A stretch of 64,000 bases of DNA from Vreelandella zhanjiangensis DSM 21076 (GTDB taxonomy: Bacteria > Pseudomonadota > Gammaproteobacteria > Pseudomonadales > Halomonadaceae). The DNA lies in NCBI RefSeq assembly GCF_000377665.1, contig NZ_KB898650.1, positions 1 through 64,000 on the forward strand, read 5' to 3'. The notes beneath the pieces are model-generated. The model was given only the letters and a program-made list of their open reading frames with translations. It did no database searches and had not been told where the DNA came from. Shown here piece by piece: positions 1 through 64,000 of the stretch. Every line of letters begins with the position of its first letter. Positions within the stretch are counted from its first letter, which is position 1. The position numbers and the translations under genes are program-made.

Positions 1-106
1 AGCGGGTGAAGTGAGCGATGTAAATCTCGCTAACCTCCTGACAAACCGAAGGTTTTCACCTTCATTCACCGCTGGTAACGCTTGGCGTCCCCGGCAGCGG
101 ATGCGT

Positions 107-135
107 ACTTTACGGATTCGCTGCCGGATTGGCAA
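107..135 (-). promoter_or_regulatory. Candidate rRNA operon promoter
   Basis: Read on the minus strand, a TTGCCA -35 element (130-135) is separated by 17 bases from a TAAAGT -10 element (107-112). It is followed by a GC-rich stretch and a leader-like sequence running off the left edge. It lies just past the tyrS stop codon. In Pseudomonas-type genomes a 16S rRNA gene often follows tyrS, so I infer an rrn promoter. The rRNA gene itself is not in the window, so this remains a guess from position and promoter shape. Confidence 0.45.
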
Positions 136-164
136 GGGCTTTTTTAAAGATAGTTTCAAAAACT

Positions 165-1364
165 TCAAATAAGCGTCACACGGGCGTAACGTTTCTTACC
201 TGCCTGTATTACGTAGCCCTTACCCGTCGCCAGCATAGTGTCCTGAGCAACGGCTTCTCCATCGACCTTAACACTGCCGTTTTTGAGCATATCCTTTGCC
301 TGGGCACTGTTCTTGGTCAGGCCAGAGCGGTTAAGTACGGCCGCAATAGGTGCCTGCTCGGCCCCTTCAAAGTCCACTTCCACTTCCGGCAGGTCTTCCG
401 GCAGTTCTCCATCGGCTAGTTGATTACCCGCTGACTTATGAGCGTTGGCGGCCGCTTCGTCACCGTGGTAGCGAGCAATCAGCTCACGCGCCAGCTCCAT
501 TTTCACGTCACGCGGGTTCGCACCCTGTTCAACGCTTTGCTTAAGCGCCTCGATCTCTTCGTTAGACTTCAGCGACAGTAGCTCAAAGTAACGCCACATC
601 AAGCTATCGGGCATTGAAACCAGCTTGTTGAACATGGAACCCGGCGCTTCATCGACCCCAACGTAGTTGCCCAGCGACTTCGACATCTTCTGCACGCCGT
701 CCAGGCCTTCCAACAACGGCATGGTAATAACGACCTGCGGCTCCTGACCAAAGTGCTTTTGAATTTCACGGCCCATCAGCAGATTGAACTTCTGATCGGT
801 GCCACCCAATTCGATATCAGCCTCAAGCGCCACCGAGTCGTAGCCCTGAACCAGCGGATACAAAAACTCGTGGATCGCGATCGGCTGGTTGGACTTGTAG
901 CGCTTTTCAAAGTCGTCACGTTCAAGCATGCGGGCAACGGTACTTTGAGCGGCCAGCTCAATCATCTTGGCGGCGGTCAGTTCGCCAAACCACTCGGCAT
1001 TAAAGCGCACCTCGGTCTTTTCAGGATCGAGGATCTTGAACACCTGCTCTTTATAGGTTTCCGCGTTGGCTTTTACATCCGCTGCGGTTAGTGGCTTGCG
1101 GGTCACGTTTTTGCCGGTTGGGTCGCCAATGCGGCCAGTGAAGTCACCAATCAAAAAGATGACAGTGTGACCCAGGTCCTGGAATTGGCGCATTTTAGTC
1201 AGCAATACGCTGTGGCCCAGATGCAGATCAGGGGCTGTGGGGTCAAAACCAGCTTTGATACGCAGCTTACGCCCAGAGGCCAGCTTTTTCTTAAGCTCGT
1301 CCTCTACCAGGATTTCATGCGTACCCCGCGCCAGCAGCGCTAAAGCCTGATCCACCTCACTCAT
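165..1364 (-). CDS. tyrS: Tyrosyl-tRNA synthetase
   Basis: Charges tRNA-Tyr with tyrosine in the cytoplasm. The 399-residue protein has the class I HIGH-like motif HLGH at residues 48-51, the KMSKS loop ([10 protein letters not shown]) in the middle, and a C-terminal S4-like RNA-binding domain ending RYARVTLI. Its length of about 400 and the HLGH motif fit the TyrZ-type bacterial enzyme. The start is placed at ATG 1364, preceded by GAGAGGC, rather than 12 codons upstream, because the upstream residues ([12 protein letters not shown]) do not belong to the family. It is divergent from anmK, an arrangement also found in Pseudomonas. No alternative function is likely. Confidence 0.96.
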
Positions 1365-1478
1365 TGCCTCTCTCCATATAAACTTTGCCCAAATGGGCAC
1401 ACAGATGATAAATAGCCGACGATGTTACCATGCCTGCAGTTCTTGGTTGAGCCTTCGCACCGCTTTGGATGATGCTTT

Positions 1479-2621
1479 ATGAAAACGCCCCCCGCGGCTC
1501 CCACGCTTTACTATATTGGCTTGATGTCAGGCACCAGCCTGGATGGCGTTGATGCCGCCCTGATTGCTATTGAGTCAGAAACACCGCCACGGCTGGTAGC
1601 CACCCACGCTGAGCCCATGCCGGATACGCTGCACAGCGCACTATTAGCGCTATGCCATGCCGAGCAGGCAAGCTTTGCGCAGCTGGCCTTTGCAGAAAAC
1701 ACGTTTTGCGCACTGCAGGCACAGGCCGTTAAGGCACTACTCGCCAAGCAGCAGCTATCACCCCATCAGATTACCGCGATCGGCAGCCACGGCCAGACTA
1801 TTGAGCACGCCCCGAGTGGCCATCAAGGCGGCCCCGCCTATACGCTGCAGCTAGACAACCCCAGCCTCTTGGCGGAACTCACCGGCTGTACGGTTGTGGC
1901 GGATTTTCGCCGCCGCGATCTAGCCGCGGGCGGCCAGGCGGCACCGCTCGCTCCGGCATTTCATCAGGCACTGTTTGGCAGAAAAAGTGCCGATCAGTTG
2001 ATTCTCAACCTGGGCGGTATTGCCAATATCACCTGGCTGCCTCGTGATGAAGACCACCCCGTGCTGGGCTTTGATACCGGCCCGGCCAACGTATTGCTGG
2101 ATGCGTGGTTTGCTGAACATCAAGGCGGCCGCTTTGATCAGGACGGCGCCTGGGCCAAGAGCGGCCAAGTGGATGAGAAGCTGTTAGCAGACTTTTTAGC
2201 CGACCCTTTCTTCCGCCAGCCGCCGCCGCGCAGCACAGGGCGGGAATACTTTCACGTGGCGTGGCTCAAGCAGCGGCTTACCGGCAGGGAATTGCCGGCA
2301 GATGTACAGGCCACCCTGGCGGAGCTAACCGCCATCAGCGTGGCGGAAGGTGTCGGCCAACTGCTGCCTAACGGCCAACCCACCACATTGATTACCGGCG
2401 GTGGCGGTGCGCATAACGCCTACTTAATGGCACGCCTGGCCCATCATCTGCCCAACGCCACGTTTACCTCGCCCACCGCTTACGGCTGGCCGGAAGACTG
2501 GATTGAAGCAGGCGCGTTTGCCTGGCTTGCCCATCAGCGTTTGCACCACCTGCCCGGCAACTTGCCCTCCGTGACGGGCGCCCAGGGGCCTCGTGTGCTG
2601 GGCGGCATTTATGCGCCCTGA
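1479..2621 (+). CDS. anmK: Anhydro-N-acetylmuramic acid kinase
   Basis: Phosphorylates and opens 1,6-anhydro-MurNAc during peptidoglycan recycling, giving MurNAc-6-phosphate. The 380-residue protein carries the family's N-terminal phosphate-binding motif MSGTSLDGVDAAL (residues 16-28), a central FDTGPANVLLD segment and a late ITGGGGAHN nucleotide-binding loop. This is the usual single-domain layout and length for AnmK in the ASKHA fold. It stands alone on the plus strand, divergent from tyrS with a 114-base shared promoter region, and about 150 bases precede the next gene. In Pseudomonas the same tyrS-anmK pair is seen. Confidence 0.95.
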   Translation: MKTPPAAPTLYYIGLMSGTSLDGVDAALIAIESETPPRLVATHAEPMPDTLHSALLALCHAEQASFAQLAFAENTFCALQAQAVKALLAKQQLSPHQITAIGSHGQTIEHAPSGHQGGPAYTLQLDNPSLLAELTGCTVVADFRRRDLAAGGQAAPLAPAFHQALFGRKSADQLILNLGGIANITWLPRDEDHPVLGFDTGPANVLLDAWFAEHQGGRFDQDGAWAKSGQVDEKLLADFLADPFFRQPPPRSTGREYFHVAWLKQRLTGRELPADVQATLAELTAISVAEGVGQLLPNGQPTTLITGGGGAHNAYLMARLAHHLPNATFTSPTAYGWPEDWIEAGAFAWLAHQRLHHLPGNLPSVTGAQGPRVLGGIYAP

Positions 2622-2771
2622 GGGTGTTTAGCGTAACGCCGCTCCCCTCTGCCAGCCGTATGCGGGAAGGTAATTCAGCATAAACGGGGCATCCGGACGC
2701 ATTCTGCTTTGCCGAGACTGCCAGCAGTTCGGTAATATCCCTCTCTCCCTCAGCTGCTAAGGTGCTTGAGT

Positions 2772-3476
2772 ATGACAGACATCGCGCTAACCGAGTCGCT
2801 TGCTCAAGCGCGCGAACGCCTGCACCAGGCGCTTCAAAAGGCAGGCCGCCCGTTAAATGATGCGACACTGCTGGCGGTGAGCAAAACCAAACCGGCAGCC
2901 CTGATTCGTCAGGCTTGGGAACTCGGCCAACGCGAATTTGGCGAAAACTACCTGCAGGAAGCCCTGGAAAAGCAGGTAGTCTTGGCTGATCTCGATGATA
3001 TCGTGTGGCATTTCATTGGCCCGCTGCAGTCGAATAAAACCCGCTCGGTAGCAGAGCACTTTGACTGGATGCACAGCGTGGATCGCTTGAAAATTGCTAA
3101 ACGGCTAAGCGAACAGCGTCCGCCGCATTTAGCACCGTTAAATATTTGCCTACAGGTTAATATCAGCCGTGAGGCGTCCAAGTCCGGCGTTATGCCTGAA
3201 GACGTCATGGGCCTGGCCCGCGAAATTGCCCAGCTACCCCATTTATGCTTACGCGGGTTAATGGCCATTCCCGCGCCAGCCAAAACACTAGAAGCGCAAC
3301 GCGAACCACTAGCGGCACTCAAGCAATTACTTACATCGCTGCAAGCCGCGCTACCTCAGGCCCCATTAGATACACTCTCAATGGGCATGAGCGATGACCT
3401 GGAGGCCGCCGTGCTTGAAGGCGCCACACTGGTACGTCTAGGCACAGCCATCTTCGGCACGCGCGGGGCGGCCTAA
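2772..3476 (+). CDS. yggS: PLP homeostasis protein YggS (YBL033C/PROSC family)
   Basis: A small fold-type III alanine-racemase-like barrel protein that binds pyridoxal phosphate and buffers free PLP. No firm enzyme activity is known for the family. The 234-residue protein has the PLP lysine in the motif AVSKTKP (Lys38), followed by FGENYLQE and, near the end, the phosphate-binding SMGMSDDLEAA segment. ATG 2772 is chosen over an in-frame TTG six bases upstream because AAGGTG lies seven bases before it. It heads the yggS-proC-yggT-metX-metW run, with a 55-base gap to proC, as in Pseudomonas. Confidence 0.93.
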   Translation: MTDIALTESLAQARERLHQALQKAGRPLNDATLLAVSKTKPAALIRQAWELGQREFGENYLQEALEKQVVLADLDDIVWHFIGPLQSNKTRSVAEHFDWMHSVDRLKIAKRLSEQRPPHLAPLNICLQVNISREASKSGVMPEDVMGLAREIAQLPHLCLRGLMAIPAPAKTLEAQREPLAALKQLLTSLQAALPQAPLDTLSMGMSDDLEAAVLEGATLVRLGTAIFGTRGAA

Positions 3477-3531
3477 CACAACACGTTAAGGCTGCGGACA
3501 CAGAAAATTCACCCTTCAATAGGATAAGCAC

Positions 3532-4356
3532 ATGGCGAGCAAGATCACTTTTATCGGCGCAGGCAATATGGCAAGCGCGATTATCGGCGGCCTTATCGAC
3601 AGCGGCGTTGCGCCCACTGACCTTACCGCCACGGCTCCCAAAAACAGCGAACTTGCGCCGGTTAAAGAGCGCCTGGGCATTAACACCCATACCGACAACA
3701 ACGCTGCCATCAGTAGCGCTGACGTAGTGGTTCTGGCTGTAAAACCACAGATCATGCGCGCGGTCTGTGAAGACCTGCGAGACACTGTTCAGCAACAGCG
3801 CCCGCTGGTAATTTCGATCGCCGCAGGCCTAGACGCCGCGACCATCGACCAGTGGCTAGGGGGCAATAATGCCCTGGTACGCTGCATGCCCAACACACCC
3901 TCTTTGGTGGGTTACGGCGCCAGCGGCTTGTATGCCAATGCCGCCGTCAGCGATACCCAGCGCGATATCGCCACCCAGCTAATGGAAGCCGTCGGCATTG
4001 TGGAATGGGTGGAAGAAGAGTCTCTTTTAGATGCGGTTACCGCCGTTTCGGGTAGCGCACCGGCCTACTTCTTTTTGATGTTTGAAGCGATGGAAGAAGC
4101 CGCCGTAAAACTTGGCCTGCCGGCTGACACCGCGCGTCGTCTAGCGATTCAGACCGCACTGGGTGCCGCCACCATGGCGCAGCGAAGTGATAAAGATCCC
4201 GCTACGCTCAAGCAGAACGTTATGTCTCCAGGCGGCACTACCGAGCGTGCTATTCAGCATATGGAAGAAGCGCAACTGCGCACTATTATTGACGATGCCA
4301 TGAAAGCCTGCGCCAAGCGTGCCCAAGAAATGGCCCATGAATTAAGCAACAGCTAA
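3532..4356 (+). CDS. proC: Pyrroline-5-carboxylate reductase
   Basis: Catalyses the last step of proline synthesis, reducing 1-pyrroline-5-carboxylate with NAD(P)H. The 274-residue protein opens with the Rossmann dinucleotide-binding motif FIGAGNMASAIIGG, has the MPNTP segment in the middle, and has the substrate and dimer region GSAPAYFFLM followed by SPGGTT. Length and order match the family. ATG 3532 follows an AGGATAAG ribosome-binding site. It lies between yggS and yggT, both of which commonly travel with proC, and is probably transcribed with them. Confidence 0.96.
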   Translation: MASKITFIGAGNMASAIIGGLIDSGVAPTDLTATAPKNSELAPVKERLGINTHTDNNAAISSADVVVLAVKPQIMRAVCEDLRDTVQQQRPLVISIAAGLDAATIDQWLGGNNALVRCMPNTPSLVGYGASGLYANAAVSDTQRDIATQLMEAVGIVEWVEEESLLDAVTAVSGSAPAYFFLMFEAMEEAAVKLGLPADTARRLAIQTALGAATMAQRSDKDPATLKQNVMSPGGTTERAIQHMEEAQLRTIIDDAMKACAKRAQEMAHELSNS

Positions 4357-4386
4357 ACATCACCTAACGTAACGGAGACATCATCA

Positions 4387-4980
4387 ATGGGCAGCCAATT
4401 GGGTAGTGCCGGGTTAACGCTGGTTAACTCACTGATCAACATCTATTTATTCTTACTGATGCTGCGCTTTTTATTGCAGGCTTCGCGTGCGGATTATTAC
4501 AACCCGCTAAGCCAAACGGTGGTTAAAATCACTCAGCCTGTCGTCGGGCCGTTTCAAAGCTTCCTAGGGCCCGTCGCTGGGCGCTTCGACCTCGCGACCC
4601 TGGCCGCTGGCTTTGTACTAAAGGTAGTCAGCATCATCGCTATTTTTATGGTCATTGGCATCGGCATGCCGCCTATTGCCGGGCTGCTGATTGCCGGCAT
4701 TGCGGCGCTTGCCAATGCCATCTTAAAGATCTATTTCTTTGCCATGATCGTGATGATCATTCTGAGCTGGGTTGCGCCGAACGCCAGCCATCCGGCAGCG
4801 CTGCTGGTCATGCAGCTGGTAGAACCCATCATGGCGCCAGTGCGTCGGGTGATTCCGCCATTGGGCATGATTGATCTATCGCCGATTGTGGTGTTTATCG
4901 CCATTAATCTTATCGATGGACTGGTCGTTGGCTCACTGATCCGTGCGGCTGGCATTTCCGGTGCGTTGGTAGGTCTTTAA
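4387..4980 (+). CDS. yggT: YggT family integral membrane protein
   Basis: A conserved inner-membrane protein of uncertain role; relatives have been linked to osmotic stress tolerance and to membrane or cell-division processes in other bacteria. The 197-residue sequence is built of two similar YGGT halves, each with hydrophobic helices followed by a short amphipathic segment ([12 protein letters not shown] in the first half, [12 protein letters not shown] in the second). I count about four to five membrane segments. It starts 30 bases after proC behind an AACGGAGA ribosome-binding site and ends 62 bases before metX, consistent with one operon. Confidence 0.9.
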
Positions 4981-5042
4981 AGGCCTACCTCAACCACCCC
5001 ATACATCAGGATTTTTCCAGCAGGACTAATCTAGCAGGACTA

Positions 5043-6233
5043 ATGCTCTCGATGCCCGATTCAGACACGCTTGCTTTTGCTGACCAGCCAACGGGCTCCG
5101 TTGGTCTTGTCACGCCGCATATTGCCCAGTTCGATACGCCGCTTGCGCTCGCCTGCGGCAAAGTATTGCCCGAATATGAGCTGATTTATGAGACCTATGG
5201 CACGCTAAACGCTGAGCGCAGCAACGCCGTGCTGATTTGCCATGCACTTTCTGGGCATCATCACGCAGCGGGTTATCACAGCCGGGATGACCGCAAGCCC
5301 GGCTGGTGGGACTCTCATATCGGCCCCGGTAAATCCATCGACACCAACCGCTTTTTCGTCGTGTCCTTAAATAATCTGGGTGGCTGCCACGGCAGCACCG
5401 GGCCGGTTAGCCACAACCCGGAAAGCGGGCGTCAGTGGGGGCCAGACTTCCCCATGGTCACGGTCAGCGACTGGGTCGCAAGCCAGGCGCGCTTGGCGGA
5501 TCACCTAGGGATTGAACGCTGGGCCGCCGCCATAGGCGGAAGCCTCGGCGGCATGCAGGTGTTGCAGTGGACAATCACCTACCCGGAGCGCGTGGCCAAT
5601 GCAGTGGTGATTGCGGCAACGCCGCGTCTTTCAGCGCAAAATATCGCGTTTAATGAAGTCGCGCGCCAGGCTATTCGCTCGGACCCAGAGTTCTTCGGCG
5701 GCTGGTACGCCGACCATGACACCGTGCCCAAACGCGGGCTGAAACTGGCACGCATGGTGGGCCATATCACCTATTTGTCAGAAGATGCCATGGGCAGCAA
5801 GTTCGGTCGAGACCTGCGTAGCGATGATCTTAATTTTGGTTTCGACGTTGAGTTTCAGGTCGAGTCCTACCTGCGCTATCAGGGTGATGCGTTCTCCACC
5901 GCGTTTGATGCCAACACTTACCTGCTGATGACCAAGGCGCTGGACTATTTCGACCCGGCCGCCCTGGCTGACGGCGATCTCGCCAAGGCGCTGGCGCCCG
6001 CGCAGTGCCCGTTTCTGATTGTCAGCTTTACGACCGACTGGCGGTTCCCGCCGGCACGCTCACGCGAGCTGGTAGATGCACTGATCCGTGCAGGCAAGTC
6101 GGTTAGCTACGCCAATATTGAATCGCCTCACGGACACGACGCGTTCTTGCTGCCGGAGCCACGCTATCAGGCGTTGTTCAGCGCCTTTATGAACCGTACC
6201 GCCCGTGAGCTAGGCCTGGAGGAGATCCGTTGA
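5043..6233 (+). CDS. metX: Homoserine O-acyltransferase MetX
   Basis: Acylates the hydroxyl of L-homoserine (acetyl or succinyl donor), the first committed step of methionine synthesis. The 396-residue alpha/beta hydrolase has the nucleophile elbow GGSLGGMQ with Ser167, an Asp in TDWRFPP and the catalytic His in ESPHGHDAF. Relatives in Pseudomonas that sit beside metW use succinyl-CoA, so the donor cannot be told here. The start region contains a duplicated AGCAGGACTAAT, the second copy supplying both the ribosome-binding site and ATG 5043. A second in-frame ATG follows at 5052. The stop overlaps the metW start by one base. Confidence 0.94.
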
Positions 6234-6826
6234 TGCGCGCCGACCTTGAACTGATTTACGACTGGGTACCCCAAGGCGCCCACGTGCTGGATCTTGCCTG
6301 TGGCGACGGGGCGCTTCTGGAAAGCCTGGCACGCGACAAAGGCGTGACCGGCTATGGGCTGGAAATTGATCCTGAGGGCATCACCAGCTGTGTCGCACGG
6401 GGCGTCAGCGTTATTGAGCACAACCTGGATGACGGCCTGGCCAGTTTTTGCGATCACAGCTATGACCAGGTGATCATGACTCAGGCCCTGCAGGCACTTC
6501 GCCGCCCCGACAAAATGCTCGACGAGATGTTACGCGTCGCTGAAGAAGGCATCATCACGTTCCCCAACTTTGCCTATTGGCGTCATCGGGTTTATCTGGG
6601 GCTGCGCGGCTATATGCCGGTATCCAAATCGCTGCCCCATGCATGGTACGACACGCCTAACATCCACCTGTCGACCTTTAACGATTTCGAGCACCTGTGC
6701 CGCGAGAAAGGCTTGGTGATTGTCGATCGTGCCGTAGGCGTCGGCGAGCGTCGCGGGCACTGGACCTCAAAGTGGTGGCCCAACCTGTTCGGCGAGATCG
6801 CTATTTTTCGCGTACGTCGCCGCTAG
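6233..6826 (+). CDS. metW: Methionine biosynthesis protein MetW
   Basis: A SAM-dependent-methyltransferase-fold protein that is coupled to MetX in methionine synthesis; its exact role is thought to be partner or activator of MetX rather than a known methyltransferase. The 197-residue protein has the class I motif VLDLACGDGALLESL near its N-terminus and ends in a basic tail (IFRVRRR). It starts at ATG 6233, whose A is the last base of the metX TGA, so translation is probably coupled. Its last 60 bases overlap the 3' end of sfsA, which comes from the other strand. Confidence 0.93.
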   Translation: MRADLELIYDWVPQGAHVLDLACGDGALLESLARDKGVTGYGLEIDPEGITSCVARGVSVIEHNLDDGLASFCDHSYDQVIMTQALQALRRPDKMLDEMLRVAEEGIITFPNFAYWRHRVYLGLRGYMPVSKSLPHAWYDTPNIHLSTFNDFEHLCREKGLVIVDRAVGVGERRGHWTSKWWPNLFGEIAIFRVRRR

Positions 6827-7552
6827 CCGCACCGGCAGCGTACGCTCAAGCGCTACGCTGACCGGAATGCCCGCCTCCCAGGTGACTTGCGTTCCGTAAG
6901 CAAGCACCTCTACCCCATCGGCGACCGCCGCCTCAAGACCTGTCGCATAAGCGGCATCAATATGGGCGGCGGGCGCGACATCATCGATCCCTTCGTGGGC
7001 AATGCAGAAAAGCAGCACCGCCCGCTCGCCTTGGCGGGCCAGCGCACTGAGCGCCTGAAGATGTTTGAGCCCACGCGCGCTCACCGAGTCAGGAAAATAC
7101 CCATAGCCGTCCAGCTCCTTGAGGGTCACCTGCTTGACCTCAACGTAGGCGCGCCCTTTAAGCGGATCCTCCAGAAGAAAATCAAGCCGTGACTCACCGA
7201 CTTTCACCTCACGCTGATGCTGGGCATAACCGGCTAATGCGTCCAATCGGTTATCACTGAGCGCCGCCTCCACTATCCGATTCGTCCGCCCGGTATGCAC
7301 TGAGGCTAAGGATGCACTGCCGTCAGGCTGGGGTAGCTCAATCAACTCCCACGTCCACAAAAGCTTGCGCTTGGGATTATCGCTGGGCGATAGCCAGACG
7401 CGGCAGCCAGGAAGATTCACGGCTTTCATCGACCCGGTATTGGGGCAATGCGCCACCACTTCCCGGCCATCATCAAGGCGCACATCGGCAAAAAAGCGTT
7501 TATAGCGGCGCAGCAGCGTGCCAGGCACCAGGGCCGGATAGCGAACCATCAT
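6767..7552 (-). CDS. sfsA: Sugar fermentation stimulation protein A homolog
   Basis: SfsA proteins bind DNA and were named for an effect on maltose metabolism in E. coli; they carry a nuclease-like fold and their true role is unsettled. The 261-residue protein shows the family motifs HCPNTGSM, HTGRTNRIVEAAL and DFLLED...AYVEVKQVTL. At 261 residues it is about 25 longer than E. coli SfsA. The extra C-terminal part (ALERTLPVRLAATYAKNSDL) is encoded opposite the end of metW. Two adjacent ATGs exist; the first (7552) overlaps the stop of the upstream aminotransferase gene in an ATGATG junction, so the two genes are probably translationally coupled. Confidence 0.92.
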   Translation of the reverse strand: MMVRYPALVPGTLLRRYKRFFADVRLDDGREVVAHCPNTGSMKAVNLPGCRVWLSPSDNPKRKLLWTWELIELPQPDGSASLASVHTGRTNRIVEAALSDNRLDALAGYAQHQREVKVGESRLDFLLEDPLKGRAYVEVKQVTLKELDGYGYFPDSVSARGLKHLQALSALARQGERAVLLFCIAHEGIDDVAPAAHIDAAYATGLEAAVADGVEVLAYGTQVTWEAGIPVSVALERTLPVRLAATYAKNSDLAEQVGPPL

Positions 7553-8709
7553 AGCCGTCCCACAAAGCGAGCGATCCGCGCCACGGCTTCCTCAAGTCGA
7601 GCGACATCGTTGGTAAATGCAATCCGCACATGGTGTTCGCCGCCGCGTACCGCAAAATCGATACCGGGGGTAATCGCCACGTTTTCCTCTTCCAAAAGCC
7701 GCTCACAGAACGTTTGGCTATCCTGGCTATAGCGTGAGATATCCAGCCATACATAAAACGCCCCCTGAGGCGGTAAATCCGGCGCTAAGCCCAGCTGCGC
7801 CAGCCCATCCAGCAGTACCTGACGACGCTCGGCGAGTATTTCGCGACGCTGCTCCATAAGAACCCGGCACTCAGGAGTGAAAGCAGCAAGGGCTGCATGC
7901 TGTGAAGGTGTGGAAGCCGCCAGAAAGACATTCTGGGCAAGCCGGGTTAACGGCTCGACCGCCCGCTCCGGCGCAACCAGCCACCCCAGGCGCCAGCCGG
8001 TCATACCGAAATACTTCGAGAAGCTGTTAACCACAAACGCCTCGCTGGAAAGCGATGTGGCCGACAGCGGCGCGTCATCGTAGTTGAGTCCTTGATAAAT
8101 CTCATCGACGATCACTTCACCCGAGCGCTTGGCCACAGCATCCAGCACTTGGCTAAGCTGTTCGGCGCTCAACGTGTGCCCGGTAGGGTTGGAAGGCGAG
8201 GCCAACATGGCCAGACGGGTATCGTCGCGCCAGTGGCGGCCGATCAATCCGGCGTCCAGCTGCCAGCCGCTTTCACGCCCCACCGACACCGCATCAACCT
8301 CGGCCCCCGCCAGGGCCATAAAATGGCGGTTACACGGATAGTTGGGGTCAGCCATCAGCACCCGATCGCCACTTTCGACCAGCAGTTGGCTTGCGAGCAA
8401 TAGCGCCCCTGACGCGCCGGGCGTTACCAGAATCCGCGCAGGGTCCACCTGGGCATTAAAGTGCTCGGCATAGTGGCCGGCAATTGCCTCACGTAGCGCG
8501 GGTAGTCCTGCCGCAGGGGTGTAGCGCGTCTGGCCGCTGGCCAGCGCCTTTTGGCCTGCGGCCATAATCGGCTCGGGCGTGGCGAAATCAGGCTCCCCCA
8601 CTTCCAGGTGGATCACATCGTGACCTGCCGCCTCACGCGCCTGAGCCATTTCAAGTAAGTGCATCACCCGAAAGGGGGCAACGTGATTGACACGCGAATT
8701 CCAGGCCAT
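7549..8709 (-). CDS. Class I/II PLP-dependent aminotransferase
   Basis: A fold-type I aminotransferase of the AspC/AlaA-like group, exact substrate unknown. The 386-residue protein has VGEPDFATP near the N-terminus, a YTPAAGLPALREAIA segment, the ASPSNPTG motif for substrate carboxylate and PLP contacts, and the PLP lysine in SFSKYFGMTGWRLGW. The C-terminal R(I)AFTND arginine for the alpha-carboxylate is present. It forms a two-gene operon with sfsA downstream (four-base overlap). Upstream is a 197-base divergent region shared with dksA. Similar genes sit beside dksA in Pseudomonas. Confidence 0.9.
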   Translation of the reverse strand: MAWNSRVNHVAPFRVMHLLEMAQAREAAGHDVIHLEVGEPDFATPEPIMAAGQKALASGQTRYTPAAGLPALREAIAGHYAEHFNAQVDPARILVTPGASGALLLASQLLVESGDRVLMADPNYPCNRHFMALAGAEVDAVSVGRESGWQLDAGLIGRHWRDDTRLAMLASPSNPTGHTLSAEQLSQVLDAVAKRSGEVIVDEIYQGLNYDDAPLSATSLSSEAFVVNSFSKYFGMTGWRLGWLVAPERAVEPLTRLAQNVFLAASTPSQHAALAAFTPECRVLMEQRREILAERRQVLLDGLAQLGLAPDLPPQGAFYVWLDISRYSQDSQTFCERLLEEENVAITPGIDFAVRGGEHHVRIAFTNDVARLEEAVARIARFVGRL

Positions 8710-8906
8710 AACAGCTCCTTAACCGAACAGAATTAAAACAAGATATAAACCATGACACAGGTCGTATAAACGGCAAGACCATAGTAGAAAGCACACTATT
8801 ATGCTTGCAACGCAGCCATTTTTCAGATAAACAAGCATCCCTTTGGCGTGAGATCGTGGCACACGCTCATGGTCGATCAGCAGTCACATACGTAAGGGGC
8901 AATCCC

Positions 8907-9344
8907 ATGCCAGTAGCGGAAAAAAAACCGGAAGCGACCAAGACTTTCACCCCGTATGAACCGGCACCGGGTGAAGAGTACATGAACGATAAGCAGTTAG
9001 CGCATTTTCGCCAACTGCTGTTGGACTGGAAGCAAGACCTCATGGAAGAGGTGGATCGTACCGTGCGCCACCTTCAGGAAGACGCTAATAACTATGCTGA
9101 TCCCGCTGACCGTGCAACGCAGGAAGAAGGCTTTAGCCTTGAGCTGCGCACGCGCGACCGTGAGCGCAAACTGCTTAAAAAGATCAACGAAACTATCGAG
9201 AACATCGATGACGACGATTACGGTTTCTGCGAAGCCTGTGGCGTTGAAATTGGCATTCGTCGCTTAGAAGCCCGTCCAACCGCTACCCTATGCGTGGATT
9301 GCAAAACGCTGGCGGAGCTTAAAGAAAAACAGCTGGGCGGCTAA
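8907..9344 (+). CDS. dksA: RNA polymerase-binding transcription factor DksA
   Basis: Binds the RNA polymerase secondary channel and, with ppGpp, adjusts rRNA and amino-acid promoters. The 145-residue protein has the coiled-coil region (residues about 30-105) with the acidic tip DPADRATQEE, then a four-cysteine zinc finger (CEAC and CVDC), and ends KEKQLGG. The start is set at ATG 8907, preceded by AAGGGG. The in-frame ATG at 8805 would add 34 residues foreign to the family. An intrinsic terminator follows 40 bases downstream, before gluQ. Confidence 0.96.
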   Translation: MPVAEKKPEATKTFTPYEPAPGEEYMNDKQLAHFRQLLLDWKQDLMEEVDRTVRHLQEDANNYADPADRATQEEGFSLELRTRDRERKLLKKINETIENIDDDDYGFCEACGVEIGIRRLEARPTATLCVDCKTLAELKEKQLGG

Positions 9345-9382
9345 GCAGGTTGGTTAAACCACCTCTACGCTAACGTTGTAGG

Positions 9383-9410
9383 CGGGCACCTTGGGGTGCC
9401 CGTTTTTGTT
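9383..9410 (+). terminator. Intrinsic terminator after dksA
   Basis: An 8-bp stem CGGGCACC/GGTGCCCG with a TTGG loop is followed by TTTTTGTTTT. It lies between dksA and gluQ and ends 15 bases before the gluQ start, so gluQ may receive only read-through transcription or have a promoter inside this gap. Confidence 0.85.
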
Positions 9411-9424
9411 TTGGGTAAAGGCTT

Positions 9425-10315
9425 ATGACTGCTTCTTCTTGCTACCGTGGACGCTTTGCTCCCACCCCGTCAGGACCACTGCATTTTGGATCTCTGGTGG
9501 CGGCGCTGGGCAGCTATCTGGATGCCCGCGCCGTCGGCGGTGAATGGCGGGTACGGATTGAAGATATTGATCCGCCGCGTTGCCCTCAAGGGGCCGACAC
9601 TACCATCCTGCGCCAGCTGGAGGCCTTTGGTCTGCATTGGGATAAAGAGATTGTCTGGCAGCATGGCCGCCACGCGGCTTATCAACAGGCACTTGAGCAG
9701 CTAGCGGCCCAGGGATTAGCCTATCCGTGCAGCTGCTCACGCAAGCAGTGGCAGGATTATGCTATTTACCCAGGCTGGTGTCGTGATGGGCTAAACGCCT
9801 CGGGCAAGCCGGTCGCCTGGCGGCTACGCAGCGATTTGGCCAAGCGCCCCATCACCTGGCAGGATCGTCTGTTCGGCCATCAACAGTTTGATCCTGCCGA
9901 GATGGGCGACGTGGTGCTCAAGCGCAAGGATAACCTTTGGGCTTACCAGTTGGCGGTTGTCGTCGACGATGCCGAACAGGGCATTACCGATGTGGTAAGA
10001 GGCTTGGATCTGCTCGACAACACGCCCTGGCAGCGCCAGCTGCAAATTGCCCTGAAACTTCCCGAGCCACGCTACCTGCATTTACCGCTAGTGGTAACAT
10101 CACAAGGCCAGAAGCTCTCGAAACAGAACCTTGCGCCATCGCTTGCCGGTGATGACCGGGGTATTCGCCGCCAACTTTTTCAGGCGCTTCAAGCGCTCGA
10201 CCAATCGCCGCCGCCTGAATTAGCCACAGAACTTCCGGAAAGCCAATTACACTGGGCCGTGGTCAACTGGTCGGTTGAGCGCCTTTCGCCAGCCGAACAC
10301 CGCCTCTCGCCGTAA
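9425..10315 (+). CDS. gluQ: Glutamyl-queuosine tRNA(Asp) synthetase
   Basis: Attaches glutamate to the queuosine base in the anticodon of tRNA-Asp; it is a truncated paralogue of glutamyl-tRNA synthetase lacking the anticodon-binding domain. The 296-residue protein has the class I start [16 protein letters not shown] (HIGH equivalent HFGS), a zinc site of cysteines in CSCSRKQW and YPGWCRDG, and the KMSKS equivalent KLSKQN. A dksA-gluQ pair is typical of gammaproteobacteria. It is followed after 10 bases by a small gene ahead of cbrA. Confidence 0.94.
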
Positions 10316-10325
10316 GGAATTAACT

Positions 10326-10502
10326 ATGTATGTCTACCGCATCATGCTGTTTTTGGTGTTTGGCGGTTACTTACTCTCTCCGTTATTGATGGACGGCTGG
10401 AGCGATCCCGACGCGGTCTGGTACCGACCGTTTGCGATCTGGGGCGTATTGATTGCGCTCACGCTATGGCTTGAGCAAAAAAGGAAGTTAGATGAGCGTT
10501 GA
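10326..10502 (+). CDS. cbrX: Small membrane protein CbrX-like, upstream of cbrA
   Basis: A 58-residue protein with one hydrophobic segment near the N-terminus (RIMLFLVFGGYLLSPLLM) and a second one ending before the basic tail EQKRKLDER. It starts at ATG 10326 after AAGGA, and its stop lies 11 bases inside cbrA, so translation of the two is probably coupled. In Pseudomonas a short gene called cbrX holds exactly this place. The assignment here rests on position, size and hydrophobicity rather than sequence comparison. Its function is unknown; it may set expression of the large sensor kinase. Confidence 0.7.
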   Translation: MYVYRIMLFLVFGGYLLSPLLMDGWSDPDAVWYRPFAIWGVLIALTLWLEQKRKLDER

Positions 10503-13434
10503 GTTAACCGGCGTTTTACTGCTCGGATTAGGCTACCTGGGCCTGCTGTTTAGCTGTGGCGTTGCCGTAGAGCGCGGTTGGATACCCACACGGATTGCTC
10601 GCCACCCGCTGGTCTACACCCTCGCGCTAGGGGTTTATGCCAGCGCCTGGGCCATCTATGGCAGCGTCGAGTTTGCCGCCAATGCAGGATTTGGTTATCT
10701 GGCCTATTACCTGGGCGCGGCGGGTACGTTTCTGCTCGCGCCGGTGCTGCTGGTACCCATTCAGCGTATTACCCGTACCTACCAGCTCGCTTCACTAGCA
10801 GATCTGTTTGCGTTTCGCTTTCGCTCCCGCTGGGCAGGCACGCTGGTCACGTTGATCAGCCTGCTGGCGGTGTTGCCACTGCTGGGTATTCAGGTTCAAA
10901 CCTTAAGCGATGCCATTCACTGGCTTACCGGCAGCCCCTACAGCTCTGGCGCGGCGCTGCTGTTTTGCGGGTTGATTGCGGTGTTTGCCGTGGTCTTCGG
11001 CGCACGGCATAGTCATGCTCGCCAGGACCCTTTGATCAGCATCCTGGCATTTGAATCGTTGATCAAACTGTTCGCGATGCTCGGCCTGGGCGCGGCAGCG
11101 CTATGGCTTGTGTTTGACGGGCCGCAGGACCTGCAACACTGGCTGGAAGGGCCGGGCTTTCAAGCCCAGCTGGCAACTCCTCAGCTAGAGGAGGCCCAGT
11201 GGCGCACGCTGCTGCTACTGTTTTTTGCAGCCGCCTTCATGATGCCCCACCTGTTTCATATCACGTTTGCCGAAAACCTGTCGCGCCATACGCTGCTTCA
11301 AGCCAGCTGGACTCTGCCGCTCTACTTGCTATTAATGGCCATACCGATACCCCTGATTTGGTGGGCTGCCCAATCCGTCACCGACGATATTCCGGTCGCG
11401 GCCTACGCCGTTTATGTGATGAGCGAACACTGGTGGATCAAGGCGCTGGCGTTTCTGGCCGGACTTGCCGCCGCCAGTGGCACCATGATCATGATCGCGC
11501 TGGCCCTTTCCGGCATGGTGCTCAACCATATCGTGCTGGTGGCCAGGCCTCCAGAAGCCCGGAGTGACCTGTATGGCTGGCTGCTCTGGCTACGCCGTGG
11601 CTTGGTAGTCGGCGTTATTATTAGCGGCTGGCTGTTTTATGAATGGGTGGGGCGAAATCACGACCTTGCCAGCCTTGGCCTGGCATCGTTTGTCGGCATG
11701 GCGCAATGCTTACCCGGTATGCTGGCGCTGCTCTATTGGCCAGGCGCCAACCGCATGGGCATGGTGGTCGGACTGATCGCAGGCGTTGCGCTATGGCTCT
11801 GGGGGCTCTGGCTGCCGCTGATTTTCTCGCTCCCCACACCGCCGCTGCCCTTTGCCCACCTTATCCCTGCCAATGCGCCGCCCTGGTACACGGTCACTCT
11901 GCTGTCGCTTGCCACTAACATCGTGCTGTTGATTGTCATCTCGCTGTTTACGCGTATATCAGAAGGTGAAAGATCAGCGGCAGAAGCGTGTTCTGTCGAT
12001 GCGGTCATCCGCTCGAAGCGCTTACCGCTGGAAGCCGCCACCGCCGCTGATTTTTCTCCCCATCTGGCCCAGGCTATAGGCGATGAGGCGGCCCAGCGCG
12101 AGGTTTCCCGAGCGCTAAAAGCCCTCAAGCTGACGCCTCAAGAGCGGCGTCCTTACGCGTTACGCAGGCTACGCGACCGTATTCAGGCCAACCTTTCAGG
12201 CTTGATGGGGCCTTCGGTCGCCCGCGATATCGTCGATCGCTACCTGCCCTACCGCCATGATGATGCACCGGTAACCGACGATATCCACTTTGTCGAAAGT
12301 CGCTTGGAAGCCTACCGCTCGCGCCTGACCGGGCTTGCCCGTGAGCTTGACGGGCTACGCCGTCACCACCGACAAACGCTGGCTTACCTGCCGGTGGGGC
12401 TGTGCGTATTTGGCGATGATAAAGAGCTTATTATGTGGAATCAGGCGCTGACGCGGCTTTCAGGCATTAGCGGAGAAAGCGTTATTGGCTCGCGCTGCGA
12501 CAGCCTGCCCGCCCCGTGGTCTGAACTGCTGGGCAATGTGCTTTCCGCCTCGCAAACCCCGCGCTATAAACAGGCGGTGTCGCTGCACGGCAAGGATTAC
12601 TTTCTGACCCTGCATAAAGCGGAGCTAAGCGGCCATGACAGCCGGGGCGGCAGCGTCGTTCTGGTTGAAGACCATACCGAGATGAAGTGGCTTGAGGATG
12701 AACTGGTGCATGCCGCCCGCCTGGCGTCTATCGGCCAGCTGGCGGCGGGCGTGGCCCATGAAATCGGCAATCCGATTACCGGGATCTCGTCACTGGCGCA
12801 AAATTTACGCTACGATACCAACGACCCTGCCCTGCTGGAAACCGCCGACCAGATTCAGCAATTGACCCAGCGAGTCACTAAAATAGTTAACTCACTGGTA
12901 GGCTTTGCTCACGGCGGTCGCCTTTCGGGCCCACCACCAGCGTCGCCCGTAGCGCTTACGGCGATTAGCGAAGACGCATTACACTTGATCCACCTGGCGC
13001 GCTCGGGCGAGGATGTAACGCTTACCAACGCCTGCCCTGAAGATCTTGTGGTACGCGGTGACGCGCAGCGGTTGACCCAGGTCATGGTCAATCTGCTCAG
13101 CAATGCCCGGGATGCCTGTATGCCCGGCGGTCATGTGACGATTACGGCTGGCCAGCAAAGTGGCAGCGCCTGGTGGCGAGTAACCGATGATGGCCAGGGG
13201 ATCGATCCGCGCGTGCGCGATCACCTGTTTGAGCCTTTCACCACCACCAAACCGGCAGGCGAAGGCACAGGCCTTGGGCTATCGCTTGCGTATCAGATTA
13301 TCAACGAGCATCAAGGCAAAATAGACGTGGCCTCGCCACCTCCCGATGAGCCTCGCGGCACGGCCATTACGCTTTGGCTGCCGCTTTACCAACAGGATGA
13401 CCCGCAATCCCATGCCCAGGATTCTGATTGTTGA
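10492..13434 (+). CDS. cbrA: Sensor histidine kinase CbrA with SLC5-like transporter domain
   Basis: A membrane sensor kinase controlling carbon and nitrogen source use through CbrB. The 980-residue protein starts with a sodium/solute-symporter-like domain of roughly twelve to thirteen helices (residues about 1-500, with the conserved [17 protein letters not shown] segment). A PAS-like region ([11 protein letters not shown]...) follows, then the dimerisation H-box [14 protein letters not shown] with the phospho-accepting His756. The ATPase domain has N, G1 and G2 boxes ([22 protein letters not shown]). Length and domain order match Pseudomonas CbrA. It overlaps cbrX by 11 bases and cbrB by 23. 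Histidine is reported as a transport substrate of the Pseudomonas protein; this is not inferable here. Confidence 0.93.
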
Positions 13435-14797
13435 AGATGAAGCGATTATTCGCAGCGCCTTAAAGCGCTTACTCGAACGCCATGACTATACCGTCAGCGA
13501 AGCGGGCAGCGTCGAAGACGCCAGCCAGTTGGCGCTTAACGAGTTCGATCTCATCATCAGCGACCTGCGCCTGCCGGGCGAACCGGGCACCACGCTGATC
13601 AGTGCCGCCGCCCCTGCGCCGGTGCTGATCATGACCAGCTATGCCAGCATGCGCTCGGCGGTGGACGCCTTAAAGCAGGGGGCGGTCGACTATATCGCCA
13701 AACCGTTTGACCATACTGAGCTGCTTGAAACCATTGAGCGCATTTTGCATCAGCAGTCGATGCAGCACGGCGAGCCACCCGCGATTACCGATGATGGCGG
13801 CAGCCAGCAGATGATGATCGGTAATTGCACGGCCATGCAGCAGGTCTATACGCGTATTCGCAAAACCGCCCCGGCCGACGTTACCGTACTGATTCTGGGT
13901 GAATCGGGTACCGGTAAAGAGCTTGTCGCCCGAGCGATTCATCAGCAGAGTAAGCGCGCCAAAGCGCCGCTGATCAGCGTTAACTGCGCGGCTATTCCCG
14001 AAACGCTGATCGAATCAGAGCTGTTTGGGCATGAAAAAGGTGCATTTACCGGCGCCAGTGCATCACGCACCGGCTTAGTAGAAGCCGCCGACCAAGGCAC
14101 GCTGTTTTTGGATGAAATAGGCGAGCTACCCCTGGATGCCCAGGCGCGTCTGCTGCGCGTACTGCAGGAGGGCGAAATTCGTAAGATCGGCTCGGTCGAA
14201 ACCCGCCACGTGAATGTACGCCTGATTGCCGCCACTCACCGGGACCTGCGCGCCCTGTCCAAAAGCGGCGAATTCCGCTTGGATCTTTATTACCGCCTGA
14301 ACGTCATGCAGATCGAGCTGCCCCCGCTTCGCGAACGCGAAGACGATGTACTGGAAATTGCCGATATTCTGCTGGATAAGGCGTGCGCTCGACACGAACG
14401 CCCCGGCCTACGGCTTTCCAGAGCGGCCCGCCAGGATCTGCGCGACTACCCATGGCCAGGCAATGTCCGTGAGTTGGAAAATGCCTTGGAGCGGGGGGTG
14501 ATTCTGGCGGAGGGCCATTTGATTCACCCTGACGACCTGGGGCTTGCGCCAACGCCGTCGCGTAACCATTCGCAGGCCAACCCCGCGGCAACACCTTCCG
14601 CTGACGAGACTGCCCAAGGAGAAGATGAGGATGATCTATCCTTGGAAGACTACTTTCAGCACTTTGTGCTTGAACACCAGGACCAGATGAGTGAAACCGA
14701 GCTGGCTCAAAAACTCGGCATCAGCCGCAAGAACTTATGGGAGCGGCGCCAGCGGCTAGGCATCCCACGCAAGAAGACCGCACGGCGTCCTAACTGA
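13412..14797 (+). CDS. cbrB: Sigma-54-dependent response regulator CbrB
   Basis: Phosphorylated by CbrA, it activates sigma-54 promoters, in Pseudomonas chiefly that of the small RNA CrcZ. The 461-residue protein has a receiver domain with phospho-acceptor Asp51 (SDLRLPG), an AAA+ domain with Walker A GESGTGKE, the sigma-54 contact loop GAFTGA, Walker B LFLDEIGE, and a C-terminal helix-turn-helix ([19 protein letters not shown]). The start at ATG 13412 gives [10 protein letters not shown], which aligns with the family start; an ATG at 13397 is the alternative. It lies directly upstream of a sigma-54 promoter and an untranslated A-rich region, as in Pseudomonas. Confidence 0.93.
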
Positions 14798-14899
14798 CGC
14801 CGTGGCAGGCCGCGAGACAAACCTAACACTTACGACTTACGACCAACGTCTAATATACTGATTTAAATAAAAAATATTTAAAAATCGCGTTCCAGACAC

Positions 14900-14962
14900 T
14901 GTTACCTACCCACACAAACGACTCAAAAAACCGACACGGATCCGGTAACACTTGTTTGTTAC
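14900..14962 (+). promoter_or_regulatory. Candidate CbrB upstream activating half-sites
   Basis: Three copies of the same hexamer lie here: TGTTAC (14900-14905), its inverse GTAACA (14945-14950), and TGTTAC again (14957-14962). The last two form a palindrome with a six-base spacer. They sit about 90-150 bases upstream of the predicted start of the sigma-54 transcript, the usual position for an enhancer-binding protein. CbrB is the obvious candidate because its gene ends 103 bases upstream. An A/T-rich stretch (14994-15020) between sites and promoter could bend or bind IHF. Binding is inferred, not shown. Confidence 0.5.
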
Positions 14963-15024
14963 CCTGCCGCTCTGGCACGCCATTAAACCCTCAAGACATT
15001 GAAATTTAAAAAAATTAAAACAAC

Positions 15025-15040
15025 TGGCACGACGAGTGCA
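15025..15040 (+). promoter_or_regulatory. Sigma-54 (RpoN) promoter
   Basis: TGGCACG, four bases, then GTGCA: GG at 15026-15027 and GC at 15038-15039 with the required 10-base gap between them. It departs from the consensus TGGCACG-N4-TTGCA at one position only. The predicted transcription start is near 15051. No coding sequence begins within 580 bases downstream, so the transcript is expected to be a regulatory RNA. Confidence 0.85.
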
Positions 15041-15050
15041 ATATTACTGG

Positions 15051-15502
15051 GTAAGAAAAACAAATTGGGCCGCGCGGTGGGTCGCTAACAAAAACAAAAT
15101 GACACCACCCCAACCTGAGCCATAACAAAAACAACAGGGCCAGGTGAGATAACAGCACTAATAACAATAACAGGCTTACATCTCTGACTTGCTGGCGCTA
15201 AGAAGAATAAGCGCAGCTAATAAAAACAAAAGGTAGCAAGTGCCCAGAAAGGACGCGACGTACACCGAATGATCTGCGTACGAACAATAATAATAGCAGT
15301 GAGTGTGTACACCCCCGGAACCAATAATAATACGTCGGGGAAGAAAAGTTCGCGGTTGGATTATTGTTTTGAATACGAGGCGGTCGGATACGGCCTATCG
15401 ACTGCGGTGCGTATTCAGGGCGATGTGCCATCATGAAGAAAAACAGCAGCATGGACGCTGATTGAACACTTTATAGGGGAGGCTCTTTTAGCCTCCCCTT
15501 TC
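15051..15502 (+). ncRNA. crcZ: CrcZ-like regulatory small RNA
   Basis: Predicted about 450-nt untranslated RNA between cbrB and pcnB. It starts at a sigma-54 promoter and ends in a strong terminator. Within it lie A-rich AAN-repeat motifs of the Hfq/Crc type: 15053-15064, 15087-15099, 15124-15136, 15160-15172, 15200-15210, 15219-15231, 15283-15295, 15323-15332 and a weaker one near 15436. The motif at 15323 is held in the loop of a CCCCG/CGGGG stem (15313-15340). In Pseudomonas CrcZ has the same location, promoter type and repeated CA motifs, and titrates Hfq/Crc to relieve carbon catabolite repression. Sequence ends are predicted; the name rests on synteny and motifs. Confidence 0.82.
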
Positions 15503-15503
15503 C
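15475..15503 (+). terminator. Intrinsic terminator of the CrcZ-like RNA
   Basis: A perfect 10-bp stem AGGGGAGGCT/AGCCTCCCCT with a CTTTT loop is followed by TTT. It separates the A-rich RNA from pcnB. Confidence 0.88.
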
Positions 15504-15545
15504 GCGTTTATAGGGTAAGGCGTTTGCAAACCTGCCAGAGGTGCT

Positions 15546-15573
15546 TTGCAAGCGTAAAGGGGTCGGCTACACT
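15546..15573 (+). promoter_or_regulatory. Candidate sigma-70 promoter for pcnB
   Basis: TTGCAA (15546-15551) and TACACT (15568-15573) with a 16-base spacer lie 62 bases upstream of the chosen pcnB start and downstream of the preceding terminator. It is plausible by position only. Confidence 0.4.
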
Positions 15574-15634
15574 CATCGGCTTACCGATTACTTCACGGTC
15601 ATTTTTTCGATACCCTGCGAGTCGATATCGCCGC

Positions 15635-17020
15635 ATGTTCAAAGGATTTACCCGTTTCTTACATAGCCCGGGAGAGCAATTGAAAACCCTGCTCGATCCC
15701 CAAGAGAGTGAAACCACTCTCAGCCCACGCATTATTCCTCGGTCCGAGCATCCCGTTTCTCGCCAACATATCAGCGACGCCGCGTTAAAAGTGCTCTATC
15801 GCCTTAGCGGTGCAGGCTTTGAGGCCTATCTGGTAGGCGGATGTATTCGCGATGCTTTGCTTGGCAAGATGCCCAAGGATTTTGACGTTGCCACCAACGC
15901 GACGCCTGAACAGGTACGCGATCTGTTTCGCAACTCGCGCTTGATCGGCCGACGCTTTCGTATTGTCCACGTCCGCTTTGGGCGTGAGGTCATCGAAGTC
16001 ACTACGTTCCGTGGCAAACCACAAGACGAACATGGCGATCACATTGCCCAACAGTCTGACGCCGGCCTGCTGCTGCGTGACAACGTATGGGGCAATATCG
16101 AGGAAGACGCCTTACGGCGCGACTTCACCGTCAATGCCCTGTACTACAACATTGCCGACTTCAGCCTTCACGATTTTGCCAACGGTGCGCGCGATATTGA
16201 ATCGCGCACGCTGCGCCTGATCGGCGACCCGGCCACGCGCTACCGGGAAGATCCGGTACGTATGCTGCGCGCCGTGCGCTTTGCGGCCAAGCTCGATTTC
16301 ACCATTGAGCCTGCCACCGAAGCACCGATGTACGATCTTGCGCCGCTGCTGCTGCAAATTCCGCCCGCGCGACTGTTTGATGAAGTGCTCAAGATGTTTA
16401 TGTCCGGTCATGGACTGGCGACCTTCCGCCTGCTCAGCCATTACGGCCTGTTTGGCATGCTCTTCCCCGAATCGGAAGAGGCCATGGCCGATGCGGCGTG
16501 GGCGGAAAAATTAATCGAATACGCCCTGACCAATACCGACAAGCGGATTGCCGAAGACCGCCCAGTGACACCTGCGTTCCTGCTCGCCGCTTTCTTGTGG
16601 GCGCCGGTCGCCAACCGCCAGGCCGAGCTTGAAGCTGAAGGCATGCCCGCCATACCGGCGCTACAAACGGCGGCTCAAGAGGTTGTTTCGCGTCAGTTGG
16701 AACATACCTCTATCCCTAAACGCTTTGGTATGCCCATGCGCGATATTTGGGAGCTGCAGGCACGCCTTCCGTTACGGCGCGGCAAGCGCGCTTTCCAGAC
16801 CCGCGAGCACCCGCGTTTCCGCGCAGCTTACGATTTACTCCTGCTGCGCGAGCAAGCCGGTGAGATTCCGCGCGGCCTGGGCGACTGGTGGACGGCTTTC
16901 CAGCAGGGCGATGAGCATGAACAGCGCCGCCTGCTTCAGAAAGTGGGCGGCGACCCGGCAAGCCAGGGCGACCGCCGCCGCAAACGGCGCCGTAAACCCA
17001 CGCGTAACCCCGAACAGTGA
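15635..17020 (+). CDS. pcnB: Poly(A) polymerase I
   Basis: Adds 3' poly(A) tails that promote RNA decay, acting with PNPase and RNase E. The 461-residue protein has the class II nucleotidyltransferase signature GGCIRDALLGK, the catalytic DFDVATNATPEQV aspartates and the RRDFTVNALYYN segment. The C-terminus is very basic (RRKRRRKPTRNPEQ), as in other PcnB proteins. The start at ATG 15635 gives MFKGFTRF, matching the family; an in-frame ATG at 15524 would reach back toward the RNA terminator and is rejected. No clear ribosome-binding site precedes 15635. folK follows after 7 bases. Confidence 0.93.
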   Translation: MFKGFTRFLHSPGEQLKTLLDPQESETTLSPRIIPRSEHPVSRQHISDAALKVLYRLSGAGFEAYLVGGCIRDALLGKMPKDFDVATNATPEQVRDLFRNSRLIGRRFRIVHVRFGREVIEVTTFRGKPQDEHGDHIAQQSDAGLLLRDNVWGNIEEDALRRDFTVNALYYNIADFSLHDFANGARDIESRTLRLIGDPATRYREDPVRMLRAVRFAAKLDFTIEPATEAPMYDLAPLLLQIPPARLFDEVLKMFMSGHGLATFRLLSHYGLFGMLFPESEEAMADAAWAEKLIEYALTNTDKRIAEDRPVTPAFLLAAFLWAPVANRQAELEAEGMPAIPALQTAAQEVVSRQLEHTSIPKRFGMPMRDIWELQARLPLRRGKRAFQTREHPRFRAAYDLLLLREQAGEIPRGLGDWWTAFQQGDEHEQRRLLQKVGGDPASQGDRRRKRRRKPTRNPEQ

Positions 17021-17027
17021 GTAAAGC

Positions 17028-17528
17028 ATGACAACGTTAGCGCTGGCGTATATTGGTCTGGGTAGCAATCTTGATGACCCTATTACACAAGTACGCCAGG
17101 CTATTTCGGCGCTTGCCACCCTGCCGCTTAGCAAGCTTCACGGCACCTCCTCGTTGTACGCAAGCCGCCCGGTTGGCCCTCAAGACCAGCCCGATTTTGT
17201 GAACGCGGTCGTCGCCCTGAAAACCTCGCTTTCACCGCTCGCCCTACTTGATCAGCTACAGTCGTTAGAGCAGCGCCATCGGCGCAAGCGCGAGCGTCAC
17301 TGGGGGCCGCGCACGCTGGATCTGGATTTACTGCTTTATGATCAGCAGACAATTGCCTATCCGCGCTTGAACGTTCCTCACCCGCATATGCATGAGCGAG
17401 CCTTTGTTCTGGCGCCTCTGGCCGAACTTGATGCCACGCTAACTCTTCACCAGCAGCCGCTAAGCCACTGGCTGGATAACATTGCCAACCCCGGCATTCA
17501 GCGTTTAGTCGAAGATGGCCCCGGCTAA
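17028..17528 (+). CDS. folK: 6-hydroxymethyl-7,8-dihydropterin pyrophosphokinase
   Basis: Transfers pyrophosphate from ATP to hydroxymethyl-dihydropterin in folate synthesis; its product is the substrate of FolP encoded at 34.5-35.4 kb. The 166-residue protein has YIGLGSNLDDP at the start, and the conserved RKRERHWGPRTLDLDLLLYD metal- and ATP-binding block. The start at 17028 lies 7 bases after the pcnB stop, an arrangement (pcnB-folK-panB-panC) common in gammaproteobacteria. About 170 bases without a gene separate it from panB. Confidence 0.95.
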   Translation: MTTLALAYIGLGSNLDDPITQVRQAISALATLPLSKLHGTSSLYASRPVGPQDQPDFVNAVVALKTSLSPLALLDQLQSLEQRHRRKRERHWGPRTLDLDLLLYDQQTIAYPRLNVPHPHMHERAFVLAPLAELDATLTLHQQPLSHWLDNIANPGIQRLVEDGPG

Positions 17529-17700
17529 GCGGCTATCTTGTTAGCCAGGCCTCGACACACAGCGCTCGACCGGGTAACAATCGCCTATCTGGCAACAAGC
17601 CGAGCTAACAACATATCGAACTAGCAGCATACCGAATTCGTGATACTAATAATGGCTGGGTGCCTATGCCGCACCGGCCCACGACGATAGAGAACATGCC

Positions 17701-18492
17701 ATGAAACCCGTTACCCTGAGCACGCTACAGGCCTATAAGCGCGCTGGTGAAACGTTTAGTTGCTTAACCGCTTACGATGCCTCCTTCGCCCAGGCGGCAA
17801 GCCTTGCCGGTATTGACGTGCTCTTGGTGGGCGATTCATTAGGTATGGTGCTTCAGGGTCATACCAGCACTCTTCCCGTGACGGTCGACGACATGTGCTA
17901 CCACACTCGCTGTGCAGCGCGCGGCAAGGGGCATAGCCTGTTGATGGTCGATCTGCCCTTCATGAGCAATGCGTCTACGCAGCGCATGCTCGACGATGCC
18001 GCCGCGCTGATGCGTGCCGGCGCCGAACTTGTAAAGGTAGAAGGCGAAGCCTGGATGGCCGACGGCATCCATGAGCTGACGCGGCGCGGCGTGCCCGTTT
18101 GCGCTCATCTTGGCTTAACGCCACAAGCTGTCTACCAGCTGGGTGGCTACAAGGTACAGGGCCGCGAAACAGCCCAGGCAGAGCGGATTTTAAACGATGC
18201 CAAAGTGCTGGTTGAAGCGGGCGCCTCGGTTATATTACTCGAGTGCGTACCGGCAAGCTTAGGCAAGGCAATAACCGAAGCGCTGGAAGTACCGGTTATC
18301 GGCATTGGAGCAGGCTCCGAGACCGATGGACAGATACTGGTCATGCACGATGTGCTCGGCGTGACCCACGGCCGCACTCCGCGGTTTGTGAAAAACTTCA
18401 TGGCTGATGCTAATAGCATTCAGGGCGCGTTTCAGGACTATCATGAAGCGGTCAAAACCCGCACCTTCCCTGCTCCTGAGCACTGCTTTTAA
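17701..18492 (+). CDS. panB: 3-methyl-2-oxobutanoate hydroxymethyltransferase
   Basis: First step of pantothenate synthesis: ketoisovalerate plus methylene-tetrahydrofolate gives ketopantoate. The 263-residue protein contains LTAYDASFA, the metal-binding [14 protein letters not shown] and DLPFMS segments, and [17 protein letters not shown], all typical of PanB. It begins at ATG 17701; an out-of-frame ATG lies five bases before. It heads panB-panC-panD, so the three pantoate and beta-alanine steps are in one row. Confidence 0.96.
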
Positions 18493-18533
18493 TCGACCGA
18501 CTCCCTCACGACGCCAGAGCATACGACACGACT

Positions 18534-19403
18534 ATGCGCACTTTGCGAGAGATTAACGACCTACGCAGCACGCTGCGTGACTACCGAAAGCGCGGTCAGC
18601 GGATCGCGCTGGTACCTACCATGGGCAATCTTCACGCCGGGCATTTAGCGCTGGTGGCGGCCGCACGCCAGCATGCGGATATCGTGGTCGCCAGCCTGTT
18701 TGTGAACCCCATGCAGTTCGGGCCTAACGAAGACCTGGATGGCTACCCGCGCACGTTTGCCGACGATCAGGTAAAGCTTACTGATGCCGGGTGCGACGTG
18801 CTCTTTTCACCCACGGTAAGCGCTCTTTACCCCCATGGGCTGGCTTCGCAAACCCGCGTTCACGTGCCTGACGTGGGTGAAGGACTGTGTGGCGGCTCGC
18901 GCCCCGGGCATTTTGACGGTGTGTCTACCGTGGTCACCATGCTGTTTAATCTGGTTCAGCCAGATATTGCCTGCTTTGGTGAAAAGGACTATCAGCAGCT
19001 TGCCGTTATCCGCAAGTTCGTTCGCGACCTGCACATGCCCATTGAAATTATCGGCGTGCCAATCGTACGCGCTGAGGATGGGCTTGCGCTTTCATCGCGT
19101 AACGGCTATTTAAGCGCCAATGAGCGTGCGATGGCACCTGCGCTTTACCGCATTTTGTGCGAACTGCGTGACGCGCTGGAACAAGGTGAACCGGCCGAAA
19201 CCGCTCTTGGCCGAGGGCTTACGCGGCTTGTGGATGCGGGCTTTACCCCCGACTACCTGGAGCTTCGCGATACACAGCTCAAGCCTGCCAGCGCCACAAC
19301 GCGCGAGGCGGTGCTGCTAGCCGCCGCCAAACTAGGCCCCGCCCGCTTGCTCGATAACCTCAGCGTGCAGCTACCTTCTCAATCAACCACGTCTCACCAC
19401 TAG
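18534..19403 (+). CDS. panC: Pantothenate synthetase
   Basis: Joins pantoate and beta-alanine with ATP to give pantothenate. The 289-residue protein has the HIGH-like motif MGNLHAGH, the [13 protein letters not shown] substrate region, [16 protein letters not shown], the FGEKDYQQL block and the KMSKS-like LSSRNGYLS. Length matches the family. It lies 41 bases after panB and 26 before panD. Confidence 0.96.
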
Positions 19404-19429
19404 GCAGCCTTCGCCGCCCAGGAGTTGTT

Positions 19430-19810
19430 ATGCAAACCATTATGCTTAAAGCCAAGCTACATATGGCGCGTGTTACCCATGCCGTGCTGAATTACGAAGG
19501 GTCCTGCGCGATTGATGGCGACCTGCTGGATATGGCGGGTATTCGTGAAAACGAACAAATCCAGATCTACAACGTGGAAAACGGTGAGCGCTTTACCACC
19601 TACGCCATTCGTGGTGAAGAAGGCTCACGATTAATCTCGATTAATGGCGCGGCGGCACATTTAGCGGCTCCCGGCCATCGGGTCATTATCTGCAGCTACG
19701 CCCACTACTCAGAAGCCGAGCTTGAGCAGCACCGCCCGGCGCTGGTGTATCTGCAGGAAGGCAACCACGTTAGCCATACCAGCCACGCAATTCCAGTGCA
19801 GTTGGCTTAA
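19430..19810 (+). CDS. panD: Aspartate 1-decarboxylase (proenzyme)
   Basis: Makes beta-alanine from aspartate for pantothenate. The 126-residue proenzyme has the self-cleavage site [10 protein letters not shown] at Gly24-Ser25, where Ser25 becomes the pyruvoyl cofactor. ISINGAAAH follows at residue 65 onward. The start gives [11 protein letters not shown], with the cleavage serine at position 25 as in E. coli PanD. AGGAG precedes the ATG. An intrinsic terminator 40 bases after the stop ends the pan cluster. Confidence 0.96.
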
Positions 19811-19848
19811 ACCGATGCCAGTGCAACGGGCTTACACCATAGGTATGA

Positions 19849-19876
19849 AAACGGGCCATTACGGCCCGTTTTTTAT
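19849..19876 (+). terminator. Intrinsic terminator after panD
   Basis: Stem ACGGGCC/GGCCCGT, extended by AA/TT pairs, with an ATTAC loop and a run of TTTTTT after it. Confidence 0.9.
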
Positions 19877-20027
19877 TTGCGTCCAAAAGCGTATTGCCGC
19901 AACGCACAACCATCCCCTATGCTGAGTAGCACAGCTGACACAAAAGGTAGATAGCGTACGTTGCTACACGCTAAAAACAAAACAGCCATAACAGGCGGTC
20001 TGCCTTACTCACGTTAGGAGTCATATC

Positions 20028-21206
20028 ATGCAAGAAGTAGTCATTGTTGCGGCTCGCCGCACCGCGGTCGGTTCTTTTGGTGGTTCACTTGCGGGCATAC
20101 CAGCAAGTGACCTTGGCGCGTTAGTGATCAAGGATATTCTTGAATCAACCGGCGTCTCCCCCGACCAAGTCGATGAAGTGCTGTTAGGCCAGGTACTGAC
20201 CGCAGGCGTGGGCCAAAACCCAGCTCGCCAGGCGGCCATCAAGGCGGGTCTGCCTGCTTCTGTTCCGGCCATGACCATAAATAAAGTCTGTGGCTCAGGC
20301 CTTAAAGCCGTGCACCTCGCCACACAAGCGATTCTGTGTGGTGACGCTGAGCTGATTCTGGCCGGTGGACAAGAAAACATGTCCGCATCTCCCCATGTGC
20401 TCCCCAACTCGCGCACAGGCCAGCGCATGGGCGATTGGAAAGCCATTGATACCATGGTGCATGATGGCCTATGGGATGCCTTCAATGACTATCATATGGG
20501 CATTACCGCCGAAAATCTGGCTGAAAAATACGGCATTACCCGCGAGCAGATGGATGAGTTTGCCGCTCAGTCGCAACAGAACGCCGCCAACGCCATTAAG
20601 GAAGGCAAATTTAAAAGCCAGATCGTGCCGGTTGAGATCCCCCAGCGCAAAGGCGATCCGGTGGTATTTGATACCGACGAGAATCCGCGCGAAATTACCG
20701 CTGACAAACTTGCCGGTATGCGTCCGGCGTTCAAAAAGGATGGCACCGTTACCGCAGGTAACGCCTCCTCATTGAACGATGGCGCGGCCATCGTGATGGT
20801 CTGCTCGGCACAGAAAGCCAAGGAACTGGGCCTTGAGCCGCTGGCGCGTATTGCCGCTTATGCCAATGCAGGCGTAGATCCAGCCATTATGGGTATTGGC
20901 CCCGTGCCCGCTACCCGCCGCTGCCTGGAAAAAGCTGGCTGGAGCCTGGATGACCTGGACCTGGCCGAAGCGAACGAGGCGTTTGCCGCCCAAGCGCTGG
21001 CGGTGCAGAAAGAGCTGGGGTGGGACATGTCCAAAGTCAACGTCAACGGCGGTGCGATTGCCTTGGGCCACCCGATTGGGGCTTCCGGTTGCCGCGTGCT
21101 GGTATCGCTACTTCACGAGATGATTGCCCGTGATGCCAAGAAAGGCCTGGCAACGCTGTGTATCGGCGGTGGCCAAGGGGTTGCGCTGGCGATTGAGCGC
21201 CCCTAA
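20028..21206 (+). CDS. phaA: Acetyl-CoA acetyltransferase (thiolase)
   Basis: Condenses two acetyl-CoA to acetoacetyl-CoA, or the reverse; in Halomonas this is the first step toward polyhydroxybutyrate. The 392-residue protein has the active-site cysteine in [11 protein letters not shown] (Cys88), the catalytic His348 in [10 protein letters not shown] and the second cysteine Cys378 in LCIGGGQG, all typical of biosynthetic degradative-type thiolases. It stands alone between two terminators, so PhaB and PhaC lie elsewhere and the assignment to PHB or to catabolism (AtoB) is open. It starts behind GTTAGGAG at 20028. Confidence 0.9.
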
Positions 21207-21235
21207 CCTCGAAAGTAGCAGGCGATAAAATGCCA

Positions 21236-21265
21236 ATGCCCCTGTCACTGACAGGGGCATTTTTA
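21236..21265 (+). terminator. Intrinsic terminator after the thiolase gene
   Basis: A 10-bp stem TGCCCCTGTC/GACAGGGGCA with an ACT loop, followed by TTTTT. It lies 30 bases after the stop. Confidence 0.92.
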
Positions 21266-21323
21266 TTGGCTAAGGCTCAGTATTTAATACTTAGACTTTG
21301 CACCAAACACTTAGACTTAACAC

Positions 21324-22493
21324 TTAGCGATGCTTTTCACCCACAATCCGCGAAGGCGTTCGCCAGACCAACAGCGCGCCTAGCAAAAACAGGCCTGATG
21401 CGGCCCACATGGTAATGGGCAGGCTGGAGGCATCGACAACGCGGCCACCCACCATCGCGCCCAACCCAATGGAGAGATTGAACACAAAGGCCATCAAGGC
21501 AGTCGCCGCTTCGGTATTAGGTGCCGTACGTAATATCCAGGTCTGAATACTCACTGATACGCTGCCAAACACCGCGCCCCAAGCCATTAACAGCAGAACG
21601 CCACTAGTGGGCTGCACGCCGAGTAGCGGGAAGACCGCCACGACCAGCAGCAATAGGCTTGGGATCGCCAGCACGGCGCGATATGGATGCCGCCCGGCAA
21701 ACATCCCCGCCGCAATATTACCCAGGATACCCGCTGCCCCATACAGCAACAGCAGGCTACCTACATGACGCTGGGCAACACCGCTTATTTCCTGAAGGAT
21801 AGGGCTGATAAAGGTGTACGCCGCAAAGTGGCCCACGACCACAAAGCCCGTGGTTAATACGGCCACCCTGACGCCGCGATTGCCAAACTGCTGGGCCAGC
21901 ACCTTAAGGCGGACAGGCTCTCGGGGCGGCAGGGGCGGAAGCCAGCACCACAGCGCCAGCGCGGTTAACAGGCTGAAACCGCCCAGCGCTGCAAACGCGA
22001 CCCGCCAGTTGCTTAGATCCCCCAGCAAGGTACCCAAGGGTACGCCCAGTACCGATGCAGCTGCCACGCCGCCAAAAATGATGGTCATGGCCTTGGGCAC
22101 CTTATCACTGGGTACCAGACGCGGGGCAATACTCCCGGCCACAGCCCAATAACCACCGATGCTGATACCCACTAGTACACGGGCAGCCAGCAGCAGCATA
22201 AAGCTACTGGCCATCGCCGAAAGCACGCTACCAATCACCATGACGCCCATGAGCAGGGTCAGCATGATACGTCTATCCAACCGGCCTACCGCCACGGGCA
22301 GTAGCGGTGCTGAAAAAGCGGCGACCACGCCCGGTACCGTTACCATCAAACCAGCAACACCCGGCGTCACGTCCATGGATGAAGCCACCTGAGACAACAA
22401 CCCGATAGGCAGTTGCTCAGCGGTTACCAATAAAAAAATGCCGATCATCACGGCGACCACCGCCCACCAGCGCGGTGCCTGTTCCTTCTCCAT
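21324..22493 (-). CDS. MFS transporter of the DHA1 / NepI-SotB type
   Basis: A secondary exporter in the inner membrane, substrate unknown. The 389-residue protein has about 12 hydrophobic helices, the loop-2 motif-A-like GRLDRRIMLT, and a loop following helix 5-6 typical of sugar or nucleoside efflux relatives (NepI, SotB, AraJ). It lies downstream of pnp on the same strand, but a hairpin (22534-22566) separates them, so it is probably transcribed alone. The start at ATG 22493 is supported by the GAAGGAAGTAGGC ribosome-binding site just upstream. Confidence 0.78.
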   Translation of the reverse strand: MEKEQAPRWWAVVAVMIGIFLLVTAEQLPIGLLSQVASSMDVTPGVAGLMVTVPGVVAAFSAPLLPVAVGRLDRRIMLTLLMGVMVIGSVLSAMASSFMLLLAARVLVGISIGGYWAVAGSIAPRLVPSDKVPKAMTIIFGGVAAASVLGVPLGTLLGDLSNWRVAFAALGGFSLLTALALWCWLPPLPPREPVRLKVLAQQFGNRGVRVAVLTTGFVVVGHFAAYTFISPILQEISGVAQRHVGSLLLLYGAAGILGNIAAGMFAGRHPYRAVLAIPSLLLLVVAVFPLLGVQPTSGVLLLMAWGAVFGSVSVSIQTWILRTAPNTEAATALMAFVFNLSIGLGAMVGGRVVDASSLPITMWAASGLFLLGALLVWRTPSRIVGEKHR

Positions 22494-22533
22494 GCCTACT
22501 TCCTTCTAACTAACTTCCTTTCAACCAAACGAC

Positions 22534-22566
22534 TCCGCCCCCGCAACCAGAGGCTACGGGGGCGGA
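22534..22566 (-). terminator. Hairpin after pnp
   Basis: On the minus strand a 10-bp stem (TCCGCCCCCG with CGGGGGCGGA) has a 13-base loop. The tail after it is only moderately T-rich (GTCGTTTGG), so it may be a partial terminator between pnp and the MFS gene. Confidence 0.55.
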
Positions 22567-22586
22567 AGAGACAACCTTACGGCGAC

Positions 22587-24731
22587 TTAGTCCGCGGTGT
22601 TCTCACTTTCAGCGGCAAACGCTGCTTTCTCTTCTTCGGTGATCTCTTTGATCGAAAGTTTCACGCGGTTGCGGTTATCGATGTCGAGCACCTTCACAAT
22701 CACGTCATCGCCTTCGTTCAGGAAATCGCGCACGTTGTTAACGCGCTCAGCCACGATCTGTGAAATATGCACAAGACCATCAGTACCCGGCATGATGTTC
22801 ACAAAGGCGCCAAAGTCAGCAATACGTACGACCTTGCCGTTATACAGCTTGCCAATTTCCGCTTCCGCAGTAATCGCCAATACGGTATCGATGGCTTTTT
22901 TCGCCGCCGCTTTGTCTTCGGCGTAGATGCGCACGGTGCCGTCGTCATCCAGGTCGATAGACGCGCCGGTGTCTTCGCAGATCTTGCGAATGGTGGCGCC
23001 GCCTTTACCAATAACGTCACGGATCTTGTCCGGGTCGATCTTGATAGTCGCCATGGAAGGTGCATTCTCGGAGACGTCGGTACGGCTCTGGCTGATGACG
23101 ATGTTCATCTGCTCAAGAATACCCAGACGCGCTTTGTGGGCTTGCTGAAGCGCGGTCTCCATGATCTCTTCGTTGATGCCTTCGATCTTGATGTCCATCT
23201 GCAGGGCAGTGACACCCTCTTCTGAACCGGCCACTTTAAAGTCCATATCGCCAAGGTGATCTTCATCACCCAGGATATCGGTCAATACTGCGTAGCCATC
23301 TTCGTCTTTCACCAGCCCCATGGCGATACCCGCCACCGGTGCTTTCAGCGGTACACCCGCATCCATCAGCGCAAGCGAGGAGCCACATACCGACGCCATG
23401 GAGCTTGAGCCGTTGGACTCAGTGATTTCCGATACCACACGAATGGTGTAGGGGAAGGCTTCTTCAGACGGCAGCATGGCTTGAACACCACGACGCGCCA
23501 GGCGGCCATGGCCGATTTCACGACGTTTCGGGCCGCCCATGAAGCCCGCTTCACCTACCGAGTAGGGAGGGAAGTTGTAGTGCAGCATAAAGCGGTCTTT
23601 ACGCTCGCCTTCCAGCGACTCGATCAACTGAGAGTCACGCAGGGTGCCCAGCGTTGCCACTGCAATCGCCTGGGTCTCACCACGGGTGAACACCGCAGAA
23701 CCGTGAGTCTTGGGCAGCACGCCCACTTCGATGGCCAGCGGGCGCACGGTGAAGTTGTCGCGGCCGTCGATGCGCGGCTCACCTTTTACAACGCGTGAAC
23801 GTACAACGCGCTTTTCAAGACCGGCAAAGGCACCTTTTACTTCGTCTTTGCTGAACTTGTCGTTAACCGGCTCGCCTTCAATGGCTGCAAGCTGCTCGAT
23901 CGCCTGCTCTTTCAGAGCTGCAAGAGCGTCCTGGCGCTGCATTTTGTCGGTGATGCGGTAAGCGTCGCCCACCTGAGCTTCAAACGCGTCCGCGATGGCG
24001 GTTTTCAGCGCCACGTTCTCAGGGGCTGGCTGCCAGTCCCAACGCGGCTTGCCAGCCTCTTGAACCAGTTCTTTAATCGCGCTGACCGCGACCTGCATTT
24101 CCTGGTGGCCAAACAGTACGGCACCCAGCATTTCGTCTTCCAGAAGCTCTTTGGCTTCGGACTCGACCATCAGCACGGCGTTTTCAGTACCAGCAACCAC
24201 CATGTCGAGCTCAGAAGTCGCCAGTTCTTCAACGGTCGGGTTAAGGAAATAACCCTGCTCTTCGTTGAAGCCAACGCGCGCAGCACCAATCGGGCCGTTG
24301 AACGGCACGCCGGAAATGCTCAGTGCAGCGGAGGTGCCCAGCATCGCGGCAATATCCGGATCGTGGTTACGATCAGTGGACAGAACGGTACAGATAACCT
24401 GCACTTCGTTCATAAAGCCTTTAGGGAAAAGCGGGCGGATCGGACGATCGATCAGACGCGAGGTCAGGGTTTCTTTCTCGGTCGGGCGTCCTTCGCGCTT
24501 AAAGAAGCCGCCGGGAATTTTACCTACTGCGTAGGTTTTTTCCTGGTAATGAACCGAGAGCGGGAAAAAGGGCTGGCTGGGGTTGGCTTCTTTGCGCGCC
24601 ACCACGGTACACAGCACAACGGTATCTTCCATGGTGACCATAACGGCACCAGTGGCTTGACGAGCGATACGCCCGGTTTCTAGCGTGACGGTGCTACGAC
24701 CGTACTGAAACGTTTTTTTTACCGGATTCAC
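22587..24731 (-). CDS. pnp: Polyribonucleotide nucleotidyltransferase (PNPase)
   Basis: A 3'-5' phosphorolytic exonuclease of the degradosome. The 714-residue protein has two RNase PH domains (the [18 protein letters not shown] loop in the second), a KH domain ([15 protein letters not shown]) and a C-terminal S1 domain. The start is set at GTG 24731, with AAAGGAAG just before it, giving [11 protein letters not shown], which matches the family start. The ATG six codons upstream has no ribosome-binding site. pnp follows rpsO, as in nearly all gammaproteobacteria, with the rpsO terminator between. PcnB tails and PNPase decay act on the same RNA pathway. Confidence 0.95.
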
Positions 24732-24873
24732 GGCGACTTCCTTTAACATTAATATCTACTTGTCTATTCGTTTGGGTCGTTTTGACTCGTCACCATTCTA
24801 GGCGCTGTAGCGCCATAGGGCTACCAGAAACCCAAAATCACCGGGCGCAAAGACCTTGCTCAGTGACTGACAC

Positions 24874-24913
24874 GCATAAAAAAACGGGCAGCTCACAAGG
24901 AGCTGCCCGTTTC
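24874..24913 (-). terminator. Intrinsic terminator between rpsO and pnp
   Basis: On the minus strand: stem ACGGGCAGCT/AGCTGCCCGT with a 7-base loop followed by TTTTTTT. It would end rpsO transcripts or allow partial read-through into pnp. Confidence 0.88.
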
Positions 24914-24934
24914 TCAATCTTCGCCAACAATAAC

Positions 24935-25204
24935 TTAGCGGCGCAGACCTAAACGCTGGATCAGAGACTGATAGCGTTCGAAATCTTTACGCTTCAGGTA
25001 GTCCAGCAGTTTACGACGCTGGTTTACCATGCGGATCAGACCACGACGCGAGTGGTGATCCTGCTTGTTGGTTTTGAAGTGGTCCTGCAGGCCATTGATG
25101 TTGGCGCTCAGCAGTGCAACCTGTACTTCAGGGGAACCGGTATCGTTATCGCCGCGGCCGTATTCGTTGACGATTTCGGCTTTAGTTTCAGCGGTTAATG
25201 CCAT
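24935..25204 (-). CDS. rpsO: 30S ribosomal protein S15
   Basis: Binds 16S rRNA central domain and bridges to the 50S subunit. The 89-residue protein is the standard length. Its [28 protein letters not shown] start, [20 protein letters not shown] block and C-terminal LGLRR are diagnostic. GGAGAGA precedes ATG 25204. A 131-base region separates it from truB, holding its own promoter and, by analogy with E. coli, a possible S15 autoregulatory leader. Confidence 0.98.
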
Positions 25205-25335
25205 CTGTCTCTCCAGTAAGCAATATGCCTAAAATTTAATGGGTGAGACCACGCATATTTGCAGTCTCAGGCGACTCTCTTCACGTACTATTTTCGCGCA
25301 AACCGTCACATCCTTGCAACGTTTTACCCAGACTC

Positions 25336-26256
25336 TTACGAGATAGCGACGGTACTTAACAGCCGCTTGGGCGCTACTTCCTGAGCACCTTTTACAACAC
25401 CGAGGCCGATAAACGTCTCGGCATAATAAAGTCTTGCCAATGCATCGGGGGCCAGCGCACCAATACTCAAGTTGGCCGATTGACCGTGGGCTAGACGCCC
25501 GTAAGCCGTTTCGTCCACCTTAAGCGTCGGCAGGTGATCCACCAGCACATCAGCGGGCATTAATTCAGCCTCACGCGAGGCCTGATCAGCCAATGCTTCA
25601 AGCGCTTCCAGCGTCCACATCGCATCGCCCGTAAAAGGCCCGGTCTTGAGCCTGCGGAGCTGACTGATGTGGGCACCACACCCAAGCGCCAAACCGATAT
25701 CTTCAGCCAGCGTACGGATGTAAGTCCCCTTACTGCAGGTGACTTCAAGCTCGAAGGCTTCGCCGTCAAACGCAAGCAGGCGCGCATCATACACGCTTAC
25801 CCGCCGCGCTGCACGCTCTACCTGCTTACCCTCGCGGGCCAGCTCATAGAGCTTTTTGCCCTGATGCTTGAGCGCCGAATACATCGGCGGCACCTGATCG
25901 ATCTCACCACGAAAGCGCGCAATAGCAGCTTCAATATCATCCGCTGTTAACGACGGCACATCGCGGCGTTCAATCACCGTGCCTTCTGCATCACCGGTGT
26001 CGGTGATCACACCCAGCTCAACGCGGGTGCGATACATCTTGTCGGCTTCCAGCAGGTGCGCGGAGAACTTGGTGGCCTCGCCCAGGCAAATCGGCAACAA
26101 GCCGGTTGCCATGGGATCCAGCGTACCGGTATGTCCGGCTTTTTGGGCCTCGAACAAACGACGCACACGCTGCAGAGCATGGTTACTGGAAACGCCCTTG
26201 GGCTTATCCAGAAGCAGTACCCCGTTGACCGGTAAACCGCGACGGCGACGGGCCAT
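25336..26256 (-). CDS. truB: tRNA pseudouridine-55 synthase
   Basis: Makes pseudouridine 55 in the T loop of tRNAs. The 306-residue protein has the catalytic aspartate Asp47 in GHTGTLDPMATGLLP and the KTGPFTGDAMW segment, plus a PUA-like C-terminal region. It follows rbfA with a one-base overlap (TAATG), so the two are translationally coupled. The order nusA-infB-rbfA-truB-rpsO-pnp is the standard operon. Confidence 0.96.
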   Translation of the reverse strand: MARRRRGLPVNGVLLLDKPKGVSSNHALQRVRRLFEAQKAGHTGTLDPMATGLLPICLGEATKFSAHLLEADKMYRTRVELGVITDTGDAEGTVIERRDVPSLTADDIEAAIARFRGEIDQVPPMYSALKHQGKKLYELAREGKQVERAARRVSVYDARLLAFDGEAFELEVTCSKGTYIRTLAEDIGLALGCGAHISQLRRLKTGPFTGDAMWTLEALEALADQASREAELMPADVLVDHLPTLKVDETAYGRLAHGQSANLSIGALAPDALARLYYAETFIGLGVVKGAQEVAPKRLLSTVAIS

Positions 26257-26666
26257 TAGCGCGTCTCCTCACCTTGATCAGAATCACCCTCTTCATCCGC
26301 TTGGCGAGCCCGGTCAGTCGACACGGCCTCTTCAATCAGGGAAGAGAGGTGCTGCCCACGCACCACACTCTCATCGTAATGAAAGCGTAGTTCAGGGACA
26401 TGGCGTAGCTGAATACGTTTGGCAATCTGGCTTCTCAGAAAACCGGCGGCGCGCTTAAGCACCTGAAGGTTCTCCTTGATACGCTCGGGCTCCTGTTCAC
26501 CCAGCAGGGTGACATAGATATCGGCGTAACCCAGGTCACGGCTAACGGTCGCGCCGCTCACCGTGATCATGCCCAAACGCGGATCTTTGACTTCGCGCTG
26601 AATAAGTACCGCCAGCTCCTTTTGGAGCTGGTCGGCTACTCGGTCGGTACGCTTAAATTCGCGCAT
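26256..26666 (-). CDS. rbfA: Ribosome-binding factor A
   Basis: Assists late maturation of the 30S subunit and 16S rRNA 5' end. The 136-residue protein opens MREFKRTDRVADQLQKELA and carries the KH-like fold segment MITVSGATVSRDLGYADIYVT. The C-terminal tail is acidic (DEEGDSDQGEETR), as often in halophiles. GAGGAGA precedes ATG 26666. Confidence 0.96.
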   Translation of the reverse strand: MREFKRTDRVADQLQKELAVLIQREVKDPRLGMITVSGATVSRDLGYADIYVTLLGEQEPERIKENLQVLKRAAGFLRSQIAKRIQLRHVPELRFHYDESVVRGQHLSSLIEEAVSTDRARQADEEGDSDQGEETR

Positions 26667-26684
26667 AGCTGTCTCCTCGCGGCC

Positions 26685-29231
26685 TTACAGGCTGCGCTCG
26701 ACTTTGACTTGATCGAAGACTTCGATCTTATCGCCGACCTGGACATCGTTGTAGTTCTTCACACCGATGCCACACTCAACGCCATTACGTACTTCCTGGA
26801 CGTCATCTTTATAGCGGCGCAGCGACTCGAGTTCACCTTCGTAGATGACCACGTTGTCACGCAGTACACGGATGCGCTTGTTACGGAACACTGAACCTTC
26901 GACGACCATACAGCCTGCCACCGCGCCGATCTTCGGCGCACGGAACACGTCGCGTACTTCGGCAACACCCACGATTTCTTCTTTCCACTCGGGGGCGAGC
27001 ATACCGCTCATCGCCTGCTTGACCTCATCGATCAAGTGGTAGATGACGCTGTAGTAACGCAGATCCAGGCCTTCGCGCTCAATGATCTCGCGGGCAGCGG
27101 CGTCGGCACGGACGTTGAAGCCGACCACGATAGCCTCAGAGGCAAGCGCCAGGTTGGCGTCAGTACCGGTGATACCGCCGACACCTGAAGAAACCACCGC
27201 CACTTGCACTTCATCAGTGGAGAGTTCTTCCAGGGCGCCTTTGATCGCTTCGAGCGAACCTTGTACGTCGGCTTTAAGAACGATGTTGACCTTGGCCACT
27301 TCGTCCTGGCCCATCTGGCTGAACATGTTCTCAAGCTTGGCTTTCTGCTGACGCGCCAGACGTACTTCGCGGTACTTGCCTTGACGGAAGTTGGCCACTT
27401 CACGGGCTTTCTTCTCATCAGCCACGACCATGAAGTCGTCACCGGCATCCGGCGTGCCGTCCAGGCCCTGAATCTCTACGGGCATGGCGGGGCCGACGTT
27501 CTCAACCTGTTGGCCAAGTTCGTTGGTCAGCGCACGTACGCGGCCGTAATGCAGGCCAGCCAAAACGATATCGCCTTTCTTCAGAGTACCGTTTTGAACC
27601 AGTACGGTAGCGACCGGGCCGCGGCCTCGATCAAGACGCGACTCAACGACAACGCCTTTGCCAGGTGCCGACGGTACCGCTTTAAGCTCAAGCACTTCAG
27701 AGACCAGCTGGATTGCTTCCAGCAGTTCTTCGATGCCTTCACCGGTCTTGGCGGAAACGTGAACAAACTGGGTATCACCGCCCCACTCTTCGGAAATCAC
27801 GCCATGCTGCGAGAGTTCGTTACGAATGCGGTCAAAATCAGCGCCCTGCTTATCAATCTTGTTCACCGCCACGACCATGGGTACTTCGGCCGCTTTGGAG
27901 TGCTCGATTGCTTCCACAGTCTGGGGCATTACGCCGTCATCGGCAGCCACGACCAGGATAACCACGTCGGTTGCCTTGGCACCACGGGCACGCATGGCGG
28001 TAAACGCGGCGTGACCAGGGGTATCCAGGAAGGTCACGCCACCGTGATCGTCCTCAACGTGATAAGCACCGATATGCTGGGTAATACCACCCGCTTCGCC
28101 GGTAGCTACCTTGGCGCGACGAATGTAATCAAGCAGCGAGGTCTTACCATGGTCAACGTGACCCATGACGGTAACCACCGGTGAACGGGTGATCTCTTCG
28201 CCTTCGTAGGAGATGCCTTCGAGCATTTCCGTTTCCAGCGCGTCATCTTTAACCAGCTTGACCTTGTGACCCATCTCTTCCGCCACGATCGCTGCAGTAT
28301 CCTGATCGATGGTCTGGTTGATAGTCACGGCCGCGCCCATGTTAAACATGGCCTTGATCACTTCGTTGGCCTTGATCGACATTTTGTCAGCCAGCTCAGC
28401 AACGCTGATCGACTCAGGGATCGATACTTCACGCACGATCGGCTGGGTCGGCTTCTGGAAGCCATGCTTGCCGTTGCCGCTCTGGCTTGCACCACCGCGA
28501 CGGCCACCACGACGTTCGGCACGTTTTACTTTCTTCGCGCCACCGCCACGCTTACGCTCTTCGCGATCACCACGATCATCATCGTCGTCACGACCTTTCT
28601 TCTTCGCAGCAGCCTTCTTGGGCGGCGCGGTACGACGGTCGGTACGGCCTTCTTTCGGCGGCGCCGGCGGCATGTCTTCTGTCGCAGGCGTATCGTCGAT
28701 CTGAAGTTCGGGCACTTCAACTTTGGGTGCAGCCTTCGGCTCAGCCGCAGCTTTCGCTTCGGCTTCTTTACGCGCTGCTGCTTCAGCCGCTTTGGCTTTT
28801 GCAGCGGCGGCTTTTTCTTCGGCTTCACGCGCGTCGCGAACTTTACGTTCAGCTTCGGCTTCGGCCATATCGCCTACCAGCTGACGCGGGCCAGAATGCT
28901 TGGGCTCAGCGGCTTTCGGCTTATCGTCTTCAGCGCTTTTAACGTACGTCTTCTTCTTACGTACTTGCACTTCGATCGTTTTGCCACGCTCGCCAGTTTT
29001 AATACGGCTGCGCGTTTTACGGGTCAGCGTGATACGGTTTTTGCTTGTATCAGTCTCGCTGTCGCCGCCATGGCTTTTCTTCAGAAAGCTCAGCAGTTTC
29101 TGCTTGTCTTCTTCAGACACGGCATCGCCTTCAGAGGCATGCTTAAGGCCAGCTTCTTTCATTTGTTCCAATAGGCGGGGCACATCACGGCCCACCTTTA
29201 CTGCAAAATCTTTAACTGTCATATCTGACAT
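26685..29231 (-). CDS. infB: Translation initiation factor IF-2
   Basis: GTPase that brings initiator tRNA to the 30S subunit. The 848-residue protein has an N-terminal IF2-N domain ([21 protein letters not shown]), a long low-complexity Ala/Lys/Glu and Arg/Gly region (residues about 90-265), a second IF2-N domain ([18 protein letters not shown]), the G domain with G1 GHVDHGKT near residue 355 and NKID, then domains II-IV. The overall layout is like E. coli IF2 alpha. GAGGAGGG precedes ATG 29231. The charged repeat zone makes many false open frames on the opposite strand. Confidence 0.97.
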
Positions 29232-29258
29232 AGTGACCCTCCTCAGCCCGTGACCTGT

Positions 29259-30773
29259 TTACTGTGTGTTCGAATCCGATGCGTTATCGTCTTCAAACCA
29301 GGGCGCACGGGCAGTCATGATCAGTGCCGCTGCGCGCGCTTCGTCCAACTCCTCGATATCGACCAGATCGTCGACAGACTGCTCGGCGAGATCTTCCATG
29401 GTGATAATGCCGCGGCTGGCCAGCGTGAACGCCAGATGACGCTCCATACCGTCCATTTCCAGCAAGTCGGCTGCTGGCTGAGCACCATCTAGCGCTTCTT
29501 CAGAGGCAATCGCCATCGTCAGCAGCTCGTCTTTAGCGCGTGCACGCAGCTCTTCAACCAAATCTTCATCGAATTCTTCGATTTCAAGCATCTCTTCAAG
29601 CGGCACGTAGGCAACTTCTTCCAAGGTGGTAAAGCCTTCTTCCACCAGCAGACGGGCGACATCATCGTCGATACCCAGATGCTGAATGAAAGAATCCACC
29701 AGACTGTCAATTTCCTGCTCACGCTTGGATTCGGCCTCCTCCTCGGTCATCACGTTGATACGCCAGCCGGTAAGCTCGGATGCCAGGCGTACGTTCTGAC
29801 CGCTACGACCAATTGCCTGCGCCAGGTTATCCTGCGCGACGGCAACGTCCATTGCATGAGCGTCTTCGTCGACAAGGATAGACCCAACATCGGCAGGCGC
29901 CATGGCGTTAATCACCAACTGGGCGGGATTGTCGTCCCACAGCACGATATCAACACGCTCATTTTGCAGCTCGGATGAGACCGCCTGAACGCGCGAACCG
30001 CGCATACCCACACATGCACCCACCGGGTCGATGCGTCGATCGTTGGTTTTAACCGCAATTTTGGCGCGTGAGCCGGGGTCGCGGGCAGCCCCTTTAATTT
30101 CAATCAGCTGTTCAGCAATTTCAGGTACTTCAATTTTGAACAGCTCGATAATCAACGCAGGATTGGTACGCGACAGCTGAAGCTGGGCGCCCCGTGCATC
30201 CGGGTCAACTTTGACCAGCAGTGCGCGAACCCGCTCATTCATGCGGTAACGCTCGCCGTGGATCATTTCATTACGCGGCAGGAATGCCTCGGCATTCTCG
30301 CCCAAATCGATAATCAGGCCGTCACGGGTGGTCTTTTTAACAATACCGGCCACCAGTTCGCCTTCGCGGTCAGCGTATTGACGTACCACTTCGGCGCGCT
30401 CGGCTTCACGTACTTTCTGTACGATGACCTGCTTCGCCGTTTGAGCAGCAATACGGCCAAACACCGCATTTTCAATCTTTTTCTCGACAACGTCGGCCAG
30501 TTTTAACGGCGGATCGCGCTGTTCGGCGATGGTTTCTTTGATTTCGTAATCTGGCGTTTCGAATTCGTCATCTTCTACTACGGTCCAGTAGCGGAAGGTT
30601 TCGTATTCCCCCGTGCGACGGTCAATATGGACCCGCACGTTGGCTTCTTCATTCTCAAGACGCTTGCGTGACGCGCTCGCAAGAGCGGCTTCTACCGCTT
30701 CAAAGATGACATCCCGAGGGACGCCTTTTTCGTTGGAGATCGCGTCAACGACCATTAAAATTTCTTTACTCAT
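29259..30773 (-). CDS. nusA: Transcription termination/antitermination factor NusA
   Basis: Binds RNA polymerase and promotes pausing, termination and rrn antitermination. The 504-residue protein has the N-terminal polymerase-binding domain, an S1 domain (GELVAGIVKKTTRDGLIIDLG), two KH domains (VGACVGMRGSRVQAV and AIGRSGQNVRLASELTGW) and two C-terminal acidic repeats as in E. coli NusA. GAGG lies before ATG 30773. It is preceded by rimP and followed by infB after 27 bases. Confidence 0.97.
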   Translation of the reverse strand: MSKEILMVVDAISNEKGVPRDVIFEAVEAALASASRKRLENEEANVRVHIDRRTGEYETFRYWTVVEDDEFETPDYEIKETIAEQRDPPLKLADVVEKKIENAVFGRIAAQTAKQVIVQKVREAERAEVVRQYADREGELVAGIVKKTTRDGLIIDLGENAEAFLPRNEMIHGERYRMNERVRALLVKVDPDARGAQLQLSRTNPALIIELFKIEVPEIAEQLIEIKGAARDPGSRAKIAVKTNDRRIDPVGACVGMRGSRVQAVSSELQNERVDIVLWDDNPAQLVINAMAPADVGSILVDEDAHAMDVAVAQDNLAQAIGRSGQNVRLASELTGWRINVMTEEEAESKREQEIDSLVDSFIQHLGIDDDVARLLVEEGFTTLEEVAYVPLEEMLEIEEFDEDLVEELRARAKDELLTMAIASEEALDGAQPAADLLEMDGMERHLAFTLASRGIITMEDLAEQSVDDLVDIEELDEARAAALIMTARAPWFEDDNASDSNTQ

Positions 30774-30845
30774 GCGTTTGCCTCGCCAGAAAACCTGTCC
30801 TTTTGTGCATCACCCCGGCAGCCTGCCGGCAGCGCCGCCACCCGG

Positions 30846-31304
30846 TTAATCGAACTGCGGTACGATGTGCGCCGAATCAATACTTTCGATGGGAAAGCAG
30901 TACTCTTCGCCATCCAGTTGTATTAGTACTTCATCACCCTCGACACCCGCCAAGAGTCCCTGGTATTTACGCCGACCATCAAATGGAATGCGCAGCTTAA
31001 GTGCGACATGATGGCCTTGGTAGCGAATAAATTGATCCAGGGTATATAAGGGGCGTGCCATACCGGGCGAAGAAACTTCCAACCGGTACTCACCGGGGAT
31101 GGGGTCTTCCACGTCCATCACAGCACTGACTTGGCGACTAATATCGGCGCAGTCTTCCACATTGACACCACTTTCGCGTTCGATGTAGATCACCAGCCGC
31201 GATTGCTTGCCCTGGGAAAGATGGTCGATACCCCACAGCTCAAAGCCCATGGCGGAAACGACAGGTTCAATTAGTGCATGTAGCGCAGCGTGTTTTGTGG
31301 CCAC
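30846..31304 (-). CDS. rimP: Ribosome maturation factor RimP
   Basis: Needed for 30S assembly. The 152-residue protein has the family body ALIEPVVSAMGFELWGIDHL, YRLEVSSPGMARPL and the C-terminal SH3-like domain. The start is placed at GTG 31304 (VATKHAAL), with AGGAG eight bases upstream. An open frame extends 67 codons further upstream, through a terminator hairpin and past non-family sequence, and is rejected. rimP heads the rimP-nusA-infB operon. Confidence 0.94.
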   Translation of the reverse strand: MATKHAALHALIEPVVSAMGFELWGIDHLSQGKQSRLVIYIERESGVNVEDCADISRQVSAVMDVEDPIPGEYRLEVSSPGMARPLYTLDQFIRYQGHHVALKLRIPFDGRRKYQGLLAGVEGDEVLIQLDGEEYCFPIESIDSAHIVPQFD

Positions 31305-31454
31305 AGACAAAGCTCCTATAGCCGTTGCATCAGGCACCTGGCCAGGAGTCATAAGAAAAGCTAGGTGGCTGATTGGCGTTACCCGGAATGTGTCTCCGGC
31401 AACTCGGACGATATCCGCTCTTGAGACACTCTTGTTAACAAAAAGCTTGCTAAC

Positions 31455-31484
31455 AAAAAGCCCCTTCACAGGAAGGGGCTTTTC
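31455..31484 (-). terminator. Bidirectional intrinsic terminator upstream of rimP
   Basis: An 11-bp stem AAAAGCCCCTT/AAGGGGCTTTT with a six-base loop. The minus-strand tail is TTTTTG, so transcripts carrying the two tRNAs should end here before rimP. Confidence 0.82.
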
Positions 31485-31612
31485 ATAAGAAACCTGTAAT
31501 ACCATCTTAGCAACATGTGACAGGCTTGTTGCCTGTAGCAGTTAACCTTGTTGGCAGATCATTTAAATGCACCCTGCCAGGTAAACCGTTTATCTAACAT
31601 GCTACTAGGAAA

Positions 31613-31689
<77 letters not shown>

Positions 31690-31859
31690 TCAATCTAGGT
31701 CGACGATAATAGACACTTGAACCACTTACGTCAAGCTATCTTTTCGTCTCAGGTGCCAAACCTGCTCTCTTTAGCAAAACGTTTTTGACGAAACAATGTG
31801 TTTTGACAAAATACAGTTTTGAAAAAGAATCTGGGAAGCTGGCGAGCCAGCGAATCAGA

Positions 31860-31946
31860 TGGTGCCGAAGGCGGGACTTGAACCCGCACGACCATACGGT
31901 CACTACCCCCTCAAGATAGCGTGTCTACCAATTCCACCACTTCGGC
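31860..31946 (-). tRNA. tRNA-Leu (GAG)
   Basis: 87 bases with encoded CCA, 5' GCCGAAG pairing with CTTCGGC. It has the long variable arm of leucine tRNAs, anticodon loop TTGAGGG giving anticodon GAG, and T loop GTTCAAGTC. It follows secG on the same strand, as in many gammaproteobacteria. Confidence 0.95.
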
Positions 31947-31974
31947 ATCAGGGGAGGCTAAAGAAAGCGACAGA

Positions 31975-32334
31975 TTACTCGCTGCTTTCCTCTAGCACTG
32001 GCGCGGTATTATCCACACTTGCAGGGCTATCGTCAAGCGTTGGAACGCTTCGCTGTTGCTCGATCAAGCGTGAGTCTGGAATACCGGTCTCCGGTGCCTG
32101 GCCTGCTTGCGTTGCAAAGTATGCCAACGCCATGGAGGTCACGAAAAAGCCTGCCGCCAGAACCCCCGTAGTACGCGACAAGAAGCTGCCGCTCCCCCGA
32201 GAGCCAAAGACCGTTTGTGAGGCACCGCCCCCAAACGCAGCGCCCGCTTCGGCACCTTTACCCTGCTGAAGCAGGATCAATACAACCAGGGCGACCGCAA
32301 TCACCACGTGGACCATAAGAATTGCAACTTGCAT
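31975..32334 (-). CDS. secG: Preprotein translocase subunit SecG
   Basis: Small subunit of the SecYEG channel in the inner membrane. The 119-residue protein has two hydrophobic helices (residues about 2-22 and 55-75) with the family loop VLILLQQGKGAEAGAAFGGG and SQTVFGSRGS between. The C-terminal tail is acidic and Ser-rich. The start is at ATG 32334 after AGGA; the open frame runs 39 codons further upstream into tpiA and is rejected. Four bases separate it from tpiA. Confidence 0.94.
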   Translation of the reverse strand: MQVAILMVHVVIAVALVVLILLQQGKGAEAGAAFGGGASQTVFGSRGSGSFLSRTTGVLAAGFFVTSMALAYFATQAGQAPETGIPDSRLIEQQRSVPTLDDSPASVDNTAPVLEESSE

Positions 32335-32338
32335 GGCG

Positions 32339-33088
32339 TTATCCTGCTGACTGACAAATGGCGTAGAAATCGTCGGTTTTGAGCGAAGCACCGCCCACCA
32401 AACCGCCGTCGATATCCGGCTGGGCAAGTAGCTCAGCCGCATTTTTTGCATTCATGCTGCCGCCGTAGAGCAAGCGTAACTGCTCGGCGAGCGTTGCACT
32501 AAACCCTGCCTGGTAGGCTCGAATACCGGCCATCACTTCCTGGGCCTGCTCCGGGGTCGCTGTGCGCCCAGTACCAATCGCCCATACGGGCTCATAGGCA
32601 ATCACAACCTGCTGGCGCTGCTCAGGCTCCAGGCGTGCCATGGCGTAACCGACCTGGCGCAATACCACATCCATGGTCTGCCCTGCATCACGCTCGGCAA
32701 GCGACTCTCCTACACACAGGATCGGCTTAAGGCCTACATGAAGCGCGGCTAACAAGCGATCAAACACCTGCTCGTCGTTTTCACGGTAAAGCTCGCGCCG
32801 CTCGGAGTGACCGACCAGTACGTACGTCACGTCAAACTCCTGGAGCATCCGGCCGCTCACTTCACCCGTATGCGCACCCGAGCCATTAGGGTTAAGCGTT
32901 TGTGCGCCCAGCTGAAGCGGTGTATTGCGAAACGACTGACGCGCCGCCTCCAGATAGGGAAATGGCGGGATAACCACAATCTCCAGAGCCTCCGGCAACG
33001 ACACGTCAGCAAACGCGCTGCCGAAATCATTGATCAGTGCCGTGGACCCGTTCATTTTCCAGTTACCGGCAATTAATGGCGTACGCAT
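32339..33088 (-). CDS. tpiA: Triosephosphate isomerase
   Basis: Interconverts dihydroxyacetone phosphate and glyceraldehyde 3-phosphate. The 249-residue protein has GNWKMNG at the start (Lys active site), the catalytic His in VLVGHSERREL, and the Glu in AYEPVWAIGTG, with loop-6 ATPEQ following. It sits between glmM and secG, as in Pseudomonas. Confidence 0.97.
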   Translation of the reverse strand: MRTPLIAGNWKMNGSTALINDFGSAFADVSLPEALEIVVIPPFPYLEAARQSFRNTPLQLGAQTLNPNGSGAHTGEVSGRMLQEFDVTYVLVGHSERRELYRENDEQVFDRLLAALHVGLKPILCVGESLAERDAGQTMDVVLRQVGYAMARLEPEQRQQVVIAYEPVWAIGTGRTATPEQAQEVMAGIRAYQAGFSATLAEQLRLLYGGSMNAKNAAELLAQPDIDGGLVGGASLKTDDFYAICQSAG

Positions 33089-33166
33089 CGACTCTCCTCA
33101 CTCCAGGTGGAGCGAAATGGTATAGGAGCCGCCTTGTCAAGACAACCGCTGACAAACACAACTGGA

Positions 33167-34516
33167 TTAATTGAGCAAGGCTTGGACCTGATCGGCCAGC
33201 CCCTGAGCCAGCTGATCAACATCCAAATGCTCACGCCCTTCAACCATCACGCGAATCAAAGGCTCGGTACCCGAGGGGCGCAACAGCACCCGCCCCTGAT
33301 CACCCAATTCTTTTTCCAGTCCGGTGACGGCCTCCTGCAAGGCACTGGAAGACATGACATCGCGCGCCTTAGTTCCGGCAGGTAAGCGCACATTGACCAG
33401 CGCCTGCGGGGCTTTCTCCAAGCCCTGAAGCAGTAACGGCAGCGATTTTTGCTCACGCATCATCAATGCCAGCACCTGCAGGGCGGCAACAATGCCATCA
33501 CCAGTGGTTTGCACATGGCTACATACGATATGCCCAGAGGCTTCGCCACCCAGCTCCCAATTATTAGCTGCCATCATTTCCATGACAAAGCGGTCGCCCA
33601 CCTTGGCGCGCTTAAACGGAATACCCAGTTTCTCAAGTGCCACGGCAAGGCCGAAGTTGCTCATCAACGTACCCACTACACCACCATTAAGCAGGCCGCG
33701 TTCATGGCGGTCGCAGGCGATGAGATAGAGAATGTCATCGCCATCCACTTCGCGTCCGTCGGCATCGACCAGCAGAACACGATCGCCGTCACCATCAAAG
33801 GCAATCCCCAGGTCGGCGCCCTGATGGATAACCGAGGCACGTAGGGCCGACGGATGCGTCGAGCCCACTTGGTGGTTGATATTTACCCCGTCAGGCGAGG
33901 CACCAATTACGCTAACCTCGGCCCCCAGCTCGCGGAAAACGCTTGGCGCAATATGGTAGGTTGCGCCATGAGCGCAATCCAGCACCACTTTTAAACCGTG
34001 TAGACTCAAGCGGTCCGGCAGCGTGGATTTACAGAACTCGATGTAGCGTCCGGCGGCATCGTCGATACGTGTAGCCTTGCCCAGCTGCGCCGCTTCGGCA
34101 GTGGTCAGCGGCGCCTCCAGCATTGCCTCAATGCGGTCTTCCGTCTCATCAGGAAGCTTCTTGCCTTCTGCCGAGAAGAACTTGATGCCGTTATCGTCAA
34201 ACGGGTTATGCGAGGCTGAGATCACGATACCTGCATCAGCGCGGAAGGTGCGCGTCAGGTAGGCAATACCCGGTGTCGGCATTGGCCCCAGAAGCGAGAC
34301 ATCCACGCCCGCCGCCGAAAGCCCGGCCTCAAGTGCGGACTCAAACATATAGCCGGAAATGCGCGTATCTTTGCCAATCAGCACGCGCGTACGGCCTTTT
34401 TCGCGACGCAGTACCTGGCCCGCTGCCCAGCCAAGCTTGAGCATAAAGTCAGCGGTTATGGGTGACTGCCCTACCGTACCGCGAATTCCATCGGTACCAA
34501 AATAACGTCGTGTCAT
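33167..34516 (-). CDS. glmM: Phosphoglucosamine mutase
   Basis: Converts glucosamine-6-phosphate to glucosamine-1-phosphate for UDP-GlcNAc and the cell wall. The 449-residue protein has FGTDGIRG, the phosphorylated serine Ser102 in [10 protein letters not shown], the metal loop DGDGDR, GGEASGH and the phosphate-binding [12 protein letters not shown]. The start is at ATG 34516, overlapping the folP stop (ATGA). The order ftsH-folP-glmM-tpiA-secG is conserved. Confidence 0.96.
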
Positions 34517-35427
34517 GGGTGTCTTTCCTCGTTTAACGGCATTTCGCAACCCTCTTGGAGTACCGCCCAGGCCATATTGACGGCATCTACCGTCGGACCT
34601 ACATCGTGTACGCGTAAAATTTTGGCACCGCGCTCAACGGCCATGGCTGAAAGCGCCAGGCCGCCTGCCAGGCGCTCCTCCACGGGCCGCCCCAGCACTT
34701 TTCCAATCATGCTTTTGCGCGACATTCCTACCAGTAGCGGCAGGTTAAGAGACTGTAGCGCATCCATATTTTTTAACAGCCGCAGGTTATGCTCAACCGT
34801 CTTGCCAAACCCAAAGCCTGGGTCCAACAGTAACCGGCTGCGCCGCAGGCCAGCAGCCTCGCATTCAGCCACACGCTGAGCCAGATAGCTGGCAACGGCC
34901 TCTTCCACCGGCTGATCATAAGAAGGCGCCTGTTGCATGTCCTGAGGCTCGCCCTGACGGTGCATTAGGCACACGGGAAGCCCGCTGCTAATCGCGGCCA
35001 TCAAAGCGCCTTCACGCTCAAGCGCACGTACGTCATTAATCATTCCCGCGCCCAGTGCGCTTGATTCGCGCATCACCAGCGGGCAGCTGGTATCCACCGA
35101 TACCAGCGCGTCTAACTCACGCACCAGCGCTTCTACCACCGGGGCGACGCGGTCAAGCTCTTCCTGGGCGCCCAGCGCTTTAGCTCCAGGGCGCGTGGAC
35201 TCACCGCCCACGTCGATAATCGCCGCGCCTTCGGCCAGCATCCGTTCGGCATGCCGCAGCGCGTCATCAAGCGCTACGTGCCGGCCACCATCTGAGAAAG
35301 AATCGGGCGTAACATTTAAAATCCCCATCACCCGGGGAAAAGACATATCCAGCAAATGACGTCCGCAGCGCATGTGCACATTATCATTCATTTCTGGAGA
35401 GTTAGGAGGGTAGATTATTGATTTCAT
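34513..35427 (-). CDS. folP: Dihydropteroate synthase
   Basis: Condenses p-aminobenzoate with the pterin pyrophosphate made by FolK. The 304-residue protein has [31 protein letters not shown] and [10 protein letters not shown], the usual TIM-barrel pterin site. The first ATG (35427) has AGGT seven bases upstream and is used; ATG 35391 (MNDNVHM) is an alternative that brings the length nearer to that of E. coli FolP (282). It follows ftsH after a terminator and overlaps glmM by four bases. Confidence 0.93.
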
Positions 35428-35478
35428 GCTGCTACCTATTAAAAAGAAGCATCGCTATTTGCCTGAATACAGCATAAC

Positions 35479-35507
35479 AAAAAGGCGCCCCGCGATGGGG
35501 CGCCTTT
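35479..35507 (-). terminator. Intrinsic terminator after ftsH
   Basis: A perfect 11-bp stem AAAGGCGCCCC/GGGGCGCCTTT with a GCGAT loop; the minus-strand tail is TTTTTGTT. It separates ftsH from folP, so folP-glmM likely has its own promoter nearby or depends on read-through. Confidence 0.9.
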
Positions 35508-35526
35508 GGCAGTAGCCGGTTGCCGA

Positions 35527-37554
35527 TCAGGGGCCGGTAGGGCCACCCAGCGGGTCAGAGGGGCGACGACGAGGTTGATCGTCATCTTCCTCTTCACCAT
35601 CGCCTCCTGAAGTGCTATCGCCTGAAGCGCTATCACTTGAAGAGCTAGAAGATGAATCGCCTTGTGCTTTGGGCTTGTCATCGCTAACGCGAGTACCGCC
35701 GCCAGAGGAGTCACCATCATTCCAGCCTTCCGGCGGACGCGGCTCACGACCTTCCATGATGTCTTTCAACTGCGCGGCATCAATGGTTTCGTATTTCATC
35801 AGCGCTTCGGTCATGGCATCCAGCTTGTCACGATTATCGTGCAGAATCTGGCGTGCCTGCTCGTAGCACTCATCAATGATCTTGCGCACTTCTTTATCAA
35901 GACGTGTGGTCGTGTCGCCGGACTTGAGCTTGCTGCCGCCCTGGCCCGGGCCACCCAGGAACTGGTGCGACTCGTCCTCGTCATACATGATCGGACCCAT
36001 TTCATCCGACAGGCCCCACTTCGCCACCATGTTGTGGGCAAGCTCAGTGGCGCGCTTGATGTCGTTAGAGGCACCGGTGGTGACCCCATTGGGCCCCAGC
36101 GTCATCTCTTCAGCGATACGACCGCCGAACAGCGAACAAATCTGGCTCAGGATCTGCTGACGCGACAGGCTGTAACGATCTTCTTCGGGCAGGAACATGG
36201 TCACACCCAAAGCCCGGCCGCGCGGAATAATCGTTACTTTATAGACCGGGTCATGCTCCGGCATTATCAAGCCGATAACCGCATGGCCCGACTCGTGATA
36301 CGCCGTATTGAGCTTCTCTTTATCGGACATGACCATGGATTTGCGCTCAGCGCCCATCATGATCTTGTCCTTGGCAAGCTCAAGCTCTTCCATGCCGACT
36401 AAACGCTTATTACGGCGCGCAGCAAACAGGGCCGACTCGTTGACCAGGTTGGCCAGATCAGCACCGGAGAAGCCTGGCGTACCACGGGCAATGATCGAAG
36501 GCTTGACGTCTTCTGCCAGCGGCACCTTGCGCAGGTGAACACCCAAAATGTGCTCACGACCGCGAATGTCCGGCAAACCAACGGTTACCTGACGATCAAA
36601 ACGGCCTGGACGCAGCAGCGCCGGGTCGAGTACGTCCGGACGGTTAGTCGCGGCAATTACAATAACGCCTTCATTGGCTTCAAAGCCGTCCATCTCAACC
36701 AATAGCTGGTTAAGCGTCTGCTCGCGCTCGTCGTTACCGCCGCCCATACCAGCACCGCGTGAACGACCTACCGCGTCAATCTCATCGATAAAGATAATGC
36801 AGGGTGACTGCTTTTTAGCCTGCTCAAACATATCGCGAACACGCGACGCGCCGACACCCACAAACATTTCGACAAAGTCTGAACCGGAAATCGAGAAGAA
36901 GGGTACTTTGGCTTCACCGGCAATAGATTTTGCCAGCAGCGTTTTACCGGTTCCCGGCGGACCTACCATCAACACGCCGCGCGGAATGGTACCGCCCAGG
37001 CGCTGGAATTTGGTGGGATCGCGCAGGAAGTCGACCAGCTCTTCGACTTCTTCCTTGGCTTCATCACAGCCAGCCACGTCAGCAAAGGTGGTTTTAATCT
37101 GATCCTGGGAAAGCAGTTTGGCCTTGGATTTACCAAAGCTCATTGGGCCGCCTTTACCGCCACCGGCACCGCCCTGCATCTGGCGCATAAAGAACATGAA
37201 GATGGCCAGGATCAACAGAATCGGGAAGCTTGCGATCAGCAAACGTGTCCAGATGCTTTGCTGTTCTGGCGCCTTACCCACGACGTTCACGTTATTGCTT
37301 AGCAGATCATCCATCAGCTTGGGATCTTCCGCCGCCGGACGAATAGTCTGGAACTGCGAACCATCCGTACGCTCACCCTGAATGGTATAGCCATCAATGG
37401 TGACGCTGCGAACCTGCTGATTTTGCACCTGCTGCACAAACTGGGAATAGTTCGTGTTCTGCGGAGCGCTTTCCGTACTAAAATTGTTGAACACTGTCAG
37501 TAGCACAGCCGCAATGACCAGCCACAGAATCAGGTTCTTCGCCATATCGTTCAA
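35527..37554 (-). CDS. ftsH: ATP-dependent zinc metalloprotease FtsH
   Basis: Membrane-bound AAA+ protease for quality control and regulated proteins. The 675-residue protein has two membrane helices (residues about 5-25 and 105-125), the periplasmic segment between, Walker A GPPGTGKT, the SRH region, and the zinc motif HESGH. The C-terminal tail is a long Ser/Gly/Asp/Glu low-complexity extension. The start is at TTG 37554 (MNDMAKN, with GAGGG upstream), matching MSDMAKN-type starts; ATG 37545 is the alternative. It is separated from rlmE by 234 bases. Confidence 0.95.
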
Positions 37555-37788
37555 GGGGCTACCCTCATTACAAGAATCCGTCAGTTAAACCGCCGATATT
37601 AAGACACTGAAGCTCTACCGGACGTTCAACCCTTGCCAAAGCGCCATTGTCTTTGGGCCATCTGTATCACGCTTATTTCATGCCTATAATGTGACACATC
37701 TTGCGCCTGCCTGTCTGGCAATCGCGATGATAAATCTTTGCTATGCACATTTTCATGCTCGTGCCCCACACCCGCGCGGGGGGATAGT

Positions 37789-38436
37789 TTAGCCGCGAAA
37801 CCCCTCCGCTAGAAAGTAGACTTCCCGGGAACGTGCCCGCGAGGCATCTGGCTTGCGGGTCACGACACGATCAAAACTGCCGCGCAATTCTTTCAGGTAG
37901 GTATCAAACCCTTCCCCCTGAAACACTTTGGCGAGAAACCGACCGCCAGGAGATAGCGTTTCACGGGCAAGTTCCAACGCAAGCTCTACCAGATACATGG
38001 CCTGAGGCTGGTCAATTGCCGCCATACCACTCATATTGGGGGCCATGTCCGACATCACAAGGTCCACCGGCCGATTTCCCAGGCGCTCAAGAATCGCGTT
38101 CAGCACCGATTCCTCAGTAAAATCGCCCTGGATAAAGTCCACCCCTGCCAGCGCATCCATTTCAAGTATATCGGAAGCAATCACCACACCTTCCGAACCT
38201 ACTTTGTCTGCCGCCACCTGACTCCACCCCCCAGGCGCCGCCCCCAGGTCAATCACCGTCATGCCCGGACGGAACAGCTTATCCTTCTCATCGAGTTCAA
38301 GCAGTTTATAGCTTGCCCGCGAGCGATAGCCATCCTGCCAGCTCTGTTTCACATACTGGTCGTCAAAATGTTCTTTCTTCCAGTTATTGCTGGTCTTGCT
38401 CACTGAATGTTTACGACTTGGGGGTTTTTGCTGCAT
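37789..38436 (-). CDS. rlmE: 23S rRNA (uridine-2552-2'-O) methyltransferase RlmE
   Basis: Methylates U2552 of 23S rRNA late in 50S assembly; also called FtsJ or RrmJ. The protein contains the SAM motif [30 protein letters not shown] and [14 protein letters not shown]. The start at ATG 38436 gives 215 residues, close to the family length (209 in E. coli), but no clear ribosome-binding site is visible; the frame stays open to an ATG at 38505. It is divergent from yhbY and lies upstream of ftsH, as in E. coli and Pseudomonas. Confidence 0.9.
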
Positions 38437-38550
38437 GTAGGAATCTAACGCTGGAATAAGAGATGGGTGCTTGCACGCGATTGCTTTCACTCGGTGGCAT
38501 TTCACCGTAAGATGGAGCGTTAAGCGCTAACCGGGATACCGCAAGATACC

Positions 38551-38877
38551 ATGAGCTTGTCACAGGCACAAAAGAAAGCATTTCGCAGCATTGGCCACCA
38601 CCTTAACCCGGTGGTCACCGTTTCTGAAAACGGCGTCTCCGAAAATCTGCTCGCAGAACTCAACCGCGCGCTCAACGATCATGAGCTTATCAAGGTGAAA
38701 CTTGCTTTGCCTGAGCGTGACGACCGTGCGGCCATGCTAAACGAACTGGTTACCGATAGCCGTGCCGAAGTCGTGCAAACGATTGGTAAGATGGCGCTGC
38801 TTTATCGCAAGAACCCTAAAGTCAATCCGAAGCTCTCTAACGTTTCACGCTTCGAAGATCACCACGGCCGCCACTAA
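38551..38877 (+). CDS. yhbY: YhbY family RNA-binding protein
   Basis: A small CRM-domain protein that binds pre-50S particles in E. coli. The 108-residue protein has LSQAQKKAFRSIGHHLNPVV and the GxxG-like RAEVVQTIGKMALLYRKN segment, the standard size and motif of the CRS1-YhbY family. It is divergent from rlmE, a conserved arrangement, so both may be part of 50S assembly. Position 38551 has no strong ribosome-binding site. Confidence 0.94.
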   Translation: MSLSQAQKKAFRSIGHHLNPVVTVSENGVSENLLAELNRALNDHELIKVKLALPERDDRAAMLNELVTDSRAEVVQTIGKMALLYRKNPKVNPKLSNVSRFEDHHGRH

Positions 38878-38910
38878 AACGCTGCTGACTGATCATTAAA
38901 AAGAGCGATA

Positions 38911-38958
38911 AAAAGCCCGCGATTCGGTTGATATTAACCTGAGGCGCGGGCTTTTTTA
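38911..38958. terminator. Bidirectional terminator between yhbY and greA
   Basis: AAAAGCCCGCG (38911-38921) pairs with CGCGGGCTTTT (38945-38955) across a 23-base loop. The plus side has TTTTTT and the minus side TTTT, serving both convergent genes. Confidence 0.82.
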
Positions 38959-39017
38959 ATGGACGCCCGATGAACCGGGCGTCCGCTCGTTTTACTAGCT
39001 TTTACACATACCAGCGC

Positions 39018-39494
39018 TTACACATACTCGACACTTTCGATTTCATACTCAACGTCGCCGCCCGGTGTCTTGACCACGGCAACGTCGCCTTCTTCCTTGC
39101 CGATCAGCGCGCGCGCAATAGGGGAAGTAACGGAAATGCGGCCAGATTTAATATCCGCCTCATCCTCGCCCACAATGCGGTAGGTGACGCTTGCATCGGT
39201 ATCCAGATTAAGCAGCGACACCGTGACACCAAAGATCACTTTACCGGTATTGGGCAGCTTGGTGATATCAATCACCTGCGCCACCGAAAGCTTGCTTTCG
39301 ATTTCCTGAATACGACCTTCGATAAACCCCTGCTGTTCGCGGGCAGCGTGGTACTCAGCGTTCTCCTTAAGGTCGCCGTGCTCACGCGCTTCAGCGATCG
39401 CTGCAATCACTCGAGGGCGCGCTTCGCCCTTCAGATGATTGAGCTCTTCGCGAAGACTGTTTTCACCCGCAACCGTCATCGGGACCTTGTTCAT
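39018..39494 (-). CDS. greA: Transcription elongation factor GreA
   Basis: Rescues backtracked RNA polymerase by stimulating transcript cleavage. The 158-residue protein has the N-terminal coiled coil with the acidic tip and the C-terminal FKBP-like domain ([17 protein letters not shown]). The ATG overlaps the carB stop (ATGA), so greA is the last gene of dapB-carA-carB-greA, as in Pseudomonas. Confidence 0.97.
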
Positions 39495-42400
39495 TGACTT
39501 GCTCCTGCATGCAGATCCTGAAGGCGCCGCACCGTTATTTCCCTACCGTACTCAAGCGCCATGCAAACGGCATTAGCGCCCGCCAAGGTGGTTGCATAGG
39601 GCACCTTGCGCGCGAGAGCAGTACGGCGAATGACCGAAGAGTCATTAATGGCTTGGCGACCTTCGGTAGTGTTCACGATGTAGGCGATATCGTCGTTCTT
39701 CAACAGATCGACAATATGGGGACGACCTTCGTAGACTTTATTGACGTGCTCCACCGCCAGTCCAGCCGCTTCTAAGGCTGCCGCTGTACCGCGTGTCGCA
39801 CAAAGTGTGAACCCTAATGTTAGCAGAGAACGGCCTACTTCGATAATCCCCTCTTTGTCCGGCTCACGCACGGACAGGAAGGCTTTACGCGCGCCCTCAA
39901 GCGCCGGAATTGCTTCACCCGCGCCCAGCTGCGCCTTAAAGAAGGCCTCGGCAAAGGTTTCGCCTGAACCCATTACTTCACCGGTGGATTTCATTTCCGG
40001 TGAGAGAATCGGGTCGACCCCCTGGAACTTGTTGAACGGGAAGACCGCTTCTTTCACGCTGTAAAAATGCGGAATGATTTCGCGCTCAAAGCCCTGCTCG
40101 GCAAGCGTCGTGCCCGCCATGCAGCGTGCGGCAATCTGGGCAAGCGAGGTGCCGATGCACTTGGACACAAACGGCACGGTACGCGAGGCGCGCGGGTTGA
40201 CTTCGATGACGTAGATCTCGCCATCCTGCCAGGCAAGCTGCACGTTCATCAGGCCTTTAACGCCCAGCTCAACGGCCATCTGCTTGACCTGCTCGCGCAT
40301 CTTGTCCTGCACCTCAAGAGGCAGCGAGTAAGGCGGCAGTGCACAGGCGGAGTCACCGGAGTGCACCCCCGCTTGCTCGACGTGCTGCATGATGCCGCCG
40401 ATGACTACCTGCTGGCCGTCCGATACCGCATCGATATCGATCTCGATGGCAGCACTCAGGAAATGATCGAGCAGCACCGGCGAGTCGTTGGAGACCTTGA
40501 CCGCATTGGTCATGTAGTTCTCAAGTTCGGAGGCGTCATAGACGATCTCCATGGCCCGACCGCCCAACACGTAGCTTGGGCGCACCACCAGCGGATAACC
40601 GATGGTCTCCGCCTTGGCGAAGGCTTCTTCAAAGCTGCGCGCAGTGGCGTTAGGCGGCTGCTTCAGGCCGAGCTTGTCGATCATTACCTGGAAGCGCTCG
40701 CGGTCTTCGGCGCGGTCGATGGCGTCCGGCGTGGTACCGATGATCGGCACGCCAGCAGCTTCCAGCTCACGCGCCAGCTTCAGCGGCGTCTGGCCACCAA
40801 ACTGAACGATCACGCCGACCGGCTTCTCTTTATCGGCGATTTCAAGCACGTCTTCCAGGGTCACCGGCTCGAAGTAGAGACGATCAGAGGTGTCGTAATC
40901 GGTCGATACGGTTTCCGGATTGCAGTTGACCATGATGGTTTCATAGCCGTCATCGCGCATGGCGAACGCGGCATGAACACAGCAGTAGTCAAACTCGATG
41001 CCCTGGCCGATACGGTTCGGCCCGCCGCCGAGCACCATGATCTTCTGACGATCAGATACGTCCGCTTCGCACTCCTCTTCATACGTGGAGTACATGTAAG
41101 CCGTATCCGAGGCAAATTCCGCAGCACAGGTATCCACGCGCTTATAAACCGGGCGAATGCCTGCCGCCTGACGCGTTTGACGGAACTCTTTTTCGCTCAC
41201 GTTCAGCAGCTTGGCCAGACGTGCATCGCCAAAGCCTTTGCGCTTGAGCTGATAAAGCTCACGGGCAGAGAAATCGCTAAGCGAGCGTTTGGCAACGGCG
41301 GCTTCCGTCAGCACCAGATCTTCCATCTGGACCAGGAACCAGGGGTCGATATTGGTGAGTGCAAACACTTCATCGACACTCATACCTGAACGCATGGCAT
41401 CGGCCACGTAAAAAATACGCTCGGCACCGGCAGCCTGAAGCTCGCCCTGAATGATTGCCATGTTGTCCGGGGTAAAGTCGGTAATAATCGGGTCGAGACC
41501 GTCATTACCGGTTTCCAGGCCGCGCAAGGCTTTCTGCAGCGATTCCTGGAAGGTACGGCCAATCGCCATCACCTCGCCCACAGACTTCATCTGCGTGGTC
41601 AGGCGGTCGTTGGCCTGGGGGAATTTCTCAAAGGTGAAGCGCGGGATCTTGGTGACCACGTAATCGATAGACGGCTCGAACGATGCCGGCGTGCGCCCAC
41701 CGGTAATATCGTTTTGCAGCTCGTCCAGCGTGTAGCCGATCGCCAGCTTGGCGGCGATTTTGGCAATCGGGAAGCCGGTCGCCTTGGAGGCCAGTGCGGA
41801 TGAGCGCGACACCCGCGGGTTCATCTCGATCACGACCAGGCGGCCGGTTTTCGGGTCCATACCGAACTGCACGTTGGAGCCACCGGTTTCCACGCCAATC
41901 TCGCGCAGTACCGCGAGGCTCGCGTCGCGCATGATCTGGTACTCTTTGTCCGTCAGCGTTTGTGCCGGTGCGACGGTGATCGAGTCACCAGTATGCACGC
42001 CCATCGGGTCAAAGTTTTCGATCGCACAGACGATAATGCAGTTGTCGTTCTTGTCGCGCACGACTTCCATTTCGTACTCTTTCCAGCCTAGCAGCGACTC
42101 GTCGATCAGCAGCTCGTGGTTGTTGGAAAGCTCGAAACCGCGCGTACAGATTTCTTCAAACTCTTCCTTGTTGTACGCCACGCCGCCGCCGGAGCCGCCC
42201 ATGGTGTAGGAAGGCCGAATGATGGTCGGAAAGCCAAGCTCTGCCTGAATTTCCCAGGCTTCATCCATGGTATGCGCGACTTTTGCCTTGGGGCATTCCA
42301 GGCCAATACGCTTCATGGCCTGGTCGAACAGATCGCGATCTTCCGCCATGTTGATAGCGTCGGCGTTAGCGCCAATCATCTCAACGCCGTACTTTTCCAG

Positions 42401-42721
42401 CACGCCATGCTTTTCCAGGTCCAGCGCACAGTTAAGCGCAGTCTGACCGCCCATCGTCGGCAGGATGGCATCCGGGCGCTCGACTTCGATGATTTTCTCG
42501 ACGGCCTGCCAGGTAATCGGCTCGATGTAGGTAGCATCGGCCATGGCCGGGTCGGTCATGATGGTGGCCGGGTTGGAGTTAACCAAAATAACCCGGTAAC
42601 CCTCCTCGCGCAGCGCTTTACACGCCTGGGCGCCGGAGTAGTCGAATTCGCAGGCCTGGCCGATAACGATCGGGCCAGCGCCAATGATCAAAATACTGTT
42701 TAAGTCGGTACGCTTAGGCAT
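39491..42721 (-). CDS. carB: Carbamoyl-phosphate synthase large subunit
   Basis: Makes carbamoyl phosphate for arginine and pyrimidines. The 1076-residue protein shows the internal duplication of two ATP-grasp halves ([10 protein letters not shown] and the later [15 protein letters not shown]), the GSGGGVAYN loop and a C-terminal MGS-like allosteric domain ([16 protein letters not shown]). The length is normal. It follows carA by 70 bases and overlaps greA by four. Confidence 0.97.
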
Positions 42722-42791
42722 AACGGTTCCCGCAAAAAATGGTGACGATGAGCGACAAAAGCGGCATACAGTGATGAAGCAGGAGCGCGGG

Positions 42792-43952
42792 TTAGCGGCG
42801 TGCCTGCATCATCGCGACGAAGCGATCAAACAACGGTGCCACATCGCGCGGGCCGGGGCTTGCCTCGGGGTGACCCTGGAAGCTGAACGCAGGCCGGTCG
42901 GTACGTTCGATGCCCTGCAGCGTGCCGTCAAACAGCGAGCGATGAGTGGCACGCAGGTTAGCGGGCAGACTCGCTTCGTCGGCGGCAAAGCCGTGGTTCT
43001 GGCTGGTGATCATCACCGTGCCGGCATCCAGGTCCTGCACCGGGTGGTTGGCACCGTGGTGGCCGTGGCTCATCTTGACGGTCTTGGCACCCGAGGCAAG
43101 CGCCAGCAGCTGGTGACCCAGGCAGATACCGAACACCGGAGTATCGGTTTCAAGTACGTCCTGAATGGCCTTGATGGCGTAGTCGCAGGGCTCGGGATCA
43201 CCTGGGCCGTTGGCCAGGAAAACGCCGTCCGGATTCATCGCCAGCACCTCAGCTGCGGGCGTTTGTGCAGGCACCACCGTCAAGCGGCAGCCGCGGGCGG
43301 CCAGCATGCGCAGAATATTAAACTTGACGCCGTAATCGTAAGCCACCACGTGGTAAGGGCGCTCGCCTTTAGTGGTATCGGCGTAGCCTTCGCCCAGCGT
43401 CCACTCCCCCTCTGTCCACTCGTAAGCTTCTTTACAGGAAACCTCTTTGGCCAGATCCATGCCCTTAAGACCCGGGAAAGCCTTGGCCGCCGCCAGCGCG
43501 CGCTCAACGGCGTCATCGCCTTGGGCATCGGCACCGGCCAGGATCGCGCCATTCTGCGCGCCTTTATCGCGCAAAATACGCGTCAGGCGGCGGGTATCGA
43601 TATCCGCGATGCCCAGCACGTTCTGGCTTTTCAGGTAATCCGACAGGGTTTGTTCCGAGCGGAAGCTGCTGGCCATCAAAGGAAGATCACGGATGATCAG
43701 TCCAGCGGCCGCAATCGATGCTGATTCGACATCTTCGGCATTAACGCCGGTATTGCCGATATGCGGGTACGTTAGCGTGACGATCTGGCGGGTATAAGAA
43801 AGATCAGTGAGGATCTCTTGATAGCCGGTCATGGCCGTATTGAACACCACCTCACCGCTTGTTAATCCATCCGCGCCGATGGCGATTCCATGAAACACGC
43901 TACCGTCTTCCAGGGCCAATATCGCGGGTTTGCTTAATGCGGGGTTATTCAA
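42792..43952 (-). CDS. carA: Carbamoyl-phosphate synthase small subunit
   Basis: Glutamine amidotransferase subunit feeding ammonia to CarB. The 386-residue protein has the class I nucleophile cysteine in [15 protein letters not shown] and the catalytic His/Glu in [11 protein letters not shown]. The start is a TTG at 43952 with GGGAGG eight bases upstream, a strong Shine-Dalgarno; the residues [17 protein letters not shown] fit the family. It is preceded by 373 bases with a long hairpin. Confidence 0.96.
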
Positions 43953-44325
43953 GTCAAGATCCTCCCATGCTGGTGGGAGCCTGTGGGCGCAGGCTCAGCA
44001 ATTACTTCGTTATCCACAACCCGTACGCTTGAGCGTGATTAAAACTCGGGTCGTAAAAAAGCGGGACGAAGCCGATAAAAAAATCGGTTTCATCCCGCTT
44101 GTTGTTCTATACCCTTCAGAGCCGCTCATTTAAAGCAAATAGCCGAGCGGTCGGGGCAGGCTGTGGGTTGGCCAACGCAACAAGCGCGCCGTCTGAGTTT
44201 TCTAAGCCACCCGGCCAAAATTTTTGAAATGTTACAGGATTCGGGCCCCGCCGACTACCCCTGGATTAGCTATTAATTACCATTAAAGCGTAAAAATACT
44301 TGAGAGCAGGCCGATGCATGCCTCT
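43953..44325 (-). other. Intergenic region between dapB and carA
   Basis: A 373-base stretch with no gene. It holds the ribosome-binding site of carA, a long imperfect hairpin at 44059-44100, and a smaller inverted repeat CCGCTC...GAGCGG around 44122-44150. The rest is unstructured to the eye. It could carry the carA promoter and leader; I see no clear arginine or pyrimidine operator. Confidence 0.6.
44059..44106 (-). terminator. Long hairpin upstream of carA
   Basis: AAGCGGGA (44059-44066) pairs with TCCCGCTT (44093-44100), and an inner CCGAT pairs with ATCGG around a run of A's. The minus-strand sequence past the stem is TTTTTTACG, so it looks like an intrinsic terminator ending dapB transcripts or an attenuator in the car leader. 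Confidence 0.65.
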
Positions 44326-45237
<912 letters not shown>

Positions 45238-45248
45238 CTAACGGCAGG

Positions 45249-45533
45249 CTAGTTTTGCCACACGATAACCAGCTCTTCATCCTTCGCCATCCGTACCAGA
45301 TGGCTTTCCACTACGCCTTCCAACTGGTCGAGATGCTCTTCTTCCAGCGTTTCGATTGACACCGTCAGCTTGTCAGCTTCGGCGTGCAGCAGGCAGGTGC
45401 CCTTGTCAGGGAATACAATCTTGCCATCCTGCTGGCTGTGTTCAACCTCCAGCTTATGTGCCCAGTGCTTGCACAGCCGGTTGATAATACGCTCACCGGA
45501 CGTAGTCTCAATTTCAGCACGCGATAACGGCAT
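45249..45533 (-). CDS. DUF2218 domain protein
   Basis: A 94-residue cytoplasmic protein of unknown function. The pattern RLCKHWAHKLEVEH, then GTCLLHAEADKLTVSIET and LEGVVESHLVRM, is that of DUF2218, a family often found beside siderophore uptake genes. It starts at ATG 45533 after GGAGA and is divergent from an FecBCD-type ABC importer. Its neighbourhood suggests a role in iron or siderophore handling, but this is inference from position only. Confidence 0.78.
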   Translation of the reverse strand: MPLSRAEIETTSGERIINRLCKHWAHKLEVEHSQQDGKIVFPDKGTCLLHAEADKLTVSIETLEEEHLDQLEGVVESHLVRMAKDEELVIVWQN

Positions 45534-45601
45534 AACGGATTCTCCATTGGATAAGAAATAACAGGGCTAGCATAGGAGGAACGTTATTAGCTGCCCAATA
45601 C

Positions 45602-45706
45602 TTAATGAAACGATAGCGCAACAAGGCGTTCATCACCTTCAAACACGATGATCAAGCGGTCGCCATCTCGACAGTTAAACTGGATTCCATGATAATGCCC
45701 AAACAT
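45602..45706 (-). CDS. Possible small protein or gene fragment (34 aa)
   Basis: An uninterrupted 34-codon frame from ATG 45706 to TAA 45602, translating with ordinary codon use as ...GIQFNCRDGDRLIIVFE... and ending LVALSFH. It lies directly upstream of the DUF2218 gene in the same direction. No good ribosome-binding site precedes the ATG and I do not recognise a family. It could be a real small protein, a remnant, or chance. Confidence 0.25.
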   Translation of the reverse strand: MFGHYHGIQFNCRDGDRLIIVFEGDERLVALSFH

Positions 45707-45725
45707 GCGAATGCGAATTATATTC
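45707..45725. promoter_or_regulatory. Candidate Fur box
   Basis: The 19 bases GCGAATGCGAATTATATTC match the classical Fur consensus at 12 of 19 positions by my count. They lie in the divergent region between the DUF2218 gene and the ABC importer, 87 bases upstream of the importer start. A plausible iron operator, but only a moderate match. Confidence 0.4.
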
Positions 45726-45811
45726 AAAAATTTTTATACCGCGTCGATGTGGTTAGCGCTGCCATCAGTTTGCGCGTGAGATACCCCAGCGGCCCCGTCT
45801 ATCCATAAGTG

Positions 45812-46951
45812 ATGAATACGCCCATGACCTTCCCTTTTTTAAAAACGCTGATTGGCACGGCAGCCGTTATAAGCTGCACGAATGCCGCGGCTGACAGCAT
45901 CACAGTGACCGACATTACCGGTCGCCAGGTCACGCTTGATGGCCCCGCCGAGCGGGTTATTTTGGGTGAAGGGCGGCAAATTTATTTGCTTGGCCTGCTG
46001 GAGCCGGAAGCGCCTTTTTCGCATATCGTTGGTTGGCGTGAAGATTTTTCCCAGGCAGACCCCGATAACTACGCGCGCTATGCCGAACGTTTTCCCGAGA
46101 TCGAAGAACTGCCCACGTTTGGCGGCTTTAAAGACGGTACCTTCGATGTCGAACAGGCCGCGTCGCTTACCCCTGACATCGTCTTTATGAACCTTGAAGC
46201 CAAGGCGGCCACCGAAGATGCCGCTTACGATGACAAGCTTGGCCAATTGGGCATTCCGATTGTGTATGTCGATTTTCGCGAAGACCCGATCGAACACACC
46301 ATTCCTTCCATGCGCCTGATGGGCCAGATCATGGGTGATGAAGCAGCGGCGGAAGAGTTTATCGACTTCGCCGAGGCTCAGTTGGCCCGCGTTACCGATG
46401 TGATTGAAGAGGCCAATCCTGAGCGGCCCAGCGTGTTTATCGACCGCGCCGGCGGCTATTCCGATGAGTGCTGTATGAGCTTTGGGCCCGGCAACTTTGG
46501 CGAGTATGTAACGCTGGCGGGCGGTACCAACATTGCCGATGGGATTATTCCCGGCAGCTTTGGCACGCTAAACCCCGAGCAGATTATTGCCGCCAACCCT
46601 GAACACGTGGTGGTAACCGGCGGCAACTGGGACGCCTACGTACCCGGCGGTGACTGGGTGGGCATGGGGCCTGGCGCCGATATGCAGGCCGCCCATGACA
46701 AGCTTGAAGCGTTAACCGGGCGCACCGCGATGACGGGCATTCAGGCGGTAGAGTCGGGTAATTTCCATGCGATTTGGCACCAGTTCTACAACAGCCCCTA
46801 CTATTTTGTGGCCATCCAGCAGTTAGCCAAGTGGTTACACCCTGAGCTATTTGAGGACCTGGACCCCGAAGCCACCATGGAAGAACTCCACGAGCGCTTC
46901 CTGCCTATCGACTACGAGCCTGGCTACTGGGTATCACTCAATGATGACTGA
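45812..46951 (+). CDS. ABC transporter periplasmic binding protein (FecB/BtuF-like)
   Basis: Periplasmic receptor for an iron-siderophore, heme or cobalamin-type importer. The 379-residue protein has an N-terminal hydrophobic signal (residues about 6-26) with both a lipobox-like VISC and an AxA-type site nearby. The body shows two lobes: DSITVTDITGRQVTLDGPAERVI... at the start, and the AANPEHVVVTGG lobe. A CC pair (DECCMSFGPG) and a long acidic C-terminus are unusual. ATG 45812 is chosen over a GTG three bases upstream. It overlaps the permease start by 11 bases. Confidence 0.85.
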   Translation: MNTPMTFPFLKTLIGTAAVISCTNAAADSITVTDITGRQVTLDGPAERVILGEGRQIYLLGLLEPEAPFSHIVGWREDFSQADPDNYARYAERFPEIEELPTFGGFKDGTFDVEQAASLTPDIVFMNLEAKAATEDAAYDDKLGQLGIPIVYVDFREDPIEHTIPSMRLMGQIMGDEAAAEEFIDFAEAQLARVTDVIEEANPERPSVFIDRAGGYSDECCMSFGPGNFGEYVTLAGGTNIADGIIPGSFGTLNPEQIIAANPEHVVVTGGNWDAYVPGGDWVGMGPGADMQAAHDKLEALTGRTAMTGIQAVESGNFHAIWHQFYNSPYYFVAIQQLAKWLHPELFEDLDPEATMEELHERFLPIDYEPGYWVSLNDD

Positions 46952-48011
46952 AACAACGACGGCAGCGCCTGTCTCTCAAGCGCGCGCCTTTTATCGTAGC
47001 CAGGTATTTCGTCGCCAGATGATTTTGGCAGCCCTGGTCGTCGCGCTGTTTTTCAGCCTATGCGTCGACCTGGCGCTGGGCCCTGCGCGTTACAGCTTAG
47101 GCGAAGTCATCGCCGCCCTGCTCACCCCTCAAAACGTCAGCCAACAGGCGCGAGTGATTCTCTGGGAAATCCGCATGCCGGTGGCGTTGATGGCACTGGT
47201 GGTCGGGGCGAGTCTGTCCGTTGCCGGAGCACAGATGCAGACGATTCTAAGCAACCCACTGGCGAGCCCGTTTACCCTGGGTATTTCCGCTGGCGCAAGC
47301 TTTGGCGCGGCGCTAGGGCTTGCCTTTGGCGTGGCTATCGTGCCCGCCGCCATCGAGTTCGTGGTGCCCCTCAACGCGTTCATCATGGCCATGTTCACGG
47401 CGTTTCTTATCCACGCCCTGAGCCTAAAGCGCGGCGTTACGGTAGAAACCATCGTACTGCTCGGCATCGCTATGGTGTTTATCTTCAACTCGCTGATGGC
47501 GCTGATTCAGTTTTTCGCAAGCCAGGAGGCCGTTTCGGCGGTGGTGTTCTGGACCATGGGCAGTCTGACCAAGGCCACCTGGCCCAAGTTCTGGATCGCA
47601 CTCGGCATCCTCGCTGCGGTAATGCCGCTACTTGCCCGCCACGGCTGGGCACTGACCGCCATGCGCCTGGGCGATGCCAAAGCCGAAAGCATGGGCGTTA
47701 AGCCACGCGCGCTGCGCCTGGAAGTACTGGTGCTTGTATCACTGCTTGCCGCGGTTGCAGTGGCCTTTGTGGGCACTATCGGTTTTATCGGCCTGGTGGG
47801 GCCGCATATTGCACGTATTTTGCTGGGTGAAGATCAGCGCTTCTTCCTACCCGGCTCGGCGCTTTGCGGCGCGCTGATTCTCTCGGTTGGCTCGGTGATC
47901 TCCAAAATCATCATTCCGGGCACAATTATTCCCATCGGCATCATTACCTCGCTGGTGGGCATTCCCTTCTTCCTGTTTCTGGTGCTCAACCACAAGAAGG
48001 CTTCATGGTAA
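46941..48011 (+). CDS. FecCD-type ABC importer permease
   Basis: Inner-membrane permease of the BtuC/FecCD family, forming the channel for an iron-siderophore or related chelate. The 356-residue protein has about nine to ten helices and the family motifs ILWEIRMPVALMALVVGASLSVAGAQ near the N-terminus, NPLASPFTLGISAGASFGA, and FIGLVGPHIAR late in the chain (coupling to the ATPase). The start ATG 46941 lies inside the binding protein gene; its stop is overlapped by the ATPase start. All three genes are therefore one operon. Confidence 0.9.
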   Translation: MMTETTTAAPVSQARAFYRSQVFRRQMILAALVVALFFSLCVDLALGPARYSLGEVIAALLTPQNVSQQARVILWEIRMPVALMALVVGASLSVAGAQMQTILSNPLASPFTLGISAGASFGAALGLAFGVAIVPAAIEFVVPLNAFIMAMFTAFLIHALSLKRGVTVETIVLLGIAMVFIFNSLMALIQFFASQEAVSAVVFWTMGSLTKATWPKFWIALGILAAVMPLLARHGWALTAMRLGDAKAESMGVKPRALRLEVLVLVSLLAAVAVAFVGTIGFIGLVGPHIARILLGEDQRFFLPGSALCGALILSVGSVISKIIIPGTIIPIGIITSLVGIPFFLFLVLNHKKASW

Positions 48012-48754
48012 CCCTACAGTTAACCCGTGTGTCGGCCCGCTACGGACGCCGCGCTATTCTGGAAGACATCACCACGCCCAGCTTTCAGGGCGGGCAGGTG
48101 GTAGCGCTTCTCGGCCCCAATGCGGCAGGCAAGTCAACGCTTTTCCGGCGTATTCTGGGCCTGATCAAAGGTGACGGCAATGTGGCCATCAACGGCACCA
48201 GCGCCGAGCGTCCCGTGGCCTATATGCCCCAGGACACCGGCGCCAAAGCGGTACTCACGGTGTATGAATCGGTGCTGCTTGCGCGCATGCAGGGGCGCAG
48301 CCTGAAAGTACAGCCAGAGGATCTGGCCCAGGTTGACCGTGCGCTTGAAGAACTCAATATCACCTCGCTTGGCGAGCGTGACATTGGCGACTTGAGCGGC
48401 GGGCAGCGCCAGCTGGTGAGCGCCGCCCAGGCGTTGGTGCAAGAGCCCGAAATTCTGATGCTCGATGAACCCACTTCCGCGCTCGACTTAAATCGCCAGA
48501 TCAATCTGCTGACGGTCTTACGCCGCCTGGCGGATGAGCGCCAGATGCTGATTCTGGTAGCACTTCACGATTTAGGCCATGCGCTGCGCTTTACCGACGC
48601 TTCCATGGTGCTGGAAAACGGCCGCCTGATCGCCTGCGGCCCTACTGAAGAAGTGATCACCCCTGAGCTTCTGCGCCAAGTGTATAAAGTGGCGGCACGC
48701 ATCGAGCCATGCTCGAAGGGCCGCCCTCAGCTTATCGTCGAAGAAGCGGTTTAA
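48005..48754 (+). CDS. FecE/BtuD-type ABC importer ATPase
   Basis: Energises the FecCD-type importer. The 249-residue protein has Walker A LGPNAAGKST, the signature LSGGQRQLVSA and Walker B EILMLDEPTSALD, with the H-loop HDLGHA. It overlaps the permease stop by seven bases. Its last 81 bases (48674-48754) recur in an imperfect copy at 52804-52882, beyond the dehydrogenase operon. The substrate is not visible from the sequence; iron chelate is likely because of the DUF2218 neighbour and the Fur-like site. Confidence 0.9.
   Translation: MVTLQLTRVSARYGRRAILEDITTPSFQGGQVVALLGPNAAGKSTLFRRILGLIKGDGNVAINGTSAERPVAYMPQDTGAKAVLTVYESVLLARMQGRSLKVQPEDLAQVDRALEELNITSLGERDIGDLSGGQRQLVSAAQALVQEPEILMLDEPTSALDLNRQINLLTVLRRLADERQMLILVALHDLGHALRFTDASMVLENGRLIACGPTEEVITPELLRQVYKVAARIEPCSKGRPQLIVEEAV
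48674..48754 (+). repeat. Direct repeat copy 1 (3' end of ABC ATPase gene)
   Basis: This stretch is the end of the ATPase gene. The last 52 bases (48703-48754) match 52831-52882 at 50 of 52 positions; the earlier part matches with scattered differences and a small gap. The two copies flank the three-gene dehydrogenase operon. Confidence 0.9.
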
Positions 48755-48787
48755 CGCTTCATTCCTGCAAGGCGCTTGCGGCTAGCA

Positions 48788-50023
48788 TCATTCGCCCGTC
48801 AGCGCTTCTCGCATATCCGCAACATCCCCTGGGGAAACGGCCGCCGCGGCGTTTCCCCAGCTGTTGCGCACAAACGTCAGTACGCTGGCGATCTCTTCAT
48901 CGCTTAGATTCCAGGCAAACGATGGCATGGCAGGTGCCGTGGGCTTGGCGTCGGTAGCAACCGGGCGGCTGCCGGCCAATACAACTCGTATCAATGAACT
49001 CGTGTTATCACCATTGACCACCGGATTGCTCGCCAACTGCGGGAAGATGCCGTACTCACCACCACCATCAGACGTATGACAGCCCGAGCAGCGATCAAAG
49101 TAGATATGGCTGCCAGCCCGGACCTGGGCGTTATCTTCGGATAGCGGCTCGGGCGGCTCGCGATCCCAGTCGTCTGACTCAAGGCCTGCCCCACTCAACA
49201 GATAACGCGCCACCGCATACAGGTCGTCGTCGGTCCAGTGCTGGGATGAATGGTGCACCTCGTCGGCCATCGGCCCTGAGGCGAAGTCAAAACGATTACC
49301 ACCGGTTTGCAGATATTCAACCAGCTCATCTTCGCTCCAACCACCAATACCGATATGCGCATTCGGCGTAATATTGGGAGCGTACCAACCCTCAATGGTG
49401 GCGCCGGCAAACTTGTCACCGCCTTCGCCGCCCATGAAATTACGCGGAGTGTGGCAGGTTCCGCAATGCCCCAGGCTCTCAACCAGATAGGCGCCGCGAT
49501 TGATCTCGTCCGACTGCTCAGGGTCGGGCTCAAAGGTCTTCTCATCGAAGTTAAGCCAGTTCCAGCCCATCATCACCTGCCGGATACTGAACGGGAAAGG
49601 CAGCTGGTTGGCTTCCACATCATTCTCGACAGGCGTGACTGTCTGCAGATAAGACCACAGATCATGAATATCCTTCTCGGGCATCAGCGTATAAGACGGA
49701 TACGGCATGGCCGGATAAAGATGGTAGCCGCCCTTGCCAATACCCTCGGTCATGGCCGCCTTGAAGTCTTCGTAGCGCCAGCGGCCAAGGCCTGTTTCTG
49801 GGTCGGGCGTGATATTAGGCGCCACCAGCGTGCCAAAAGGGGTTTCAAGCGCAACACCACCGGAAAATGGCTGGCTGTCATCGGCGGTATGGCAGGCCGC
49901 ACAGTCACCCAGCACGCTGATATAGCGCCCGCGCTCGATATCCTGATACTCCGTGCTGGCCGCCCATATCGAAAGTGGCAGAAGCGCCACGCCCGTAAGC
50001 GATAATCCCATAAGCGTTTTCAT
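48788..50023 (-). CDS. Triheme cytochrome c subunit of a GMC-type dehydrogenase
   Basis: Membrane-anchored or periplasmic electron acceptor passing electrons from a flavin dehydrogenase to the respiratory chain. The 411-residue protein has a signal peptide (MKTLMGLSLTGVALLPLSIWA) and three heme sites: CAACH at 41-45, CGTCH near 187 and CSGCH near 312. This three-heme architecture matches the gluconate, alcohol and fructose dehydrogenase cytochrome subunits. The ATG overlaps the stop of the flavoprotein gene (ATGA). The heme-binding lyase system must be elsewhere. Confidence 0.9.
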   Translation of the reverse strand: MKTLMGLSLTGVALLPLSIWAASTEYQDIERGRYISVLGDCAACHTADDSQPFSGGVALETPFGTLVAPNITPDPETGLGRWRYEDFKAAMTEGIGKGGYHLYPAMPYPSYTLMPEKDIHDLWSYLQTVTPVENDVEANQLPFPFSIRQVMMGWNWLNFDEKTFEPDPEQSDEINRGAYLVESLGHCGTCHTPRNFMGGEGGDKFAGATIEGWYAPNITPNAHIGIGGWSEDELVEYLQTGGNRFDFASGPMADEVHHSSQHWTDDDLYAVARYLLSGAGLESDDWDREPPEPLSEDNAQVRAGSHIYFDRCSGCHTSDGGGEYGIFPQLASNPVVNGDNTSSLIRVVLAGSRPVATDAKPTAPAMPSFAWNLSDEEIASVLTFVRNSWGNAAAAVSPGDVADMREALTGE

Positions 50024-51786
50024 GTGCTGATCATCTCCCCGGGACTACGCAGGTAGTGGTTGATGATGCCATCGGCAGCTTTAAAGGCCAGCGCACCTAC
50101 CGTGCCGGTCGGGTTGTAGCCCGGGTTCTGCGGAAAGGCGGAGGCGCCCACCACAAACAGATTGGGCACGTCCCACACCTGCAGGTACTTGTTCACCGAA
50201 CTGGTACCCGGATCGGCGCCCATAACGAAGCCGCCAACCACATGCGAGGACTGATAGGGGCGGCCATCCCAGGGGCCGATACGCGGGCTGGCAACGATCT
50301 CACGCGGATTCATGCGCCGGGCGATTTCGGCGGTCTTCTCGGTGACGTACTGCGCCATTCTGAGATCGTTATCGGTGAAATCGAACGTGATTCGCAGAAG
50401 CGGCCTGCCCAGCCGATCCCGGTAGGTGGGGTCTAGCGACAGGTAGTTGTTAGGCGACGAGTAGTTGCTGGCCTCGCAGCCAATCGACATGGTGCTTGCG
50501 TAGTTGTCGACCGTGGCCCGCTTCCAGCGGGAGCCCCAGCGTGGCGTGCCCGGCGGCGTGGGGCGTGCCTGGATCGGTGTCGCGCCGATCGGTGTTACCC
50601 GGGTGCTGCCGCCGCCGAAAAAGCCAAGCCCCGAATGGTCGAAGTTATCGTTGTTAAACTCATCAATGCCCATGCCCACGGCGCCAGCGCCGATGAACGG
50701 GTTGAAATTCTTGTCATCGAAGAAGAGCTGCACGCTATTGGCGGTCTGGTAGGCGTAATTGCGCCCTGTCGTGCCTCGGCGGGTTGTCGGATCGTAGGCT
50801 TCGCCAATATTGGAGGTGAGCATCAGGCGCACATTTTCGAAGGTGAACGCGGCGATGACCACGATCTCGGCAGGCTGCTCCCACTGGCGGCCGGCGGAGT
50901 CGACATAGACGATACCCGTGGCGCGGCGGCCGTCGGAGTCGGTAGTGACTCGCAGCACTTCGCAGTGGGTACGCGCTTCGAAGTTGTTCTTGCGAATCAG
51001 CGCCGGCAGTACCGTAGTGATGGCGCTGGCCTTGGAGTAGTTGGCACAGCCATAGTTGGTGCAGAAGCCACAAAAGGTACACGGCCCCATGGTGACGCCG
51101 AGCGGATTGGTATAGGTCTCCGAAACCAGCGACGACGGCACCGGGAACGGCTGATAGCCCATTTCACGTGCCGTTTCGGCGAATAGCGTCGGTGAGTAGG
51201 GCTGCCTGAGTGGCGGGGTTGGGTAGTCGCTTGACCGTGCCCCTTCAAACGGGTTGCCGCCGGCCTGCTTGCCACTGACCAGATTACCCGCTCGTCCGGA
51301 CGTACCTGCTATCTTCTCGAAGGCATCGTAAAACGGTTCCATCTCGCTCCAGTCGGTTCCCCAGTCCTGCAGGGAAAGCTCCTCGGGAATGGAGTCCGCC
51401 CCATAGCGCTCTTCCAGATGGCTGCGCAGCCGAAACTCTTCGGGCTGAAAACGAAACGTGATCCCCGCCCAGTGATTGCCCGCGCCGCCAGTACCGTTGC
51501 CGGGATGAAACGAGCCCCACTTGCGCATCGGCAGCGCCGTCTGCGACGGGTTGTTACGCATGGTGATGGTGTTCTGTGCAGTGCGCAGCATCAATTCCTG
51601 GCGCTGCGAGTAACGTAGCTCATCGGTGACCGAGGCAATATTGAAATCCTTGGCCGTATCACGCCACGGGCCGCGCTCGACGCCCACGACCTTGAGCCCT
51701 GCATCGACAAGTTCATTGGCGATAATTGCGCCAGCCCAGCCGAGTCCGACCACCACTGCATCAGTGGGAGGTAGTTTGGTTGCCAT
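50020..51786 (-). CDS. GMC-type FAD dehydrogenase, large subunit (gluconate 2-dehydrogenase-like)
   Basis: Oxidises a sugar, sugar acid or polyol in the periplasm; substrate unknown. The 588-residue flavoprotein has the FAD motif DAVVVGLGWAGAIIANELVDAG at the start, GNGTGGAGNHWAGI, and the C-terminal GASAFPQNPGYNPTGTVGALA block. A cysteine set CTFCGFCTNYGC at about residues 234-245 resembles the iron-sulfur ligand region of FAD-dependent glucose and fructose dehydrogenases. No signal peptide of its own is seen; it probably rides with the Tat-exported small subunit. A gene for the small subunit lies 12 bases upstream. Confidence 0.88.
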   Translation of the reverse strand: MATKLPPTDAVVVGLGWAGAIIANELVDAGLKVVGVERGPWRDTAKDFNIASVTDELRYSQRQELMLRTAQNTITMRNNPSQTALPMRKWGSFHPGNGTGGAGNHWAGITFRFQPEEFRLRSHLEERYGADSIPEELSLQDWGTDWSEMEPFYDAFEKIAGTSGRAGNLVSGKQAGGNPFEGARSSDYPTPPLRQPYSPTLFAETAREMGYQPFPVPSSLVSETYTNPLGVTMGPCTFCGFCTNYGCANYSKASAITTVLPALIRKNNFEARTHCEVLRVTTDSDGRRATGIVYVDSAGRQWEQPAEIVVIAAFTFENVRLMLTSNIGEAYDPTTRRGTTGRNYAYQTANSVQLFFDDKNFNPFIGAGAVGMGIDEFNNDNFDHSGLGFFGGGSTRVTPIGATPIQARPTPPGTPRWGSRWKRATVDNYASTMSIGCEASNYSSPNNYLSLDPTYRDRLGRPLLRITFDFTDNDLRMAQYVTEKTAEIARRMNPREIVASPRIGPWDGRPYQSSHVVGGFVMGADPGTSSVNKYLQVWDVPNLFVVGASAFPQNPGYNPTGTVGALAFKAADGIINHYLRSPGEMIST

Positions 51787-51798
51787 ATAATTGTATCC

Positions 51799-52554
51799 CT
51801 ACGCTTGCCAGTCAGGACGGCCGCCGATGCTTACCGGCTCAAATCCCAGATCTTCATTGTGTCGTTCAACGTAATCGCGGTAGTCGTAGCGGGCACCCGG
51901 AAAGCCCAACATCTTCCAGGACACCATGTCGCGATTGCCGCCGTACAACGGATCGGCAAAGAATCCCTCCATGGTGTTCTGCAGCACGATCTCGAAAAAT
52001 ACCAGTGTGTCGATATCGTCGAGCTGAATCTCCTCTCCCTCCAGCTGGGTCAACAACTGATCACGCTGTTCAGCGCTCAGCTCAGCAAAGGTGGCGCCAT
52101 GTTCGTTTCGGCAATGATCGTTGAGCGCACCCAGCCCCAGACGATAGCGCTGCTGCGGAGTCAAGGCCGACTGATCGCCCTGTTCGGGCGTGCCATCCTG
52201 AAACGGGCCATGCATATAGAGCCGCTCGGAACCGCCGTAGGCACCCGCCAGCTGACGATCGATAAATACCGCGCAGCCAGCGTCCTTTCCACTCATGCTC
52301 AGGTCGTCGGCAGGAATCAGGCGTTCAACAATGGCCTCAACGGTTGCGGCCTCGTCGTCGGTGAAGAATTGCCAACCCGCATCGGTATCAACCGGCGGCA
52401 CGGCATTATTGGAGAGGGGTTTCCACTCGGGCGTTCCTCTAACAGTCAACGCCTGAACCGGGCTGGAAGCACCGATTAAAAGCGCTGCCGAAGATCCCAG
52501 GAGTTCTCTTCGAGTCAGACCGCTAGGCTTGGCGGTATCGTTTTTCTTGCTCAT
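51799..52554 (-). CDS. GMC dehydrogenase small subunit with Tat signal (gluconate 2-dehydrogenase subunit 3)
   Basis: Chaperone-like small subunit that guides the flavoprotein through the Tat pathway. The 251-residue protein has the twin-arginine signal LTRRELLGSSAALLIGAS, then the conserved body of the gluconate 2-dehydrogenase subunit 3 family (PADDLSMSGKDAGCAVFIDRQL, FFADPLYGGNRDMVSWKMLGFPGARY). ATG 52554 follows AAGGGA; a longer frame to 52626 is not needed. First gene of the three-gene operon. Confidence 0.88.
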   Translation of the reverse strand: MSKKNDTAKPSGLTRRELLGSSAALLIGASSPVQALTVRGTPEWKPLSNNAVPPVDTDAGWQFFTDDEAATVEAIVERLIPADDLSMSGKDAGCAVFIDRQLAGAYGGSERLYMHGPFQDGTPEQGDQSALTPQQRYRLGLGALNDHCRNEHGATFAELSAEQRDQLLTQLEGEEIQLDDIDTLVFFEIVLQNTMEGFFADPLYGGNRDMVSWKMLGFPGARYDYRDYVERHNEDLGFEPVSIGGRPDWQA

Positions 52555-52803
52555 CACGGTTCCCTTGAATTGTCTTGACCCGCCTGCGGGAGCAGTTGAA
52601 TGAGTGCGGGCCATTACCGTCAGCATTTAGACACGGTCAAATAAGATAACTTGCTAACTATTATTAAACATAGGAGACGTGGCCAGTTACTGCAACACCC
52701 GCATCGAATTTGGCGAGAGAGCAGAGACACACAGCCGATTACGGAAGAATTAATGCGATGAGAGAAGGTGCCCAGCAAAGAAATGATGACGCCAGCGTTT
52801 GTT

Positions 52804-52882
52804 ACGCCAAACGTATAAAGTAGCGGCCCTTCGAGCCATGCTTGAAGGGCCGCCCTCAGCTTATCGTCGAAGAAGCTGTTTA
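52804..52882 (+). repeat. Direct repeat copy 2 (decayed copy of the ATPase 3' end)
   Basis: An imperfect copy of the ABC ATPase gene's last 81 bases, with a two-base gap that breaks the frame. The plus-strand frame still reads LLRQTYKVAA, compared with LLRQVYKVAA in the intact gene. Weaker resemblance extends upstream to about 52760 (KEMMTP-like against EEVITP). The right end overlaps the 3' end of the EamA gene, which runs the other way. I read it as a remnant left by insertion or recombination. It is not a gene. Confidence 0.8.
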
Positions 52883-53760
52883 AACCGCCGCCCCTCCAGG
52901 GCGGCAAGCGCCACCCCGCTCAACATCAGCGGTAGCGCCAACAGAAAACTGCTCGATACCGGGATACCGAACAGCACCCAGTCAGCCGCTACCGGCCAAA
53001 TCAGCGCGATATACTCAAACGGTGCAAGCCGCGACGCTTCGGCATAGCGTAGCGCCAGGGTCATCGCAATATGCGCCGCCCCGCCAAACAGCCCCGAGAG
53101 CACCAAAAGCCCAAACGCCTTAGGATCAAGTGCCGCCCACCCAAGCGGCAACGTGGCCAGCCCCGCGAGTGCAGACACCAGAATAAAGTAAAAGGCGATA
53201 GACGCGGCCGTCTCAGTGCGCGAAATTCGCCTAACGGTGAGCAGTGCCCCCGCCGTTAGCAACGCGCTTAGCGCACCCAACGCATAGCCGGTCATCTGGC
53301 CACTTTCAGCGCTGGCATCAAGGCCGGGCAATACCAGCACCGCCATACCGGCAAGCGCCAGTACAATGGCGCCTGCTCGGAAGAACGAGAACTTCTCGCC
53401 CAATAGCAGCACTCCACCTACCGCCATAAACACCGGCGTTAGCTGAGCCAACAGCGTCGCCTCTGCAACGGGCAGTAGCGCTACCGCCGCAAATGAAGCA
53501 AACATCGCCGCCGCCCCCAACCCCGAACGCAGCGCATGACCCAGCGGGCGCCGTGTAGCCAGCCCACCCGGAAACTCCCGACGAATCACCAGGAAAATCA
53601 CGATGGGTAACAACGCAAACAGTGAGCGGAAGAACACCGACTGCCCCACCGGCACTTCATCACTCACCGCTTTAATACACACCAGCATGCCGGTAAACAG
53701 CAGCCCGGAAAGAATTCTGAGCCAGATACCCAAGGCAGGTCTTTCTTGCAAGCTATCCAT
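52861..53760 (-). CDS. EamA/DMT family transporter
   Basis: Drug/metabolite transporter in the inner membrane, probable exporter of an amino acid or metabolite, substrate unknown. The 299-residue protein has ten hydrophobic helices as two EamA repeats (FRSLFALLPIVIFLVIRR... in the first, ALRYAEASRLAPFEYIALIWPVAAD in the second). The C-terminal FKQLLRR is encoded inside the direct repeat copy 2. It is followed by the decayed ATPase copy and preceded by the dnaJ terminator. Confidence 0.85.
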   Translation of the reverse strand: MDSLQERPALGIWLRILSGLLFTGMLVCIKAVSDEVPVGQSVFFRSLFALLPIVIFLVIRREFPGGLATRRPLGHALRSGLGAAAMFASFAAVALLPVAEATLLAQLTPVFMAVGGVLLLGEKFSFFRAGAIVLALAGMAVLVLPGLDASAESGQMTGYALGALSALLTAGALLTVRRISRTETAASIAFYFILVSALAGLATLPLGWAALDPKAFGLLVLSGLFGGAAHIAMTLALRYAEASRLAPFEYIALIWPVAADWVLFGIPVSSSFLLALPLMLSGVALAALEGRRFKQLLRR

Positions 53761-53782
53761 TACGCTTTATGTTCCTGAAACG

Positions 53783-53810
53783 TCAAAAACCCCCGGCCTG
53801 GGCCGAGGGT
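53783..53810 (-). terminator. Intrinsic terminator after dnaJ
   Basis: On the minus strand, CCCTCGGCC pairs with GGCCGGGGG across a very short loop, then GTTTTTG. It lies 34 bases after the dnaJ stop. Confidence 0.8.
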
Positions 53811-53843
53811 CTGCGGAACCTAACGCTTACCGCTACGTCAGGA

Positions 53844-54998
53844 TCAAGGCTTCATCTCTTCAAAGAACTTCTTAACGCTATCGAAGAAGCCGGTTTTCTT
53901 GGGCGAGTGGCTGTGGCTATTGCTGCCTTCCAAGCTTTCCTGGAATTTACGCAGCAGGTCGCGCTGCTCGTCACCCAGATTGACCGGTGTTTCGATGACG
54001 ACTTTGCAGAGCAAGTCGCCCGGCGCGCCGCCGCGAACAGGCTTCACACCTTTGCCGCGCAGGCGGAAGAGCTTGCCGGTTTGGGTTTCGGGCGGAATCT
54101 TGAGCTTAACGCGGCCATCGAGCGTAGGTACTTCAAGCTCGCCACCGAGGGCTGCATCCACAAAATTGATCGGCACGTCGCAGTGCAGGTTCTTACCATC
54201 GCGCTGGAAGATATGGTGCGCTTTGATAGAGACCTGAACGTACAGATCGCCCGCTGGACCACCGTTGACGCCGCTTTCGCCTTCGCCGTTCAGACGAATA
54301 CGATCACCGGTATCGACACCCGGCGGAATCTTCACGGAAAGCGTACGCGTTTCACGCACCCGGCCTTCGCCGTTACATTTGTGGCATGGCACTTTGATGT
54401 GCTGGCCGCTGCCGTGACAAGTCGGGCAGGTTTGCTGTACCGCAAAGAAGCCCTGCTGCATGCGTACCTGGCCGTGACCATGGCACGTGGGGCAGGTTTC
54501 CTTGGTAGAGCCAGGCTCGGCGCCTTCGCCATCACAACGGTCGCATTCAATATGGCGTGGTACACGGATATCCACCGTAGTACCGGCAACCGCGCTTTCC
54601 AGATCAAGCTCCAGGTTATAGCGCAGATCCGAGCCACGAGCGGGTGCATTAGGGCCACGACGACGGCCGCCGCCACCCCCGAAGATATCGCCAAATACAT
54701 CGCCGAAGATGTCGCTAAAGTCGCCAGCGCCACCCCCACCAAAACCACCGCCGCCGAAGCCGCCGCCCTGGCCATCCACACCCGCATGACCAAATTGATC
54801 ATAGGCCGCGCGTTTCTCGCCGTCGCTTAAAACTTCATAAGCTTCCGACACCTCACGGAATTTTTCCGCGGAGGTGTTATCGTCTGGGTTTCGATCAGGG
54901 TGAAATTTCTGCGCCAGGCGGCGGTAGGCCTTTTTGATCTCTTTCTGATCAGCCCCTTTATCGACACCCAGGACTTCGTAATAATCGCGTTTGGACAT
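53844..54998 (-). CDS. dnaJ: Molecular chaperone DnaJ
   Basis: Hsp40 co-chaperone for DnaK. The 384-residue protein has the J domain with HPDRNPDD, the Gly/Phe-rich linker, four zinc-binding CxxCxGxG repeats ([32 protein letters not shown]), and the C-terminal substrate domain. It follows dnaK after 138 bases that include a strong hairpin (55085-55109). In other gammaproteobacteria dapB would follow here. Confidence 0.97.
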
Positions 54999-55084
54999 GG
55001 GTCCTACGCCTCCTGGTTAGCTATGCACTTAACGGCACATTTACATGTGCGTCTAACTATGTGCGTCTTGGCCGCGGAAACAGC

Positions 55085-55109
55085 AACGCGGGAGGTATCC
55101 CCCCGCGTT
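55085..55109 (-). other. Hairpin between dnaK and dnaJ
   Basis: AACGCGGG (55085-55092) pairs with CCCGCGTT (55102-55109). The minus strand has no T run after it. It may protect the dnaK mRNA end or weaken dnaJ expression, as RNA hairpins do in some dnaK-dnaJ operons. Confidence 0.5.
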
Positions 55110-55136
55110 AACTTCTTCCTTGGCAGAAAGAGAATC

Positions 55137-57068
55137 TTACTGTTTTTTGTCGTCGTTGACTTCTTCGTACTCGGCGTCAACCACGTCGTCTTCCGGCTTG
55201 GCGCTGGCGTTATCAGCACCTTCACCGCCTTCTTGCTGAGCGGCTTCAGCCTGCTCTGCGTACATCTTCTGAGCCAGCTGACCAGACGCTTCGGTCAGTG
55301 CATCCAGTTTCTGCTGAATGTTGTCCGTGTCATCAGTTTTGACGGCTTCTTCCAGCTCGCTGATCGCAGTCTCGATAGCCTGTTTCTCATCATCCGTCGC
55401 TTTGTCGCCCGCTTCCTGCACGGTTTTGCGCGTCGCGTGGATCATGCCGTCAGCCTGGTTACGCAGCTGTACCAGCGCTTCGAATTTTTTATCTTCGTCA
55501 GCGTGGGCTTCAGCGTCGCGTACCATTTGATCGATCTCTTCATCAGACAGACCGCTGGACGCTTTAATGACAATCGACTGCTCTTTACCGGTCGCCTTGT
55601 CTTTAGCTGAAACGTTCAGAATACCATTGGCATCCAGGTCAAATGCCACTTCGATCTGCGGAACACCGCGCGGTGCCGGGGGCAGGTCGCTCAGGTCAAA
55701 ACGACCCAGCGATTTGTTCTGCGCCACTTGCTTGCGCTCACCTTGGGCGACATGAATGGTCACGGCCGTCTGGTTGTCATCCGCGGTGGAGAAGGTTTGG
55801 GTCTTCTTCGTCGGGATGGTGGTGTTCTTCTCGATCAGCGGCGTCATCACGCCACCCAGGGTTTCGATACCCAGAGTCAGCGGGGTAACGTCAAGCAGCA
55901 GTACGTCTTTCACGTCGCCGCCCAGCACGCCACCTTGAATCGCTGCACCTACGGCAACCGCTTCGTCAGGGTTAACGTCTTTACGCGCTTCTTTACCGAA
56001 GAAGTCAGCCGCTTTCTTCTGCACCATCGGCATACGTGTCTGGCCACCGACCAGAATCACTTCGTCGATTTCAGAGGCAGACAGGCCAGCATCTTTCAGG
56101 GCCATCTTGCAAGGCTCGAGCGAGCGCTGAACCAGATCTTCTACCAGCGACTCAAGCTTGGCACGGGTCACCTTAACGTTAAGGTGTTTCGGGCCAGTGT
56201 TGTCGGCAGTAATGTAGGGCAGGTTAACGTCGGTCTGCTGGGCGCTGGAAAGCTCGATCTTGGCTTTCTCGGCCGCTTCTTTCAGACGCTGCATGGCCAG
56301 GTTGTCGCCAGACAGGTCGATACCGCTGTCAGACTTGAACTGGTCAACCAGGTAGTTGATCAGCGCCAAATCGAAATCTTCACCGCCCAGGAAGGTATCG
56401 CCGTTGGTGGCGAGTACTTCGAACTGGGTTTCGCCTTCAACGTCGGCGATTTCGATGATAGAGATATCGAACGTACCGCCACCCAGGTCATAAACCGCGA
56501 TGGTTTTATCGCCGCGTGACTTGTCCATGCCGTAGGCAAGCGCAGCTGCAGTCGGCTCGTTAATAATACGCTTAACGTCCAGACCTGCGATGCGGCCTGC
56601 ATCTTTGGTCGCCTGGCGCTGGCTGTCGTTGAAGTAAGCCGGTACGGTGATAACCGCTTCCGTTACCGCTTCACCGAGATAGTCTTCGGCGGTTTTCTTC
56701 ATTTTCTTCAGCACTTCCGCGCTTACCTGCGGCGGTGCCATTTTTTTGCCTTTAACTTCTACCCACGCGTCACCGTTGTCGGCTTCAGCGATCTTGTACG
56801 GCACCATCTTGATGTCTTTTTGAACGACGTCGTCCTTGAAGCGACGGCCGATCAGACGCTTGATGGCGTACAGGGTGTTTTCCGGGTTGGTAACTGCCTG
56901 GCGTTTGGCCGCCTGACCTACCAGGGTTTCGCCATCGTCGGTGTAAGCGATAATGGAAGGCGTAGTGCGGCCGCCTTCGGCATTTTCGATAACCTTAGCA
57001 CTGTCACCATCAAGTACCGCCACACAAGAGTTGGTGGTACCTAGGTCAATACCAATAATACGTCCCAT
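55137..57068 (-). CDS. dnaK: Molecular chaperone DnaK (Hsp70)
   Basis: Hsp70 chaperone. The 643-residue protein begins [21 protein letters not shown], has the Hsp70 signatures [13 protein letters not shown] and [14 protein letters not shown], the hydrophobic linker [13 protein letters not shown], and an acidic C-terminal tail ending EEVNDDKKQ. The length is normal. A sigma-32-like promoter (57139-57166) lies between grpE and dnaK, so dnaK need not depend on the grpE promoter. Confidence 0.98.
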
Positions 57069-57138
57069 AGCAAAAACCTCGAATTCAGTTGTCTCAATAC
57101 TTAAAACGTTTGCGGGAATTCCCGCAGGGTTGGCCTTT

Positions 57139-57166
57139 ATCTGGGGGCCGCCAGTAACTTTTCAAG
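57139..57166 (-). promoter_or_regulatory. Sigma-32 heat-shock promoter for dnaK
   Basis: On the minus strand CTTGAA (-35, 57161-57166), 14 bases, then CCCCAGAT (-10, 57139-57146), close to the consensus CTTGAAA-N11-16-CCCCATNT. It sits 71 bases upstream of the dnaK start. Confidence 0.75.
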
Positions 57167-57197
57167 GGCTTTTTTTGCGCTTTTAGCCACTCAAGGC

Positions 57198-57827
57198 TTA
57201 ATTTGCCTTCTGACTGACCACTACCATCGCCGGGCGAACCAAACGGCCGTTGAGCAGGTAACCTTTCTGCATCACATCCATTACGGTGTTCGGCTCGAGC
57301 TCGGGGTTGGGTACCATGGCCATAGCTTCGTGCACCTGGGGGTCGAAGGGCTCGCCCTGAGGCTCAATGCTTTCAACGCCAAAGCGGTTAAGCACGTCGA
57401 GCTGCATTTTCAGCGTCATGGAAACACCTTCGCGGTGTACATCAGAGGCGCCGTCCTGCATGGACTCAAGAGCCTTTTCCAGACTATCCACCACGGGCAG
57501 CAGGTCCTTGACGAACTTTTCCAAGGCAAATTTGCGCGCTTTATCCGCTTCCTGCTCGGCACGACGGCGAACATTTTGCGCTTCGGCAGCGGCGCGTAGC
57601 GCCTGATCCTTGGCTTCAGCCAGGCTCTGCTCAAGCTCTTCCACCTGGGCGGCCAGCACTTCGGCTTCGGGGTTGCTCAGGCTACCTTCAAGCGGCGCTT
57701 CATCATTGATCAGCCCCTCAAGGTCGCCATTGATCAGGCGCTCTTCAACGTCTTGATCGGTCATGTCGGCCTCTTGCTCTTGGCGGGCCAGCTCGTCATC
57801 TAACGGAGTTTGCGGTTCTTTTGCCAT
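57198..57827 (-). CDS. grpE: Nucleotide exchange factor GrpE
   Basis: Releases ADP from DnaK. The 209-residue protein has an acidic N-terminal region, a long coiled coil (residues about 55-110, with [21 protein letters not shown]), and the C-terminal beta domain with [14 protein letters not shown] and the end [21 protein letters not shown]. The order grpE-dnaK-dnaJ is typical. It is divergent from recN. Confidence 0.97.
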
Positions 57828-57935
57828 GCCATGCTCCTAAAAAATGCGGCGGGGCCTTACTAAAGGGCCCTGCGATGCCTATAGAAAAGCTTTCACTAAA
57901 GCGTTTATAAAAAATTTTAAATACGTCTGCACGCT

Positions 57936-57963
57936 ATATGGGGGCCATAAAAGCCATCTCAAG
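57936..57963 (-). promoter_or_regulatory. Sigma-32 heat-shock promoter for grpE
   Basis: On the minus strand CTTGAG (57958-57963), 14 bases, and CCCCATAT (57936-57943), one of the best matches possible to the sigma-32 consensus. It lies about 110 bases upstream of grpE. Confidence 0.8.
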
Positions 57964-57970
57964 AGGGGCA

Positions 57971-58006
57971 TTGAAGTGAGTTATCGACTACTGTATAAAA
58001 CAACAA
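57971..58006 (+). promoter_or_regulatory. recN promoter with overlapping LexA-like box
   Basis: TTGAAG (57971-57976), 17 bases, TATAAA (57994-57999). A LexA-like box CTGT-N8-ACAA (57991-58006) overlaps the -10 element; the standard box is CTGT-N8-ACAG. recN is an SOS gene, so LexA repression is likely. Confidence 0.65.
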
Positions 58007-58055
58007 CCATTGGATAAGTATCCAGCTTCTGCGTCGCACCGCCTCAGGGGGCCTC

Positions 58056-59729
58056 ATGCTTACTCAGCTAGCGATTCAAGATTACGCCATTGTCGACCGC
58101 CTTGAGCTTGACCTGACCCACGGCATGACCGCCATTACTGGGGAAACAGGTGCAGGCAAATCCATCCTGCTAGGGGCCCTTGGCCTGTGCCTTGGCGAAC
58201 GCGCCGATGCGGGCAGCGTGCGCCACGGGCGTGAGCGCACCGATCTTTCTGCGCGCTTCGATATTCAGCGCCTGCCCGCGGCCGTCGAATGGCTGGCCGC
58301 TCGCGAACTGCCCACCGATGAGTGCCTGCTGCGCCGGGTGGTGACGGCAAGCGGCCGCTCAAAAGCATGGATCAACGGTCAGCCTGCAACGATCACCGAC
58401 CTGAAATCTCTCGGCGAGCAGCTGATACAGATACATGGCCAGCATGCTCACCAGGCGCTAATGCGCGAAGAAGTGCATCTGGCCCTGCTGGATGACTACG
58501 CCGGTTTGCATGAAGCGCGTAGCCAGCTATCAGAGACCTACCGCGAATGGCGCACTGCCCGGCGGCGGCTCAAAAAACTCAGTGAAGAAGGAAGCGAGGT
58601 AGAGGCCAAGCGCCAGCTGCTGCGCTACCAGCTAGAAGAGCTGGACCAGTTAAGCCTCGGCGAAAGCGAACTGCAGACGCTGGAAGAAGAGCAGCAAACG
58701 CTTGCCCACGCTGAAGAAACCCTGCGTGAAACCCAGCTTGCTGCCGACTGCTGCGCAAGCGACGACGGCGGCGCGCTGTCACTTCTCAATCAGGCCTATG
58801 CCCACTTGAGCGCCCTACCGGGTAGCGATAAAGGCATGCTGGCCAATACGCTTGCCATGCTGGGCGATGCGCGCATTCAGGTGGAAGAAGCCGCCAGCGA
58901 GCTGCACCGCTTTGCCAGCACCACTGAGCTTGACCCTGAGCGTTTAGCCTGGGTGGACGAGCGCCTGGCCGATATCCATCGCGTAGCGCGTAAGCATCAC
59001 GTGGCGCCAGAAGAAGTCTGCACGTTGCATACAGAACTTCAGCAGGAAGTGGCTCAGCTAGAAGCCAGCGATGATGACCTTGAGGCGCTGGGCAACCAGG
59101 TGGCCGAGTGCCGTGAACGCTACCGCAGCGACGCGAAGAAGATCAGCGAGGCCCGCCAAAAGGCAGCTCTGCGCCTAGGCAAGGAAGTACAGCAACAGTT
59201 GGCTTTCTTGGCGATGGGTAAGGCACGCTTTGAAGTAGCGGTTTCCGCTCGTGAAACGCCGACACCTGAAGGTCTGGATAACGTGCAGTTTTTAATTAGC
59301 GCCAACCCAGGCCAGCCTGCGCGCCCGTTAGCCAAAGTTGCCTCTGGCGGCGAGCTTTCGCGCATTAGCTTGGCGATTCAGGTGGTAGCGGCCTCGCACT
59401 CGACCATTCCAAGCCTGGTATTTGATGAAGTGGACGTGGGTATTTCAGGCGCCACGGCGGAAATCGTCGGTCAGCTGCTGCGCAAGCTGGGCGAAAATGG
59501 CCAGGTAATGACCGTTACGCACTTGCCCCAGGTGGCGGCACAAGCGCATCAGCATCTGCATATAGAAAAGCATGCCAAACGCGATACCACACTTACCCAC
59601 ATGGCGTTACTCGACGAGCGTGGCCGCATCAGCGAGCTTGCCCGTATGCTGGGCGGGGTAAAGCTTTCCGACCAAACGCTGGCGCACGCTCGCGAAATGC
59701 TGCATGCCAGCCAACGCCCTCCGCATTAA
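58056..59729 (+). CDS. recN: DNA repair protein RecN
   Basis: SMC-like ATPase in double-strand break repair. The 557-residue protein has Walker A GETGAGKSILLGALGLCLGERAD, a central coiled-coil region (residues about 150-360), the signature-like ASGGELSRISLAI and Walker B LVFDEVDVGISG, and ends in an HLPQVAAQAHQH segment with a short tail. It is divergent from grpE and convergent with fur, with a terminator between. Confidence 0.96.
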   Translation: MLTQLAIQDYAIVDRLELDLTHGMTAITGETGAGKSILLGALGLCLGERADAGSVRHGRERTDLSARFDIQRLPAAVEWLAARELPTDECLLRRVVTASGRSKAWINGQPATITDLKSLGEQLIQIHGQHAHQALMREEVHLALLDDYAGLHEARSQLSETYREWRTARRRLKKLSEEGSEVEAKRQLLRYQLEELDQLSLGESELQTLEEEQQTLAHAEETLRETQLAADCCASDDGGALSLLNQAYAHLSALPGSDKGMLANTLAMLGDARIQVEEAASELHRFASTTELDPERLAWVDERLADIHRVARKHHVAPEEVCTLHTELQQEVAQLEASDDDLEALGNQVAECRERYRSDAKKISEARQKAALRLGKEVQQQLAFLAMGKARFEVAVSARETPTPEGLDNVQFLISANPGQPARPLAKVASGGELSRISLAIQVVAASHSTIPSLVFDEVDVGISGATAEIVGQLLRKLGENGQVMTVTHLPQVAAQAHQHLHIEKHAKRDTTLTHMALLDERGRISELARMLGGVKLSDQTLAHAREMLHASQRPPH

Positions 59730-59770
59730 TCGCACCTGCCCGTTCCCTCATCGATAATTATTAGCCACGC

Positions 59771-59821
59771 AAAACACCCCCATCCCGCTTCCTGTCTAAA
59801 CAGGGGCAGCATGGGGGTTTT
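59771..59821. terminator. Bidirectional terminator between recN and fur
   Basis: AAAACACCCCCAT (59771-59783) pairs with ATGGGGGTTTT (59811-59821) with one bulge, enclosing a second CCTGT...ACAGG hairpin. Both strands have a T run. Confidence 0.8.
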
Positions 59822-59859
59822 AGGCTGTGGCTAAAAAATAGCTGGCTGGGGCTAGCCGC

Positions 59860-60312
59860 CTATTTTTTGTTGATCGACACGTTGACCTGGCGCGTTACGT
59901 CCGACCCACGAGGGCGCACATAAAGTACCAAGGCATGATCGACCAGCTCATAGCCGTGCTCTTCGGCGATCTCTTGCTGACGTCGTTCGATGATGTCATC
60001 GAGAAACTCGATGATTTCACCACTTTCTAGACACACCATATGGTCGTGGTGGTCTTCTTGCGTCATCTCAAATACTGCATGGCCGCCGTCAAAATTATGA
60101 CGAATTACCAAACCGGCTGACTCAAATTGGGTCAGCACGCGGTAAACGGTTGCCAAGCCAACATCCTCGCCCGCATCAATCAGTGTTTTATACACTTCTT
60201 CTGCGCTAAGGTGGTGTTGACCCGAAGCATTTTCGAGAATCTGAAGGATCTTGACGCGCGGCAGGGTCACTTTCAGCCCGGCTTTGCGCAGTTCATGGTT
60301 CTGATCGGCCAT
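59860..60312 (-). CDS. fur: Ferric uptake regulator Fur
   Basis: Iron-sensing repressor. The 150-residue protein has the winged-helix start MADQNHELRKAGLKVTLPRVKIL, DVGLATVYRVLTQFE recognition helix, the metal-binding HHDHMVCLESGEIIEF, and a C-terminal dimer domain. It lacks the second cysteine of the E. coli CxxC (C-L-E-S here), as in Pseudomonas Fur, so any structural zinc site differs. The start is ATG 60312; a frame 110 codons further upstream runs through bamE antisense and is rejected. It is divergent from bamE. Confidence 0.95.
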   Translation of the reverse strand: MADQNHELRKAGLKVTLPRVKILQILENASGQHHLSAEEVYKTLIDAGEDVGLATVYRVLTQFESAGLVIRHNFDGGHAVFEMTQEDHHDHMVCLESGEIIEFLDDIIERRQQEIAEEHGYELVDHALVLYVRPRGSDVTRQVNVSINKK

Positions 60313-60384
60313 GGTTGCTCTTCGCAGTAACAGGTTAGGTCGGGTATGATCGACCGAAACCACGATAGTGAAGAACAGGCTCAA

Positions 60385-60855
60385 ATGCAAAAATTGACTC
60401 GCATCATCACACTTTCCGTTGCCCTTACCGTTGTAAGTGGCTGTAGTTACGTTGGCGTTTACAAGCGTGACATTCCGCAAGGCAACCTGGTGACTAAAGA
60501 AATGGTCAACCAGCTTCAGCCAGGCATGACTCAGGAGCAGGTTACCTACGTAATGGGTCGCCCGCTGATGGAGGCGCCGTTTGATTCCAACCAATGGGAT
60601 TATGTGTACCGTTTGGACGAAGCTTACGGTGGCGTTGAACAACGCCGCGTAACGCTGACGTTCGATCCGTCGGGCCGATTATCCAATGTACAGCAGCAAG
60701 GCGATTTCTCAGGCGATCTTCCGGTCAGCACAGACACTGGCCTTGGGCCAGCTCTTGAAGGCGCTGATCCGTTAGACGCGCTTCCTCAGGAGAGTATTCG
60801 GACACAGACACCTGAGACGGCACCTGCGCCTCAGCCGATCCTGCGCTCCGAGTAA
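60385..60855 (+). CDS. bamE: Outer membrane assembly lipoprotein BamE
   Basis: Lipoprotein of the BAM complex that inserts outer membrane proteins. The 156-residue protein has a lipobox TVVSGC with Cys20 as lipidation site, then IPQGNLVTKEMVNQLQPGMTQEQVTYVMGRP, the classic SmpA/OmlA motif, and a longer Pro/Gln-rich C-terminal tail. The start is ATG 60385. The fur-bamE divergent pair is conserved; older names are omlA and smpA. Confidence 0.94.
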   Translation: MQKLTRIITLSVALTVVSGCSYVGVYKRDIPQGNLVTKEMVNQLQPGMTQEQVTYVMGRPLMEAPFDSNQWDYVYRLDEAYGGVEQRRVTLTFDPSGRLSNVQQQGDFSGDLPVSTDTGLGPALEGADPLDALPQESIRTQTPETAPAPQPILRSE

Positions 60856-60858
60856 CGC

Positions 60859-61170
60859 TTACTGGCCACTCGCCTGGCGCTTTGCACGCTCCAGGCGGGC
60901 GGCCTTTGGGTCGATCTGCAGAGGGCGGTACACTTCAACGCGATCCCCGGCACGCAATGTTTGCGTATCGGGATTGCGCAGCGCCTTGCCAAAAATTCCC
61001 AGCGGCGCCTTGGTGAACGTATCTTCGGTCAGCTCGGGGAAGAGCTCTGGCAAGTTAGCCAGTGCCACGGCTTGGCGCGCAGTCGTGCCTTGAGGCACCT
61101 GTAAGGCCACCAGGCGCTGTTTGGCAGGCAATGCAAAGGCTACCTCTACTGGCAGGCTGTTATCGCCCAT
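60859..61170 (-). CDS. rnfH: RnfH/UPF0125 family protein
   Basis: A small ubiquitin-like (beta-grasp) protein of unknown role. The 103-residue sequence has VEVAFALPAKQRLVALQVPQGTT and the end GIFGKALRNPDTQTLRAGDRVEVYRPLQIDPKAARLERAKRQ, which is the UPF0125 pattern. It starts inside the last codons of ratA (11-base overlap). The ratA-rnfH pair is near universal in gammaproteobacteria. Confidence 0.9.
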   Translation of the reverse strand: MGDNSLPVEVAFALPAKQRLVALQVPQGTTARQAVALANLPELFPELTEDTFTKAPLGIFGKALRNPDTQTLRAGDRVEVYRPLQIDPKAARLERAKRQASGQ

Positions 61171-61594
61171 ACAGCTCGTCAGCGCGTTTGGTGAAGGCAT
61201 CTACCAGTTGGCCAGCAATTTGCTGGAATAAACGTCCAAAAGCCATGCTTAACAGACGGCTGGCAAATTCAAACTCCATTTCCAGGCTGACTTTGCAGGC
61301 ATTTTCTCCCATCGGGGTAAAAAGCCAGCGCCCTTTTAAGCGTTTAAACGGCCCTTTCACCAACGACATTTCAATTTGTTCGGGGGTAAACAGTTCGTTA
61401 CGCGTAGTGATGGTTTGCTCCACCCCCGCGCGACCCAGGGTCATTTCCCCGATTAAATGGGTTTCGTCACGCTCAAGTAAGCGTGCCCGACTGCAACCCG
61501 GCAAAAATTCGGGGTAGCGTTCGAAATCGTTGACCAGATCGAACATTTGCTGGGGGGTGTGCCGCACCAAGGCGGAACGATTGACGGTTGGCAT
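61160..61594 (-). CDS. ratA: Ribosome association toxin RatA (COQ10/START family)
   Basis: START-domain protein; the E. coli member blocks 70S formation when overexpressed and family members aid ubiquinone synthesis. The 144-residue protein has the family core MFDLVNDFERYPEFLPGC and FKRLKGRWLFTPMGENACKVSLEMEFEF. AGAGG precedes ATG 61594. It is divergent from smpB and coupled to rnfH. Confidence 0.93.
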   Translation of the reverse strand: MPTVNRSALVRHTPQQMFDLVNDFERYPEFLPGCSRARLLERDETHLIGEMTLGRAGVEQTITTRNELFTPEQIEMSLVKGPFKRLKGRWLFTPMGENACKVSLEMEFEFASRLLSMAFGRLFQQIAGQLVDAFTKRADELYGR

Positions 61595-61720
61595 TGACCT
61601 CTCCGCTGACTTCACAGTGCCCAAAGCGTATCATGGGAAACATTTTTTCAGACCTTGAATGGTATCACGCCTCCCCATATAACGAAGGGGGTGCCACTGA
61701 CAGATTACAGATGAGGTTTC

Positions 61721-62212
61721 ATGGCCACTAAGAAAGGTAACAGTAAGGGCCCCGGCAGCAGCGTCATTGCCCAGAACAAGAAGGCACGGTTTGAGTACCA
61801 TATTGACGAAACCTTCGAGGCAGGTCTTGTGCTCGCGGGCTGGGAAGTCAAAAGCCTGCGCGCCGGTAAAGCCCAGCTCACCGACACCTATATTCTGGTG
61901 CGCAACGGCGAGGCGTTTTTATTGGGTAGCCATATCATGCCGCTCAACACGGCAAGCACCCATGAAATAGCCGACCCCACGCGTACCCGTAAATTGTTGC
62001 TGCATCGTAAAGAAATAGCCAAAATCTTTTCGATTACTCAGGACAAGGGCCACACCTGCGTGCCGCTCAAGCTCTACTGGAAGCGCAATAAAGTGAAGTG
62101 TGAATTGGCGCTGGTGACCGGTAAGCAGCTGCATGACAAGCGTGCGACAGAAAAAGATCGTGACTGGAGTCGTCAAAAAGGTCGAATTATGCGGGAACAT
62201 AACAAGGCATAA
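61721..62212 (+). CDS. smpB: SsrA-binding protein SmpB
   Basis: Binds tmRNA and brings it to stalled ribosomes. The 163-residue protein has the family pattern [35 protein letters not shown] and the basic tail [14 protein letters not shown]. The tmRNA gene follows 45 bases downstream, so protein and RNA partner are encoded together. Confidence 0.97.
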
Positions 62213-62257
62213 CTGGTCAATTACTTGTGAGCACGTTAGAATGCTCACCTGAAATAA

Positions 62258-62635
62258 GGGGGCGACATGGTTTCGACGCCGGTGACAACCCTTGCGGTGC
62301 ATGCCGAGAGCGTGATGTATCTCGTAAATCCCACATCACGAAAAATAGTCGCAAATGACGAAAACTACGCTCAAGGCGCGCTAGCAGCTTAAACTGTTAG
62401 CTTCTTGTCTGGCCCCAAGGTGATGTGCCTATTCATCATTGAGGGGATACGAGCTAAAGCTGATAGGACCGCGTTTGGTGGTGTCTTCTCGCCAAGCGTT
62501 AAATTTTAGAAGGCTCGCGTTGCTGAATCCTGATCGTCGGAGTCAGTGACGTTAAAACAAATGACGAAATCTAAGCATGTAGAGCCAATAGGCGCGTGCT
62601 GGCGGACGCGGGTTCAATTCCCGCCGCCTCCACCA
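62258..62635 (+). ncRNA. ssrA: Transfer-messenger RNA (tmRNA)
   Basis: About 378 bases. The 5' GGGGGCG pairs with 3' CGCCTCC before the encoded ACCA, forming the tRNA-like acceptor, and GTTCAATTC is the T loop. The resume codon is GCA at 62351 and the tag reads ANDENYAQGALAA then TAA (62390). This tag is longer than the common ten-residue type by three residues. A terminator follows. Confidence 0.95.
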
Positions 62636-62651
62636 GACACCCCTTCGAATC

Positions 62652-62675
62652 AAGCACCTTTAGGTGCTTTTTTCG
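62652..62675 (+). terminator. Intrinsic terminator after ssrA
   Basis: AAGCACC pairs with GGTGCTT around a TTTA loop, followed by TTTTTTC. Confidence 0.85.
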
Positions 62676-62700
62676 TTTCTACAGTCAGCCTTTGCATTAG

Positions 62701-63099
62701 CTACCTGACGCAGCTCAGGTCACCCTCTTCGCAGCTGCCATGCTCTTGCAGTCTCTGCGTGCGCGCTCTAGTGAGTGCTTCAAGACAGCCATTGCGTACC
62801 ATAGGCTGAGCGCTGCCGCCTTCTACTGCACTACTCTCGAACGCACATTCAGCGTCACGAAAACCAATCCACTTGCGCTGGGCCGCTCTGAGCTTTTCAA
62901 GTGACGACCCATTATTCTCAAGCCTTCCGATCAGTGCCTGATAAGCCTCGTTAAGCTCATCATCAGCCATTTGATACGTTTGCGCCGAGCACTGGGTCAT
63001 TTCCATCTGTGTTTTAGGACTATCACACTCTTCATTGGCGCTTACCCAGCCGCTGAAAATCAAAAGCCCCACGCCTGTCCATAGTGACCATAATCGCAT
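62701..63099 (-). CDS. LprI-like lysozyme inhibitor-type protein (DUF1311)
   Basis: A secreted 132-residue protein with signal peptide MRLWSLWTGVGLLIFSGWVSA. The mature part has the DUF1311 pattern ECDSPKTQMEMTQCSAQTYQMADDELNEAYQAL, then QRKWIGFRDAECAFE, with two more cysteines in the last third. Such proteins include the lysozyme inhibitor LprI, but the function here is unknown. A lone gene between ssrA and zinT. Confidence 0.8.
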   Translation of the reverse strand: MRLWSLWTGVGLLIFSGWVSANEECDSPKTQMEMTQCSAQTYQMADDELNEAYQALIGRLENNGSSLEKLRAAQRKWIGFRDAECAFESSAVEGGSAQPMVRNGCLEALTRARTQRLQEHGSCEEGDLSCVR

Positions 63100-63193
63100 C
63101 GTGATACCTATTGCTGGTTAATAAAGCCAAAGCGGCAACATTCGTTTTATCTGCACTACAGATTAGCTCCTTTTTCATGCTCTCATAACAGCA

Positions 63194-63219
63194 AGACGCC
63201 AGCAGTTCTGCTGGCGTCT
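63194..63219 (-). terminator. Hairpin between zinT and the LprI-like gene
   Basis: AGACGCCAGCA/TGCTGGCGTCT, an 11-bp stem with a four-base loop. The minus-strand tail (TGCTGTTATG) has few T's. Likely end of zinT transcripts. Confidence 0.55.
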
Positions 63220-63248
63220 ATAACTACCTATAAAACAGCAACTCAATC

Positions 63249-63977
63249 TTAGTGAGCGATCATTTCTTCAACAATTTCATCACCGTTTAACTCAGACGGG
63301 TAGTATGTCGGCCAGTGAGTGACTTCTTCCAGCAGAGCTTCGCGGTCATCACCCCAGTAAAGATGGAAGTGGTGCGCGTCGGTTGGGTAGATATCGTGGT
63401 CGCTGAATTGAATGTACTGGGGAAGATTGTCAGCGGCGTCCTCGCCCTCTAGTTCGAAAATAAACCGTACGCCGCGGTTGCCCGCTTCGTAGGTTAAAAT
63501 TTCGTAGCCATCATATTGATACTCGCCCGTGTTCTCTTCTCCGTTTTCGTAGAAGGTGACGTTATTGCCTTCGATAACGATACGGTCAACCGCTGTTTGG
63601 TAACCGGTGCCGTAGTACTCCTTGTACTCTTCCGCCGTTTTATCGCCATGCTCGGCTTTATGGTCAAACACTTTATCCAGCGTGCCATCTTCTAGATAGG
63701 GATAGACGGACTGCCAATCGCCTTCCCAATCAGAAAGCGGGCGGTCCGCCACCTGATCATCACTAAAATGCCCTGAATAGATATCGCTGTTGTGATCATG
63801 TCTGTGGTCATGCGAATGGTCATGGCCATGAGAGTGGTCGTGTGAATGATTATGTGAGTGGCCATGATCATGGTCGTGGTGTTCATGCTTGTCATCTGCA
63901 ACCACCGACTGAATACCTGCCAATGCCAGCGAGCTGATGGCTAATGCGCTGAGTGCTTTGGATGAGAGTAACGGCAT
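63249..63977 (-). CDS. zinT: ZinT-like periplasmic zinc-binding protein with His-rich arm
   Basis: Binds and shuttles zinc (or cadmium) in the periplasm. The 242-residue protein has a signal peptide (MPLLSSKALSALAISSLALAGIQSVVA), then a histidine/aspartate-rich stretch at about residues 31-62 (HDHGHSHNHSHDHSHGH), and a ZinT/YodA body (SDWEGDWQSVYPYLEDGTLD, VRFIFELEGEDAADNLPQYIQFSDHDI) with the conserved zinc histidines in PTDAHHFHLYWGDD. The arm is longer than in E. coli ZinT, which lacks it. The upstream promoter lies beyond the window edge, so Zur control cannot be checked. Confidence 0.92.
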   Translation of the reverse strand: MPLLSSKALSALAISSLALAGIQSVVADDKHEHHDHDHGHSHNHSHDHSHGHDHSHDHRHDHNSDIYSGHFSDDQVADRPLSDWEGDWQSVYPYLEDGTLDKVFDHKAEHGDKTAEEYKEYYGTGYQTAVDRIVIEGNNVTFYENGEENTGEYQYDGYEILTYEAGNRGVRFIFELEGEDAADNLPQYIQFSDHDIYPTDAHHFHLYWGDDREALLEEVTHWPTYYPSELNGDEIVEEMIAH

Positions 63978-64000
63978 CTTTCAGACTTCCTTTTCCAGTG

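Follow-up and report, generated by a model that had tools for sequence, protein, structure and literature searches.

The closest described relatives of the RNA discussed here come from Pseudomonas and Azotobacter. CrcZ of P. aeruginosa PAO1 is 407 nt long and has six A-rich stretches, as given in the available part of PMC4063720, and CrcY of Pseudomonas and Azotobacter resembles the present case in being a decoy RNA under CbrB and RpoN, according to the accessible text of PMC6292655 and PMC6296734. A 2022 review states, in the part at hand, that CbrAB is unique to the Pseudomonadaceae, hosted by Pseudomonas and Azotobacter alone (PMC8871633). This view contrasts with what the genomes contain: in a draw of 244 from the order, 175 have a CbrA homologue (E<=1e-130), and in a draw of 101 from the family, 98 have the RNA itself, as traced by its core. 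For Halomonas, a search of the literature on CrcZ, CbrAB, Crc/Hfq and small RNAs found no description of such a system, the available portions of PMC9049629, PMC13086519, PMC13101641 and PMC5073097 included, and for CrcZ in Marinobacter no paper was found. Transcripts of cbrAB have been counted in a marine community, whose hosts are without names in the accessible part of that study (PMC5073097).

How does the new locus compare? It lies in Vreelandella zhanjiangensis DSM 21076, in the window, that is, the whole stretch of 64,000 nucleotides that was analysed, and it very probably encodes a CrcZ-type decoy RNA for Hfq and Crc in Vreelandella/Halomonas. Judged from the sequences compared, this would be a conserved CrcZ relative that escapes the Rfam model, and the mechanism proposed below is well supported by comparison. 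All features of the locus are on the + strand. A cbrA-type sensor kinase gene (10492-13434; 980 aa) matches HisKA and HATPase_c in Pfam, and for its SSS/SLC5 part there was no Pfam match at E<=0.001. Full-length homologues of this protein, with 49-51% identity, are present in 9/9 genomes of the order draw that belong to f21, a family taken as the Pseudomonadaceae because of its matches to the Rfam model of CrcZ, RF01675 (above the gathering score in eight of nine genomes). Next comes cbrB (13412-14797; 461 aa; Response_reg and Sigma54_activat in Pfam), the sigma-54-dependent response regulator, which is 60-64% identical to the gene preceding the RNA in seven f21 loci. From its stop at 14797 to the start of pcnB at 15635, the intergenic region (14798-15634) measures about 837 nt, in line with the 840 bases of the preliminary description. 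The downstream neighbour, the poly(A) polymerase gene pcnB, occupies 15635-17020 and scores above the cut-off of TIGR01942. The predicted CrcZ-like RNA would span 15051-15503, about 453 nt, both ends being predictions.

The most conspicuous feature of this RNA is its array of A-rich motifs. Nine separate AANAANAA clusters stand in 15051-15505 (455 nt), while 2000 dinucleotide shuffles of this same sequence average 0.87 and never exceed 5, and the runners-up among the 455-nt stretches of the window, on either strand, contain 3. The earlier estimate of eight or nine motifs in 450 bases, and the opinion that such a density does not arise by chance, are thus borne out by the count and by the shuffles. 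The predicted fold of the RNA (-140.9 kcal/mol, z -5.0) is matched by 0/100 shuffles. In it, motif 1 (15053-15062) lies in the external loop; motifs 2 (15087-15098), 3 (15124-15135), 4 (15160-15171), 5 (15200-15210), 7 (15283-15295) and 8 (15323-15333) lie in hairpin loops; motif 6 (15219-15231) is in an internal loop, and motif 9 (15436-15444) is partly paired. Six of nine in hairpin loops is more than the single one first described. The strong terminator of that description fares less evenly: a hairpin at 15475-15499 has a stem of 10 pairs in the predicted fold, yet only a short T tail follows, and the hairpin is not among the matches of a terminator scan. As for possible targets of Hfq/Crc, the window has 34 AANAANAA clusters outside the RNA, of which only 4, in a count without control, are close to a possible start codon.

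The likeness to CrcZ of Pseudomonas extends to the position between cbrB and pcnB, the sigma-54 element and the array of A-rich motifs, yet the Rfam model does not recognize the locus. An Infernal search, which had been suggested as a check of the CrcZ assignment, gave RF01675 scores of 13.5 and 12.0 bits in the window against a gathering score of 95, and so lent the assignment no support. There was no RF01675 match at E<=0.001 in the window's genome, and among the ten family genomes of the order draw only G036 has one, at 22.3 bits. RF01675 matches 30 loci in other families of the order, and 24 of these have the arrangement cbrB-RNA-pcnB (f21 7/8, f2 2/3, f35 5/5, f20 7/7, f44 3/3). In the f21 locus L092 neither cbrB nor pcnB adjoins the RNA, which may be a second copy; L100 and L110 have pcnB only, and their upstream side ends at a contig end. 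Eight f21 loci have 5-6 motifs within their first 400 nt, against the nine here, family counts being taken over a somewhat longer stretch than those 400 nt. Of the preliminary claim that the RNA has exactly the position and makeup of CrcZ, the position holds; the makeup differs, with more motifs, an additional 3' core and a score below the gathering score of RF01675. Of the traits of CrcZ as a functional class, the cbrB/pcnB position, a sigma-54 promoter with CbrB subsites (both read from the sequence) and several A-rich motifs are present, while induction on poor carbon sources, binding of Hfq and relief of repression would be expected; the RNA, CrcZ-like by function class and below the gathering score of the Rfam model, is consequently filed as a variant.

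Within the family, CbrA (E<=1e-100) is present in 56 of the 101 genomes, in one of them in two pieces. Behind cbrA in the 55 genomes besides the window's, 54 regions have pcnB downstream and 6-11 motifs; the exception is L090 of G024, with neither downstream pcnB nor a motif-bearing gap. Of the 45 family genomes lacking a CbrA match, 43 have the word of the 3' core (<=2 mismatches) and 21 have CbrB (E<=1e-120). Traced by its core, the RNA is found in 98 genomes: 55 with cbrA and cbrB, 21 with cbrB alone, and 22 in which neither was found. These RNAs have 5-9 motifs, with group means of 8.0, 8.1 and 7.6, respectively. A-rich arrays precede pcnB in the 98 core-bearing genomes and also in G017 and G018, where the core is absent and five and seven A-rich clusters, respectively, stand within 1500 nt upstream of the pcnB match. 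When all genome contigs were scanned for the core word, at least 119 stretches matched; among the matches listed are Halomonas, Vreelandella, Salinicola, Kushneria, Chromohalobacter, Cobetia, Oceanospirillum, Marinospirillum and relatives, together with one metagenome bin labelled Pseudomonadaceae that presumably corresponds to the family genome G094. An origin from a mobile element was also considered and set aside, 15330-15510 having no match in plasmid or phage collections (E<=1e-5).

In six loci, gluQ stands directly before the RNA, followed by pcnB: Salinicola L142, L171 and L196, Kushneria L157 and L184, and the metagenome bin L192. No cbrA or cbrB match was found in these loci, yet all six still have a sigma-54 element and, behind it, the motifs and the core. 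L160 looks like them, its upstream sequence being too short to show gluQ. In L145, L152, L197, L206 and L164, cbrB and the RNA are kept, and there is no cbrA match between gluQ and cbrB.

The promoter would tie the RNA to the regulator encoded beside it. For sigma-54 the consensus is TGGCACN5TTGCW, and the -24/-12 element TGGCACGACGAGTGCA at 15025-15040 departs from it by one mismatch, as had been noted; among all 16-mers of the window, both strands included, two others equal it (+47809 and -52099) and none is better. Judged from the -12 GC, we infer a transcription start near 15051. Behind cbrA in the family the element has 1-3 mismatches (L090, which is without the RNA, is set apart), and 1-2 in the RNA loci listed in the comparison with cbrB. 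In P. putida, TGTTAC (F) and GTAACA (R) are the subsites of CbrB, according to the accessible text of PMC6296734. Here, a predicted subsite F, an exact TGTTAC, lies at 14900-14905, -125 from the sigma-54 element, and a predicted subsite R, GTAACA, at 14945-14950 (-80), both conserved; an extra TGTTAC at 14957-14962 (-68) is also found in L211. In f21, TGTTAC is placed alike, at -122 to -125 in 8/8 loci, whereas the second subsite is placed differently, near -103 (-102 to -104) in seven of the eight and at -88 in L092.

Searched over 200 nt upstream of the sigma-54 element, the exact words TGTTAC and GTAACA are both present in 76/76 RNA loci whose genome has cbrB, at near-fixed distances, mostly -125/-80. 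In the genomes where cbrB was not found (E<=1e-120), 0/22 RNA loci have both: neither word is present in 20, and two have one TGTTAC. This agreement is perfect, yet the independent losses behind it number one or two. In a quickly built tree of pcnB, in which 13 of 98 rows cover less than half of the columns, the presence of cbrB needs two changes, one also being possible, and changes this few are too few for a sign test. On the same tree the presence of CbrA needs six changes, at least four of them forced by well-supported branches. CbrB barely depends on phosphorylation, according to the part of PMC6296734 available, so that the loss of CbrA would, as we read it, be tolerable.

Are the protein partners present as well? 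An RpoN homologue was found in 8/8 genomes examined, the window's included. The window's genome also encodes Hfq, with PDB 1u1s, the P. aeruginosa protein, as the best match. The same genome has a Crc homologue of 255 aa, whose best PDB match is 2myi (2e-77), labelled exodeoxyribonuclease III, followed by 4jg3 (4e-75), labelled catabolite repression control protein; its identity to the 4jg3 chain is 47% over 251 aligned residues. A separate protein of this genome matches exonuclease III best. Measured against the catalytic residues of ExoIII, the Crc homologue has presumably lost residues of the nuclease. Of the 12 contact residues of Crc named in the available part of PMC6422490, 10 are identical, including R140, E142, E193, R229 and R230, and K155 and M156 differ. 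Across the family, a Crc homologue is present in 101/101 genomes (E<=1e-25).

The mechanism proposed takes as its starting point what the DNA and its comparison contain: a promoter element followed by the motifs, CbrB subsites that are conserved together with cbrB, and homologues of Hfq, Crc and RpoN. Transcription, binding of Hfq/Crc, titration and the carbon signal are then what we infer. When the preferred carbon source is exhausted, CbrA would activate CbrB, which would bind the TGTTAC/GTAACA sites at 14900-14950 and drive sigma-54 transcription from about 15051. The RNA of about 450 nt would present its A-rich motifs, mostly in loops, and these would occupy the distal face of Hfq, together with Crc. 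This would free those mRNAs that Hfq-Crc blocks at their start regions. A cascade of the CbrAB-CrcZ type outside the pseudomonads, the idea from which this work departed, is thus supported by synteny, by the subsites in all RNA loci of cbrB-bearing genomes and by the Hfq, Crc and RpoN homologues. Weighing the other way are the low RF01675 score, the exodeoxyribonuclease III label of the Crc homologue's best PDB match, the differences at K155 and M156 of Crc and at residue 25 of Hfq, the small number of cbrB losses, the few clusters near candidate starts, and G024, which has CbrA and CbrB with no RNA adjoining.

Downstream of most of the motifs, the RNA has a second distinctive part. The core of the family is a 15-bp helix, AUUGUUUUGAAUACG / CGUAUUCAGGGCGAU, at 15363-15377 / 15410-15424, enclosing an inner helix of 6 bp at 15380-15385 / 15400-15405. 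The collection comprised 90 distinct core sequences (L061, a further locus, was left out), and in an alignment of 56 of them 99.5% of the cells of the outer helix and 98.8% of those of the inner one are paired. Eight of the 15 outer pairs are invariant, and none is altered on both sides. All 16 cells changed on both sides fall in the inner helix, against 5.8 in shuffles (0/500 as high, the shuffles ignoring kinship). Counted by pairs, the core is not above shuffles, which again ignore kinship: 3 pairs are changed on both sides against 2.0 (121/500), and there are 14 further pair types against 13.1 (126/500). The predicted core helix is thus well supported by complementarity and by slide controls, and moderately by covariation. 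A core constrained in sequence as well as in pairing suggests that something reads the helix.

A long-range helix inside the RNA is also a feature of CrcZ of Pseudomonas; the family 3' core, by contrast, was not found in any of the 30 RF01675 loci. At <=2 mismatches the core word is present in 10/10 family genomes and in 0/234 genomes from the rest of the order. R1, a covariance model built from the core, had no match in those 30 loci or in L295 and L297-L299 (E<=10, default filters); its only matches were the core of the window and the opposite strand of it, at E 0.24. Homology between the family core and that of Pseudomonas is accordingly unsupported, R1 having matched 0/30. A loose word of the 5' arm, ATTNTTTTG, does occur in 19 of the 30 RF01675 loci (shuffle rates 0-2%), though elsewhere in the RNA, and the two cores may yet be homologous. 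CrcX is a further decoy RNA of the CrcY kind. Set against CrcY and CrcX, the core word occurs only once in the window's genome (<=2 mismatches, a count of core-bearing copies).

Close to the core, at 15447-15460, the predicted fold forms a hairpin with the hexaloop AUGGAC, a putative site of the CsrA/RsmA type; these proteins bind hairpins of the CANGGANG kind. With a stem of at least 3 bp, CANGGANG is found in 55/98 family RNAs and in 0.35% of mononucleotide shuffles, and by group in 32/55 (cbrA and cbrB), 15/21 (cbrB alone) and 8/22 (neither found). CsrA is present in the window's genome. The CsrB and RsmZ RNAs are decoys for CsrA, and the likeness to them consists of this one hairpin in the 55 RNAs and of CsrA in the genome. 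Membership in that class goes with many GGA loops, whereas GGA is not enriched in the family RNAs, which average 7.6 where mononucleotide shuffles average 9.4; on this ground a CsrB-like sponge was discarded as the main role.

Could the stretch be something other than a decoy for Hfq and Crc? Lying between cbrB and pcnB on the same strand, it might belong to the mRNA of either neighbour, as a leader to pcnB or a 3' end to cbrB, with A-rich sites acting in cis and no RNA acting in trans. The family makes this very improbable: the stretch has a sigma-54 element of its own and ends in a hairpin terminator well short of pcnB, both in the aligned family, and the RNA remains beside pcnB where cbrB is gone. 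That it encodes small proteins is scarcely credible; short open frames do exist, for example 15269-15436 (55 aa), but this frame crosses the invariant helix, in a part where there are many indels among family members.

It is also improbable that the RNA is mainly a Crc-independent Hfq sponge, or that it is tied to nitrogen or another signal instead of carbon choice. What speaks for such a role is that 22 genomes keep the RNA where CbrA (E<=1e-100) and CbrB (E<=1e-120) were not found, and that none of these orphan promoters has both subsites. The word (T/C)GCACCA stands at -155 to -95 in 22/22 of them, and the palindrome TGCACN7GTGCA (<=1 mismatch) is found in 7/22 orphans against 0/76 others; both resemble NtrC sites. 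The word, however, is not special to orphans, as it also occurs in 21/21 cbrB-only loci and in 27/55 of the others in the family draw. The window itself has intact CbrB subsites and no GCACCA word at -155 to -95, and the Crc homologue found throughout the family, with its checked contact residues mostly kept in the window's genome, argues for a role with Crc.

Returning to the CrcZ-type decoy, its history in the family invites a further reading, which we put forward as a doubtful possibility. The decoy may now be independent of the switch, and the 3' helix, which in many RNAs adjoins the CsrA-type hairpin, may serve a second, sequence-specific function, as a protein or processing site. The Salinicola- and Kushneria-like RNAs without CbrAB may have moved to another sigma-54 activator, with NtrC as the candidate, and would then read nitrogen status.

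What is new here, by comparison of sequences, is the larger number of motifs than in Pseudomonas, an almost invariant 3' helix specific to the family, and apparent orphan RNAs for which cbrA, or cbrA and cbrB, were not found. RNAs retained where CbrAB was not found amount to a natural experiment on the essential part of the cascade. Halomonas strains are industrial producers of PHB, as stated in the available part of PMC13101641, and for such producers a switch of carbon preference would be of practical use.

Some smaller observations accompany these results. In L298 (G017), a TGGCAC-type element and five A-rich clusters stand upstream of pcnB without the 3' core, possibly a minimal form. G024 (L090, L295 and L299) has matches to CbrA and CbrB with no RNA or pcnB adjoining; its pcnB lies elsewhere, and the 1500 nt that precede it are free of A-rich clusters. 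In three loci of f8 (L115, L116 and L119), the RNA lies beside pcnB without cbrB, CbrA is encoded elsewhere in the genome, and TGTTAC and GTAACA are upstream. Position 25 of Hfq is F in the window's genome (L006:1489-1737) and Y in the best PDB match. The window also contains ordinary RNAs, namely an S15 leader, two tRNA genes and tmRNA (25148-25272, 31613-31946, 62258-62635).
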